From Apoderus coryli (lineage: Eukaryota; Arthropoda; Insecta; Coleoptera; Attelabidae), in contig OU452199.1 of assembly GCA_911728435.2 (NCBI GenBank), forward strand, positions 37,211,253 to 37,275,252: DNA of 64,000 bases, given 5' to 3'. Made by a program: the position numbers and the translations under genes. Below are positions 1 through 64,000 of the stretch, piece after piece. Below the pieces are notes generated by a model that was given only the letters and a program-made list of their open reading frames with translations, made no database searches and was not told the DNA's origin. The number at the start of each line of letters is the position of its first letter. Position 1 is the stretch's first letter.

Positions 1-905
1 ATAAATTCATATTTTTGTGCTTTGTAAGCTCATATTATATAAAAAGAGCTCCAATATATGGAGAATGCTTATTGACGTCCCTTTTTTGGGACTGAATTCA
101 TGAATTATTTATGCGAAAATTTAATTGGCTTGTGTTTAAAATTGAATGCTATTTGAACGTTAAATTAAAAACCCTCGCTGGTTATATATTCTGAAATGCG
201 AGATTTGGCATTATTTGAACAGTAGTACTTCAGCCAAAAACCTAAGGATAAAAATATTTTGAAGTGTAGTTTTATAATAATATATATAATAAATAAATAA
301 TTGTGAATGTTTTGCTATTTTGACGAAATAAAAAAATATAGATGCTAATTATTCGATCAAACACACTTATCTCCAAAGTATGGATACCCATAAATATTTC
401 TCACTAAATTTTCGCAAATGGTACACCCTGTATATTATCTAATATTCTGGAAGGCAGTCACATTTCCTTTCACATGATATGCGGTTCCGAAATAAAAGCA
501 AGTTTCTAGAAAAATTGGATTATTTCGATATGTTTTAATTGTGTAACAAAATTATAAAAAAACACATGCAGAAACGTTAGTAAAACGTATTAACTAGCGT
601 TCAAATAGCTAAGCATATTATGTTGTCATACCCTTCGCTTTGAATCTTAATGCATGAAATTATTTTGTATTCGTCTAAACTTGCTCATATTGATTTATTG
701 GAAATTATAGGATAGAATTTGGTCACATTAACGATGAGTAATAAATAAGTTCATTATAACATCACTTGAGTAATTACCTCCTTCCTAAATAGATTGTATT
801 GACCTGAGTTGAATTTTCGAATCAATCGTTTTCCTAAAACTTCTAACAATGCCCCGTATTCTTGAAAAGATAATTTTATCTTGCAAATAAATAAATATGT
901 AAACA
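1..905. other. AT-rich intergenic DNA, no gene
   Basis: I see no coding region. The only recognisable trace is a piece of mariner-type terminal sequence (CACCCTGTATATTA) near 424-437, of the kind that recurs through the window. Confidence 0.5.
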
Positions 906-908
906 TAC

Positions 909-1700
909 AACGTCTGCTTGTGTCGAAACTACAATTTCAAATGCCACCAATTGTGCAAAAAAACACTAATAAACTTTTGTCTCAAAGTGGTTAATTTCAT
1001 AGCTACTATTAAAATAATAAAATTAAAAAAAAAAAAAACAAGGAAATAAAAATCATTAAAAATTATATTTTTGATATACCCTGTATAGTAATCGTAAATT
1101 TCGTACTCGAAATTGTAGTTTTGACACAAGTAGACGTTTTTATAAAGAATGAATTTTTCTTCTAAATCTACAAATAAAAAAATTTTTGCTCTTCCAAACT
1201 CTATCCTTGGACACATTGGATAGAGTTTGGAAGAAGAAAAACTTTTTTACTTATAGATTTAGAAGAAAAAGTCATTCTTCATAAAAACGTGTGCTTGTGT
1301 CAAAACTACAATTTCGAGTACGAAATTTACGATTACTATAGAGGGTATATCAAAAATAATATTTTTAATGATTTTGATTTTCTTGTTTTTTTTAATTTTA
1401 TTATTTTAATAGTAGCTATGAAATTAACCACTTTGAGAAAAAAGTTTATTAGTGTTTTTTGCACAATTGGTGTAATAAATCACGGTTTTGAAAATATTTT
1501 CATAAAATTAAAACAAAAAAAAGAATCAAAATCATTAAAAATGTTATTTTTGATATACCCTGTATAGTAATCGTAAATTTGGTATTTGAAATTGTAGTTC
1601 GACACAAGCAGACGTTTTTATAAAGAATGAATTTTTCTTCGAAATCGACAAATAAAAAAGTTTTTCCTCTTCCAAACTCTATCCGTGGACACAATGTATA
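909..1700. repeat. Alternating inverted copies of a mariner-derived repeat
   Basis: A palindrome spans about 944-1472 with its centre near 1212; the arms are about 260 bp and differ at few bases. A third copy (about 1520-1700) lies in the orientation of the left arm, and a fourth short piece (909-941) in that of the right arm. Open frames in the arms read the same peptide on opposite strands, so they reflect the repeat and not genes. The outer end of the third copy reads ATCCGTGGACACAATGTATA, close to the terminal sequence of the element at 40201-42041 (GTCCACGGAT). I infer nonautonomous derivatives of that transposon family. Confidence 0.75.
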
Positions 1701-1727
1701 TACGGTGATCCCCAACAAAAAATACAA

Positions 1728-3765
1728 TTTTAGATCATTGGAGTTCTTCTAAATAAGTTAATTAAGAATGTTTTTACAGAAAAAAGCATATTATGGGGCT
1801 GGGTCAAAAATGCACCAAACTGAAATCCACCCTGTATATTTTAAACCGTTCAAGATATCAATGTACGACTTTTCGCATTCAGTTATCTTCCTCCTTTGCT
1901 ATCAAAGTGTCCACCCTGTACCTAGTTATGTATTGCGTAAAACTGAAGTTTTGGGGAGGCAGAAATTATATAAATTTATTGGAATTGTTTAAATAAATAT
2001 TGACTCCAAAATCTAGGTTATACGATCCACATTCCTGCCATCCAAAAAAATAATAAACCGTAAAAATAGTCATCTTCAAACATTATTACTACTTTTTAAC
2101 TTTATACCATTATTAAGTCACATCAATAGAACTATATATAGCTATATATAGAAAAGTAGAAAGCACATAGGTGCTTAATTATATTTTCTAAAAAGAGTTA
2201 TAAATTTTGTTTTATAACAAGCTCACAACATATAGATATTTATAATACCCGTTTAAAAAGGTGAAATGCTTGAATAGGTTTGTCGTATTTTATTTATTTA
2301 TTTTTATTTCATGTTATTATTACGTTTTAAAATATAATTTATGGTCCTTTATTGACTATAATCGTTATTTATTTGTGATCATCTTGGACTCAACAGTGTT
2401 GTTATATAGAGGGTCAAAAAGGGTTTAGTAGAACTTGTGCAATTTGGTAGCAACAATAAAACTGTCGAAAATAATATGGGCAGGGTAATATACGACGTTA
2501 AGGCAATATTTACATTACTAATATCTCTATAAAACTAAATTATTAGGAAAGCAGAGAAACTTTTATTTGGTTTGACTATTAAATTACCAATCAATAACAA
2601 AATGAGAAAGTAACAGCTAACAGCCCTTATATTAAGGGATGAAGTTAAGCTAAGCAATTTTAGCATCTTGTGATTATTTTTTTATTTATTAAGTAAAATC
2701 AATATTTTAGATATATACTTCTTCTTCTATTTCAGAAATTTTTAATATTTAATTGTGTAATGAGGTTGGAGAAAATTTCGGTTGTTTGTTGATTATTGGA
2801 AGTTCCAATTCTAGTGCCAAGTAGGAAGAAAAGAAGCGAAACGTTGTTTATTGAAATAGAAGAATACTGCGACACTTATATACACTACAATAAATAATAA
2901 AAGAAAATCTTCCATATGTTATTTTTATTTAATTTTGACATTATGGTAAATAAAAAACTAAATGTCGTTTGCTTCAACATTTTCAACCGGCCCCATATTT
3001 TGTTATTTCTGGTTATACAATAGTCGAGTGATAATACACATAGAATGTGCCTGAATTGTCTGACATGTTGTAAATAAATAAATAAATATTCACCTTGTAT
3101 AATAAAAGAGAAAAGGGTATACCATCAGAGGCAATATAAAAGGATTTTTCTTTGAATATGTAAATGACATCTGTAAGTACGTTATTTATGATCTATTAAT
3201 TTCTTACTTTACGAGACGTGTTTATTCTTCTTTTTTTTTTTTTTTGTAAATAGAAGCATGGGAAATCGTAATGGATACTTGTTAAAATTATTTTAAAAAA
3301 CTAAACTCTGAGTCTAGTAGTTAGGAAAATTACGATACATATTTTACGATTGATTATTTAAATGTTTAATTTCGTTTTAATTTGAAATAGTAGCGAAATT
3401 CCCACATAATGATCCATATTCAATTAGCGCCACAACAAGAATATAGAAACGAACAACAATCTGTATATGTCATTCTAAAAAGGAAAAAAATTATTGGAAT
3501 TGCTCCACGCATCTTACTTTATCGTAAGTGCCTGTTGGAAAGATAATAGAGAAATTAGTGACAAATTTAATCTCTCCCGGTTCCGATTCAGTTCTTGCAT
3601 TTTAGTTGACATTTGTCAATCTGGTCGAATTTCCCAATGATGTATAATGAAAGATAAAATTTTCAGAATATATAAAATTTGAAAGAGGAAATATCAAGAA
3701 TGTGGTTGTAATTACTATAACTCTAATAATTAGGTTTTTTTTTGTATAAAATATAAAAAAACTTT
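1728..3765. other. AT-rich stretch with small repeat traces
   Basis: No gene seen. Two CCACCCTGTA motifs lie about 84 bases apart (near 1829 and 1911), like inward fragments of Tc1/mariner ends. At 3065-3095 the sequence CATGTTG followed by (TAAA)n looks like a LINE 3' tail, but no coding part is attached. Confidence 0.4.
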
Positions 3766-3789
3766 AATTAAGTGACATTTACAAATTGA

Positions 3790-4175
3790 TGATGGCTTTG
3801 GGTAGGACCAAAGATTTGGATGGATATGCTTTAATCAAATTATTGAGGATCAAATCAAATCAAGAAAAATCAAGAAAAAGTCGTTGGGGGCTAAATCTGG
3901 AGCATACGGTGGGTGGGTAAGCAATTATTCGAGGCCCAATTCATTCAAATTCTTTGCGATTTCAGCCTTCAAACGATCCAAAAGTGCACAGTAATATTCG
4001 CTGTTGATGGTGGTTCCTTTTTGGAGGTAGTCGAGGAATATTATTCCGGTCGCATTCCCAATTACAGCCGCCATCACCTTACCGGTTTGAAGTTTAGTAC
4101 TAAATAAAAATCATATGGAAAAAATTCTAGTAACGCCATCTATGTGTCATCCTACCGACTTATTGAATGACTAAT
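3790..4175 (-). pseudogene. Mariner (irritans-like) transposase relic, internally deleted
   Basis: Cut-and-paste transposase of the mariner group, dead. On the minus strand the frame reads ALLDRLKAEIAKN and then, after a deletion, THPPYAPDLAPNDFF with shifts, matching the C-terminal half of a mariner transposase with the third catalytic Asp region (SPDLAPSD in relatives). The N-terminal helix-turn-helix half is missing: leader sequence is fused directly to the middle of the gene. The leader (near 4090-4165) closely matches that of the copy at 50105-50865 (ATGACACATA followed by TGGCGTTACTAG), so the two are one family. Much shorter than the usual 350 residues. Confidence 0.75.
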
Positions 4176-4179
4176 ATAT

Positions 4180-6110
4180 AGGTCAACTCACTGGTAATTT
4201 CACCATATAGATAACATTTTATATTATTTAATATATTAAAGCAAATGCATCGGAGCTCTAATTTAACATACAAAAAGGGAATATTTTATATTTTTCAACT
4301 ATTTGCATATCCAGTACATACGTTGCTTCACAATTGATTAAATAATATTATTAAAAAACATTTTGCCAACAATATTAAACGTATAGCTGGATTTATTTAT
4401 TTGTTTTTTTTTTATTAAAAAATTTTACATAAAATCAATAAGCCGAATGTAAAACCAGAAATGAAAAAATATTTTAAAATTTAATTTAAATATAAAAAAC
4501 GCATTAAATTAAAACAAATTTGTTACATGAGAGAAGAAGGCAATTCTCTTCTAAGTTTTGGACAGCTGGAAGTCTTGATCTTAAATTTCTTCCAAGTATG
4601 TCGCAGATAATATGTTCAATCGGATTAATGTCCAATATGCACCTTTTTAATATTAAAAGAATAAATAGCCTCATGCCAGAATCGAACTCTCACGTCTTTA
4701 TATCGAGAATCAAATTGAATACAAAAAACACTTAATTTGTTGGTTTTTCTTCGGCTCCCCACTGGCACTACTAACACTAGCACTCAGGAGATATAATTAA
4801 AATTTATTTAAAGGCCGAAATAACATAATGATTATTAAAATAAACAAGACACACCTTTATTGGCTATACTTAAAGGCAGAAAAGTTATGTTATAAATATA
4901 GATGAATTTCTAGCAAAGAAAATGACGTCTGAAGTTTTAATAATTTACTCTCTAAAATAACAAACTTGAATATAATATACTTTTATAGCTCTGCAATATT
5001 TAACCAATCATCAATCAATAAAAAGTAAAATAAACCAGAACGTAAACCAATAGCAGTCAGTAAAATATCCAACGTATTTCATTAATGAGGCAATGCCTTT
5101 TACAATTTTATATATTTGCACTCCAAAAGAAACACGAAAAATTTTATTACTATAGCGCATTTGCAAGACTGAAATCTGCAAACATAAATAATCTCCTTAT
5201 ATTTTCTTTACTTTAAAATACGGTTTGCGTCATTCTCTCTATGCTCACTATAGATACCTACACTATGAAAATAAACAGCAACATTGAAAAATATTAAAAG
5301 ACAAGAAAGTATAAAAGGGGTAGGTTTAATTGTTCTTAATCTTATTAAAATATGCTTAACTCTAAGGGATGTAGGTAAGATATTTTTACACAGTGCCGGG
5401 CTAGTCGACGAGCAAGTAAAAGTTAAATAAACCTTATACTGATAAGGCCAAGGAAGGAGTGGGATAAAATGAAGAACAAACTGGTGGCTAACTGTTAAAG
5501 TAAAAAGTATTAACATTTGGACCGAGAGTTACTTTAACTCATGATAGACCAACCACTCGTGATATATACGTCACTTTCCCGTTAGCTAGCCGGAGATGGC
5601 CGTGGGTTCAACGGTACTTTGAACAGAGGGGGGGGGGACCACATATTTTGTAAGCCCTAGTAGAGGATCAGCAGTTGTTGAATATTTAAATAAAATAGGA
5701 ACTACCCTAAACGTAGCAACAGATAAATAACTCTCGAATGTCTTAATAGGAATTTATCAAAATATGCATTCATAATAACAAAACTGTATAATTGGGCTAT
5801 AGGTTGCCGAACAATATCACTATTAAAAGTAGCCACCACCCAATTATTTGAAAATGGTGTAAATCAAGATCCCACCAATCAACTGAGTGCAGAACTTCAA
5901 ATATGGAATGATCTGAATTTATCTGTTAAATAGAAGCATCAATTTAAGAATTTAAGAATTTCATTGCTATATGGTAAGAAAAATTGGAAGTGTCTACGAA
6001 AATATAAAATCCTCGACGGTCTCACCAACTAGACCTCAAAAAAGAGCTAAATGCAGTTAACCCAAAATCTATAAGGTCAAGAGATCATAAATATAGGCTC
6101 TTCTTTGTAT
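4180..6110. other. No recognisable gene
   Basis: AT-rich DNA with scattered stops in all frames. A slightly GC-richer patch with a G9 run lies at about 5580-5640; I cannot assign it. The open frame at 5208-5516 (minus) has no recognisable motif. Confidence 0.4.
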
Positions 6111-6119
6111 ATTGATTGG

Positions 6120-6378
6120 ATACCGCAAATACAAGATGGTAAACGAAAAGAGTGTATTTGGCGACATCTAGTTACGTTGGCAATATGCCGAGTGATCAGA
6201 AATTCACTATATCACTGACCCCATCAAGTGCAATCACAAACACATAGATGCGCCGATACTCCCTAGCGGGGTTGTTTAATAAAACAAGACTTATATTTAG
6301 ACAGGAGGTAAGAAGAATGTATACTTAGTGGTTGACAGACAAACTCTCGAAAGGTCTTGTTTTGCTCAACACCTCCGT
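6120..6378. repeat. Decayed copy of the hammerhead palindrome family
   Basis: This matches the reverse complement of 42640-42900: both contain GTATTTGGCGACATCTAG, then CACATAGA with GCGCCGATACTCC, then a GTTTAA(C/T)AAAACAAGACTT arm. The copy here also ends in an inverted arm (6333-6378: GTGGTTGACAGACAAACTCT then TCTTGTTTTG), so the palindromic layout is a property of the family. The central ribozyme sequence has been lost here. Two copies 36 kb apart in one window show a dispersed element. Confidence 0.8.
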
Positions 6379-6409
6379 AACAAGATGATAATGATTTTCA
6401 TGAAATATT

Positions 6410-6890
6410 AATTTTGATGAATATTCAAGAGCAATTCACACAAATGCATAGTAAACGTGTAACAGTTTGGTGTAGTTTCCGGGCTGAAGGGGCCATATAA
6501 TTTTTTTGAATATGAAGAACAAGTTCCTAAAGGTGTTAATGGCGAACAGTATGTTCTCAAGTGTATGATATCGGTCTATAGAAGGCATTTTGTATCAATA
6601 AAATAATCAAGGTGCCACAACGCTCGAGAGAAATTGTCTCCTTGCAAACCAAACCAAATTTCGGGACAGAATGCTTTCCTTAAATGGTCCCAGTTAACTG
6701 GTCTCTGTGGTGCTATGCCAAAGTAAGGGGTGAAGAATGAGTTGAGGCCCTGAATTAGAAACATAAAGTCTAACTTAACGTTCTCCAAAATATCAACAAA
6801 GCAATAATTGCGTGTCAAAGAAGCAGAGGGGTTAATTTGGTTGACATTAGTAATTCTCATTTTTATGACTCTTCCAGCATGAAATCTAAA
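6410..6890 (+). pseudogene. Tc1/mariner-superfamily (DDE_3) transposase relic
   Basis: On the plus strand the pieces HSKRVTVWCSFRAEGAI, VNGEQYVL, then a DGAT-like segment (ATTLERNCLLANQ), RMLSLNGPVNW and finally RSRGVNLVDI follow in the order and spacing of the C-terminal half of an ITm-group transposase (VTVWCG, then FQQDGA, WPPRSPDL, and the final GGH region). Several frameshifts and stops break it. The long open frame on the opposite strand (6576-6860) is a shadow of this relic. The N-terminal half is absent, possibly replaced by the repeat at 6120-6378. Confidence 0.65.
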
Positions 6891-7139
6891 TAATTTGCAG
6901 TCTAATACTGAGCAGGTGAATGAACTTGACTTGGTTTTTTTACCAGTGTAAGTAATGTACTATAAAATATACATAAAGTGAGTTCCGGTACAGACCACCG
7001 CATAGATAGGTATAGTTTCCCTTGTATTGAAAACAAGCTAAACACGAAAAACGTATTGCGTATAATAAACGTTATGCATCCGCTATCCCATACAATTCAC
7101 TATCATGTAAAGTGCATACAATACTACCTATGAAGGTAA

Positions 7140-7560
7140 AAAAGTAATTCGACCACATTAGATTAATGTGACAGATAGCCACGATGCACGGTATGCGTAT
7201 ACTTATTCTGTAAAATGTGGACCATTTGGGACTCGACTTTCCATGTCATGATTGTTCGCTTGATATTGTATTTGGAATGGTATTTACGTTGATATGGACA
7301 CACTGGGAGAACGTTGATGGACAACCTGTCAAGCACTTGTTGATAGTGACATAAAGCAAGTTCGTCACATTTCTTATTGTATAGGGATATTGTTGTTGCT
7401 TTACTCTTGTAATTTATTATATCTACTAAAGTCTATATGACTATCGTATGCAAAATATAAATTTTATAAATAATGAAAATAGTGGAGGGTCCAATTTAGA
7501 GCCTTGCAGTACACAAAAAAATCAGGTCCATAGGGTAAGCGTTGGAGGAGATGACGATAA
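7140..7560 (-). pseudogene. Reverse transcriptase relic of a non-LTR retrotransposon
   Basis: On the minus strand the string CVLQGSKLDPPLFSLFIKF matches the conserved RT box GVPQGS.LGPLLF..FIND. Downstream pieces such as KLSIN-like (RLSINVLPVC) fit the next RT block only weakly, and stops are frequent. It is an old LINE fragment, probably of the jockey/CR1 group. No 3' tail is visible. Confidence 0.45.
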
Positions 7561-7779
7561 CAGGTGAACTGTTGGTCAGCAGATGACTCTCGAAGTAGTA
7601 TCTTTTCGTTCTCAAAAACTATTCTTGTAAACATCACACCATGTTTATATAAATAAAAAAATATAAATTTGAGTAAATTGCCAATTTAAAGATTTTGCCT
7701 CAAAATAAGGCCCCTCAATTGCTTTATTCATATATGCCTTCACCATCACTACCACAAACATCGGTTAGTTAGTGAATTT

Positions 7780-8119
7780 TTGCATAATTCAAAAGAGTTA
7801 ATTATTCTGAGCAACTTTTGTAAAGAAAAAAAAATTATTCGTTAAAAAATTATAAGCAAATTTGTACAAAAATCCAATAAAAAAAATCGCACAACTTCTA
7901 AATAAGAAGGCTTTGGAAACAAACTGCAGTTATAATATCTGTCAATAATAATTAAACTAATGGTTGCAGTTTGTTTCCAAAGCCTACTTGTTTAAAAGTT
8001 GTGACGATCTTAGTTTTTTCTACAAATTTGCTAATAATTGTTTAACAGATAAAGATAGCAAAATATTTTCTTTACAAAAATTGCTCAGAAAAAATAGCTC
8101 ATTATTTGAACTATGCATA
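7780..8119. repeat. Foldback MITE, about 145-bp arms
   Basis: The arms (7780-7930 and 7960-8119) are inverted copies of each other: GGCTTTGGAAACAAACTGCA in the left arm returns as TGCAGTTTGTTTCCAAAGCC in the right, and the ends TTCAAA..GAG.TAATTATTCTGAGCAA return near 8080-8115. The central loop is about 30 bases. No coding. A nonautonomous foldback element is the simplest reading. Confidence 0.85.
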
Positions 8120-8390
8120 AATATATAGGTATGTTTTTGGAAAAAAAAGTTGAATACGTCATACTTCAGTTTCGCTCACCCGATACAATGGAAGCGTTTG
8201 TCAAAATAAACTTTTACAAAAACATAGAACCCATTAATGTTTTGTTCATCATCAGTCCCCAAATTATATATATTTTGTTTAATATCAAGACTTGACCTTT
8301 TTATCGATCAAAATACAATTTTCCATTTGGACGAAATAGTGGGAGTGGTTCCAGGAATTAAAGACAAAACTATTTGTTGATTCTGTCGAC

Positions 8391-8418
8391 GTTTCACTAA
8401 ATTTGTTACCATCCTCAG
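8391..8418 (-). ncRNA. Hammerhead-like motif, outer left
   Basis: Minus strand CTGAGGA, then a 16-base spacer, then GAAAC followed by GTCGAC. The stem II spacer does not pair well, so it is probably not active. Mirror partner at 9472-9496. Confidence 0.4.
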
Positions 8419-8756
8419 GACAAAATTAGAGTTGAGACTTCCTTATGTCACATTGGTATAGGTACACTGTGTCCAACATAAGAATGGAATAACATTGGAA
8501 TCTTGAAAAGAGTAGGAGTTACAATGTCGGTTAAATTAGAGAAAAGTTGTACAATTTAAATACGTTTTAAACGATGTTTTTAAAACTAAACTAACTTTAG
8601 CCGTTTACGAGAATTTTTCAAAAAACAATTTTTTTTGCGATTTTAGTTTTTATTTATTTCTGACATTATTTTTAAAGATATAAAAAAATGAAAAGCACTT
8701 TCTTATTGTTACTTTTTAAGGACAATAAGATAGCGTTTACAAATTTTAACTACGAT

Positions 8757-8783
8757 GTTTCGGTTTTGAAAAACCATCATCAG
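8757..8783 (-). ncRNA. Hammerhead-like motif, inner left
   Basis: Minus strand CTGATGA-T-GGTTTT..AAAACC-GAAAC-ATC-GTA. Stem II pairs perfectly and AC/GT can form a minimal stem III with A as cleavage base. Stem I pairing is not evident. One unpaired T precedes stem II. Confidence 0.5.
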
Positions 8784-9248
8784 CTTGGTTTTTTGAAATA
8801 CAACCCTGGATTTTTTATTGTTTAAAGCCATTTTCAATTCAAAAATAGGTGGTAAATCACATGTAGTGGTTAGAACAACTTTTCAGTGTTTTTAGCTGTT
8901 ATTTAGAAGTATTCAAGAAAAATCGCCATAGTTTGGCACTTAACTGACTTAATTATTATATGACAATTTATTTCTGTCTCAGTACATTTTATTCTGTAGG
9001 CGGTTTTTTAAATTTAGTTGAAATTTTTGAGCTTTATGAAGTTATAAAAAAAACGCCTTTCTCAGATGAATGTTTTACACGAAATAAGTGCCAAACTATG
9101 GCGATTTTTCTTGAATATGTTTAAATAACAGCTAAAATCACTGAAAACTTGTTCAAACCAGTACGTGTGATTTACCACCTATTTTTGAATTGAAAATGGC
9201 TTTAAAATTAACAATAAAAAATCTAGGGCCGTATTTCAAAAAACCAAG

Positions 9249-9275
9249 TTGATGATGGTTTTTAAAAAACGAAAC
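9249..9275 (+). ncRNA. Hammerhead-like motif, inner right (decayed)
   Basis: Mirror copy of 8757-8783 with TTGATGA instead of CTGATGA, so the invariant C is lost; GGTTTTT/AAAAAAC stem II and GAAAC-ATC-GTA remain. Confidence 0.4.
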
Positions 9276-9471
9276 ATCGTAGTTAAAATTTGTAAACGCT
9301 ATCTTATTCTCCTCAAAAAGTAATAATGAGAAGGTGCTTTTCATTTTTTGATATCTGTAAAAACACCATCCCATTCTTATCTTGGACACAGTGTATATTT
9401 CATATACCAACCAATAATTGTTATTTCTATATTTATATGTGACATAAGGAAATATCAACTATAATTTTGTC

Positions 9472-9496
9472 CTGAGGATGGAAAAAATACCGAAAC
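9472..9496 (+). ncRNA. Hammerhead-like motif, outer right
   Basis: CTGAGGA-T-GG....CC-GAAAC-GTCGAC. Only two or three stem II pairs. Mirror copy of 8391-8418. Confidence 0.4.
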
Positions 9497-9574
9497 GTCG
9501 ACAGAATTAACAAATAATTTTTCCTTAATTCCTGGATCCACTCCCACTATTTCCTTCCAATTTTGTTTAATGCT

Positions 9575-10670
9575 CTTTATTTCTAACTTATTTTTAATTG
9601 TTAATTTTTCAAGTCTCGTTTTTTTTTTGAAATTACACTGTGCATTGCATGCATGTACCTATCCAAATTAACTGCTAATAGGTAAACATGAATAATGTGC
9701 CCACGTCATTTATTAGGCATACACGCCAAAATAATTAACAAAGGAATTTCTAATTAGGACTAATTAGCGCGCTATTGCTATATGGATTTCCACACAGTTT
9801 AGAAAATATCTAATAATTAGTAGGTACCCAGAATGTTGTATATCATTAACATATAGTGTAGTTTGTGGTCATTGTATTTCAATATAGGCTTGGTTCGTGA
9901 AAATGTGTGTTTGTTTCACTTAGAATACAAAACATGTAGCTATCAAAATAATTGTTGTATATATTATGGACTATTACGTAGATTAGGTATTTTATATTCA
10001 TAATTATACAACAGTAAATGACTGTGTAATAATAATGAATGCAAATAATAGTGTAATTTTATGTTAAACTTTTAAACACGCATTAATAACTTAATTGCCT
10101 ACTGCAAAATTAGTCTTATGGAATCAATTAATATTCACTGTCAATATACAACCCTCTTGTAACCGTTCAATGCTCCAAACGAATTTTCTCAGGTAAATAA
10201 CGCGCTGTTGAACTTGGTTTGAAAAACCCTGACAGAAAATGTATCTTGCTTTCCTTAATGGAGAAGCTATAATTTGTTCTTCTCAAATTTAGGTCGTTTT
10301 TTTCTTACTCATTCACGGTATATCAAATACTTATAAAGGTATAGTCAGCAATACATTGAAGGTTCGCAATCAGATGAATAATGTCAAAAAACAATATTAT
10401 TAAGACGTTAGCTTCAGACAATAACTTTGTAGTACTTCCAAAGTAGCCGCATGACGGCCAGCGTCATTTATATACTTCCCTGAAATAGGAACTGCTGGCC
10501 GTCGCTGTCTTTGGAAAGCGATATGGGATATATCTGCAACTCTTTACCCAATTTATGTCTACAAAACTGTTTGATAGGTAGCGTTCAATATCAAATTAAG
10601 TAACTGATTTATCCCATTTCTTAAAAAATAAATAAGTGGGGTGCTACAATTTATATCTCTTGGTTAAATC
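9575..10670. other. AT-rich stretch, no gene
   Basis: No coding region. It holds a hairpin at 10452-10500 in which GACGGCCAGC returns inverted as GCTGGCCGTC with a loop of about 28 bases. Confidence 0.45.
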
Positions 10671-10679
10671 AGTTTTGAA

Positions 10680-10995
10680 GCGGGTTTTTGCCGTATTTTT
10701 CCCGCATATGCTCTGATTACCCTTGCTGCATACATTAACCTATGTCTGTTTTCATCCCTGTGTGCATGATTTTGCTGCGACTGGAAGAGGAGCTAGCCTT
10801 TTACTGCTGAGAGTCCACAAATAATATGGTTTGGTTTAGAAAGGGGCTAAATATTGCCCGCCCGTGAGGGAGACTTGTGGACTTCCTCGTCGAACTCCCC
10901 AAGAAATTTCGATGTGTGATGTCCAACTTACGTTTCATGTATTTGTGTTAAACATTGTGTATATATTTGACAAGTTAATAAAATGTTTGAAATTT
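10680..10995 (+). other. Complex non-AT block ending in a polyadenylation-like tail
   Basis: A block of balanced base composition (GTGAGGGAGACTTGTGGAC, CCTCGTCGAACTCCCC) ends in a T-rich stretch with AATAAAATG at about 10978-10986. This resembles the 3' untranslated end of a retroelement or a gene, but no coding frame is recognisable upstream. A LINE or LTR-element 3' part is my guess. Confidence 0.3.
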
Positions 10996-11227
10996 GAAAA
11001 TTCTTGGTTTACCTAACTAGTATTCCAAACTTAAATTAAAGCCTAAACTATTCAAATATATCATTACTTTTTATTTTTGAGTATTAACCGTTTCTTATTC
11101 TTGATCCACAAGTCAATCAGACTTATTTGGGCTCGGCCAAAATCAAAATTTCTTGCATAGTTCAAATACATTATTAGTAAAAACTACTTCCTTTATTTAT
11201 TTTTCCATTTACAAACTGTCTTACAAC

Positions 11228-11256
11228 GTTTCGTATTGGATTTTTGACATCATCAG
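11228..11256 (-). ncRNA. Hammerhead-like motif next to a SINE
   Basis: Minus strand CTGATGA, a 17-base spacer with poor pairing, then GAAAC-GTT-GTA. It lies about 30 bases beyond the distal end of the SINE at 11284-11630 and in the same orientation. Confidence 0.45.
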
Positions 11257-11283
11257 GTAGTGAAATTACAATAATAATTTTAT

Positions 11284-11630
11284 GCAAGTATAAAAAAATC
11301 GTTTGAGTCGCCCCAAAACTTTCTCGACGCGATATAATAGCAATCTAAAATATATGACCTGCGTAACCAAACAGAATTTGAATAATAATTATTATAATTG
11401 TATTATTTTTATTATTTCCAATAAACTAACCTAACAAACTAACTAATGTATGCAAAAATTAGAAATAAAAACAAATGCCAGATGGGCAATTTGAACCCAG
11501 GACCTTCCGCATGCTAAGCCCGCACTCTACCACTAACGACACCACGCTATGCAAATTAAGTTCTAAAAGTATCTATAAGAGCTATATACATATGCCAACT
11601 ACCTAACTGGTGACTTTCAAAAGTAACCTA
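11284..11630 (-). repeat. tRNA-Ala-like SINE, copy 1
   Basis: On the minus strand 11545-11476 folds like a tRNA gene: an A box in GTGGTGTCGTTAGTGGTAG, an anticodon region TTAGCATGC as in tRNA-Ala(AGC), and a B box GGGTTCAAAT. The acceptor stem is poor and the sequence continues into an AT-rich body (to 11284) shared with 12130-12435 and 18624-18985 (CCCCAAAACTTTC, ACCTGCGTAAC, AAACTAAC). The head side also shares CCAACTACCTAACTGGTGA with copy 3. I infer a tRNA-derived SINE, not a working tRNA gene. Confidence 0.75.
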
Positions 11631-11794
11631 TTGCTGTAAAGCAGATAAAACATGCTTTCAAATGATGCATCACTTTGTGTGCACCCCTATCCCAGGGCAA
11701 AAGCGATTTCACCCAAAAACTGATGGGTTCATCGTATGACTCCACTAAAATCATATACCAAAATTTAGCTCAATTGGTTGAAGGTTAAACTTAC

Positions 11795-12053
11795 CGGTAT
11801 AGCATCGCACGTCTCTACTTCCAGTGGATCCTCCGTACAGAATGTTGGATCTACGGGTTGTAGTATGGGAGGTCGCGGTGGGGGCGGTAAAAGGAATTTC
11901 GGCGGTGGCGGCGGTCCAGGACAGTCACAATCGACGGCCGCCCCCGTTGTTGGGGCGTCCAACAGATCCCACATGGAGTCGTCGTCGTTGCCGTCACCGT
12001 CCTGAGTTGTCTCAGTGCCGGCGGTACGGTCCATAGACTGGAACGCCTGATTA
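11795..12053 (-). CDS. Host exon encoding an acidic, proline-rich segment
   Basis: I do not recognise the gene. On the minus strand a T-rich run and TTTCAG (AG at 12055-12054) precede the exon, and ACCG|GTAAGT ends it at 11795. The frame is open throughout, about 86 codons, and far richer in G and C than its surroundings. A methionine (12034-12032) starts MDRTAGTETTQDGDGNDDDS, followed by MWDLLDAPTTGAAVDCDC, a polyproline run (PGPPPPPKFLLPPPPRPP) and LQPVDPTFCTEDPLEVETCDAIP. No membrane segment or catalytic motif. If the Met is the start, this is the first coding exon and the 5' UTR exon could lie at 26761-27260. The plus-strand open frames here are shadows. Length, splice sites and composition make a real exon likely; function is unknown. 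Confidence 0.65.
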
Positions 12054-12129
12054 CTGAAATGTTAATAAGCACTTTTTAAACAATTATAATACGAGGCACT
12101 GTTCATTTAATTGAAAAGTTTACATTATA

Positions 12130-12435
12130 CAAAGGCGACGAAACGACTAAATTGTATAACATTTTTGGTTTTACAAGCGTCTAGGTACAGACTCGAAATA
12201 TCGATTTAAAGCACCTCGCCTGCGTGTTCATCGTGTTTTTGTATCGCATAGTCCGTCACCATATATAATTGTAATTATTATTATACCTGTTTAATTATTT
12301 TTACTATATCCAATAAACTAACCTACTTTATTCAAAAATTGGAATTAAAAAAAAATTGCTGGAAGTGGGATATGAACCCAGGACTTTCCGTACGCAAAGC
12401 GGGTAATCTACCACTGAGCTACACCAGTAACACAC
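12130..12435 (-). repeat. tRNA-like SINE, copy 2
   Basis: On the minus strand 12426-12358 carries a very good A box (TGGTGTAGCTCAGTGGTAGA) and a B box GGGTTCATATCCC, followed by a body with the same AATAAACTAACCTA block as copy 1. The anticodon region is TTTGCGTAC. It is the best preserved head of the three copies; the far end of the body is diverged. Confidence 0.7.
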
Positions 12436-12439
12436 CAAT

Positions 12440-13300
12440 TATGCGAATTACCGTGACCGCATTCACAATACTTTCCCTGGTTTGGGAAAGTAAAATGTAA
12501 TGTAAGATTTTCTCATATTTAATAGACAAAAATAATGTATGCATTGTGTGTTTAATAAAATTCGTATAGTAGCGGAAAGTATGCATTCATATTGTCTCAC
12601 AGCACAGTTTCCGTTTTATTTAGACAATAATGGGCTCATTTTTGCATCCTACGTTAATAACAATTGTTTAAACAATGCGTAAAACTAGTTTATACAAACA
12701 GTTACGTTAGTCAACAACACAAATATTATCATTTATTATACTTCAAAAAGAAGTAGTATATATCAGACAAATATTTAAGTTGAGATTATAAGTCTGGAAC
12801 GAGGTTTTATAAACAGATGAGGTAAGCAACCAACTGACTCAGAAATGTCAATTATAGTATTATGTGAACAATAAATTTTGAAAAAAATTAAAGTTTTTTC
12901 ACATTACAAAAATATAACATATAACGATATTTTATTAATCCTCTAAGAACAAACCTATTTTCCCATTATTTTATTCGTATGATATATACCGGGTGGCCTC
13001 ATTAAAATTGTCCGCATCGGATATATTTTTAAGGGTTTTTTTTTCTAGAAAATAAAGTTCTTAGAATGCACTAATTCATTGCGCAAAAAAAAATATTTTA
13101 TGTTAAACTGAATCACATATTCTTAATATTTTTTCAAATTTGTTAAAACTTTAAAAATTTTGTTTGTCAGAAACTTCGATTACTCATTATTTGAGCCTTA
13201 TTATATCTTTTCTTTTTGTAAATCATTAAATTAAAGCGAAACACTTTTTTAAGATTGCAAATGGATTCAATTGTCGTTCAGCAAGAAAGTAATTTTACTA
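12440..13300. other. AT-rich stretch with a possible transposon end
   Basis: No gene. At 12988-13030 the sequence ACCGGGTGGCCTCATTAAAA followed by TTGTCCGCATCGGATATATT resembles the end of a Tc1/mariner-type element; no partner end was found. Confidence 0.35.
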
Positions 13301-13304
13301 AACA

Positions 13305-13332
13305 CTGATGATGGAGCCTGGGGCTCCGAAAC
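13305..13332 (+). ncRNA. Hammerhead-like motif with perfect stem II
   Basis: CTGATGA-T-GGAGCC-TGG-GGCTCC-GAAAC-AG-GTT. Stem II is six perfect pairs. AC/GT can form stem III. Stem I is weak. Downstream TCTATTAAATTTG resembles the sequence after the motif at 22512-22554, so the two may belong to one family. Confidence 0.55.
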
Positions 13333-13429
13333 AGGTTTCGTTGATGTGCAATTTTTAGAGAAATCTATTAAATTTGTTTTATTAATAAATTAATTATTTA
13401 TTTATTTTTAATTCTGACTCTCGTTACGA

Positions 13430-14550
13430 CCAATATATTGACTTTCATGCAATAATAAAATCTGGATCTGGTCGTCCTTTCCATGTATTTTCACAATTGA
13501 AATATAGACAGATGCAGGAAATTCAATAAAGATTCTCCCGTCAAGTTACCATCTAGGAAAAATGAACTGAGGTTATGATTCCAGAATTTCACTCTCATAT
13601 TTGCAGGAATTGAATCACTACAGTATTCTTCAGAAAAACATAGAATGTCTTTATTTGATTTAGTTTACCATGTTCAATTGATCTAGGTTTAAGAAATGTT
13701 CCCCTTAAATCGACGTGTTCCCGAATTTTCCCGAAAAATAAACCCTTAAATTATACTTGAGGTAGTTTATAATAATTGGGCTTGAGTTACGTAGTTTCCA
13801 TTGGCTTGGTGCCCCCTTCAGCTTGTGCCCCCTGTGTGATGGCACAGTTCACAAACCTCTCCCATCTGTCAAATGAGTTCAGGGACATTCACTTGATAGG
13901 TAATAAGGTTGTATTTAAAACCCCTATTAGTTTTAAAAAAGCACACTAATAAACGAAATAATAACAACATTATTGTTTGCAGACAAAGAGTTTATTTGGT
14001 AGCCAATCACAAGCATGGGCATACTGAATAACATTATTGATTGGTCGTATTATATATTATAGAATTAAACCAAAATTCACGCAATAATTGTATATATACC
14101 ACATAATGGCGTCCATTAACAATAAGAGTTTATTAAATGAGAATTAAATTAATAAGTAATTACGTATTGTAATTATTATATGAATGGAATATAAAATGAA
14201 AATTTTAACCGATTTAGCGCATGTTGTTAGGGCGTTAGCTGTAAACATTTTTGGATTAAACAAATATAGTAATCAGAATGGTTATTGAATAATATTTAAA
14301 TTTTCAATAATAACATGGTAGCAAATTGCAACCAACTAATATATTATGTATATAGGTCTGAGTTTAATAATATAATCATGATAATATTATAGATTATTTG
14401 CACAATACAATAATTTGTACCGAAAATAATGCAATTTGAACACACATAACAACTACTGTATTTCACTAACGATTGTATTTAGTTAAGCTACTAGTCTTTA
14501 ATAATTATTTGGACCAAAAATATGCCGTTGAAGTTGCATATATATTCTAT
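13430..14550. other. No gene recognised
   Basis: AT-rich DNA with a short GC-richer patch (about 13800-13870) that I cannot assign. Confidence 0.4.
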
Positions 14551-14555
14551 TATAA

Positions 14556-15638
14556 ACAGGGTGATTCAAAAAGCGCGGCAATAGCATTGTTTCCAAGATA
14601 CGGGGTGTTAAGAGTTTTTTTGTAAAGAACGGTTTTTTTTAATTAAGTCGTAAATTTTTTTTGTCAATAATTTTTATTAAGTTGCCTCCCTAACGCCGCT
14701 GGACTTAATAATTTTGATCTAGTTAGGACTATAGAAACTCCTTATTTCTAGCAACAAGGCTGACGAATTTCAAAGAAATCGGTAACGAGATATTTGACTT
14801 AATTAAAAAAAAACCGTTATTTACAAAAAAAAAAAATCCCGATGGCAGCCAGTCGGAAAAGTAGATTTTTGATTTATGTATTTTTTATTTATACTTAGTC
14901 TACCACTGACACCCACTATTAATAAACAAATAATGGAATATTCTGACATTCGCCAAATATAACCAAAGTGTCATATTGACAGTTATTTTAACTGAAATAC
15001 CCATTATACTATAATACATACGGAAGTACGGTCTTATTGTTATTTCACAGGTGTTTATTTGTCAAAATAATTACAGGTATAGCGGGTGATGATATTTTTT
15101 TTATTTTTTGTTACTTTATATTGACTTACATTTACTTAAATATGCCAGCGATGAAAAAACTCTCCAAATAAATATTGTAGAGATTTAAGTGCTCTATCAT
15201 TTGATATGTAACATCGGTATTTTCTATTAACAACGAAAAAAATATGATTTTTTTAAAACTTTGACAGGCCGCCATTCTGAAATTAGCTCTCCGATTTCAA
15301 TCGCCAACGAACTCACGCGATTCCATGACCTAGCCGATTTTTTAACCAAATTTTGTTTCGATTGGTCAAAAAATGCGGCCTAGAACGTGACGCAAAGTTT
15401 CTATATCCCATATATATATATATATATATATATATAGATATATAAACTTTTGAACTGAGGTCATTTTTAGGATCCAGGGGTCATAAAATGAAGTACTGCA
15501 TAAAAATTTTTCAAAATTTCGGTTGTGTCGATCTCCTGAATAGTTACTTAGATTTTTTTTTAAAATCTACTAAAAGTTAACACGTTCTATCTGGGAAACA
15601 ATGCTTTGGTCATAAAATTACCTGAGAAACACCCTGTG
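14556..15638. mobile_element. Nonautonomous Tc1/mariner-type transposon, 1.1 kb
   Basis: The left end reads ACAGGGTGATTC, then AGCATTGTTTCCAAGATACG; the right end, reversed, reads ACAGGGTGTTTC, then AGCATTGTTTCCCAGATA. These are inverted ends of about 60 bp. No transposase frame lies between them. The part at 14630-14830, reversed, also matches the element starting at 32946 (GTTGCTAGAAATA, CCTAACTAG, GCGTTAGGG), so both derive from one family. An (AT)n microsatellite at 15409-15443 sits inside. Confidence 0.75.
15409..15443. repeat. (AT)n microsatellite
   Basis: About 35 bases of nearly perfect TA repeats inside the transposon at 14556-15638. Confidence 0.9.
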
Positions 15639-15644
15639 TATTCA

Positions 15645-17270
15645 TTATAAAACACGTCGATTTTACTTTTGAGGGGGAACTTTAAAACCACATTGGCAGA
15701 ATTTGGGTTTTTTCAAAACCGTCAATAAGAAACGTCTTTTGTATCAATAATATTATCTAAGGATAAAATGAGCACTAAGACTTTTATAAGTACCTAAGAA
15801 TATTTTTAAAATAAAAAATGTATGTTACAAAAGTTACAGATTTATCAATTTACAATCCAAATTCAAGAAAATACTTTCTAGTTTGATTATTAAGGAGTTG
15901 ATTGTTTCTATTTTGTAACATTAAAGATACTGCTGCTATTGAAAATACTTTTTCTGTCCATTTTCTCTAAATGGAATATAATCTAAACACACTACAAGCC
16001 CCGCTACAAGCTGTTTGAAAGTTATTTTAAATTTCATGAGGGTGTAAGAACTGGGTACATTTTTTAAAGAGTTTCTGATAAACTTTTTTGCAGCTTTTTG
16101 ACTAGATAAAAACTGATACGATTTTAAAACACTGTTTCAGTGTGCGTACGAGAGCTTATTTATATATTTTGAGCTTTGTGAACACTCAAAGGGAATTAAT
16201 TACCAAATAGGGGCGTTAGTTTAAACCAATTAGCCACGGAACATATAACATGTAGAAGGGTCAGTTGCCGAAAATCACGAATCGTTCCGGCCGTTGCCCC
16301 TTCCTTCTCGCGCCCCCTGAAAGCATTGCCGCTAGCAGTCAGCCACATATTCTTGTACTGAGTGGAACAAAACGACCTGCGTGACTTTTTATACTAGTAA
16401 AATATTGTATTCTTATTTGTTTACTACTAAAGTCACCCCTATTCTTTGAAATATCGAGACAATATTATGTATTATTATAAAATTATGGTCTCCAAGAGAG
16501 TAACACTACTAGCGGGGAAATTGCCAGCCATAAAGCGCCACGCCAAAGTGATCCTACTATGCCTTATATATTCAGTGATTTAGGTATTGAGTTGTGTCGA
16601 ATATATTATGACTAAATTAATTTAATCTACTCAAAAAACATAATTATGTTTAAAAATAAATAAAAACAAAAAAAATATCAGTAGGAAAAACCCTTAGATA
16701 TACTCGAAGATGATGCCTTATCGTCCTCTTAATTACTAATAACCATAAATCATCCTTGTAACAAACATAATATCTTATTATTTATTGTTACCATTGGTTT
16801 AATTTTTGTAGGTATGTGAATTTGGTTCTAGTATGTACCTATATATAAGTTGCGGTCCAAAATGTTTAATTATATTCTAGATCTGTACCATGTCTAATAA
16901 CATGTCATCCCTAAAATAGAATAATACCATTGTTATACACGAATGTTTAGGACTTGTTCTACAGGTAGATACATAATAAAAGATATTTCTATTTTTATAT
17001 CGTCGGACAATACAGAAAATTTGTATAAAGCAACATGGTGACTATTGATACAGCAGCAGCTATACGTGTTTTCAATTGTATAATAAATACATATACGTTC
17101 GTGGGTTTTGTACCGAAAATGTTAACAATTGTATTTTGCATTCAGAGAACCAAGGACAGATTTAGTTCCTGTGTCCCATACCTTGTTTACAGATGTAGTT
17201 TGGTATTATGCTTTACAGGAAGTCCTATCAATATCAACGGATTGATGTATAGAGTGCTTCAACTATAAAG
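15645..17270. other. No gene; one GC-richer block
   Basis: Mostly AT-rich. A block of higher GC at about 16245-16395 (GTTCCGGCCGTTGCCCCTTC) stands out, with no open frame or recognised motif. It could be a decayed exon or part of a retroelement. Confidence 0.35.
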
Positions 17271-17324
17271 GAACAGCCGCACATAGAAAACCTAACAGAA
17301 TTTTAAAGTTTTATTAATTAAAGT

Positions 17325-17835
17325 GCGTGAGTTGGCTGAGACTTTAAGTGTCTCAACTGGGTGCAACACATTTTGCATGCATATTTGGATATGAAAAAGC
17401 TGTTCATGCGATGGGTGCCACGATCGACCATACAAAGGGTAAAACAATCAACGTTGCATATTACTCACAGCTCTGTTGTGTGAGATAAATTCTGGTTTGA
17501 TGGGCTCCAGCCCTGGCAGGTTTAGTTTTATAAATTGGTTCTTTTCTTATGGGCGTTTTAGTTCTCTGATAAAAAATAATTTTATTTTTATGCAAAACTA
17601 TGTTTAAAGTAAAATACGTATAATTACATGGCGCAGTCGGTAGGATACCAGACATATTCTCCAGATTTAGCCCCATCCAGCTATTTCCTGTTTCCAAACT
17701 TGAAGAAATGGCTGGATGGTAGGAGATTCGGGTCGAATGTAGAGGTCATGCTTGAAGCAATCGATTATTTTGAGGGTCTTGAAGAATCTTATTGTTTAGA
17801 AGGAACACAAACAATAGGAGATTAAAATCATTGTT
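17325..17835 (+). pseudogene. Mariner transposase relic
   Basis: Cut-and-paste transposase, dead. The plus strand reads VRELAETLSVST, then MKKLFMRWVPR-like residues (helix-turn-helix end and the MRWVPR box typical of mariners), KGKTINVAYYSQL (the sequence before the second Asp), then YSPDLAPSSYFLFPNLKKWL and FEGLEESYCLEG (C-terminus). The first Asp block and the HQDNAPCH block with the second Asp are missing, and in the last block the expected Asp after LAPS is replaced (SSY). It is therefore a deleted, inactive copy of a lineage different from 50105-50865. Confidence 0.75.
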
Positions 17836-18471
17836 TGGTTTCCTTTAAAAGTCACGCACTTATGAAACACGAGTGCGTTTACCCTTTAATTATTAAAACG
17901 GCTTAAATATATTTTTTATGCAGGAAAAAATCATACCGTCTATGTTTCTCAGTAATTCTAAAATAAGCAATTTTCTCGGTCAATAAGTGCAGTAAAGCAG
18001 AAAAACTTCGACAGTTTCATAACTGTGTTCAATAAAATGCATTCAAGTAAAAGTCATCAAAATATAGTATTGAGAAATGCTCAAACTCAATATAGAGTTA
18101 GGCTTGATTGACACTGATATTTCATCATTGAAATTAAATGAATGAATATAAAAGAGGTCTACATTTTTATAACAATAATAGGTAATTGTTTATTGGGCAG
18201 CGTCGTCGATTTAAATAAAAATAAATGTTACATGAACGATTCTCCGCTCTTATTATGTTTATACATTTTAGTTTTTAATTTAACAAAGTACTTAAAAATA
18301 TTTCTAATTTAAATGAAATACATAAATTAACCATAATATTGGAAGCGGAATATCAGTTTCAAATAAATCAAAACCTGCTATATATAAGTATGTATGTAGT
18401 CTTTCTTATACTCGTACATACATTTTTTAAGTTTCATGTTTTTGGTTTTGATAATATGATTGTGATCTGGC

Positions 18472-18494
18472 CTGATGATGGCTTAGGCCGAAAC
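18472..18494 (+). ncRNA. Hammerhead-like motif, short
   Basis: CTGATGA-T-GGC-TTAG-GCC-GAAAC-TA-GTT. Stem II is three or four pairs; stem III AC/GT. No convincing stem I. It lies about 130 bases from the SINE copy at 18624 in opposite orientation. Confidence 0.5.
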
Positions 18495-18623
18495 TAGTTT
18501 ACTTGATATTTTATTAAATATTTTGGGGATTGGAGTTTGTAATTTTTCGTGATTCTTTTAAATTTTTAATAGCTTTTACAAATATTATTATTTTCAAATA
18601 TTTGTAACTGCTTATATTTTGCT

Positions 18624-18985
18624 TTGCAAGTAAAAAAATCGGTTGTGTCACCCCAAAACTTTCCCGACAAGTTATAATATAATAAAAAATATATAACCTG
18701 CGTAACGAAATAAAATTTTAATAATAATTATTATTATAGGTAATTGTATAATCTTCATTATTACCAAAAAAAAAACTAACTAAGTACATTATTCAAAAAT
18801 CAGAAAAAAAAAGTCTTGCCAGAGCTGGGATTCGAACCCATAACCTTCCGCATGCGAAGCGAACGCCCTACCAATGATGCCACAGAAACCTACATAGAAG
18901 TATTGTATTTTAATTATAATAATAGGTATAGGTTCCAACTACCTAACTGGTGAAATTTTAAACGCAATTTTCTTGAGAATTATGG
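18624..18985 (-). repeat. tRNA-like SINE, copy 3
   Basis: The head (minus, 18882-18818) has TGGCATCATTGGTAGGGCG as A box and GGGTTCGAATCCC as a perfect B box; the anticodon region reads TTCGCATGCGG. The body shares CCCCAAAACTTTC and ACCTGCGTAAC with copy 1, and the flank shares CCAACTACCTAACTGGTGA. All three copies in the window have the same orientation. Confidence 0.75.
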
Positions 18986-18989
18986 GGGC

Positions 18990-20035
18990 AACGATTATTA
19001 TAATAAAATAATAAATAAGTAACACCATTTAAAAATGCGCCTCGCTTTTATTTTTTGAACATATATATTTTTAAAATTTTAAAACGCTTTTTTAAATCAA
19101 TAATTATTTTTTTAAAATCATTCGAATCACGATTAAGGATTTAATTCAATTGATTTCAATCATCCCAACCGTGATTTGATTGTTAGTAAATTAAATATTA
19201 TATAGAAATTCAGAAAGTCACATTTCTGATTTTTTCGATGTGATACCAATCATTTTAGATTTACTTAGAATTTTATATTTAAATGTATTTTAAAACCAAT
19301 TTTCAATAAATTTTAACGAGCTGCTTGTCTCTTTATCGTAGTGAAAAATGCCTAAGTAGACATTTACATATCCTATCTAAATAGCCCCATGTAATATGCC
19401 ATTATCACTTAAAATACATTCAAATAACAAGCAGTTTAAAACCTATTAAAGCACTTAATCACCTTTCTAGCATTGTTCTTAAATCGTTGATTTATTTGTT
19501 TTATGTTTGTTGTTGCTATAAACAAAACATTCCAATAACGATAGTGCGTGCATTATTATAGCTAGACAACGATAAAGGCATGTTTTATATTTCCCAAATT
19601 CCAATTAGTGATAAAGCTAAACGTAAAAGGACTGGAAATAAATCAGTCAAATGTGCCGCCCGGTGGCAATGTTTGTTTTTCCAACGTCTGTACATATCAA
19701 TTATAGTGTAGAGTTACCAAAATAAAATTGCGATTAACGTTCTGACTGAAATGTAAACATGCACCAGACCCCCGCACGCCCGATTCAACTCCATTACAGA
19801 TTGTATAACATTTTCAGTTATTAGATTTATATACCAGTTAATATTTTGTTATGTCCATGTCATGTGTCATTTGTGTAAACAAACGTCGTCGTTTAACACG
19901 GCAAACACTGTGACAATTAGCCCCAGAACTATATTAAAAAGATAATTAACAAGCTCCTTTGCTCACTGTCATCAGCACTGAATTACTTAGATTGGAGTAG
20001 ACATAACTTGTTAATCTTTGTAGGTATATAGTTTC
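18990..20035. other. AT-rich stretch, no gene
   Basis: Nothing coding was seen. A mildly GC-richer patch at 19640-19800 has no open frame of note. Confidence 0.4.
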
Positions 20036-20044
20036 AGTTAAAGA

Positions 20045-20315
20045 ACATGGCACTGTTAGTGATACTAGACACACGGGAAGACCTCGTCATGGTTGCTCTA
20101 TTGCAAACATTGAACGAGTTCAGGATAGTGTTTCAGATCGACCAGACGACGTTCTGCTCAATTGGGTATGACACGTCGTTCGCTACAGTGAATTTTAATG
20201 ATAGATTGGAGCCTTTTTCCCTACAAGATGCCGATGGTCCAAGCCTTTCATCCAGAAAATGGGCTAATTCACAGGAAATGATGACAATTTTCGGCCTTAA
20301 AAGTTTAATCACTAT
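20045..20315 (+). pseudogene. Tc1/mariner-group transposase N-terminal relic
   Basis: The frame shifted from the longest open one reads KEHGTVSDTRHTGRPRHGCS and IERVQDSVSDRPDD, which fits the linker and second helix-turn-helix of ITm transposases (GxxGRPR, ENIERVR.SV). It is followed, in a third frame, by residues like FPYKMPMVQAFHPENG, the usual segment before the first catalytic Asp. Frameshifts and loss of the DDE core make it a relic. Confidence 0.6.
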
Positions 20316-20392
20316 AACCTTAATATTTTAGCAAAATATACTATAACGTTTTCCTAAATTTGTTATTTCACTTTAAAACAACCATTTTTTAG

Positions 20393-20468
20393 CGTTGAAC
20401 TCGATGAAACCAATCCAAGCATGTTTTTCTTGGAGAGGTTAGTGGCAGTAACCGCCGCGGCCGTGCCG
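20393..20468 (+). CDS. Candidate small exon
   Basis: CATTTTTTAG ends a pyrimidine-rich run at 20392, and GTAAGA follows 20468. The 76 bases between are open in one frame and encode VELDETNPSMFFLERLVAV then TAAAVP; the second half is unusually GC-rich for this window (CCGCCGCGGCCGTGCCG). This looks like an internal coding exon, but splice-like sites arise by chance and no neighbouring exon is recognised. It follows a transposase relic directly, which could also supply the open frame. Confidence 0.25.
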
Positions 20469-20499
20469 GTAAGACGCTCTTTACCGTAAGCTTTTAAAT

Positions 20500-22260
20500 G
20501 CGTTATTTGTATGCAAAACCACAATTTTTTGTCGTTTGAACTAAAAATACCCTCTTCCGAGATTTTTTCCTTTGGTGCTCATATTCGTGTCGTACTATAA
20601 TCAAGCTACTTCAGCAATATAAAAAACTGTTATTAACCTTATTAATCGGGCGATCTTATAGTTAACTCTTCCAACAACAAAAGCCTGTGTCGCCGCACTG
20701 CATTGCATTTTGCTGTGTATTTAAAGTAAATTTCAACCGATATCACATCGAGGGCTACTGTAATCTTTGGAAATCATTGCGTCATATGCCGTTATGCATG
20801 CTTCAGGTGTCGGTATGCCGGGTCAGTTTTTGTTTGAGTGTGTTGAAGTGCGTTATCTATCACCCCTGTTGGCCGACTTACATTTTTCTGGAGATTATAA
20901 GTGCAGTAAGTACCAAATTACATTAGAATTCAATGCAGTTTAAAAATTACTTTGCTTTTAAATCTCATATACTGAGGATTCATCGCGTTACTAGCACTAG
21001 TAAACAAAGATAAGTACCTAATTAATTCAACAGGTATAACGTTAACGTGCTAGTTAAATGATTGCTCTTTCGAGACAATAATTTTAGTAAAATTAAAATT
21101 CATTCCTTTTTTCAAATTTATCATCCTGAAAACGTAACTTTTTTGATTTAAACTTTCTATGGTACCGAATCTCTGTACTAGCTGTTCTGTTGTTTCAGAA
21201 AATTAGCAAAATAAAAATGGCCCTATTCAAAGTTTAGTCAAAGAAATGCGACCAAAAGATGTTTGTATTTGTAAAGGAAACAGAAAATGTTCTTCTGCAT
21301 TTACTAGTAGCAGGTAGCTACAATTAAATAAACTGATGGATTTATATAATTAACAAAATGTTTTATGTTCTAGTATCTGAAAAATTAGTGTGAAATCTTG
21401 TTTACGAGAAAGACGGTACAGAAATCACCTACGCGACGATGGTGTTTTCTTAGTGCTCAAAGAAGAAAGTTTTATTTAGAGTCAGTTTTGTGGGAGAAAT
21501 ATTATATTTATTTTTTTTTCAATGTCTAAAGCCAAGAAAGCTATTAGGTATATAGGTTTAGAAGACCTAATTGATATGATAATTATGTATGTTTGTCGTT
21601 TCATTTCTACAGGGTTCTACAGGTTTCTCAACTGAGTACAAATATTTTAAGGGCTTAAAATTTGTAGGTCAAAATTATATTTATTTTCCTATAAACATGT
21701 TTTTAATTATTGGTAAATAAGTACCGGTTTTTTACTTTAAATTGATAAATTAGCAACTTATTGGCAAATTGATATTCGCGACTATACATGGTGCCTTTTA
21801 AGTTGATACTTCTTTTTGAACTACAGTAGAAGATGTTAAAGTAAACAACATTTTCAAATAACTTTTTTCCAAAATTTGAAAAATAAGCGAATTACATTCC
21901 TCTTTAAATTATTACAAAATAAGTACACCTAACATAAATATTATTAATAATATTATTTAAGTTGACAAAACAAAATGTGTCAAATATTTGGCACATTTTG
22001 TAATAAATGAATGTAACTTATTTTTCAGATTTTTAAAACAACTTATTTATTTTAATATCTTCATCAATTTAGAAATCACCCTGTAAGCATGCATACTACT
22101 AAATAACGGTGGCTTGTGTAAAAATACACGAGAAGTTGCAGGAATATTACAATGGCCGTTGGCGAACATTTTCCAGTAAAATGATCAGCCGATGTCAATT
22201 CACAAAAACTGTAAATGGCGTTTTCCAATAATCGTGCTGTGGTTTTAAAACAAAAATGTA
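20500..22260. other. No gene recognised
   Basis: AT-rich DNA. The open frame at 20687-20926 has no homology I can see. Confidence 0.4.
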
Positions 22261-22271
22261 ATTACACAACA

Positions 22272-22353
22272 CTTTGTTTTTTAATAAAGTTAAAGTTTTT
22301 TAATAAAGTTAAAACTATGTCATACATAGTTTTAACTTTATTAAAAAACAAAG
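22272..22353. repeat. Perfect palindrome with an internal tandem repeat
   Basis: CTTTGTTTTTTAATAAAGTT is repeated in part (TTTTTTAATAAAGTT twice), ends in AAAACTATGT, and returns inverted as ACATAGTTTTAACTTTATTA then AAAAACAAAG. It ends about 160 bases before the hammerhead at 22512 and may be part of the same element. Confidence 0.8.
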
Positions 22354-22511
22354 AAAAGTAGGATATACAAAAAGAAAATTAGACCAAATATGTAACAGTA
22401 ATTTAATTAAAATTTTTTTATAATTCAAATATTTTCCATAAAGTGGCTTCAATGGAAATATAATGAAACATTGTACGTCTTATAGTGTTGTGTTTGTTCG
22501 ATTGTTGACAT

Positions 22512-22554
22512 GCCACTGATGATGGGACTGGTCTAGTCCCGAAACATGTATGGC
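22512..22554 (+). ncRNA. Hammerhead ribozyme, type I, complete fold
   Basis: Self-cleaving RNA motif. All parts can be read: stem I GCCA (22512-22515) with TGGC (22551-22554); core CTGATGA (22516-22522); stem II GGGACT/AGTCCC with a short loop; GAAA (22541-22544); a minimal stem III AC/GT; and cleavage base A at 22550. One unpaired T sits before stem II, which I recall as common in Penelope-type motifs. Very short stem III hammerheads are known to work mainly as dimers or with stabilising loops. Downstream sequence (TTTATTTTGTGGAGATTCGA) looks like a retroelement end. Activity is inferred from the fold only. Confidence 0.7.
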
Positions 22555-22619
22555 CGATAGTTTCTATTAAGTTTATTTTGTGGAGATTCGACTTTCATTT
22601 AAACACTAAAAATTTTTTA

Positions 22620-25600
22620 CAATATTATATTAATGAAAAGGCATATAAGTTCACACGCATACACACTGCAAATATACAATGAAATAGTCTCGAATTTTAC
22701 AGATTTTTTGGTAAATATGTTTTACACACTTCTGTCAATTTACAGTATAGATGCGATTTCACATCCATCGTCGTTGGCATCCGGTAAGCAATTTAATTTG
22801 CTGTAATTTTACACGATTTCTTTTTACAGTGTAGCCTATTCAACAGTTTATAGGTCCTCATCTTAATTTACCTGTGTTGCAATTGAAAATGGAGGAAATT
22901 TTTACGTATCTTCACCCAAAATCATATTGGATACTATAACCTACATATTGAAAACTTAGTGTCATTATACCTAGGACACTATCACAGGGTTGATTTTTAT
23001 CTTGGAATATTAAACTAAAACTTAAATAATTTAGTTTAAAATTAAATATTAATATGAAAGCCACTTATTATCATTATCATGCACTTTTACTCTACAGCGA
23101 ACGTTAGTGAATTTGTCTAATTTTTAATACTTAATTAAATATTTCAGCCTAAAACTTTTACCAATACACATGTAAAAATTCTTAGAACCAATTAACAAAA
23201 TCCATAACGATTATAAATTATTAAGTTAATTAAAAACCAAAACGATATTAGGTCAAAAAAATAAACGGTTTTAGATATGCGGTTTCGGTATATAATATGT
23301 AATAGTCCTTTTGTTTAGTTCTGTATTCGGATGTATTTAAAATATTCTTAATTAATTAAAATGAGAAAATTAACATAGCTTTTGTTCACAATATTTTCTC
23401 ATGCGAATTCATAATGAATTTCCGCATTAAATTTATATATTATTCATATTAATCACCAACCTACAAAATTATACGTATTGGAAAGTAGATTCATTTAATT
23501 AATGAAACTAAAATACGTAAATCAGCTTTAGTTTATTAAAAAGTCAATGTCTAGGAATTACTTTTACCATGATAACATGCAATTAAGATAGATCAGTCGA
23601 ACAGATAAGAGATTGATACCGAGAGAGACGTTACACATGTTGTATAGTAACGTATATCTGATGACTAAGTGCCTGTCTATATAATTCTGCGGTAGTTGTA
23701 AGTAGGAAGAGTGTATAATATCTACAAAACGCTACCAGGTTAACGAACAGCTCATGTTGTATTTATTTTTTAATTTATTGGGAAAATTCTTATTGTCGAC
23801 TCATGCGTGAAGTTCTCAGTACCTGTAGTTTTATTACACTTATATTAAACTTTTATAGTTTTATCTAATAGAGAGAATTATATATATCTACGATATTTTC
23901 TTTAATAGCGTTGGTTTTTTTGTTCATATACCAACTATAAAGTTGTGAAGATTATATTATGAGACCAGCGTGTTTTAGTGTTAATATCTTAACTTTTAAG
24001 ATTATTGATATGATGGCAGTTGGTACTTTTTTGAACTGACCTCAAAGGATGCAAACCTCGGGTGTACATGTGCGGAATTAAATAAAATCAACTGAAACCA
24101 AGCGAAACTTAATTATATTATCATCATTTTATACAAAATAATTAGTCACAAGCGTAGAAAATAATTGTGGCTATCAAATATTTGGTCTAAATATTGACAA
24201 GCCATTTAAAGGACAGGCGCTCATCGAGACAAAGGACATTTAGCAGACATTTTTGATAGTTACGATCTCTATATGGCCGTTCTTCATAATAAATATAATT
24301 TAATAATGCAAATAATACAAATTTTTAATCAAATATTAGTTTAGAAAAGCAATTTTGGGCACGCAGTCCAAAAATGGAACTAAATCAATCCAATCATCAT
24401 CAAAATTAATTTCTAATAGGTATCTACCTTATATGTAGGTACCTAAGTAATTAAAACCAGTTTTTATGGAAATAAAAGATTCATAAACAAGACATTTATT
24501 AGGATATTTCTCTAAAAAAATATTTTAAACACGATTTTGAATTATTTTCATTTGAATTAATCTTATTCTAAAAGCCTAGCTCAAGCTGAAAAATATTTGA
24601 AATATTCTTTCATTTTGAGTAAATATTCGCTCAAAAGAAGAAGAATCTAATTGTGCAATTAATTAATAGTGTTATTTACTTCACTTGAAAGATAATTCAA
24701 TAAATAACATGACTTAATATCGAGAATATATCTTTCAAATACCAGTCCACCATTTCGTCAGTCTACGATGCCTAGTCGTTTGTGTAGCTTGATCTTCTCA
24801 AGGACAAATATATAATGGATATAGCGACATCTAGTGTACAGCAGGAAATACGTTTAGTGCATTAATTAGTACTTTGTTAGAAAGCTTTGAATTGTCGAAT
24901 ATTAATTGGAGAATACCTTGAGCTCTATCCAAATTATTTAATTATGTTTAATAAATAATATATACTTAAATTAGAGTTTTTGAGTTATTTTTGAAAGATC
25001 CAGCGGCAATTTACTGATGCTCTAAAAATAAATTGATACTATACTCAAAGTACCCCGCATGTTAATGCCGAGTTAGCCAACGAATTTGTATATAAATAAG
25101 GTTTAGTCGTAATTTTTGTCGCATATTTAGTTTATACTGCATAAAAAACCCAGTAAATGTTGTCTGAACGTTACCAACCGACAGAACGAATTTTAACTAG
25201 TGATTGTGATTATAGTTGTATAGTAAACTAATTGCTATGCTATTTATTTATTTTAATAATCTTAAGAGTTTATTATATTTTTGGTAGCAAGGATACCAAT
25301 ACAGAAACCCTTTGGAAAACTGCTTTTTTTTTCTCAATTTTGAGGGAATGACAAGCTTACAGAATTTAAAGTAGTTATAGGCATTACCAGGCCTTCATTG
25401 GTTTTTCCTTGAACATATATCTAATCTCACATTTCTGAGTTTTCTTTATAATGTACATACTTATAAGTCTGATTAAACTTCTTCCTAACCCTAAATAACG
25501 CAATGACTTCTGGAATAGAACAATCACCAATACAAAAACACTGCATTAAATAATTTTTACTTTTTTTGTGAGCACTTTTGTTATTTATTTTGCACTATCT

Positions 25601-26060
25601 ACTTTTACAAATTGAATTCTTCTCTATCAATGATCAGGTAAATAGGTAGGTTAATTTTTAAGGTTCCTAGTGTTTTTACTGATAAAGTATGGGCAAATAA
25701 GGGGCACAAGTTAGTATTGGTATTCAGGAGGGTGCAAGTAACATTTTTTTTTGTAAATATCGGACGGTACCATACGCTTTTATAATCGTAAATCTTCGTT
25801 CTAAACACCTTTTCCCAACATAATTTTCATGAATTTTCAAAAATAAAAGTATACTTAAGTACTTAGTTTATTTCAACCCATCTTTTTTAAATTTATCCCT
25901 ACAACACCCTTGTATACGAGCGATTAGATTTATATTCAGCACTTCTTAGTTTCGGACAAATCAGGGGCAAAAACCAGAAGATGAATACCAATCTGTTTCA
26001 AAATTTTTTTTGTCATTTTAACCTCCATCTATCCGTGAAATCACGGTTTATATATATATT
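22620..26060. other. Long AT-rich stretch without genes
   Basis: No coding frame, tRNA or clear repeat boundary was recognised. It might be intron of the minus-strand gene if 26761-27260 and 11795-12053 belong together. Confidence 0.4.
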
Positions 26061-26072
26061 TGATCCAGCACT

Positions 26073-26100
26073 CTGAGGATGATCTAATATAGATCAAAAC
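26073..26100 (+). ncRNA. Decayed hammerhead-like motif
   Basis: CTGAGGA-T-GATCT-AATAT-AGATC-AAAAC. Stem II is perfect but the invariant G of GAAA is A, so it should not cleave. Confidence 0.4.
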
Positions 26101-26760
26101 ATAGGTGAATATTTCAGCTGGGTTTCAATCTTTTATGACCAAAAAAACCAACCTTAACACTAAAGAACAAAGTTGAAACGGAACAAAATAATTAGAATGC
26201 TCCTAGAGAATAAATCAAAAAACCGAAAGATTGGAGAATAAACTGTTTCTCGAAGATTGTTGGTTTTACAAAAATGATTTTGAATAATTATTTGCCTAAA
26301 ATAAAATGGTGATTCTCAAATCATTGTTTATTTTAGAGTAGATAAAGGAACTATGGACTGCTTTATAGATAATTTGTAGACATTATTAAGAAATTGTTAA
26401 TGCCGTGTAACTGAAAATTTGGTGGAACTGACAATGCTGATTGAATTATTTCGTATATTGAAAAATCGTAATATCACTAAATATTAATTAATATATTTTT
26501 CGCCTTATATTTTGCCCGAGTAATTTAAGTAAATATAATTTGGTCTTAACGCTTGTTTTATAATATAATATGAACGTTGTAATAACTAGTATTTAGATAG
26601 ATACCTACATATTATCAAGTTAATGTTGGTTTAAACGATTTTAATGTCGCAATATCTTCATTTTTTACAGGAATAACACACATAAACCACGTCTAAACCT
26701 AGGTATATTATCGTGACTGTCTCAGTTGGTAAATATTTTTAATAATTTGGAAATTCCTAC

Positions 26761-27260
26761 CTGTTAGGAGATTAAATGTAATCCTGACACTAAGTTCGCC
26801 ATATTCACTTGTTCAACCAAACAAAACAAAATCACTAATCTTTATGATAAACACAGATTTACAAAATACACACTTAAAATAATTTCAGTATTACGAGAAA
26901 AAAACAAAACATTCCACGGAAATATTTCTGAAAAAACCAAACACCAAAATATCACTGCGTCACACTAAATTTAAAAAAAACTCGTAATCCAAAAATATTT
27001 AATAAATTTGTGAAACAACTCAATCCTTTGCCGCATTTTCGCTACTCCACCTAAACATAGTGAAATTCCATGTTATTTCTTATAATAAACATCACTACAA
27101 CAAAACCTTTAAAGTTTTGAACTTTGCCACGAAAAAAACGTAACTTTACAACTCGCGCTAACTTACGTTACAACTCACGATATCGTTATACGAATGACGT
27201 GAGCTATACCCTCACCTTACAACGGTTAGAGCTACACTCTGCTTTGCTTTCAGTGTCTGA
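26761..27260 (-). promoter_or_regulatory. Candidate promoter and 5' UTR exon with a short uORF
   Basis: Read on the minus strand, a patch with more G, C and CpG than its flanks (27260-27100) is followed by T/G-rich leader sequence typical of insect 5' UTRs and ends in CTAACAG|GTAGGA, a good donor (exon end 26761). Just before it, GTGAATATGGCG starts a 12-codon reading frame (26802-26764) that stops before the donor, so this would be an upstream ORF. The next candidate exon on this strand is 11795-12053, which would give an intron of about 14.7 kb. No TATA box was located. This is inference from composition and one splice signal. Confidence 0.35.
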
Positions 27261-27299
27261 TTCAGACAGCTGCATTCACATGAAAAAGCGCCGTGTTTG

Positions 27300-27690
27300 A
27301 GCCCCACTACTCTCTCAAACAACAGGCCAATGGAATTCCTATAGCGGCGAAATGTAGGGTGGGGATAATAATGTCATTATTTACCAATTTACAGTTTGGC
27401 CATAATGTTTACAGCAGGTATAATGGTATATATTATACTACATCGGCCAAGTTGCGTCTTCGTTTTCGAAGCCGAACTCAGGTAGGTAGTTGTACGTACT
27501 TTATTCTTGTGCAAAATAGTGTTAAGGCAAAATGCGCTCATATAATATGTTTGGATTTTACGCGTTGCTATAAGTTATAAATAATGTCAACTGAAATATC
27601 AGATCTGTTAAGATAACACAGTTAAGAATTTATACACTTACTTCAATTTACAAATTTTCAATAATTTTTGAAATCATAATGGTAGTATTC
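27300..27690. other. Unassigned stretch
   Basis: The open frame at 27293-27580 lacks an ATG at its beginning and any familiar motif. It lies upstream of the candidate promoter and before the LINE relic. Confidence 0.3.
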
Positions 27691-28855
27691 ATTTCCTGAT
27701 TCAACAGAAGATGTGCGACATTGGCTTCAGCAGGGATCTGATATCTTTTTTTCAGTCCTATCTGGGTGCAAGGCAACAATTTGTTGAATACAATGGCTTC
27801 AAGTGGAACTCCACCGGGCAGTACGTTGGCTCCTCTTCTCTTTGCAATATTCGTAAACGATATTGGCTCTGGTTCCAATAGCAATTATTTGTTGTTTGCG
27901 GATGATTTAAAATTGTATCGCACTGTTGTTTGTGAGAACGATTGCGCACAGCTTCAAACCGATCTGTGTCTGCTCTCAGAATAATGGTGTGATCTAAATT
28001 GACTTCCTCTGAATCTGAACAAATGTAAGTCGGTGACATTTACAAGACGTCAAGATCCGTTTTAGCGAAACTACTCCATCGATAATTCAAATTTCAAATC
28101 TTGGTGTATACTTGGATGATGATTTATCTTTCAACTACCACATTGAGCAAATTTCTGCTAATGCTTTGCGAATGTTAGGATTTATTTTTTGACAGACCAG
28201 AGAATTCAACAACATAGTCTGCCTGAAAAGTCTCTATTTCGCCTTTGTTGATGGATATTTTCCTCCTCGTGGGTGTGATCACGGCCTGTTACTGACAAGG
28301 TTCGGATTTCGGCCGTTAGCTGAAAGATGCATCTTCGCATGTCAGATCTTTCTTTTTAAGGTGATCAACAATCTGTTGGATTGTCCTCGGTTGCTTCAGC
28401 AGCTATGGTTTCGTGTCCCTAGGGTTCACTCTAGAAGCGCTAGTTTATTTTGGGTGCCACAGATTCGTTCTAATTATTGTGAACCTAAAGAACCGCTATT
28501 TCGGGCTTGTAAATACAGCAACCGATTAGTCATTAATGAAAACGTGGAATTTTTAATGTATCGCTCGATTCTTTTAAGAAAAGTTTGGAGACATGTTTGC
28601 GGGCTACTGATTTGGATTTGTTTGGATGAATTATGTTCATGTGTTAATTATTTATTGTTATTATTAATTGTTCTTGTAATCCTCCCAATTTTCTTTCGTT
28701 TTGATGCGTGTGTTTCCTTTTTTGTATTTTTCAGTTAGTTCTAAGTTGAGTATTATTGTATGCTAATGCTAGGCAATTGTTTTTGTTTATGTAAGATTTT
28801 GTCTTGTTATTGGGTAGCAATACCTGTTAGACAATAAAGAGATTATTATTATCGT
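27690..28855 (+). pseudogene. Jockey-like LINE: RT to C-terminus, broken
   Basis: Reverse transcriptase of a non-LTR retrotransposon. In order: SYLGARQQFVEYNG; PPGSTLAPLLFAIFVNDI (the usual GVPQGS...FIND box) and LLFADDLKLY with the catalytic FADD intact; LNLNKCKSVTFTR; NLGVYLDDDLSFNYHIEQIS; ANALRMLGF; then, after a deletion near 28255-28300, RPLAERCIFACQIFLFKVIN, LLDCPRLLQQLWFRVPR and the weakly similar end. Several frameshifts and stops. The element ends in ACAATAAAGAG followed by ATTATTATT at about 28832-28852, a LINE-type tail. The N-terminal endonuclease and first RT blocks are missing (5' truncation). Confidence 0.8.
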
Positions 28856-28859
28856 AGCA

Positions 28860-29340
28860 ACAAGTTTATTTATTCGGTTACTTATACGAGCCTAAAAAGT
28901 CAAAGGTTTTGTCCAGAGGAGAGATCGACCAATTTTGGGCCACAGCTAGTGATGGAACTTATTTACTTACTAAGGTTCGTTTGCGGTGATGATGTTAAAA
29001 TATGTAGATGGTTTCTTATTTCATTTCATTTGATTTTTAGATAGCTCTTGTCATTGGCCTTTGTAGAGCATGTAGAAGAGAAGAAGACTGGTGTGCTGAC
29101 CGCAAATGTGTATTCCTATATTTTTCTGTTTTTGTTTATTAATGTTAAACTAATTTTTATTATGCACTGTATTTCATTTTTTATCATTTTTTGATTGCTA
29201 TGGTTTTAGGTAGTTAATGTAATTTGAAGAAAGATAAAGAATATATAAAAAGACCTAAAACATTTTTAATTTTTCACCGATTTTATGGTATTATTACTTG
29301 AATATATTAAAAGAAAATATTAGAAGATGACGCCCGACAA
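28860..29340. other. No gene recognised
   Basis: AT-rich DNA between the LINE tail and the recombinase fragment. Confidence 0.4.
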
Positions 29341-29344
29341 TTGG

Positions 29345-29645
29345 TGACAACACCTACCTTTTAGTTACTCTTGCTGATACAAAGACTAATATCAAAAGAG
29401 CGTTTCTTGTGGTGGGCGAAAAATGTACCACATGATTATGTCTTCATCTTTTATCGTAAAGGAAGATGCAACGTGCAACGCATTCATTCATTCGGGAAGA
29501 TGCCGAGACAAAACGAACATACAGGTCATTGTTTCCGACGCACTTCTGCTACCCTTACTGGAGATACAGATGTCGATTTTACGTCGCTGATACTTGTTGG
29601 AGGTAAAAATATTAATATTTTTCGATATTGTTCTAAACAACAATA
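29345..29645 (+). pseudogene. Tyrosine recombinase (Crypton-like) fragment
   Basis: DNA strand-exchange enzyme fragment. The translation gives VTLADTKTNIKRAFLVVGE in one frame, then KNVPHDYVFIFYRKGRCNVQ and FGKMPRQNEHTGHCFRRTSA followed by TLTGD. GHCFRRTSATL is the conserved H-x-x-R box of tyrosine recombinases, and the order matches insect Crypton/integrase-like proteins. The catalytic tyrosine region is lost: after DVDFTSL the sequence degrades. About 100 of the usual 350 or more residues remain, with at least one frameshift. Family placement is from memory of insect proteins. Confidence 0.6.
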
Positions 29646-29654
29646 ATTATTTAG

Positions 29655-29995
29655 GTCGTTCACAGTGGCGGAACGTTGGTTACATACTTAAATGAGGATC
29701 TATGCCTATACAACCCAGAAACCACCGATCAATGAGGGAATATCATGCCAAAGGTGAGCCGGAACCAAAAAAATCACTCGAAAGTTGCTCAAATTCCACG
29801 CATATCGTCCCACAACCACCGTAGTGACCATGTTACTTCTAGCTATTTAGTGAAATGAAAAGACCACGCCGGGACACCGTTTTGGAGGAGATACAAGCAG
29901 AATCGGAGAAGGTATTGAATAAGGTCATACCGGAAGAGAGCTTTTCAGAGTGTCGGCATCAGTGTAGCGCATCGGAACGAGAATAAATAAAGATT
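29655..29995 (+). pseudogene. Mariner transposase C-terminal relic
   Basis: Pieces LCLYNPETTDQS, KGEPEPKKSLESC (the stretch after the first Asp of mariners: YDPETKQQS, SPRPKK) and, further on, GEMKRPRRDTVLEEIQAESE, KVLNKVIPEESF and RHQCSASERE match the C-terminal part of a Mos1/irritans-type transposase. The block with the second Asp is deleted, and frames change several times. Confidence 0.6.
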
Positions 29996-29999
29996 TTTG

Positions 30000-32940
30000 T
30001 CATATGCTCCCAAAAATTGCTTTTTCTCGAAAAGCATTTTTGGTTCCAGTGCTGTAACTAGGCATAGGCTGACTACGCCCTTGCTCGAAGAGGCCCTTTG
30101 CGAGGATTTACTGAGAAAATTGGACATCCAAATTACGAAACATTTTTACAGATCATTAGTCATAATGATTCAATAATTAAGCAGCACATTGACTGAAAAA
30201 TATACAATAAAATATTTTTCACCAACCAAAAATCAAATCGAACTGATCGCAATTGTTGGAACGGCAGTCAAAAACGAAACTGTATTATTAAAAAATAAAT
30301 CTGCTAAATATTATACAATTACATTGGACATAACTTGTAGCGTTTCCATAGCGTACAAAATCTATCTATTGTAATTTTATGCTTCACAACAAGAATGTGA
30401 TTTAAAATAAATATTATTTTTTGCAGCTTCCTTATTTAAAGTATAAATATAGCGCGAAATTCCAAAGCTCAAAAAAAATCAACTTATTTATTCCATTCCA
30501 CGAACGTTCAGCTTCACTAATTTTCTTTAAAAGAGTCAATAAAGACAGAAATCGATTATACTTTTAATAATAAGAGCCAGGCTGTAATAGTGTAAGAGAA
30601 GAACCTTCAGAACCTTTCCCGCATTGTGTTATTGCTATGTATGCCTTGCTCTATATATATACGTATAGTCTAGTTTGCGGTTTGGGCTTAATTCTCTTAT
30701 TGTAAGTCGTTTGTGTGATGTTATCTGGAAGATTATAGGTGTTTGTTACTGGCATTTATAAGATTACGGGTACGGTTTATTGTAAATAAGGATAACCAAT
30801 TCTCTGCACATCAGCGACGGTGCAGATTGTGGATAGATATCGGAAAATAGAATAGTAATTGTTTATTGAGGATAATGATATATACGAGCCTGGTTTGGTT
30901 TCGACCGTTTATGAAACTGATACGCAAAATATATTCAGAAATAATTGCAAATAAATTTATTTTTGTCACTGATTGTCAATATGATATTTTTGACACACAG
31001 CTGGGCCGGCAACCTTCGGAGACTACAATAGGGCTGTAAAATTAACTAGTTTATGAAGAAAATGAATAAACCAAGATTTCAAGATGTTTTCGAGAGTATA
31101 ACCTCATCTTCACTGACATTAAATTTTACAGAATCCGTTACAAGAGGTAACAATATTATGCACATTCTAGAAAAGGTAAAAATAGTAAATAATGGAATCA
31201 TTACATGCCATGTGGTGTCTTACCATTTTGTGAAAAATTTTTTGAAATTTATATAATCTAATTATGCAACATTTTATCGAAATCTAACACGAGCACAGGC
31301 TCTAACTAGCCTTAAATATCTAGTTTTCTTTTTATATTTATATCATACTGAATGGCAACAATTGAGAAAACGGTTTGACATTAAATTGGCGACCAATCTC
31401 GTGCTCAATTAAAAGATATTGAGGTTATGTTAAAAGAGGTTAAATGTGTATAAAAATTTCTCGTCTTAAGTACTAAATAGCATAGGTGTCAAAGCCAGAT
31501 CGCACACCAATGGATATTCAGTTTAAAAATGACTGAGTTCAAAAGGAACAAAATAGTTGTTTCTGTGAATCTGGGTTTTATTAAGTTAAACTCAATTGGT
31601 ATGTACTAAGGTCAGTGTAGAATACAGAAGATCACATAGTACATCCCTCCTTCATATCAAATCATAGAAATAGACCACACAATGTTATTGGTAGGGTGTA
31701 TTTTATATATAAGTGAAGTAAGATGAAAAGTTTACAGTGGATTTAGAAATGTCTAAAAACTTTCATCGTGCTGTAGATATTAGTTTATCAATGTTATTAA
31801 CATAATTTATTGAGCCGGACGTGATCATGACATGAGTCAACAAATAAGTTCATTGGATTTGATCAGATTCACATCTACACATCTGTTTTATATTTTAATA
31901 TATTATTGTTAACCTGCGATTGCTACCGAACAGTTGGCTAGCTTGAGTACTATTAGAACAACTTCTGGATCATTGCTAAGCGTCCTTTTGAGTCTGTCTT
32001 CCCTTTTGATTTTTGAGAAGAAGAGTAGGTAATCACTTCAATATTGAACGATTGGCAGAAACTAGTTTCGACGTCCGCGTGTAGGTAAAGCAGACAAAAG
32101 ATCAGATAATGTTGAATTAAATTTTTGCTATCCAAATATAATAATTTTTTACACAATTTTGCCTAAAGCTAATGTAGAAGACGAACAACCCATTTATGTA
32201 TGCTTTGATACTCAGGCAAATGGAAATACACCACGGAGGGTTCGCTAGAAACGATGTAGCCAACGAAGTTTTTAGATTGCGATCAGAAATTATATTTGTG
32301 TGATCAGAAGCACGTCCAGTTTTTTCTGGAAGACAAATGAACCCGCTTTCGAATTCGTCTGAAGAGATATTGCTAGATATGCTAAAGAATGGTATCGGGG
32401 AACCTGCTCGGATAATACTGACTATTGGCCTTGTCATGACGGGATATAATTCAAGGATTTGGACCGAATGAGGTTTGCTATTCGAATCATTTAAAGCGTT
32501 TGCTCTACAACGTTTGGAGCTGGTGGGAAACAAAAAGCAAAACCCTCAGTATTTGTTAACCTAAAATCTCAGACAAACTTGGTGGTATTGATTTGTTATA
32601 ACTGCTCGTTTAATTCTATTTCTAAATTTAATTGATACACCTACTAATATGCTGGTTTGTAAACAATTCTAACACAGCTAATTATTTACAATGTTATAAC
32701 CTATGTAAACCGTAAAGAAACATACTCTGTAAGTATAATATGCTAAGAAAAAAAAAACGCTATTATTCAACATTTCAGGTTCATTAAAATTCAAAATAAC
32801 ATAATAAAAATGCAAATGAGTCACATAATTCCAATTAAGATTGAATCTGTTGATATTATTTTTATTTTGTATTTTTATGGTGGAAAACATATGGTTTTAA
32901 AAATACCTGAATTTTATATGCTTCAGGCCTAGAGTATCAC
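30000..32940. other. Long stretch without recognised genes
   Basis: At 32170-32540 both strands carry long frames: the minus one (32117-32533) shows no motif, while plus-strand pieces such as MNPLSNSSEEILLDMLKNG and ARIILTIGLVMTG look protein-like but are interrupted. I cannot name the source; a decayed transposon gene is possible. Confidence 0.3.
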
Positions 32941-32945
32941 AAATA

Positions 32946-33890
32946 TACAGGGTGTTTCAAAAAGACGCCGCAATATTTAAGGCGGTGATTTATCAGGTAA
33001 TTTTGTGAATAAAAGTTCCTATAAATATACGTCCGGAAATGCAATTTTTTTTTCTAAATAACGGTTTTTTTTCTTAATTAATTCAAATATCTCCTTACAG
33101 ATGTTTTTTGAAATTTGGCAGAATTGTTGCTAGAAATAGGAAGCTTATATGGACCTAACTAGTTCAAAAGTCCAGTTGCGTTAGGGGGACAGCTTAATAA
33201 AAATTAGTGTCAAAAAATGTACGCCAGTGACTGTAATTTAATTTCAATATTCTCTTCAGATAAAGCCACTAATATTACGACTTTTTATCTCTTGTATTTT
33301 TTTCACATGTTGCTTAGTTTACGAGATAAAAATTTAAAACATTCTGCAACATACCTACCAAGAATACTTGCGAATAATTTGCGCAGATCATTTTAAATCT
33401 GGCAAATTTGTTGAAGATCCTTAACATGAATCACTATACAAATGCATTCTTAAGGACAATTTGTTATATCCACACCATCAAGTCCTTATTTCTGCTGATT
33501 TTCCTCGGTAAAATTCCTCAACCACTGATCATGATTTTGGTTACTGATTAATCTAGTTTTTCAAGAAATACAAGAAGGAATTTTCAGATTAACTCTTTGC
33601 GTGATGAAAATGTGCTTAATTGGGCCCGTGTTTCTACCAGGAAGTCCTACCGTAGAGGTCTATCGCGACTTTCTGGAACACACGCTTCCTGGATTTCTGG
33701 AAATCGTACCATTGGCAATAAGAAATGCAATGTTATTTATGTTCTTTTACAAAATGAAATGTGTGAATTTGGGGACGACAAATCCTAAGAGAAATATAAA
33801 AGTTTAAATAAATCGTATTCCTGCATTTCTGCGCTAGAATATGATAGTGATTAAGTCCATAAATGTAGTGGCATTAATTATAGCCTAACC
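32946..33890 (+). mobile_element. Tc1/mariner-superfamily element with transposase fragment
   Basis: The left end TACAGGGTGTTTCAAAAAGA and the following 250 bases match, in part, the element at 14556-15638. Inside, at 33600-33740, the plus strand reads IGPVFLPGSPTVEVYRDFLE, HTLPGFLEIVPLAIRNAM and LFM, the segment of ITm (maT-like) transposases just before the second catalytic Asp (LEDVPLAIRN.MWFMQDGAPAH in relatives); the QDGAPAH box itself is gone. The right end was not located, so 33890 is approximate. Confidence 0.6.
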
Positions 33891-33899
33891 TAAATATGT

Positions 33900-35880
33900 C
33901 AGCAATGAGGAAATATACTTCTTGTGTGCCCTCTCCGTACGCCTTTGGTTTTATTATAACAATAGCATCTAAGATTGCAATAATACCTAATTATTGTTAT
34001 AGAAGTTGTAACTCCAAATTAAAGAAAACGTTCTGGCTTTGTTGCTTAACTAAAAGCTTAAATGCCGTGTATAAAGGAAGATATTAGGTATTAGGATTTT
34101 GTGTAGCTGTACTATATAGGTATGTATATGTAGAAAACTGAATAGTGTTTATAGTATTGGACAAAGGTTGTAACAGTTTCTTAAATTTGAGTCCAATAGG
34201 AAGATATTGGGAGATTAGAATTGATGGTTTTAGGGCGTAACTGGCCCCTATAGAAGCTCCAGTTAAGTTAACATGAACTTTAACATAATAATGATAAATA
34301 CTTTGACATTTATTTGACTGTTGAACCGTGCACTGAGAAACCGACCCTCAAGCATTACAATTAAACATGAACCTAAAATGCGTGATTTGCCCAACAAAAT
34401 TCTATAAATCTGGGTAATATGGCGACACACTTATACAGCAGATTTTTTCAAAATAATATTTGTTTGGCATGAACATACCGCTCCACCAACTCAATTATAT
34501 ATACAAATTTACTTAAATTGGTATCGCTATGGTCTTCTAAACGATACCTAATTCGAGTTCTGAGCTTTAGAATGGCATCCGATGATTTTCAGAAGGTGGA
34601 TGTCGTGGGGTCCTAAACGATTATATTATGACGATATCAAATAAATTTAAAATGGCTCCACAAGTCCCTTAGATCGTTTGTTCAGTTCCAAATGCCAATT
34701 ACTAAAAAACCCTCTGTCGTACTAATAAATTTGGGAGACATTTTTGTTTATTTCGATATGTTATTTTCCTTGAAGTGAATTTGAATTTTTTGGAGCCGCC
34801 GAAAATTTCGCTATACCAATTTCTTCCTGAAAGATTCAAAAGACTGTAGCCGAGATTTTTTTATCATGTTTTTATTTATTGAATAAAGCCTTAATTTCAC
34901 TTCAATATTAGGTTGCTTAAAATTTTATTCTAGTCCTTTGACTATTTATCTATGAGGCTACTTTAGTTAATGGGCCATTTTTTTTACTGCATCTAGACAG
35001 GTTTGTTAATTTTCCGTCAAACCTATTGCAAAACGTATTTTTAAGTAAATTAGACCATGTCGTCTGTTATTTTGACAGGTCTGGTGTCACCGGAAGCGTG
35101 TTTTGTTATTTAGGGTACCCGAGGTTTCTTGAACAAGTAGCAGTTTGGGAATTGTGATACAAGGCTAGGGATAGAACTCTTAAAACATAGCCAGGGTCGT
35201 CAATCCAAGTTGAATGCAAGTTGGGAGGAGGTTAAGTGTGTATTTTTTCTATAGAAATATGTCAAGCGGGATAGTTGGGCTCTGACGGGAGAGAATGTTA
35301 AATTTTTCACAAATCGCCAAGCACATTGAGGACACAATCATGATCCGGTATCGGTGTAACATTTCCAATGGAGCTGCTATGAGTCAGAGACGCTTTATAT
35401 TTGGTAACATGGCTTGAGACTTACTGCTAGAATCCTAAATCTCTCTAATCAGGGCTTAGGATTTTTCAATTTACAGGTAAAATTTTTGGGGATTTACAAC
35501 TCAAACGAAAAATATTTGCTAATCCCATTTGTAATAACTTTGACTGAGGTAACCTCGATTGATGTCCATTTGGGTATGATTCAAAATGCGTTACACGAAC
35601 TTTTGACTGCCATTGTATTTGGTACATAACAACAGTAAAATGCAATTGCATATTATGCAACCGAGGTATATACTAAAACGGATAATGTGCATCCCGGGTC
35701 GAAAATATTTACAACGAATAAATGCAGATAATTAAATTGTAGGAAATAATAAAAGATCAAAAACCATACTGACAATGGTTTTGAATTTGAATATAAATTA
35801 ATATTTAGTTGTGAGCGAATTAGTTGCAGCATTTAGAACATTGTTTCAGACTGGGTTTGAATAGATTAATCAATGCTTAT
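33900..35880. other. No gene recognised
   Basis: AT-rich, with scattered protein-like fragments but no family I can name. The frames at 35414-35660 overlap on both strands and show no motif. Confidence 0.35.
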
Positions 35881-35884
35881 AGAA

Positions 35885-36120
35885 TAAGCATGTTGCCCTC
35901 GAGGCACGAATAGCTCTCCATATTGGGTAAGTGTAAAAGTAATATTGTTGTAACCTTTTTGTCATTTATCTTTCTCGTAAGACTTTTGGTGACCAACTAT
36001 ATATTTTTAAAAAATATATATATTTTTTTATCGCAGTCATCAGCTATTTTTTTTAAGGACGCCTATGGTACATGAATTTTTTGTCGTGTATTTTTAAGGG
36101 CAATTCAACTAGTTAAAAGG
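35885..36120 (-). repeat. Copy of the 43.3-44.0 kb repeat, left of a transposon
   Basis: GTTGCCCTCGAGGCACGAAT then AGCTCTCCATAT (about 35890-35922) and GACGCCTATGGTAC then CAATTCAACTAGTTAAA return reversed at 43265-44012. A middle portion is deleted here. The repeat continues at about 38365-38400 (GACCCTTTTTCTACTATTTA), so the transposon at 36129-38342 is inserted into it. Confidence 0.75.
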
Positions 36121-36128
36121 CTAAATAT

Positions 36129-38342
36129 CGAGGGTGTAATGCCAAAACCCGGTAAGTGACCAAAATCTCGAAAAACAGATTATTGAAGTAACCTAAGTTA
36201 TTTTTTCCACTCTATATGATGCAAAATTATTTAAGTCACTCCTGGTGGTAGTTTCATTAAATCTGAATTGATAAAAAGCCAGTAAATACTAATATTCAAA
36301 ATTTCTATAGAGGCAAATGCATTTATATATACTTACCAATAATTTCTGGCAAACTGGTAAAACTAAAACCCTATAATGTAATTTGTCGGATTGTCTAATG
36401 AAAATTTACAATTAATATAGGTTTATCACAACACTATAACTGTTGTTAAAGAGTTTTGACATTATACTATATATCATAAGATCTAGTTAAAATTTGGTAA
36501 ATCATTTTATTTGCTTTTCCTGTATATTCCATCTGTTTTAAAACTACTAAAAAGTCCTGCGAAAAGCCGCTAAATGGAGTTACAGCTTTCTGGTTTTATA
36601 TTTCATAGGCGCTTTTAGGAAAAATCGTCTTATACAAAACCCGATAAGTTGCATATAACGTATTTTGCCTGCGTTTTGCATAGTAACTATATGAAATGTG
36701 CGTGATAGCCAAAACTAGGTAAATGCGTTTCCTCATACATATTCTCCCAATTAAAAGAACTGGGCAGTGATACATACTATATTATTATAATTATTGATAA
36801 AGTATTATATTATATCGTTGGTGTAATTTAAATTTTTTACTATATATGTCTGAACGTACAAGAAGACTTATAAGCTTGGCTTTGAAATGTGTACATGATA
36901 GTTCAGGTAAGTTTGTTAGATATTTAGAGTAATTATATGTTTAACCTAAAATAACATAAGTTTGTTTTAAAGTTCTTTGATTTTGATTTGATTTTGATTT
37001 GGCAGAATCAGCAATGGTAGATTTGTGTGGAATTTCATCAGAATTGAATGACGTCAATGCAAAATCATAGCTGAAATGGAAGATATAATGGGCAGCAGTT
37101 TCAATTTAGACGAACCCATTTCCTTTGCAGGTTTGTTTTTCGAAAGCAAACCTAACTTTAAAATGATAATTATTTTAAAATATTTAACAGCTGATAGATC
37201 CATTTTATGGAGAGTATTCTGATGAATCCCACATATCAACCTAGTGATTAAGAAGTATATTTGATAACCGCACGAAACAGATTAATGGCGAAAAGATTTC
37301 GTGGATGAAAATTAAAAGAATAAAGTACGTTAAAGGAGAGAAAGATAAAATTTATTTTAATTATGACTTATCAGACAACTTTTTGACCCTAGACATTTCC
37401 CAAAATACGAAAGCTGTACCTTTAAGAACTCCTTTAACACGATCAAATTGAAAATATAATTACGAAGAACCAAATGAGTCTATAGTCTCCAAATGTGTGT
37501 AATTTCCTAAAACCTTGGCACAGCTTTATGATAGTTCCTTAACCATAAGTATTGCGAAAAAGAAAGATCTGTTGCAATTATGCAAGAAGGACATCATACC
37601 TGCAGAATTTCATGGTTGGATAAGCAGCCTTAAAACGTCTGAGGACATTAAAGAACGTATACCAGATCTTGGTATCCATGACGAAACCGATGATGAGTTT
37701 GAATGAAAGAGGAGAAGAAGAAGTTCAAATGTTTTATTTTGTTCAATTTGTTATCTTATGATTTATGTGTCCATTACTCTATTAGTTTTTTATACAATAA
37801 ATTCATCTAACTGTTTTATATTTATCTGTAGTTTTCATTTAAAAGCCATAATTGAAACGGACCTACGTATAAACTTTGGGGATTGATTGGTGATCAATGG
37901 ACAAATATAATAATACACGATATTGTAATGCGTTATAGTGAGTCCAGCATGGTCCGGATATCCTACAATATGTACCTACCTGAGTTAACATTTTTATATT
38001 CCCACAAAATCTTAAGCATACCTATAAGTGCTAAAGAAAAAGCTGAGTGAGATAATGACTGAACCTATACCTAAAATTTTTAAATATCTCTCATGCCAAA
38101 ACCCTATAAGTGAAGTACAATTATTAATTCTTTTTGATTTAAAAACATAATCTTAACCTTTTTAATAATCGAAAAACCTTAGTTGGAACAAAAAATAAAT
38201 TACTATTATGTGTAGAAAATTTTAAAAAAATCGATACAACCAGTTTCTAGTTATGATGTTGCAAATGTCTAAAAAAACTTTAAACCCGATTTTCTCTAAA
38301 AGTTAATTTTTGTCGTTATCGAGTTTTGGCTTTACACCCTCG
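36129..38342. mobile_element. 2.2-kb DNA transposon with subterminal repeats
   Basis: The ends are inverted: CGAGGGTGTAATGCCAAAAC on the left, CGAGGGTGTAAAGCCAAAAC on the right (reversed). Both are flanked by ATAT (36125-36128, 38343-38346), a possible 4-bp target duplication. Variants of the word CCAAAACCCGATAAGTG recur inside the ends (about 36142, 36640, 36710, 38097, 38320 reversed), like transposase binding sites. The flanks are one repeat family split in two, which supports the boundaries. The superfamily is not clear: ends and duplication do not fit Tc1/mariner (TA) or hAT (8 bp). Confidence 0.7.
36846..37706 (+). pseudogene. Spliced transposon-borne gene, broken; function unknown
   Basis: I cannot name the protein. 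A first exon MSERTRRLISLALKCVHDSS (36846-36906) ends in CAG|GTAAGT. Exon 2 (37006-37130, after TTGGCAG) encodes ESAMVDLCGISSELNDVNAK, then after a 1-base shift AEMEDIMGSSFNLDEPISFA, and ends in GCAG|GTTTGT. A third exon starts after TTTAACAG (37190) and carries KISWMKIKRIKYV, KDKIYFNYDLSDNF, a stop, then LYDSSLTISIAKKKDLLQLC and KKDIIPAEFHGWISSL to an acidic end (DETDDEFE) at 37706. A polyadenylation signal AATAAA follows at 37796. I recall similar small proteins as frequent transposon passengers in insects, but am unsure. At least one frameshift and two stops break it. No DDE motifs are seen. Confidence 0.55.
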
Positions 38343-38349
38343 ATATATC

Positions 38350-38915
38350 AATTCTAGTCTAATGTTTTTGACCCTTTTTCTACTATTTATGTACGCATAA
38401 TATGTAAACAAGTTGAAATAAAAAAAAATAATTTTTTGGTTTGTTTTGTTTATACAGGGTGATTGTTGGTCCTTGGTATATATTAGACATTTTTGGAAAA
38501 CTAAGCATACGATTGTTTCGTGAATTTGTGTGATTACTCAATGTTATTTATGCCACTTCCGGTTGTATTTTTGGATTCCTTTTCTTATTTCGTCAACTGA
38601 ATGGACAGATTCTTGCTCTTCTGGCTTTAGTTCAAGAATTTCTTGAAAAATCAATTTTTCTCACAGAGTGACTACTATATAAGGTCACAGAGGTATAACC
38701 GTAAATTGTATAATGAGATCTGCTAATAACAAATATGTCAAATGGAACAACCTTCAGTTTAGTTGCCTGTGTAAGTTTTCTATAAATACCCTGTATATTA
38801 TTAATTATTCTAAAAGACAATCAAATTCCCTTTCAAATGATATGGCATGTTCCTATACCTAAATAGTAAGGTTTTGGTAATAGAAACATTGTTTTATTTT
38901 TTTCAATATATCTAA
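38350..38915. other. Repeat flank and unassigned DNA
   Basis: 38350-38420 continues the repeat interrupted by the transposon. At 38455 ATACAGGGTGATTGTTGG is a Tc1/mariner-type end without partner. No gene. Confidence 0.4.
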
Positions 38916-38917
38916 TA

Positions 38918-39065
38918 TACAGGGTGTCCCCGAAAATGTGGGAAATTTATCGGATATTTTTCTTTCCAGCGCCGGGCACTCCTATTGGAACTTGTCATCT
39001 AATCTAATGTTTCATGTTCTGCCTCTATTCGAGAGAATTCTCCACATTTTCCTAGACACCCTGTA
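38918..39065. mobile_element. 148-bp MITE with mariner-type ends
   Basis: The left end TACAGGGTGTCCCCGAAAAT then GTGG returns inverted as CCACATTTTCCTAGACACCC then TGTA. The element is flanked by TA-rich sequence. It is short, noncoding, and a textbook Tc1/mariner MITE. Confidence 0.85.
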
Positions 39066-39069
39066 TATA

Positions 39070-40045
39070 TTCTAACTAGTAGAGTGTTTGTCCTTTACTA
39101 ATGAACGTATCTTAAAAATAATTGCTCAAATGGAGTTTTAATGAACTCATGCGCAATGTGGCAACACATTTAATAGAATGCTCATGTTAAAAGTAGCCTC
39201 CTATATGTATTATTTTGTCTTCTTCTGAAGCCATAAGCTTCGGTAAATATCGTTTCGCTCTCACTTTAGACCCATAATTAAAGAAATTATTTTGCAATCG
39301 TGCAAACTTTCTCTTGTGCATTGGTTTTCGATCAGGATATTTCTCATTAAACTTTCTACATGTTCTTTTAATTATTTTGTTCCATTAACCATAAATAATA
39401 AATGTTCATTTGAGTTATTATTTTCAAGACACTTTCGTTAATAAACAACAAACTTTTTACTAGTTAGGCACTAATGGCCGTTTGCACCAACCATTTTAGG
39501 CAGCACCTAACGTTTCTTGTATTTTGGTGCTTTTTCGTTCCCTAACTTAGCCTGGTGATCGCTAAACTTAGGTGTAGATATTCGGGCACCTAACATATAT
39601 CCGAAAGTGGCCCAAATATCAAAATACATATTATAGACTGAGACTGATATATTGGATTTATTTGGGTACTCACTCAAATTTTCAATACAATACTTTGCTT
39701 AGTTTTCCCAAAACTTCTAATGTAAAATCGACCTATAATCTCCCTGTATCTGCAAAAGTTTGATGATTATGCCTGAATTGTGTTCAGAATTATATTATTT
39801 AGTGGTGTAAATCGTATTCTTTTGTTGTTTATTAAGTAATTATCTATTCTATCACATATATCTTTATTTTCAGGGCCACTATTCTATTTTAAACTTGTTT
39901 GGTATTGAGGCAGGTAAACTTTTAAAATAAGGCAACAACAGATGGCGGTACATGTTTAAAAGCGGCGCTAAATCATGATATTTTACAGAAATAGTCATTC
40001 GTATTTTAAGTACAGGGTGGGCAAATATCGATGTTTTTATACGGT
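39070..40045. other. No gene; partial MITE at 39476-39610
   Basis: At 39476 GGCCGTTTGCACCAACCATT starts a repeat whose ends resemble a common insect MITE (GGTGCAAACGGCC); its right end near 39605 is poorly matched. A lone end ACAGGGTGGGCAAATATCG lies at 40012. Confidence 0.4.
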
Positions 40046-40200
40046 ACAGCTTACAGAGCCGGATCTAGGGGAGGCAAGAGAGAGGGCGGCAAAACAGCAG
40101 ACACTGCCTTTCTATTTTTTTATATATTAATTTATTAATAAAACATATCTAGTAATAATTTTTAGCTCTCCATATCATATACGAGGATGTAATATATGTA

Positions 40201-42041
40201 TACAGTATGTCCACGGATGCGGTTAACAAGAGGACAAATGGACCAAAAATTGAAAGATACGAAAAAAGTTATTCTTGATAAAAATTTTTGCTTGTCTAAA
40301 AAATAAGAACTACCATGCAAAAAAAATATTTTTATTAAACAGGGCGTCTCAAAAAGGCATAAATATAAAATTAAACAAGAGCAAACAGTAATATTTTGGT
40401 GTATTAGCGTAAAATGATAAATAGAAAATATGCTCCAAATTTAATCCTGACCCTGATTCCAGAGTTACAGAAGAATATTTAAATTTATGAAAATATATTT
40501 TTTTTCATGTGTACATGTCCGCTATTTAATACTTTTACTTAATTATTACCTTTACATTAGGTACCTTATTGTTGTTGTAGTAGTTGTCAGTGTCAAAAAA
40601 ATTTTTGCTTGTCGAAAAAATAAGAACTACCTACTATGAAAAAAATTATTTTTATTAAACAGGGCGTGTCAAAAAGACATAAACATAAAATTAAACAAAT
40701 TCAAATGAAAATTGAAACGAAAATTAATAAACAGAAATAATCATAATGCATTCATGATCAACCATATTCAACACACTTCACACTGCTTCCTAATGTGATC
40801 AAAACTGGCTCCAATCTCTTGAATTGTCAATGATTCCATGGCTCTCCTGATTCTTAATTTTAAAAGTTCAATATTGGAATCCATTGGTTGCGCATAGGTA
40901 AGCTGCTTTAGACGGCCCCAAAGGAAAGAATCGGCTGATTTCAGGTCGGGACTTCTTGGGGCCATAAAATTGGTCCATTTCTTCCTATCCATCTGACACC
41001 GAATCTCTGGTTCAGCCATTCTCTAACCTCTCCAGCGCAATGTGCAGGGCATCCATTGTGTTGAAAATACATTGCGTTGCGATTATCCAGGGGCAGCTCT
41101 TCGAGATGATCGCAAAAGAATGTATCTAATTGTTGCAAATAGCTTGCTCTGTTACAAGTACCATCGAAAAAATAAGGGCTAATGATACCGTAATATGAAA
41201 TAGCACACCACACATTGATTTTTTTTGCAGTACTGGCGTCTTGCGGGAATTCTAAATTCGGGATTCTCTTTACTCCAATATCTCACATGTTAAGAAGCTA
41301 CAGTTCCGTTGGTTGAAAATATTGATTCATCAGAAAATATTATAAGCTTGTGAAAATTTCTATTGCCGTTTAGAATCTGATTTCCAACCCACAAACAAAA
41401 ACCTAGCCTTTGTGCTTCATCCCCAGCCTCCAAAGTTTGGTTGAAATGAGGCTTGTAAGGATACATTTAATTTTCTTTTAAAACTTTTTGAATGGTAGAT
41501 TTTCCCACCACCTCTAAATTCTTAGCCCTGTTTCTTAAAGAAAGCAATGGATTTTAATTTACTGCTTCCAATATCAAAACTGTACTGGCATCGTCCTCAT
41601 TATATTGTTTCTTTTCGTTTTTAATATCAAAAACTGATTCTGTTCTTTCAAATTTTTTCACCAATTTGTGAACAGCAACTTTCGAAACGTATACGCCAGG
41701 AAATTTCCGATGGAATTCCTCTACGACATAGCGATAAGAGCAATTTTTTTTAATAAATTTAAATATTCTTCTGTAACTCTGGAATCAGGGTCAGGATTAC
41801 ATTTGGAGCATTTTTTCTATTTATGAGTTTACGCTAAGACACCAAAATATGACTGTTTGCTCTTGTTTAATTTTATATTTATGCCTTTTTGAGACGGCCT
41901 GTTTAATAAAAATTTTTTTTTTTCATGGTAGTTCTTATTTTTTCGACAAGCAAACATTTTTATCAAGAATAGCTTTTTTTCGTATCTTTCAATTTTTGGT
42001 CCATTTGTCCTCTTGTTAACCGCATCCGTGGACATACTGTA
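40201..42041 (-). mobile_element. Full-length mariner-type transposon with long inverted ends
   Basis: Inverted ends of about 290 bp: TACAGTATGTCCACGGATGC (40201) returns as GCATCCGTGGACATACTGTA (42041). The flank is TA on both sides. A third, direct copy of the inner end sequence (TTGTCGAAAAAATAAGAACT then AAACAGGGCGTGTC) lies at about 40600-40690. The repeats at 909-1700 share the outermost end. Confidence 0.85.
40768..41770 (-). pseudogene. Transposase of the 40.2-42.0 kb transposon, inactivated
   Basis: DDE-type transposase (DDE_3/ITm) on the minus strand. The reading order is EEFHRKFPGVYVSKVAVHKL (N-terminal helix-turn-helix), FHKLIIFSDESIF (first catalytic Asp), VWCAISYYGIISPYFFDGT (split by a shift), LPLDNRNAMYFQHNGCPAHC, VREWLNQRFGVRWIGRNGPI, LWP, then in another frame APRSPDLKSADSFLWG, ending in FDHIRKQCEVC. 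In the second box the usual FQHDG is FQHNG, so the second catalytic Asp is Asn. At least two stops and a frameshift near 40980 also break it. The start is approximate. Confidence 0.8.
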
Positions 42042-42579
42042 TATGGAGACTATTAGTTTCATGAAAAAATTTTTTTTTTTTTAATTTCACAGGAAATACT
42101 TGTTTTTGGTAATTTTATACATAAATAAGTAGTTTTAAAAAAATGTCTGTCTGTCAGTCTGTCTGTCTGTCTGTCTGTCTGTCTGTATGCACGAAAACGC
42201 AAAAACTACTTAAACAGATTTTAACCAAATTTGGTACAAAAATACTATAGGACATGGTAAGAAGCTGATTTGATTTTGGGAAACATTGAGCGTAGGCAAG
42301 GGGTTTAAAAGAGGGTTCAAAAATTAAAAAAAATCATAGTTCTTAAACTTATCTAAAATACTGCATAATTTTTTACGCAATTTAATTGAACATAACCTAA
42401 AATATTGAACATAAAATATTAGATCACATTGGCGCTCGAAAATAGTGTAAAATGGGGTAAAAAATATTTAAAAAAAACGTGCTTTTTAAACATAGCAGAA
42501 ATATTAACTAATTAGAAATGGGCTTGTTTAACAAAACAAGACTTAAAATCCGAGAGTTTGTCTGTCAACCACTATACTT

Positions 42580-42623
42580 TCACCAGACGGCCGTTTCGTC
42601 GATCCACGACTCATCAGTGGTGA
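42580..42623 (-). ncRNA. Canonical hammerhead ribozyme, left arm
   Basis: Minus strand, 5' to 3': stem I TCACCA with TGGTGA (six pairs); core CTGATGA; stem II GTCG/CGAC with loop TGGAT; GAAA; stem III ACG/CGT around GC; cleavage base C (GTC). No bulge, unlike the other motifs here. This is the most complete hammerhead in the window and follows the same pattern as insect satellite and retrozyme hammerheads. A self-cleaving transcript is inferred from the fold. Confidence 0.8.
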
Positions 42624-42632
42624 TCGGATCGG

Positions 42633-42672
42633 ATCACTGATGAGTCGTGGATCGACGAAACGGCCGTCTGGT
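42633..42672 (+). ncRNA. Canonical hammerhead ribozyme, right arm
   Basis: Plus strand mirror of the left-arm motif: stem I ATCA/TGGT (one G-T wobble), CTGATGA (42637-42643), stem II GTCG/CGAC, GAAAC (42657-42661), stem III ACG/CGT, cleavage base C at 42668. The stem I is shorter than in the left arm because the centre of the palindrome intervenes. Confidence 0.75.
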
Positions 42673-44267
42673 GATAGTATAGTGGTTGACAGACAAACTC
42701 TCGGAATTTAAGTCTTGTTTTGTTAAACAAGCCTATTTCAAATATGTGCGATCCCGCTTAAGGGAGTATCGGCGCGTCTATGTGTTGGTAGTTGCTTTAT
42801 GGGGTCAGAGACCTCCCAGGCAGCCGATATAGGAACTGTTGTTCACTCGGCGTACTACCAACGAAAAAACTAGATGTCGCCAAATACATCCTTTTACATA
42901 TTAACTAATTATTTAGAGCTTTAATAGAATATAACTTATTAAATGTGTCATAAATAACTTACTTTCATAGGCGTTCGTAAATAGTGGAAAAGAAATATGG
43001 AATGAATTTTCATAGTTGTGATAGAATATAACCTAAAAAATGTTACATAAAAGAATTGGTTCACACAGGCGTTCGAAAATAGTCTAAAAAAAGGGTCAAA
43101 AACGAAAAAAAATTGTTTCTCAAATATACCAGAAAAATTGGGTAATTATATATAGCTTTGATATAAGATAACCTAAAAAATACAGCATAAAATTTGTATT
43201 TACATAGGCGTACGTAAATAGTAGAAAAAGGGGTAAAATGAAAAAAAATTAAAATGTAAAAAAATTTATATTTAACTAGTTGAATTGGTGTTAAAAATAC
43301 ACCACAAAAATTAATGTACCATAGGCGTCCGTGAAAATTCTATAAAAGGGTCAGAAAAAATTTGTATCTGTGATAACTCAAAAACCACTTAACGGATTTT
43401 AACCACATTTGGTACGAAAATACTACAGGATATTTATAGGTGGTGATTAACATTGAGCGTAGACAAGGGGTTTAAAAGAGGGTTCAAAAATTTAAAAAAT
43501 CATAGTTCTTAAACTTATCCGAAATATTGAATAATTTTTCATAGTTGTGATAGAATATAACCTAAAAAATTTTACATTAAAGAATTGGTTCACGCAGGTG
43601 TTCGAAAAAGGGTCAAAAACGAAAAAAAAATGTTTTTCTAAATATAACAGAAAAATTGGCGACTTATATATAGCTTTGATATAAGATAACCTACAACATG
43701 CAACAATTTTGTTTATATAGGGGTTCGTAAATGGTAGAAAAGGGGGCAAAATAAATTTTAGAATAAAACTAAAAAAAAATCAATTATTTTGCGTACAAGA
43801 ACTTGGCGTAGAAGATCTGAAATATAAAATATGTACGTATCAATAGTGCCTCCAAACAGAAGAAAAAGGAACACAACCCGATACTTAGAAAAAATAGCTG
43901 ATGTCTAAAGCAAAAAAATATATATAAAAATTTAGATAAATGACAAAAAGGTCATAAAATTATTACTTTTACACTTAAATATGGAGAGCTATTCGTGCCT
44001 CGAGGGCAACAGTTTATGTTTTATTGTACTGACCGACTGCCGAACCGCTCCATAATGAGCATACTTAATGTACCCTTTTTGGAGGAAATACAGCCTACAC
44101 AGAGGAATACTCTAACCTAACGCCCTAACGTACGCTATTTTTTTTTAATGTGTCGTAATATTTTTAAACATAGACACTTTTTTATTCAATCAACCAATAG
44201 GTACCTACAAATATAAGCGTACAAAGCACTTTATTAGAGGCTACTACTACAGATGATCTCAAGCTAC

Positions 44268-44296
44268 CTGAAGAAGGCAGAAATTTGTACCGAAAC
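44268..44296 (+). ncRNA. Hammerhead-like motif, CTGAAGA type
   Basis: CTGAAGA, a spacer with irregular pairing (GG..CC outside, CAG/TTG inside), then GAAAC-GTT-GTA. The core and minimal stem III follow the Penelope-type pattern; stem I is not evident. Confidence 0.45.
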
Positions 44297-44499
44297 GTTG
44301 TAATATTCTGACATGAAATGAATTTTAAATATAAAGCTTTTCTGTAAATAAATTTTGAACCTACGCTCCAAGAATGGTTTCTGAGTAAAATCTAACGCCT
44401 CTTTGTTGAATACGCAAACATAATAATTGACTGGACGGGGGTGGCAATTTATAAATTTGCCCCCCATAGCAAAATTCCTAGATTCGGCCCTGACAAGTT

Positions 44500-45480
44500 A
44501 GACCGTAAAACCAAAGATTAATGTACTAATCTTTGGTAGTGTGAAACAAATTTCCACCATAACTAAAAGTCGTGTTACTTTATATAACAAGCAATTCGTA
44601 AATTTATATAGTTGGTTCCTTTGCCTTTTCAATAATTGCTGATCCTATGGATTCCCTAACTAGTTTTTTTGTTAAATTACAGGGACATTGTGAGTTAAAA
44701 ATAAATTAAGGATTTATAAACTCATAGAAGATAGTAAACAACGGCATATTATTTGTTTCACTCTCTTCCAACTAGTAACTTTTATGGAATTTCTTACAAA
44801 TCTCTTCAATATTGAGTACCTTGTTTGTGTCAACAGAAAAATATAAAATTAGCATGTACTTGCTGAAATTCTCATTCCCGAATGAAAACTTACACAATGC
44901 GCAATTTCGAAAATATTTTATCCAATTTAAGTTTTATGGTTTCTACAGCTTCGTAGACATAAATTTAATGAATGTGCAATATTAAAATAACATCTACGGA
45001 AAACATCAGAAAGATGTTATAGGAAGGATATACTATAATATTATTATATTTTTCTAAATGAGATGAGATCTGTATAAATCTGGCTATATCGTTAAATTTT
45101 TATTTTCTTTCCAATTTTACGATGCTGCTGCATCGGTATTTTCGTTTATTATCTCGCTCGCTCAAACATTGTTGGTTGGAACGAAGCGAAAAGGTAAAAT
45201 GGACAGACCTTCTGCTTGCACAATTTTGTCAATATTTTAAACCAATTTGCTGTATTTCAATACTGCCGTCGTAATAAAGAAGATCGAATGTTACAGTTAC
45301 ATAGTTTCAGTGGCCGTTTGTGGCAGTTGAAGGGGCAACGCCCCGCCCCTCCCCCGCCCCACCCATACGGCACGCTACTGTTTTGGGTATGGGTACTTTT
45401 AAAAGTAACACATCAGTTTTCATATCGAAACTTTAAAAATTTCGAACGGGTTTGTTGCTGTACAGGAGTGAACAAAAAGG
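44500..45480. other. No gene; one GC-rich patch
   Basis: A patch of C-rich sequence at 45335-45375 (CCCCGCCCCTCCCCCGCCCC) gives a proline-rich open frame (45216-45509) that I take as chance; no motif is seen. Confidence 0.35.
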
Positions 45481-45486
45481 TACATT

Positions 45487-45979
45487 TTATTCTAAACAAC
45501 ACCCTGTAGAAAAAACTCACGACCGGATAATGATTTTTTTGCAACATTTTGAAGCCCCATCTTTTATGAACAACCTGTTTTTTGATTCATACCGATATCT
45601 GTATTCTTAAAGGAAAAATACTGGTTTCAAAGAAATAATGCTTCAAAAAAAAATAAAAATTATTGCAAAGTTCGCTGTGATGACCGGTTTCCATAAGAAT
45701 GTCAACAAGTTCTTTTCAAAAAATTACAGTACTTTATTAAGTTTGTTGAAGCGTGTTTTGTTGTGTGTTTCGGAGTTGTTTGGTAAGCGATAAGTGAATT
45801 TAAAAACGATGAGCCCAGAAGAAGTGGCACAAGCCGTTGCTCTGCAAGACGATGGCCGTCCGATTAGGTATATCGCAGAAAGACTTCGCCATCCACGCAG
45901 TATGGTCTCCGATGTGATACAAAGGTTCAGACAAACTGGTTCTTATTCAAGAAGACAAAAAAGTTCACAGTACACGTAA
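45487..45979 (+). pseudogene. Tc1/mariner transposase N-terminus, truncated
   Basis: A frame with MSPEEVAQAVALQDDGRPIR then YIAERLRHPRSMVSDVIQRF and RQTGSYSRRQ (about 45809-45960) is the helix-turn-helix N-terminus of Tc1-like transposases: TPEEAAQAVALL, VA..L.V..S.V, RF..TGSYSRR. It stops at 45979; the following sequence is unrelated and soon becomes a LINE. ACACCCTGTAG at 45500-45510 may be part of the element's end. Only about 60 of some 340 residues remain, but these are unbroken. Confidence 0.7.
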
Positions 45980-46074
45980 TAAAAAGCTAGGAAAGCCACT
46001 ATACCCACTTTCCAAGCTTTTTTATTCGTAAAAGTATTTACCAACTGGTCACAATCCAAACTGTCTAATACAGA

Positions 46075-46810
46075 TTCCTCAATCTGTATGTCTTGAGTTC
46101 CTTGAGGAGTCACATGAACTCGTTGTCTATTTTGCCTCTAAATATTCTGCTATTTCCTACAACATAGTGATTTGGGGTGGGTGCGAGAGTTTGGAGTCTT
46201 TATTTTGCAAAAAAGAGCGAGCAGATGTATTTTTGGTATACTATTTAGAGGAACATGTAGAGACGCCTTTAAAAAGAACGCGATTCTCACTGTCCCGTGT
46301 ATCTATACTTGTATAAGTTACTCAGAATGACTTATAAAAATAGATACGTCTTATGCCAATATGTGGGGACAATCACAGCTACCAAACGCGAGGAAGAAAT
46401 CAGCTACTACTACCTTGTGCCATACACGAATTTTTTAAAAAGTCCCTCTTATACGCTGGCAGTTATTATTTTAATATGCTCCCCTCTGACATTATATAGG
46501 AACTGCCAATCTGAGCCTGTGTTGCAAGTTGCGACAAATTTTGATAACTGGCGCATTCTACAGCCTTCAGGAATTTTCCGTTTTGATGAAATAATTTTTT
46601 ATAGTATTACGTCAGTGTTTTTTATATATTTGTTGTCTTTACTTGTATGTTTATGTTCGTACAGCGAATTTATTATTCAATTAACTTATTAAATTGTTCT
46701 GTATTTATATATTGACTTATCTGTATTGTGTATGTAAAAATGAACCTGCTGTCTATGTACATATTCGATTGTACTGTTAAAAGACCAATAAAGATCATTA
46801 TTAATAATAT
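46075..46810 (+). pseudogene. Jockey-like LINE 3' end
   Basis: C-terminal region of a LINE reverse-transcriptase protein: VVYFASKYSAISYNIVIWGG, CESLESLFCKKERADV, then ETPLKRTRFSLSRVSILV follow the pattern YFALFHSVISYGIILWG, QKRAVR, CRPLFK.L.ILT.PSLYI of jockey-group elements. A stop and frame changes follow, with NRYVLCQYVG and YLVPYTNFLK as later remnants. The element ends with CCAATAAAGATCATTATTAA (46789-46808), a typical insect LINE tail. Probably a 5'-truncated insertion that cut the transposase before it. Confidence 0.75.
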
Positions 46811-46953
46811 TTAAAAATGCAAACGAACATAATCTATCTTCAGTAATTTTCTTTTTTTAGTTTTCAAATTCCTGAACCTTTATATGTTTATTTATTTTTT
46901 TTTTCTTGGGTAATATAGGTTCACAAAATCATGTCATATCTACAAAACACAAC

Positions 46954-46987
46954 GTTTCGACAACTCCATTTATGTTGTCTTCCTCAG
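46954..46987 (-). ncRNA. Hammerhead-like motif, left arm of foldback
   Basis: Minus strand CTGAGGA-A-GACAAC...GTTGTC-GAAAC-GTT-GTG. Stem II is six perfect pairs with a 10-base loop. The base after GT is G, which is not a permitted cleavage base, so activity is doubtful. Confidence 0.5.
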
Positions 46988-47566
46988 GTACTCTACAAAA
47001 TTATTTATAATAAATCAATGGAACACAAATTTGACGTTACTGATAATATTAAAAAAATTAAAAACAAATAAAAAAACATTTAAAACCTCCAAAAGCAAGA
47101 GTATTATGTTAAAATAGGGCATTCTTACAAATTATCACAAATAATACATATAATTAATTTAACATTTTTTGTCAGTTTTGTTTAAAACAAAAATACACAT
47201 CAACAAAATATAACATAACAACCAGAGTAAAGAAACGAACAACATCTTCAAAACCGATTAACTAATCATAAAAATCCTAATACAGGACAAAAGGGAGATT
47301 CTTGAAATGATTTACATTCTTTACTTTGTTTGTTATGTTATATTTTGTTGATGTGTATTTTTGTTTTTAAACAAAACTGACAAAAAAAGTTAAATTAATT
47401 ATATGTATTGTTTGTGATAACTTCTAAGAATGTCATATTTTAACGCAATACTCTTGCTTTTGGAGGTTTTAAATGTTTTTTTCTTTGTTTTTTGAATTTT
47501 TTAATATTATCAGTAATGTCAAATTTGTGTTCCATTGATTTACATATAAATAATTTTGTAGAGTAC

Positions 47567-47600
47567 CTGAGGAAGACAACATAAATGGAGTTGTTAAATC
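47567..47600 (+). ncRNA. Hammerhead-like motif, right arm (decayed)
   Basis: Same as 46954-46987 inverted, but GTTGTC-GAAAC has become GTTGTT-AAATC, so the core is lost. Confidence 0.4.
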
Positions 47601-47639
47601 GTTCTGTTTTGTATCTATGACATGAAATAAAACGCCGGG

Positions 47640-49360
47640 CCCTAGGCACTAGGTGCCATGGGGTTAATCCGCCATTGTTGGCAACGATGAATAGTGTAAT
47701 TTTTTTCCACTGTGTTATATTTGATTCAAGTACTCGAATTTGCTTCTCAATAACAACTCTACTATCGTATATATTTTCAACGGCAAACTAATTAAGACAT
47801 TCACGCTTTTATAGACTTCAATTAAATAACATCGACCTATTTATATACCTACATACCTATTACTATTTTCTGGTATAGCCAATTATCGGATTACTACCCA
47901 GCTGAATCCGATTTATGTATACCTACCTCTTTTTTGTTATTTTATTTTTCGGTGCCCCCTTTAATTTGCTTGTTCGTCTGTATTTTTACGCTAAATTTAA
48001 TTAAAACGACAGTGTTTCATTTTAATCGGTTTCCACGGTATATAAAACCAAAAAATTCAAACAACAACGTTTTTGAAAACTCTTGCAATATAATGTTACT
48101 TCTAAAATATTTTAATCGATATTAATTAGACTTCTATTACTTGAAGTTTTTTTTTTCTTAAATTGTCACCAATTCTGAGGTTTGGCCCATTTGTATAAAA
48201 AAATTGTTGATTACCAATTAATGAGAGTTCCTATGCATACTTATATACATTATAATATTATCTATATTATTTGCTGATTATTTATTTTACCCCTAATTTA
48301 TTTTGCCTTTGTGACTCAATTTGCTGTACATCTAAAAACGCTTGAAGAGGCAATGCCGGACTTACCATCTTTGTTTAACACATTAATGTATTGCTGCAGT
48401 AATACCTACTATGCTGGACAGAATTGTGCAACTCCAATTGTTATTAATGTGTTTCAGTTTAACGTTGATAGAGCGAAATGCAATGTGTCATATAATAAAT
48501 ACTTTGAAAATAAAATACGTACATTAGTACATGCCTGCGATGAATGAATATGCAATTTATAGCGAAATACAACAGATAATCAACTCAACTCACATAAATT
48601 AGTAAACATAAATTTTTAAATAAAAAAAACTTTGTAAATCTCATAAAAATGTGTGCAGTTACTTGTTAGCTGATCAGTTTCTTTTTAATAAAAAATCGGA
48701 GACTAATATTAATCAATGTGGTAGTAGATAACAATAATTAAAAGTGGCAACTCGCCGTGCATATGGACGAGAGGCAGTGCCTTACGCTTAAAATGTTTTA
48801 ATTACGGCCAGTATGAATGTTTTTATTGACGTTGGCCTACTCTCTTTCTGCGATCGCCGACGGGCAAGCCGCGGGCAGGACATTGTTGCCTCATTCGATA
48901 ACGAGCATTAAATGGACGCATGATTTACATGACATTCATTTTCATACATACAATCTGTCAATCTGTGCGCCATTTTTTAACAGTAAAAAAACCCTAATTG
49001 GTTAAAAAGTTGCCTCATAGGACTAGCCGTCCCTGGTTTGGATGAAACGAATTATTAATAAACAACGCATATTGTGGTAATCAGTACTTTGATTGGATAA
49101 CCAGACACCAGTACTGCATTTGGCTTCGCAAAACCCACGCTGCTTAGTCTCTTTGACCGCTCTTTCCTTGCCTACGAATTCTGTCTGCTTTGCAACCAAT
49201 ATCAAGCTAACTGTTATTACCGCTATAGGCCTTGACTCAAAGTAGCCTAGTCGAGACTTTTGGTATCATCGGACGTCTTTTAATACATCAAACTGTATAA
49301 GCTAAACTACGAACTGCTTATTTATCTAGTGAGAATATTAGATACCAGTTCCGTGGACTC
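47640..49360. other. No recognised gene
   Basis: Two open frames draw the eye: 48311-48547, a cysteine-containing 78-residue frame without known motif, and 48817-49005, which begins with a signal-peptide-like MFLLTLAYSLSAIADG in a GC-richer patch. I can support neither as a gene. Confidence 0.35.
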
Positions 49361-49365
49361 ATCAC

Positions 49366-49732
49366 TTCCAGTTTTTGTGAACCGAAAGATGCGGCAAAGA
49401 AAATGGTCACAGCCCTCTTAGTTTCCGAGTTACAGGGTGATATTGAAAATATTGCATTTTGGGACCCCCTTCGTATCTCGGTTACCCTCTAAGTCGAAAA
49501 TGTATGCTCAGTCATCACTTCCACTTTCAGTTTTTGACCCATCTATAAACTGAGGATCCCTCTATATGCAATCTCAGTTAAAGGCTTCGCATTGTAGCTG
49601 TCCTTACGGAATATCTCAGTTATTTTTAAAGCTACTTTTTGTGATTCGAAAGATGGCCATAGCCTTCTTAGTTTTTGAGTTACAGGGCGATATTAAAAAT
49701 ATTGCATGCCCTTCGTATCTCTGTTACCCTTT
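49366..49732. repeat. Direct repeat, two units
   Basis: A unit with CGAAAGATG, TTTCCGAGTTACAGGGTGAT, AAAATATTGCAT and CCTTCGTATCTCGGTTACCCT (49366-49490) recurs at 49632-49732 with a few changes. It may be a tandem remnant of a Tc1/mariner-type MITE. Confidence 0.65.
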
Positions 49733-50104
49733 AACTTAGCCGATTATAACCCTCAAATAATGCTGATCAATGAAACCCCTTTTCTATTATTGAAATTCTC
49801 AATCAAGTGTCATAGGTATTAGTTTATTCATACCTACCAACTTTTATTCAAATAGCACTTATCAAAATTGCAAAGTACATGTATACATACTACTTAAAAA
49901 GTACTAGCTGTAATTGCTAAACAAATCAAGAAACTCATTGTAAAGTTTAATGTTTGCGTAGTGAACACAAAATGTTGGTATAGTAAAAACAAAATATAAA
50001 AACAAAATAAAAGTTTTATGTCAATCAATACGCTAACGAACCCCATTTACTGTGGCTAGGAAACCGGCGTTAGTAGGTAGAAATTCGCCAGGAAAGTATT
50101 CCTG

Positions 50105-50865
50105 AGTGGATGTAAAAAAGCCATAGTATGACACATATATGGCATTACTAGAAATTTTTCCATAATATGATATTTAGTACAAACCTTCAATTGATACGTG
50201 TATAAATTTTGATTCGTGAGTTATAGAATTTTGTGTGAAGCAATTGAGCAACAAAAAATGGAAAAAGTGAATTTCGAGTTAGTTTTGATATTTGATGAAA
50301 AAAAAATACAGTGGAAACCAAACAATAGCTTGATAAACATTATCCAAACTCTGCTCCATCGAGACAAATGGTAGAGAAGTGGATTGCTGACTTTGAACGT
50401 GGTCGTACCAGAACAAATGATGCAGGGCGCAGTGGACGCCGAAATGACACCGATTGTTACTGTGCACTTTTGGATCGATTGAAGGCTGAAATCGCAAAGA
50501 AACTGCCACATTTGCAAAAGGAAAAAGTGTTGTGTCACCAAGACAATGCACTGTGTCACAAATCGCTGAAAACTATGGCAAAATCGAATGAATTGTGCTT
50601 TGAATTGCTTACCCACCCACCGTGTTCACCAGATTTAGCCCCAGCGACTTTTTCCTTTTTTTCGATCTCAAGAGAATGCTTGCTGCAAATAAATTTAAGT
50701 TGAATGATGAAGTAATCGCTGAAACTGAGGCCTATTTTGACGAGAAAGTTGGAAAATCAATATACCCGTTGTTTTGCCCTCGAAGGCAACTATATTGAAT
50801 AATAAATTCGAGTTTTGTCAAAATTTGGTTTTTTTCTTACTTATCCTACGGACTGATGACCTGTT
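50105..50865 (+). mobile_element. Mariner (irritans-like) copy with internal deletion
   Basis: MEKVNFELVLIF near 50258 is the N-terminus of an irritans-type mariner transposase, followed in another frame by MVEKWIADFERGRTRTNDAG, RSGRR, then directly YCALLDRLKAEIAKKLPHLQ, KEKVLCHQDNALCHKSLKTM (with the second catalytic Asp, HQDN), LTHPPCSPDLAPATF (third Asp lost) and, after a shift, DEVIAETEAYFDEK and ALEGNY-like residues. The stretch with the first Asp is deleted at the GRR/YCAL junction. The 3' end TTATCCTACGGACTGATGAC (reversed) resembles the leader end, so the element is bounded at about 50105 and 50865. Same family as 3790-4175. Confidence 0.8.
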
Positions 50866-50869
50866 ATTC

Positions 50870-53140
50870 TTCCGATTTATACAGGAGAAAGTATTCTTCA
50901 ACATAAGTAAAATACTCTGGGGAGAAGGCCCAAAAAAAATCCGCTTGACCACTAAACGCGGCCCTGCAGATATCTATCTAAATACAACGCTCATACTCAA
51001 AATATCGTATATCGAAGTGCCAAGCATTTATGTTTTAAAATTAAAAAAAAAATAATAAACAGGAAGTCCTATTAAAATAAACATACTTTAGGTTATACCT
51101 AAATAATGTCAGCTCATTTAAAAAATTCGCCTACGTCACTGGATTGTACGCAAAAATATGTATAAAATACAGTTTTTCCTTTTCCTATAAGTTAAAAGAT
51201 AGCTGAGATAGAATTTCGCCCTATATCTCAAAAACGAAGCGGCCGATGAAAATTTTGTTTGCAGTATCATCAGGTTCACAAAAAGTATCCAACGCTCGCG
51301 AAAACCGCAAATCTCTATCTTTAAAAATAAGCGTGATATCCCGTAAGCCGTAGCCAAAATGGGACATACTGTACAAATCAGTTCAGCTCATCCAATTATA
51401 TTGGTACAAGTGTCTTAATTACTTATAACAATTATTTTAAATCACTTATACGTACGTAAATAGATTTATTATTACTTTTACACCATCTATATTATGATTC
51501 ACAACCGTGTTGTTAACCACACCGAATACAGCTACTTCATAATTCGATCGTAAAATATTTAAAACGCAGGTTTAATAAGTTTTTCCGCCAAACGACAATA
51601 AGGAAAACGCACGAGGCAAAAAGTCAAGAAAATTGATATCCTTTCTACAAAACAGCCCTCATAAAAATGTGTCTTAACCCTCTGCGATATTATGTTTGGG
51701 GTCTCATAAATTATTAAAATTTACCGCAGCAGTAGTTGCCCATAGACCTGAACGGTTATAAATGTAATAAAATGTGTTAATAAAAAGTTTATCGTTAATG
51801 TGAATGTTTTATGAAATCGTTAAATTTGTATTAAGGAAAAATTTATATACAGTACCTACAGAAATATAATATTCAATAATGAAATGGTTTAAGTTTCGAT
51901 AACAACGAATTCACTTAAGTTTTATGTTTAAATTTGCATACTAATATGCAGGGGGTATTTGTACGGTATAGTCTTTCTAATCTTAGTTTAAAATTATATA
52001 AAAAATCACAACTCGATATCCCTTTGTAATGTAATTACCGACAGCAGCCATTCATAGGCGCACCCTTTTAACTTTTCATAACAATACATGTCCTACGATA
52101 TTTTAAAAATCCTTTATGTATTAACAATTGTATGTTCATTTGTATAAAAGTATACTGTATTTTGCCTTGCCGCTCCAACACGGCAACATATAAACCTACG
52201 CTTTTGTTTTTAGAAGTTTAGATATAGATGCACACGTACCTAGTCCGCGTTCCAAGCAAGAAACATACCTTTATAATAATTAATACTATTGTTAATACTT
52301 GCTTCTGATATTATAAACTAACAACAAATTTGACTCACTTAGTTAGTGACGTTTTCTATAGAACGTAAAATTTTTATAATATGTGTATTTATCACATTAT
52401 TTTCAGACCTTAACTGATGATAAATATTTAAAAGAAGACGCTGGCTTTGCACATGTAAATCTTGATGCTTAAACTCCCAACGTGTTCCGCTCGTGTCGTA
52501 AATCGTGTCGTATACCGCCCGTGTCTGATACAGTAATTACAAAGAGTTTCATCAACTTGAGGATTTATTAAAACTTATTATCTAATGTGATAGATCTTCC
52601 TTCATTTTAATCTAAGAAAAACTCTTAAACAGACCATGGTTACAATATTCTGCCACCGTGTTTTACTATCGAACACAAATTTTCTTGTTTAAATTCCACA
52701 TTAAGTGTTCGCCATACCATATACCCAATATTTTTTCCAGTCACTGTAGTTATTTTTATTACTGTCGGTATCCTTTTATATCCCCATGTCAGGCATGATT
52801 TATTATACGTCTTATATACGAGGGAGAAATGTATCAAAAAACGCTGCATTCGATGCCCTTTTATAATGTAAAAAGGCAAGGGAACGGATAGCCCCGGTAG
52901 AATCGTTAAATTTATGTATTTTACATTGACTTTGGATAGACTATACGTATTGGCTAAATATAAACTAAAAATGTCTTACTTCTTCGCGTTTGTTCTACTA
53001 TAGACATTTATATTTCTCTCTCACACACCGATGGCACTGTTTAACAGTTATTCAACTTCGCATTGGCATGTTCCGCGCAGGCGCATTTCACGCAATATCT
53101 ATTTCATTCATAAAATCGCAATAAGATAGCGTGCTAACGG
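50870..53140. other. No gene recognised
   Basis: AT-rich sequence. At 53146 ACAGAGCCGGATTAAAA resembles the hAT-like end at 40054; no partner is seen. Confidence 0.4.
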
Positions 53141-53261
53141 GCGACAGAGCCGGATTAAAAAAAATTGTTGTATTTATTCAGTTAAATAGTTATATAATTT
53201 AAGGAGACTTGCGAAAATAAGATTTTTTTTTCATATACCGAAACATGCTTCGTTTTTCAGA

Positions 53262-53683
53262 TACAGGGTGTTATTTGTAAATTCCTGACGATGAGTTTTT
53301 ACTAATATTTCCGGAACGCGTCTCGATATCAAAATGAAATTTGGCACATCTTGACAGGGGGGTCAGAACAAATTTTGTCTTAACTTTTTTTTTGTGCGCT
53401 TTTATTACTTTTTCTAAAAAGAATAATAAATTTGAGACTTTTGTACATAAAAAATGTTCACTTGTTTCATAACGCTAGAAGAAGCCGTTTTGAAGATAAA
53501 TGACTAAGAATTTCTATGCAACGTCTCCAATGTTATTATACGGCTACGATAATACAAGAAACAGGGTGGAACTGCGTATTAAGCGATGACAGAATAACTT
53601 GTCCCTTTCGGGAAAAAAAATATTATTTTCGCTTGTAGAATGTCCCCTTAAATTATTTTAAGTTAATTTTGGAACACCCTGTA
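53262..53683. mobile_element. Nonautonomous Tc1/mariner element, 422 bp
   Basis: TACAGGGTGTTATTTG at the left and, reversed, TACAGGGTGTTCCAAAA at the right, flanked by TA. Beyond about 12 bases the ends differ. No coding. Confidence 0.65.
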
Positions 53684-53689
53684 TCCGAT

Positions 53690-54780
53690 AGACTAAAAGC
53701 AAACATAAACAAGAGAAAACATCAGTTTTTCGTCTTTTGGACTTAGTCAGTCAAAACATTATTTTTTGTATCAGTTTTTGTGTTGGACTTAAAAAATACG
53801 AAATCCATGTAAAAAAATAATCATTGAAACGTACACTATCTAGGGACCAGAGGTTGCAAAACATATTAATTCCAGGTGCTTTCTCCGAAACTCTCATTTT
53901 CAAACTCACTTTTACCTAACAAATATTAAATGAACCATATATATCAATACAAAACATGATATTAAGGCGATTATAATCATCCCTTAGTCATAATACAACC
54001 GTAACCGAATCCTAGTTATTATTAAACTAAATTTAGAGGCTTATATTCTAACAAAAAGGCTTAAAGGGATCCCTCAATTAATCAACTATCAGCGTATATA
54101 TATAGGTAATAATAGAAAGGAACAAATAAAAAGATGAGAGAAATATAGGTATTGTATATACCGTCGGTCGGTTAGAATGCTTCCTTTTTTTCTTACAGAT
54201 TATATAAAAGCCAATTTTGTGGCGGCAGCAGTGAGTTTCTGTTCGTCTTAAGGGTTCATCCCTAATCAAAAAGACAGGTTATGGCTATTATGTGTACTGA
54301 AAAAGTGAAGTCGATTGGCGTTAAGGCAGGGTCGGGTTGCATGGTGAAATCTTGAAGCGGAGCGTTTATCGAACGGAATAATATTCAAGGACTATATGAA
54401 TAAGATATCGTTGATGTAAGGGATTGTAATACGCTACTATCAATGATTTCAAAAACAATAATAATTGTACAGAAGATGGTGAAAAAAAAAAATTATATCT
54501 GTCTTAGGAGGGTGGTATAACTTATGAAAGCATTTTTATTGTGTTTGTTATTTTATCTTTCAAGATAGGCCACTTTTAGGGCGATAGACTTTTCCCAATG
54601 CATCCGTAACTTCTTCAATCGCTCAGAAAAATATGATGTCAAAATACTCATCTGTGACCGCTATAATTTTCTCAGTTCACGTGAACCGCTTACTCCTGAA
54701 CCAAGTTTCCATTTTTCAGCCGAGTTCAACCAATTTGGCCATAGCGCTTCAGTGAAAAGTTTGTACTACTACAGTGCTTA
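53690..54780. other. No gene recognised
   Basis: AT-rich sequence, no motif or repeat boundary that I can support. Confidence 0.4.
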
Positions 54781-54844
54781 TTTACAAGTACGAGGGTTGC
54801 CTGGATTAGAGAACAAAAACAAATATTAACCATCGAAAATCACT

Positions 54845-56170
54845 TTATTGTTTTTCAAAATATTCCCCATGAAGATCTATACACTTTTGCATGCGTTTGA
54901 ACCAATTGTCGAAGCACTTTTACCACTCTGATTGAGGTATCTCCAAAACGTGCATTCTGAATGCAGCAACCGCTTTTCAGGTGTAGAAAAACGTTAACCT
55001 CTCAGTTTGTTTTTTACGTACGGGAATAAAAAGTAGTCATTCGGTGCCAAGTGAGGACTATACAGCGGATAACTCATCAAATGGATGTTTTGGGTTGGGT
55101 GAGTCGACTGCTGTTTACTTTCGGGCTCATACGCGTAAATCCACGATTCATCACCTGTGACGACTGTACTTATAAATATACTAATTTAATCATTATTAAA
55201 ACTTATTTTAAATTAAAAAATTTATCTTAATATATACCTAAAACCGATTAAATTTTAACTTAAACTTAATAAATAATAACATATTTCTACAAATAGAAAT
55301 TTCTAATCCTACAAATTAAATAAAACAATTTTTTTATAAATTTATGCTAAAAAGCTCATCCCATCTAACAAAACTACTAACCAAAAATAAACCTAGAAAT
55401 TAAAATCATTTAAAAATAGTAACAAAATTTAACCTTTTTCTTAAGAAACTAGATATATTTAAAAACGATAACGTTTCATTTCTAATTATATTTTTATAAT
55501 TTTTATGAAACAAAAAAAATTGAATATAATTCGCTCTTTTAAATTCGAGAAAAATAAATAATTACAGTTAATTAATCAACCCTGATACACAAGGTACAAC
55601 ACAAAATCTTCTTCTTTATATTTAATTATATCACTCACGTAACAAATTAGCTATAATAAAACCAAATTTTTCGTAATAAAAATAAATTAAAATATACTTA
55701 TTTCAAGACAACGTATTTCGAAGCACCGCGATCGTATTTTTTGAGCATTTCTTTCGACCAATCGACACGAGCCTTTTTTTGAGCGAATGACAAATTGTGT
55801 AGGATCCAACGCGAACAAATTTTTTTGACGGTCAAATGTGTTTGCAATATTGAAGGTATGCTGGTCCCACTAATGCCTAAGGTTGTCTCAATCTCGTGAT
55901 AGGTCACATGATGATCTTGCAATATCAGTTCGCGCACAGCTTCAATGGGTTTCGTACAACAACTGATTTTAGACGACCTTCACGAAATTCGTCTTGGAGT
56001 GAACTACGACCACGTTTGAATTCACCATACCATCGATAAACACTGGTCCTTGATGGAGCTTCATCGCCAAAAATTGAATTAAGTTTATCCATGCACTGTT
56101 GCTGACTTAATCCACGTCGAAATTTGTAAAAAATAATCTGACGAAAATGTTCACGATTTAATTACATTTT
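54845..56170 (-). pseudogene. Mariner transposase, split and deleted
   Basis: On the minus strand: FRQIIFYKFRRGLSQQQCMD, FGDEAPSRTSVYRWYGEFKR (first helix-turn-helix), then after a shift VRELILQDHHVTYHEIETTL, GISGTSIPSILQTHLTVKKI, CSRWILHNLSFAQKKARVDW, SKEMLKKYDRGASKYV. After the 521-bp insertion: VTGDESWIYAYEPESKQQST (first catalytic Asp in GDES). A second deletion then joins TQNIHLMSYPLYSPHLAPND YFLFPYVKNKL, removing the block with the second Asp (HDNA), and the C-terminus HGEYFEKQ follows with one shift. The usual start codon is followed by a stop. Clearly inactive. Confidence 0.85.
55174..55694 (-). rRNA. Nuclear copy of mitochondrial 16S rRNA (numt), 521 bp
   Basis: Very A/T-rich DNA, low in G on the plus strand, unlike its neighbours. 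Read on the minus strand it shows phrases typical of the 5' half of insect mitochondrial large-subunit rRNA, in the right order: GTACCTTGTGTATCAGGGTT, then CTCGAATTTAAAAGAGCGAA, then ACGTTATCGTTTTTAA, then GGGATGAGCTTT, then TTTAGGATTAGAAATTTCTA. It interrupts the mariner transposase. The 7 bases TACTTAT occur at both junctions (55167-55173 and 55695-55701), like a target duplication. The assignment rests on recalled rRNA phrases; a partly different mitochondrial origin cannot be excluded. Confidence 0.75.
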
Positions 56171-56520
56171 TGGGCCGAGATGAATCTTTTATGTTACTGT
56201 AAACAACACAAATAGCGCTCGTATGTCAAAACGTTCTGAGTACGTATAACCTCAAAAATGTCCAACTTTACGATAGAGCTGTCAGTTGCCAGATTGCAAT
56301 ACCAGCGTTGCCCAATCCCGAAATATAAAAGGTAACCTTCGTATAACAACAGTAGCCACACAACTTGTTGAATAACCTACTTAAGGAAATCACCCTGTAT
56401 ACTTTCACGTCCATTATCTGAATCAACTTCAAGTTATCTTAGCAGTATTTTATGTTAATTTATATGGTAAAAACAATTCTTTTTACAGGGTTTCTCTGAG
56501 CATCTTTACAGAAAGTTAAT

Positions 56521-56870
56521 ACAAGGTGTTTCTAAAAAAGCTGGCCAAAATTTGTGAGCGAATTGGGGACATCTAATTATGAAAAAAACCTAAATTGTAA
56601 TTTTTCGAAAAGTCCTTATTTACAAAGATAGAGGGTGTTAAAGATGACTGCCTGAGGACGATTTTTTTGAAATATTTTCGAAACGAGTAAAGATGAAGTA
56701 TTCAAATGTAGCATATTTATTCACCTAGTTAAATGTCGTAAACTGACATAAAATTAAATAAAAAAGGATGACCATAGGCGGGTAAACGGGGGGGACCCTT
56801 CCTTAATTATAACCTAACTTTTTTTCCTTGTCATTTTTATTCATTTTCTGTCAAAAATGTGATAAAATAA
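56521..56870. mobile_element. Possible Tc1/mariner 5' end
   Basis: ACAAGGTGTTTCTAAAAAAGC followed by TGGCCAAAATTTGTGAGCGA is typical of the end of insect Tc1/mariner elements. A neighbouring end CACCCTGTAT lies at 56393. No coding frame follows and no partner end was found. Confidence 0.4.
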
Positions 56871-56874
56871 AGTT

Positions 56875-57635
56875 TTCTACATAAAAAAGGCATACTTCTT
56901 TTTTCTCGAAAAACTTAAAGGTTTTCGAGAAATTAGAGTTTGAAAATTTTGGGACAAAACTGGTCTTTAGTACAAAGCATTAATAAAACTTTGGAAAACT
57001 TTTCGTTAGCAAACTGTATTTCAATAGTTTTATTAATGTTGTTTTTGACCACCTATTTTAGAAATACTTTGTATATGAATTGTATTTTAGGCAGGTCCTG
57101 GCACACGTACAAACCTTTTATACCTCTTTCCTACCACTTTACGTATTATTATTTTCTACCTGATCTTCATCAGAAAGAAATATTCTCCGACAGCCTGATA
57201 ACATCTTCTTAAATCTAGCACAGTGAACTTGACTGACAAGTCGATAATTGGCGTGAACTAAACAATAAAACTACTAAAAAATAAAACATGAAAAGAGATG
57301 AAAAAGGTAATGATGGGATGCTGGGATTTTAAATGAAAATATGTTCTGACACAACAGATGGCAGAACAAATGGGATGGCGTGTACAGTAAATATTTTTCT
57401 ATAAAATAGTCCTCTAATTTCTTCCGACCTATTTTTAAACAATAATATTATTCGTATACTAGGTATAATGTGGTGAGATGGCCAGCAACTGTTGTATATG
57501 GAATTGGTCGGGGATTGTTGCACCCATGCACACTTATGAATTTTGTTTCGTCCTTAAGTTTCACTAAGTATATGGATTTCGTTGATTCGTTAGTTTTGTA
57601 ATATCATCAGAACAACATTTAATTAAATGTTTATA
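56875..57635. other. No gene recognised
   Basis: Open frames at 56940-57212 and 57329-57523 have no recognisable content. Confidence 0.35.
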
Positions 57636-57640
57636 TCTGG

Positions 57641-57665
57641 TTCCCCATAATAGACTACCAATTTT
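57641..57665. mobile_element. Solo end related to the 58.5-60.0 kb transposon
   Basis: GGTTCCCCATAATAGACTAC matches, with one difference, the reversed right end of that element (59950-59967). The similarity stops after about 25 bases. Confidence 0.5.
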
Positions 57666-58202
57666 ATTTAATCCTTATAAAATCTGATAGTGCTCTCTTT
57701 GTCGTCGAAAATCTGCAAAAAAATGACCGCTATCTATGTGACTTAACTTAAAGCTGCGCCGAAAGTGCAGCCGCAGGTCTTTCTATATGGAAAATTTGTT
57801 TTTTGCTGCATCCCAACGGGGAATTCATTTAATTACATATGCAAAAGTTCATTTTATGTACGACGCAGAGGGAGTTATCAACTATTTCCCATCCATCTGA
57901 CTTATGTTATTGAAAAATATATGATCACATCCATCCATCTGACGGCTCTCATGACACTGTCACTTTAGGTTATTATCACTTTTTCAGTAATATTACTTCA
58001 AATACACAATGACTTTTAGACTATTAATGTAAACAAAGAAAATTTGAACTATTTGACACAAGCAATTTGTCTGTCGTGTTAGAAAAAACATCTTACCATA
58101 ACCAAATTATGACGTGAAACTAGAGGTGTCAACTAAGCTAAAATAAGTGACACCAACGTTAGAAAAAAATATTATCAAATTATGACAAACCAGCGAACCA
58201 TA

Positions 58203-58310
58203 ATAGAGAGATATGGTAGTCCTAAAAAATAACGACCGCCGCTATTAACGTTAATTTAACACCAACGAGTTTCAAATAGAGAGATATGGTAGTTCTAAAA
58301 AATAACGTCA
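58203..58310. repeat. Short direct repeat, 73-base spacing
   Basis: ATAGAGAGATATGGTAGT(C/T)CTAAAAAATAACG occurs at 58203-58234 and 58276-58307. A local tandem duplication or a target-site duplication around lost DNA. Confidence 0.7.
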
Positions 58311-58494
58311 CCTATTATGACAATCATATTATAGGCAGCCATTTTTAGGCTAGCAGATTTAAAATACCTATCTGATATATGTATAGTAGGTATTTAGTAA
58401 AAAATTTTATAGGGTTATTGAATTTGACAAGTGCATTTATTGTTTAAATTAAGTATTTATCAGATTATAACAACATTAATTAATAAGCAGCATG

Positions 58495-59972
58495 TACAAG
58501 GTGATGCAAAAAAAAACATTAATTAGCCGACATTTAACAAATTTTCTAGATTGCAATCGAATAAATTTTAAATGTTTTTTTTATAACCCTCAATGACTTT
58601 TGCCATAGATAAAACTACCACAAAACGACTGGGCAATCACGCAGTGAGATTATTAATAAATTCCCTAAGAGATAACTAAATAGGTTGTTAAATTTTAAAT
58701 TAATAATTTCGTGGAACGTCATTTTTCTACGAGAAGTTTCTTAGTTCATAAAATAAATAATTATTTAATTTTTTTGCTTTGAGATATTATTTCAACATCC
58801 GTTTGAACTTCATGGATTACTCAGTCCAACAACGTGTGTTTTGCGTAGAAACTTACAAAAGAAGCAATTCGATAGAAGAAGTTAAGCGTGCATTCCGGCC
58901 TCAGTTTAAGAACAACAATAGGGATGCGCCAAATCGTAAAACTGTTAAGTTATGGATTCGTCATTGGCGTGAAAATGGTTCTGTCCAAAATTTAAAGAAT
59001 TTAAAGAAGCCTGGACGTCGACGAACAGTTCGTACACCAGACAATATTGAACCAGTCAGAATTCCGTTTACGAGAAGTCCTAAAAGTCTGCTAATCGACA
59101 AACCCTTATTCTAGGAATATCGAAGGGAAGCTTAGATCGAATTCTTCAGAGGGATTTAAAATTTCATCCGTATAAATACCAAATGGCACAGCACCTTAGC
59201 AATCAAGATAAAGAAGCAAGGTTAGCATTTTGTCGAGAATTTTTGGATTTATATCAAGGAGCAATTCACAGTCTCCTAATGACCGACGAAGCAAATTTTT
59301 ATTTGAACGGCATGGTCAATAAACAGAATTTTAGATACTGGTCAAATGAAAATCCTCGTGAAATCTTTACACAGAACCTCCATAATCCAAAAGTTGTTTT
59401 GTGGTGTGGAGTAGGATCTTTTGGTAGTATTGGCTCTTATTTTTTTGAGGATAAAAATAACCGCGCTGTAACATTAACATCAGAGCGCTACGTTAATCTG
59501 CTAGAGAGATTTCTCACTCCAGAATTAAATAGACGAGGATTACTATAAACAATGCCTTACTATTCCAACAAGATGGGGCAACAGCTCATACCGCCAGAAA
59601 CTCAATGAGGCTCCTGCGAGAAATGTTTAATGGCCGACTCATTTCGGAAATTTGCCTTGGCCTTCGAGGTCCCCCGACTTAACGACACCCGATTTTTTCC
59701 TGTGGGGATATTTAAAAGCCAAAGTGTTTACGAGTCGTCGAGGTACAGTCGAAAGTTTACTACGCCGTGTAATGAACCATTTTTTATTTAAGTTGGTGGA
59801 GGTCATTTAGAAGACGTGATTTTTAAAAGTTAGAATTAAATTAGTGAAGTATTTATAAGTGATCATAAATCCCAAAGAGCTCTAATTGAGTAAAATAAAA
59901 AGTTCGTTTTGTTAACTAAAAAAAATTTTATTCAAATATTAAAATGGGTAGTCTATTATGAGGAACCCTGTA
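58495..59972 (+). mobile_element. Nearly complete Tc1/mariner-superfamily transposon
   Basis: The left end TACAAGGTGATGCAAAA and the reversed right end TACAGGGTTCCTCATAAT are flanked by TA; they match only in the first 9-10 bases. The 1.48 kb length and one transposase gene fit an autonomous copy in early decay. Confidence 0.75.
58812..59833 (+). pseudogene. DDE transposase with DUF4817-type N-terminus, three frameshifts
   Basis: Begins MDYSVQQRVFCVETYKRSNS then IEEVKRAFRPQF, the helix-turn-helix (DUF4817-like) region of an insect transposase family, followed by KTVKLWIRHWRENGSVQNLK and a GRRRTVRTPDNIE linker. After a shift near 59090: LILGISKGSLDRILQRDLKF, HPYKYQMAQHLSNQDKEARL, SLLMTDEANFYLNG (first catalytic Asp), VVLWCGVGSFGSIGSYFFED. 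After a shift at about 59546: LFQQDGATAHTAR (second Asp), and after one near 59650: SPDLTTPDFFLWGYLKAKVF (third acidic residue), ending GGGHLEDVIFKS-like near 59833. All catalytic residues are present; only frameshifts and small deletions break the frame, so it is among the youngest DNA transposons here. Confidence 0.85.
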
Positions 59973-59974
59973 TA

Positions 59975-61830
59975 ATAATAAAAATAATAACAATAATTAT
60001 TTCAGCATTATGCCACAAAACATAAAAAATAGGAATTACTAATATAATACAGACGTCGTCTTCATTAAATTTATTATGTCAAAAAAACATCAACAAAGGA
60101 ATATGTTTCGGATAAAAATCTCTATCCTCAGCCTTGTAATTGATTTTAAGCAATTGGTTCTTATGTCATATACACAGGTAAAGAGAAAGTAATGTTTTTT
60201 GATAATTTTTTGAGCAATCTGTGAACTGAACGAATGAAAGTTGAAATTATTCGATAATAGCAGATTAAAGACTGATCTTTTCTGAGCGATTTGATTCACT
60301 CTGAAAAATCACTGACAAAGTTACAGGGTTTTGTTGAAAAGGTGCATATTGGCACGCATTTTTTGGGGATGCCATTGCTTCAACGGGTGTCGCTTAGAAA
60401 CCATTCAAAACTAAAGTTTTTATTATACCGTCAACTGTATAACATTATTATAGAGTGTAACAAGAGATTATAAAATTGCCTAATAATACAAATACACAAC
60501 ATAGATTTCTCTATCAGCGAAATATTTATAGCTTTATTTTAAAATAGCACAATCATGCAGAAACCAAAGCTCCGATCAAATATAAAATGCTACGTGTGAC
60601 CGGGAATTAATTAGACGATGTAGAGAGAAGCAAACAAAATATCTATTCCTTCAAAATCATTCTAACAAATACTTTTATGACAATAACCACGACAACCACG
60701 AAACTTTGGCAAAAAGAGAGGTCATCAAATTGCTTTTATGGGACGCTCGCATTTAAATGCGAGCAGAAATAATTATAACTGTCATTTAAACAAGGAGTTT
60801 TAAGTCGAACAAATGATAGCTAACCGTGCTATATGCTTAGATTTGGAATTATAAAAATTCATTACATAAAATATAAAAGTTTTCTTTCTTTAGGATCTCA
60901 TTGGGATTCAGAAAATTGGTAACAAAGTTTCAAGAAGATCTATAAAAACAAAAAATGGAGATATCTTTTACTGTGTAATATTAAAGCATGGCAAATACAC
61001 TGGTGTCAAACGTACCTGGTCTCCAGTTGACGCATATTATGTTAAAAATAGGTAAAATATAAGAATCGGTTCAGGCTAAATATATCCAATTTAATTTAAA
61101 ATTTGTATTTATAACTATTATCATAGTTATTAAATTTAAAATTAAATTTTCAACTCTTAAAGTATTTATTTAACTGTCTCAAAAACATATATGCCAATAA
61201 TGTTTTCCCTTCATTTTATGAATTATGGTACATACCTAGGTAAGTTTTTCTTTTAAGGCAAATGATAGAGAAAGTGAAACATGAAACAAAAAATTACTAT
61301 TATACCGATGCATAAAATACAGAACTCAAAACAATGTGTTTTTAAGTACTAACGATTCAACATAAAGCAAATAATCAATTAGTGGAGTGTCACATAATAT
61401 AGAAATAATAAGACACTTAAAAGTGGGTATTTAAGAAGATGATTTATTTATCTAAAAAAGTTAACAATTCAGGGTTTTGTTAGGCGAGAAATGGAAATGG
61501 AAATTTTTTTTAAAAATGTGAAAAATATATAGTTGCATCCATTAGTGCAACTATGACCGATTTAAAACTGTTCTATCGTTAGTTTTGGTGTCAATTTTTA
61601 AAATGATTATTAATGGCATGAGCTTTAGGAAACAACTGTTGCGAAAACAAGTTTTTATAGGAAAAATATATTTAACTAATTGAGTTGTGAATATGCCATG
61701 GTGTCATAATTTATTGCTATCCAACAGACCTTTTATAGGTTGCTTTTTTTTCTTCTTTTTTTTTTATAGATCTGTGTTTCTCGAGTGAAGCATCCAATAT
61801 TTTTTAAACAAAGGCTATTTTCTAATTAAA
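59975..61830. other. AT-rich DNA with one short perfect palindrome
   Basis: No gene. GCTCGCATTTAAATGCGAGC at 60746-60765 is a perfect 20-base palindrome in otherwise simple sequence. Confidence 0.5.
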
Positions 61831-61835
61831 TTATT

Positions 61836-62500
61836 TATATTTATTTATTCAAGGCAAACTCCATTATTACAATATACATATAAAACATATAATTAACAAT
61901 AATACAAAATTTATAATTTAATTTAATTAATTTAATTCAATGAAAGCAGTTTCCAAAATTATGCTCGTGCCGTTCGACGACAGCCATCGGCCAATCACGC
62001 CAAACCGCCACCTCGACGCCCACACTTTAAGCGTCGAGTAAACTCCCCGAGAAATCGCGGTTTAAATAAGAGTGAGAATTGGCCAATATGATCACTCTGG
62101 GGATAAAATGGTGTCGTCCGTAATTCGTACGGTGGAACTCTTCGTGGAAAAGCCGAGAGGCTCTATTATTCCTGAACGGTACGTGTAAATTAATATCGGA
62201 TAACAAATAGGAAAACGATACCAAATTGTTGAACAGCTTATCGCTGACGACCCTGCGGTCGCTCAACGTTTTATATTCTGAATATTTTGTAAGTGACTTA
62301 GTTATAGCCATTAAGAAGTATATGACTATCTGTCACGTTTCAACCCCATGCGATCCTGTCTCATCTAATAATGGCCACCTTGATGCGGACCTTTGGACAC
62401 GCTCCAACAACTTCTGTGTATCACGCGTCGGCTATGAAGACCAAACAGGAGAAGCAAATTCCAAGATTGATCGGACATAGGTGCAAAATAACAAATAGGT
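61836..62500 (-). pseudogene. LINE 3' end: C-terminus of ORF2 and tail
   Basis: On the minus strand a frame reads TLSDRRVVSDKLFNNLVSFS, LLSDINLHVPFRN, HRTNYGRHHFIPRVIILANS and ends RDFSGSLLDA (stop at about 62027), the usual C-terminal end of jockey-superfamily ORF2 (L.DRR...L.FLYKL, INF.VP, TNYG...P..R). Upstream the sequence continues as a decayed frame to about 62500. Downstream GGAGTTTGCCTTGAATAAAT then AAATA (61830-61858, reversed) is the characteristic 3' tail. The insertion is head to head with the RT frame at 62683-64000. Confidence 0.8.
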
Positions 62501-62682
62501 AACTACAATAAAACGCTCTTCTTCTAATCTTCAACGAAAACAAGGTAAAGTTCGGCATGGATTTCCGACAATCTAAACAAGTGTAAAATATGCCATGTGT
62601 TTTAACATACGTTTAAATAGTCAGCGCAATGCAACGTTTAACATTTTTAAAATAGTTCCCAAATCGTCAGTTTTTTCATTAA

Positions 62683-64000
62683 AGTAAAGTCATTAGAAAA
62701 GAGAACAGATTTGTGTGTTACTCTTATGGAATCTACTCGCTTCAACAACATACAAACTTACAATACTCGGCTGCCAGACTGTTTTTGAAATTATCGCTAT
62801 CTCAGACCTCGTACTCATTATTCGCGCAATACCGTAACATTTTAGGTAAGATTCAGGCTAGTAATCATACACTGACGTTCCCTATAAATAATAAATCAAT
62901 GTTTCTTCGCCCTACAACCGTTTCTGAGATTCTTAACTATTCGTCACGTATTAAGAATAAACACTCATGTGGCATCGACAACATACCTACTAGTTTAATA
63001 AAATTATCCAGTCCCGATATAGCTAAGGTACTATGTTATATTATAAATAACTCGTTTAAACATGGAATATTTCCGGACCAGCTAAAACATGCAGTTGTAA
63101 GGCCAATTTTTAAAAATGGGGATGCGAGCGAGTTCAGCAATTATAGGCCAATCAATATCTTGTCCGGTTTTTCGAAATTTTTCGAGATGGCCATGTCTGA
63201 TAGGTTGATAAATTTTTTTACTATTTATTCGCTATTAAATGAAAATCAACATGGTTATATTAAAGGTAAAAACACATTCACTGCATTGTTTGAATTTGTT
63301 CGAGCAATCTTGAATGGATTGGAGGGCGGAAATTTAGCTGCTGGAATTTTTCTTGATCTCTCTAAGGCATATGATTGTTTAGATAGAGCGTTGCTTATCG
63401 ATAAGATGGATAGATATGGAGTGCGTGGACAAGCAAAGGAGTGGTTCCAATCTTATTTGACTGGTAGATTTCAACGGGTAGATATTAATGATGTTGGCGG
63501 TAGTTTTTCTTCGAATGTGCTGCCTACAGTGTATGGGGTTGCTCAGGGAAGCATATTGGGACCAATTATGTTTGTAATTTACATTAATGATATTAACGAT
63601 AGTGTGGACAGAAACTCGTGGCATATCATCAATTATGTTGATGACACAACATTGCTAGTTCGAGAAAATATCTTGGCAAATGTAATTTGTGAATGTTCGA
63701 CACTATATGAAAAAACATCAGATTGGCTCACTAAAAATAAATTACTACTTAATGAATCTAAAACAAAAGTCGTTCTCTTTAGAACTAAGAATTCCAGAGT
63801 TCAGAAACCAGAAAGTATGTGCATTGCTGGAAATAATTTCAAGATAGAATGTACTGCAAAACTTTTAGGTATCCAAATAAATGAATTTTTAGAGTGGTCG
63901 GAACATATAAGATCTCTGTTAAAGAAACTAAATTCTGTATGTTTTGCTGTGCGAGTAATTAACAAATATCTAAATAGTCACTGTCTTAAAATTGTTTATT
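62683..64000 (+). CDS. Open reverse-transcriptase frame of a jockey-like LINE (runs off the window)
   Basis: A single frame is open from 62683 (after a TAA at 62680-62682) to the window end, about 439 codons without a stop. Blocks in order: SMFLRPTTVSEILNY, HSCGIDNIPTSLIKL, FKHGIFPDQLKHAVVRPIFK, NYRPINILSGFSKFFE, YSLLNENQHGYIKGKNT, AAGIFLDLSKAYDCLD, GVAQGSILGPIMFVIYINDI, then NYVDDTTLLV with YVDD where FADD is usual, and LLGIQINEFLEWSEHI. These are RT domains 1 to about 9 of a non-LTR element. The endonuclease part is not seen, so the insertion may be 5'-truncated; the start is the reading-frame limit, not a start codon. Intactness suggests a recent insertion. Confidence 0.85.

Follow-up and report, generated by a model that had tools for sequence, protein, structure and literature searches.

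The window analysed here is a stretch of 64,000 nucleotides from the beetle Apoderus coryli (assembly GCA_911728435.2, contig OU452199.1), and it holds at 42515–42897 what looks like one short insertion of an animal-type retrozyme, a small self-cleaving parasitic RNA that is probably circular. The insertion is bounded exactly by the two copies of a perfect direct repeat (Table 1), a repeat length attained by 4 of 20,000 flank pairs drawn at random from the window. Because this repeat bounds it, the insertion (383 bp) has to be taken as larger than the palindrome at its centre, which makes up most of it; the remainder is the rest of the right arm. With an insert of 383 bp and an underlying unit of 333 bp, the element holds no ORF for RT plus GIY-YIG EN, and no closed ORF of at least 150 aa was found in the window, the GC content of which is 32%. 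The surroundings of the retrozyme consist of diverged AT-rich direct repeats (42300–43780), and a TGTC run lies at 42144–42189.

Table 1. Retrozyme insertions and their parts in the 64-kb window. Unit positions refer to the 333-bp unit, position 1 being the base after the cleavage site.
Feature	Position	Strand	Basis
Related retrozyme, older head-to-head insertion lacking the hammerhead	6139–6379 (copy 6146–6371)	minus part left, to end A; plus part right, to about end B	
Target-site duplication (TSD), left copy (ATATTAACTAATTA)	42501–42514		perfect 14-bp direct repeat
Left half, retrozyme cDNA copy, unit 292 through cleavage site to ~71 (end B, ..GCCCATTTC)	42515–42627	sense on minus	99% identity to the 333-bp unit (match 42511–42627)
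Complete type I hammerhead motif, 6 stem I pairs	42580–42623	minus	RF00163, 33.8 bits, E 9.6e-7; strict descriptor
Predicted cleavage of the complete hammerhead	after minus C at 42586	minus	read by eye
Junction filler, 7 nt, between the two cDNA halves	42628–42634		unit tiling
Right half, cDNA of the retrozyme from unit 300 to 229 (end A, ..CATCCTTTTAC)	42635–42897	plus	97.7% identity to the unit (match 42635–42899)
Hammerhead core truncated in stem I at the junction, 4/6 pairs; nominal cleavage after C42668	42631–42674	plus	RF00163, 28.8 bits, E 4.4e-5; junction at unit 300
TSD, right copy	42898–42911		perfect 14-bp direct repeat

The initial annotation had described a near-perfect palindrome with two canonical hammerhead ribozymes in opposite orientation. 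The palindrome is confirmed as an inverted repeat at 42511–42743, with arms of 109 nt that are 96% complementary and have 15 nt between them. Each arm contains a type I core, the two in opposite orientation as claimed, and in a search of 501 bases both match the Rfam model RF00163, a check which the annotation had proposed. The scores of 33.8 and 28.8 bits lie under the gathering score of 34, the minus motif falling short by 0.2 bit, and a Rfam search of the whole window at gathering score reported no hammerhead. The six stem I pairs ascribed to the minus motif were recovered both by RF00163 and by a strict hammerhead descriptor. "Canonical" is too much said of the plus motif, which has only four of six stem I pairs and was incomplete from birth, since its copy begins at unit 300 and filler replaces the 5′ strand of stem I. 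Its predicted cleavage site can be read from the sequence at the place given by the annotation.

The strict descriptor accepts only these two places in the window, which are not independent matches because both are copies of one sequence. A control set of 100 Markov-1 windows, each of 64 kb, contained 4 matches to the descriptor if stem I was ignored and none with 4/4 stem I pairs. Taken together with the RF00163 scores, this control rules out a chance match. A looser hammerhead pattern yielded 9 places in the window versus 5.5 expected, which is not clearly above chance. Matches to miRNA and sRNA models were discarded, as all of them remained below their gathering scores and any near-perfect hairpin yields such matches. 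Other hammerhead-like CTGA.GA...GAAAC motifs are present in the window at 22516 (+), 13305 (+), 8783 (−), 44268 (+), 46987 (−) and 11256 (−); several of these six have a paired stem II by eye and are perhaps remnants of Penelope-type minimal hammerheads. None of them reached the Rfam gathering score, and none was accepted by the strict descriptor.

It had further been claimed that either strand, if transcribed, would carry one ribozyme. This is formally true, but the palindrome, once transcribed, is predicted to collapse into one hairpin (−195 kcal/mol). When growing transcripts of the full element were folded by minimum energy, none of the 3′ ends listed gave a hammerhead stem; with transcripts begun at the centre of the palindrome, certain lengths allowed stem I or stem II to form and none allowed all three stems. 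The 44-nt minus motif alone favours another fold (−16.5 versus −7.8 kcal/mol for the drawn hammerhead), a preference which recalls type I motifs in which stem III is weak and for which weak or dimer-dependent activity has been reported (PMC7229834; PMC7761336). Most invertebrate retrozyme hammerheads are reported in the same papers to cleave well as monomers. Since the palindrome transcript is one hairpin and the full-element folds lack hammerhead stems, the copy in the window is predicted to be a poor source of ribozyme and is probably a dead insert. A hammerhead palindrome, hence, need not be a functional double-ribozyme design.

With the insertion as query, the beetle's own genome (428 Mb, 129 contigs) returned 176 matches from the best 40 scored of 1,358 candidate places. 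At one of these loci, L028, 333-bp units are repeated in a tandem array (6.8 copies, 99% identity), each with the same hammerhead core; RF00163 matches this array at eight places, seven on the plus and one on the minus strand, at 33.8 bits and thus again 0.2 below the gathering score. Other tandem arrays occur among the tiled loci, and many copies are shorter than two units. That the palindrome belongs to a dispersed element with hammerheads, as proposed initially, is supported by 2,603 genomic places that carry the core with at most one mismatch, the reversed control giving none. A genome search with RF00163 itself produced 4 matches, 2 of them over the cut-off, among 73 scored of 52,198 candidates.

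The GC content of the unit is 45%, i.e. below 50%. Folded as a circle, the unit reaches a minimum free energy of −119.4 kcal/mol, versus −83.4 ± 5.8 kcal/mol for 100 mononucleotide shuffles. In this fold, hammerhead stem I (unit 1–6 with 296–301) is extended by a long second stem (12–35 with 267–290) and contains an internal loop; it is the only hammerhead stem that forms, stems II and III giving way to a rival pairing. By eye, stem III has no loop and is self-complementary (ACGGCCGT). Rival pairing apart, the hammerhead, the arrays, the GC content, the TSDs and the self-pairing fit a non-autonomous animal non-LTR retrozyme, and no LTR, PBS or PPT was noticed. Animal non-LTR retrozymes are described with the same type I hammerhead in tandem repeats of 150–450 bp, with GC below 50%, TSDs of more than 4 bp, a highly self-paired unit and Penelope-like elements alongside (PMC7229834). 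A reading as two solo Penelope pLTRs, the hammerhead containing the start of an ORF (23 open codons by eye), was abandoned on account of the 333-bp arrays. A sister family with the core CTGATGAGTTGTGGATCAACGAAACGGCC is complete in L012 and L029 and altered or partial in L013 and L018; its copy at 5199–5438 of L029 is likewise head-to-head. A search of viral contigs with the core, the palindrome centre and the tail gave two places in all, one of which (L001) is a terminator-like hairpin, and a further scan of genome contigs gave none.

To describe the anatomy of the insertions, 40 loci (39 fetched regions and the window) were tiled against one real unit of L028, leaving out matches under 80–84% identity. 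Two of the loci, L021 and L022, share flanks and TSD and were counted once, which leaves 39 distinct loci; they hold the same insertion about 181 kb apart on one contig, as a segmental duplication or an assembly duplicate. The tiled sample is the best 40 of 1,358 candidates in order of similarity to the window insert, an order which favours short palindromes and end A. Head-to-head order was found at 26 of the 39 distinct loci, always with the left part sense on minus, the right part sense on plus and the sense 3′ ends outward, while 13 hold a single orientation. The outer ends lie at two fixed and unlike positions of the unit, end A at 229 (..CATCCTTTTAC) and end B at about 71 (..GCCCATTTC), each followed by the TSD. 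Among the 26 head-to-head loci, 21 combine A with B, none A with A or B with B, and five could not be typed automatically, one end being outside the A and B ranges; in one of the five, L019, the end can be read as B once an internal deletion is allowed for. The 24 loci matched by the right half of the query only include 11 head-to-head ones with the same pattern (9 A/B, 0 A/A, 0 B/B, 2 untyped).

TSDs of at least 10 bp flank 22 of the 26 head-to-head loci, compared with 8 of 650 mispaired flanks of different loci, and 3 of the 13 single-orientation loci. Altogether, 25 of the 39 distinct loci have TSDs of 10–14 bp, 22 of them of 12–14 bp, and 14 lack a TSD of this length. With end A turned rightward, T occupies the third position past the TSD in 23/25 cases, and A the second position ahead of it in 19/25, a bias which may suggest that both strands are cut before NTT. 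Strand order was also counted in a less biased sample, the first 100 of the 2,603 core places. These form 68 clusters (places within 1 kb): 48 with a single core, 7 with several cores on one strand and 13 with cores on both strands, all 13 in the order minus-then-plus.

The central junctions, on the other hand, are all different (26/26 head-to-head loci; e.g. 281/303, 213/10, 301/152, 182/105, and 292/300 in the window). They show an overlap of at least 3 nt in 12 of 26 cases (chance 5.8%; two of these, in L020 and L023, are in the self-complementary part of the unit), filler of 1–14 nt in 10, and an overlap of 0–2 nt in 4. Since the junctions differ, each insertion creates its own palindrome, which is not inherited. 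The window palindrome is a short two-sided insert with both cDNAs halted beside the hammerhead, because its halves join at private positions that differ from locus to locus. The initial annotation was right that the inversion is not a chance event inasmuch as the inverted layout recurs, which it does because of the way in which the element inserts; the exact palindrome does not recur, the 26 loci having 26 junctions. Nor does the layout define the element: the recurring entity is the 333-bp unit, and a third of the distinct loci (13/39) are single-orientation. The region 6120–6378, which had been taken for a decayed copy of the palindrome, is a separate and older head-to-head insertion. Its plus part runs from unit ~5 to 61–72 and its minus part from unit ~36 (by eye) to ~229, and it is without a hammerhead because the two parts meet near unit 5 and 36. 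A possible 8-bp TSD (ACAAGATG at 6131–6138 and 6380–6387) is not significant by itself.

Taking up the unit, its arrays, the head-to-head order, the two fixed unlike ends, the TSDs, the variable junctions and the sharing of alleles between halves (see below), we consider it probable that retrozyme RNA, likely circular, is copied from two sides by Penelope-like machinery at one staggered break, and that the cDNAs are then joined. According to this model, tandem copies would be transcribed, and the type I hammerhead would cut out 333-nt units, which would be closed to rings. A Penelope-like RT/GIY-YIG endonuclease would make a staggered cut that leaves 3′ overhangs of 12–14 nt, and from each overhang reverse transcription of the retrozyme RNA would start at a separate fixed position, after unit 229 (A) for one and after about 71 (B) for the other. 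Each cDNA might extend over less than one lap or over several laps. Joining of the two cDNA ends by microhomology or short filler would give a head-to-head insert with a TSD; where both cDNAs remained short and halted near the hammerhead, as in the window, a palindrome with two opposed hammerheads would result. Single-orientation inserts would arise if one side only was copied, or if the second copy was very short. The ring template, the Penelope-like enzyme, the overhangs and the order of the steps are what we infer from this anatomy. The strongest support comes from the 21:0 excess of unlike fixed ends with TSDs, together with the private junctions; the weakest point is the query-biased sample and the sequence-only basis for the RNA and the enzyme. 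Counting against the model are the 13 single-orientation loci with their three long TSDs, the 14 loci lacking a TSD of at least 10 bp, the five untyped head-to-head loci, the negative search for ends A and B in GIY-YIG loci (see below) and the circular fold, in which two of the three hammerhead stems are missing. We lean, if only slightly, towards a more specific version, in which one ring, bound by an RT/EN dimer, would be copied simultaneously from both overhangs in rolling laps from fixed starts about half a circle apart, such that head-to-head arrays and palindromes would be the scars of this process and Penelope-like elements the helpers of animal retrozymes.

The template was addressed by comparing the halves. 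In an allele-sharing test on sites with a variant in two or more loci, rare alleles were common to the left and right halves of a locus in 10/20 cases; when halves were permuted among the 26 loci the mean was 4.4% and the maximum 25%, with 0/5,000 permutations as high. A looser count gave 23/34 shared alleles within loci versus 275/4,857 between loci. As the halves share rare alleles, both probably derive from one template molecule or lineage, although arm-to-arm gene conversion could be an alternative cause of this sharing. Conflicting allele sites are present in L016, L019, L025, L027, L031, L038 and the window. The cleavage site of the ribozyme is crossed by 58 of 65 halves and none stops at unit 1–5, so that a cleaved linear monomer is unlikely to be the usual template. 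Six single-orientation inserts of 322–338 nt (L024, L029, L032, L033, L039, L046) run for about one lap, starting and ending near A (start at unit 226–243, end at 228–231), L033 being the only one of them with a TSD of at least 10 bp. The idea that two linear or multimeric retrozyme RNAs, rather than one ring, are copied from the two strands appears unlikely to us, yet worth keeping: long arrays might have arisen by read-through of arrays already present, and at some loci laps or halves disagree at common alleles (L036 at 105 and 160; L025 at 197). Against it stand the crossing of the cleavage site, which makes self-cleaved monomers unlikely as usual template, the shared rare alleles, and the six near-one-lap inserts, which would be expected of a ring.

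The genome contains candidate helpers for such copying. A search for the GIY-YIG domain matched at 150/150 scored places, of 1,260 candidates, and neighbouring pairs within 8 kb among these 150 are in the order minus-then-plus in 19 of 19 cases. Two pairs that were read, L062 and L063, have 12-bp TSDs and unlike ends: in L062 one end is ..GTCAGTTTA and the other 36 nt longer; in L063 one end is ..GTCAGTTTAG and the other lies inside its hammerhead-like motif. Both loci carry a motif CTGAGGA..GAAACGCGCGTC, a hammerhead by eye, and that of L062 was not among the Rfam matches at E 0.05. YVDD motifs upstream of EN in L051, L057 and L063 mark a putative RT; in the fragments tried, Pfam found GIY-YIG and not RVT_1. 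The A and B end sequences, compared by blastn-short with 14 GIY-YIG loci, gave weak matches inside the EN region only, at E 0.12 or worse, so that no Penelope-like element with either end sequence was found among them. A search of two ORFs against solved structures gave 0 matches for one and six at E 0.24 or worse for the other. The retrozyme insertions share traits of Penelope-like elements, namely the head-to-head layout and TSDs of about 8–14 bp, without being autonomous Penelope-like elements.

A LINE with twin priming might mobilise the retrozyme instead, and a broken RVT_1 ORF of LINE type (by eye) is indeed found at 62683–63999. We regard this as quite unlikely. L1 inserts have one poly(A) end, while both retrozyme ends are fixed and lack A-tails; moreover, the GIY-YIG pairs match the retrozyme in head-to-head order (19/19, an order counted for GIY-YIG only) and in the 12-bp TSDs of the two that were read.

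Snap-back self-priming, in which the inverted arm is made by a cDNA or antisense transcript that serves as its own primer and template, has been proposed for the inverted pLTRs of Penelope in Adineta vaga (PMC3846280), and a few junctions are near-symmetric with a small loop (L014, 295/295, 7 nt; window, 292/300, 7 nt). An arm of this origin must end where the first cDNA began and would have like outer ends, whereas the ends are unlike in 21/21 typed loci; in addition, many junctions are asymmetric (213/10, 301/152 and 182/105) and the halves are unequal in length, which renders this route very unlikely. A palindromic foldback DNA transposon or MITE, holding hammerheads by chance and inherited as a palindrome, would account for inverted arms, dispersed copies and TSDs, but is extremely improbable given a TSD length that varies between 10 and 14 and the tandem 333-bp arrays, and an inherited palindrome is refuted for the loci seen by their 26 different junctions at 26 distinct head-to-head loci.

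Two-sided copying of retrozyme RNA has counterparts in other systems, and the published findings on the Penelope elements of Adineta and Anolis are in line with the proposed insertion plan. LINE-1 twin priming resembles it in junction microhomology and differs in a variable internal second start and a poly(A) end. It also differs in that no ring is involved; a second target strand that primes on the RNA and an inverted product are common to both (PMC2246262). The endonuclease-bearing Penelope of Adineta vaga resembles the retrozyme in its head-to-head inverted pLTRs, TSDs of 8–10 bp, an ORF start region inside the repeat and an optional 31-bp tail on one inverted end, i.e. unlike ends; it differs in encoding RT and EN and in that self-priming is invoked, and the word hammerhead is absent from those parts of the paper on which this comparison draws (PMC3846280). 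In the Penelope-like Anolis element PAc, which likewise has a hammerhead, both strands of an AT-rich target are cleaved and extended. Its two internal RT start sites are adjacent, instead of about half a circle apart as in the retrozyme, and it is autonomous, with hammerhead mutants having no effect on insertion in vitro (PMC11167929).

For animal retrozymes, Cervera and de la Pena (2020) already named target-primed copying of a ring as a possibility and Penelope-like elements as strong candidates, leaving open whether LINEs or Penelope-like elements are the mobilisers (PMC7229834). The main text of that paper does not use the words inverted, head-to-head or opposite orientation, and fixed unlike ends with variable central junctions are not described in its sections considered here. 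The term head-to-head was not found in the retrozyme papers PMC11722881, PMC4918200 and PMC7229834 either, and in our literature search the titles and abstracts among the matches listed contained nothing on head-to-head retrozymes. We hence consider the element to be of a known kind, and did not find its two-sided insertion anatomy described for retrozymes in the literature searched.

These data bear on the open question of how small RNA rings enter genomes and become tandem DNA. Unlike fixed ends, TSDs, microhomology junctions and allele sharing make the model testable by sequence alone in any genome with retrozymes, and unit 229 and ~71 provide exact positions for a target-primed assay. The inverted pLTRs and the one-sided tail of Penelope elements may likewise result from two-sided copying instead of self-priming.

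Apart from the retrozyme, the window holds RVT_1 retrotransposon fragments and probable transposase remnants (DUF4817, HTH_48) at 62683–63999 (+), 27742–27981 (+), 58761–59545 (+) and 55701–56161 (−), remnants which by themselves would point to an animal host, probably an arthropod. A tRNA-like match at 12357–12428 (−) has a score equal to the gathering cut-off (29 bits, E 0.06) and is perhaps a SINE or a pseudo-tRNA.
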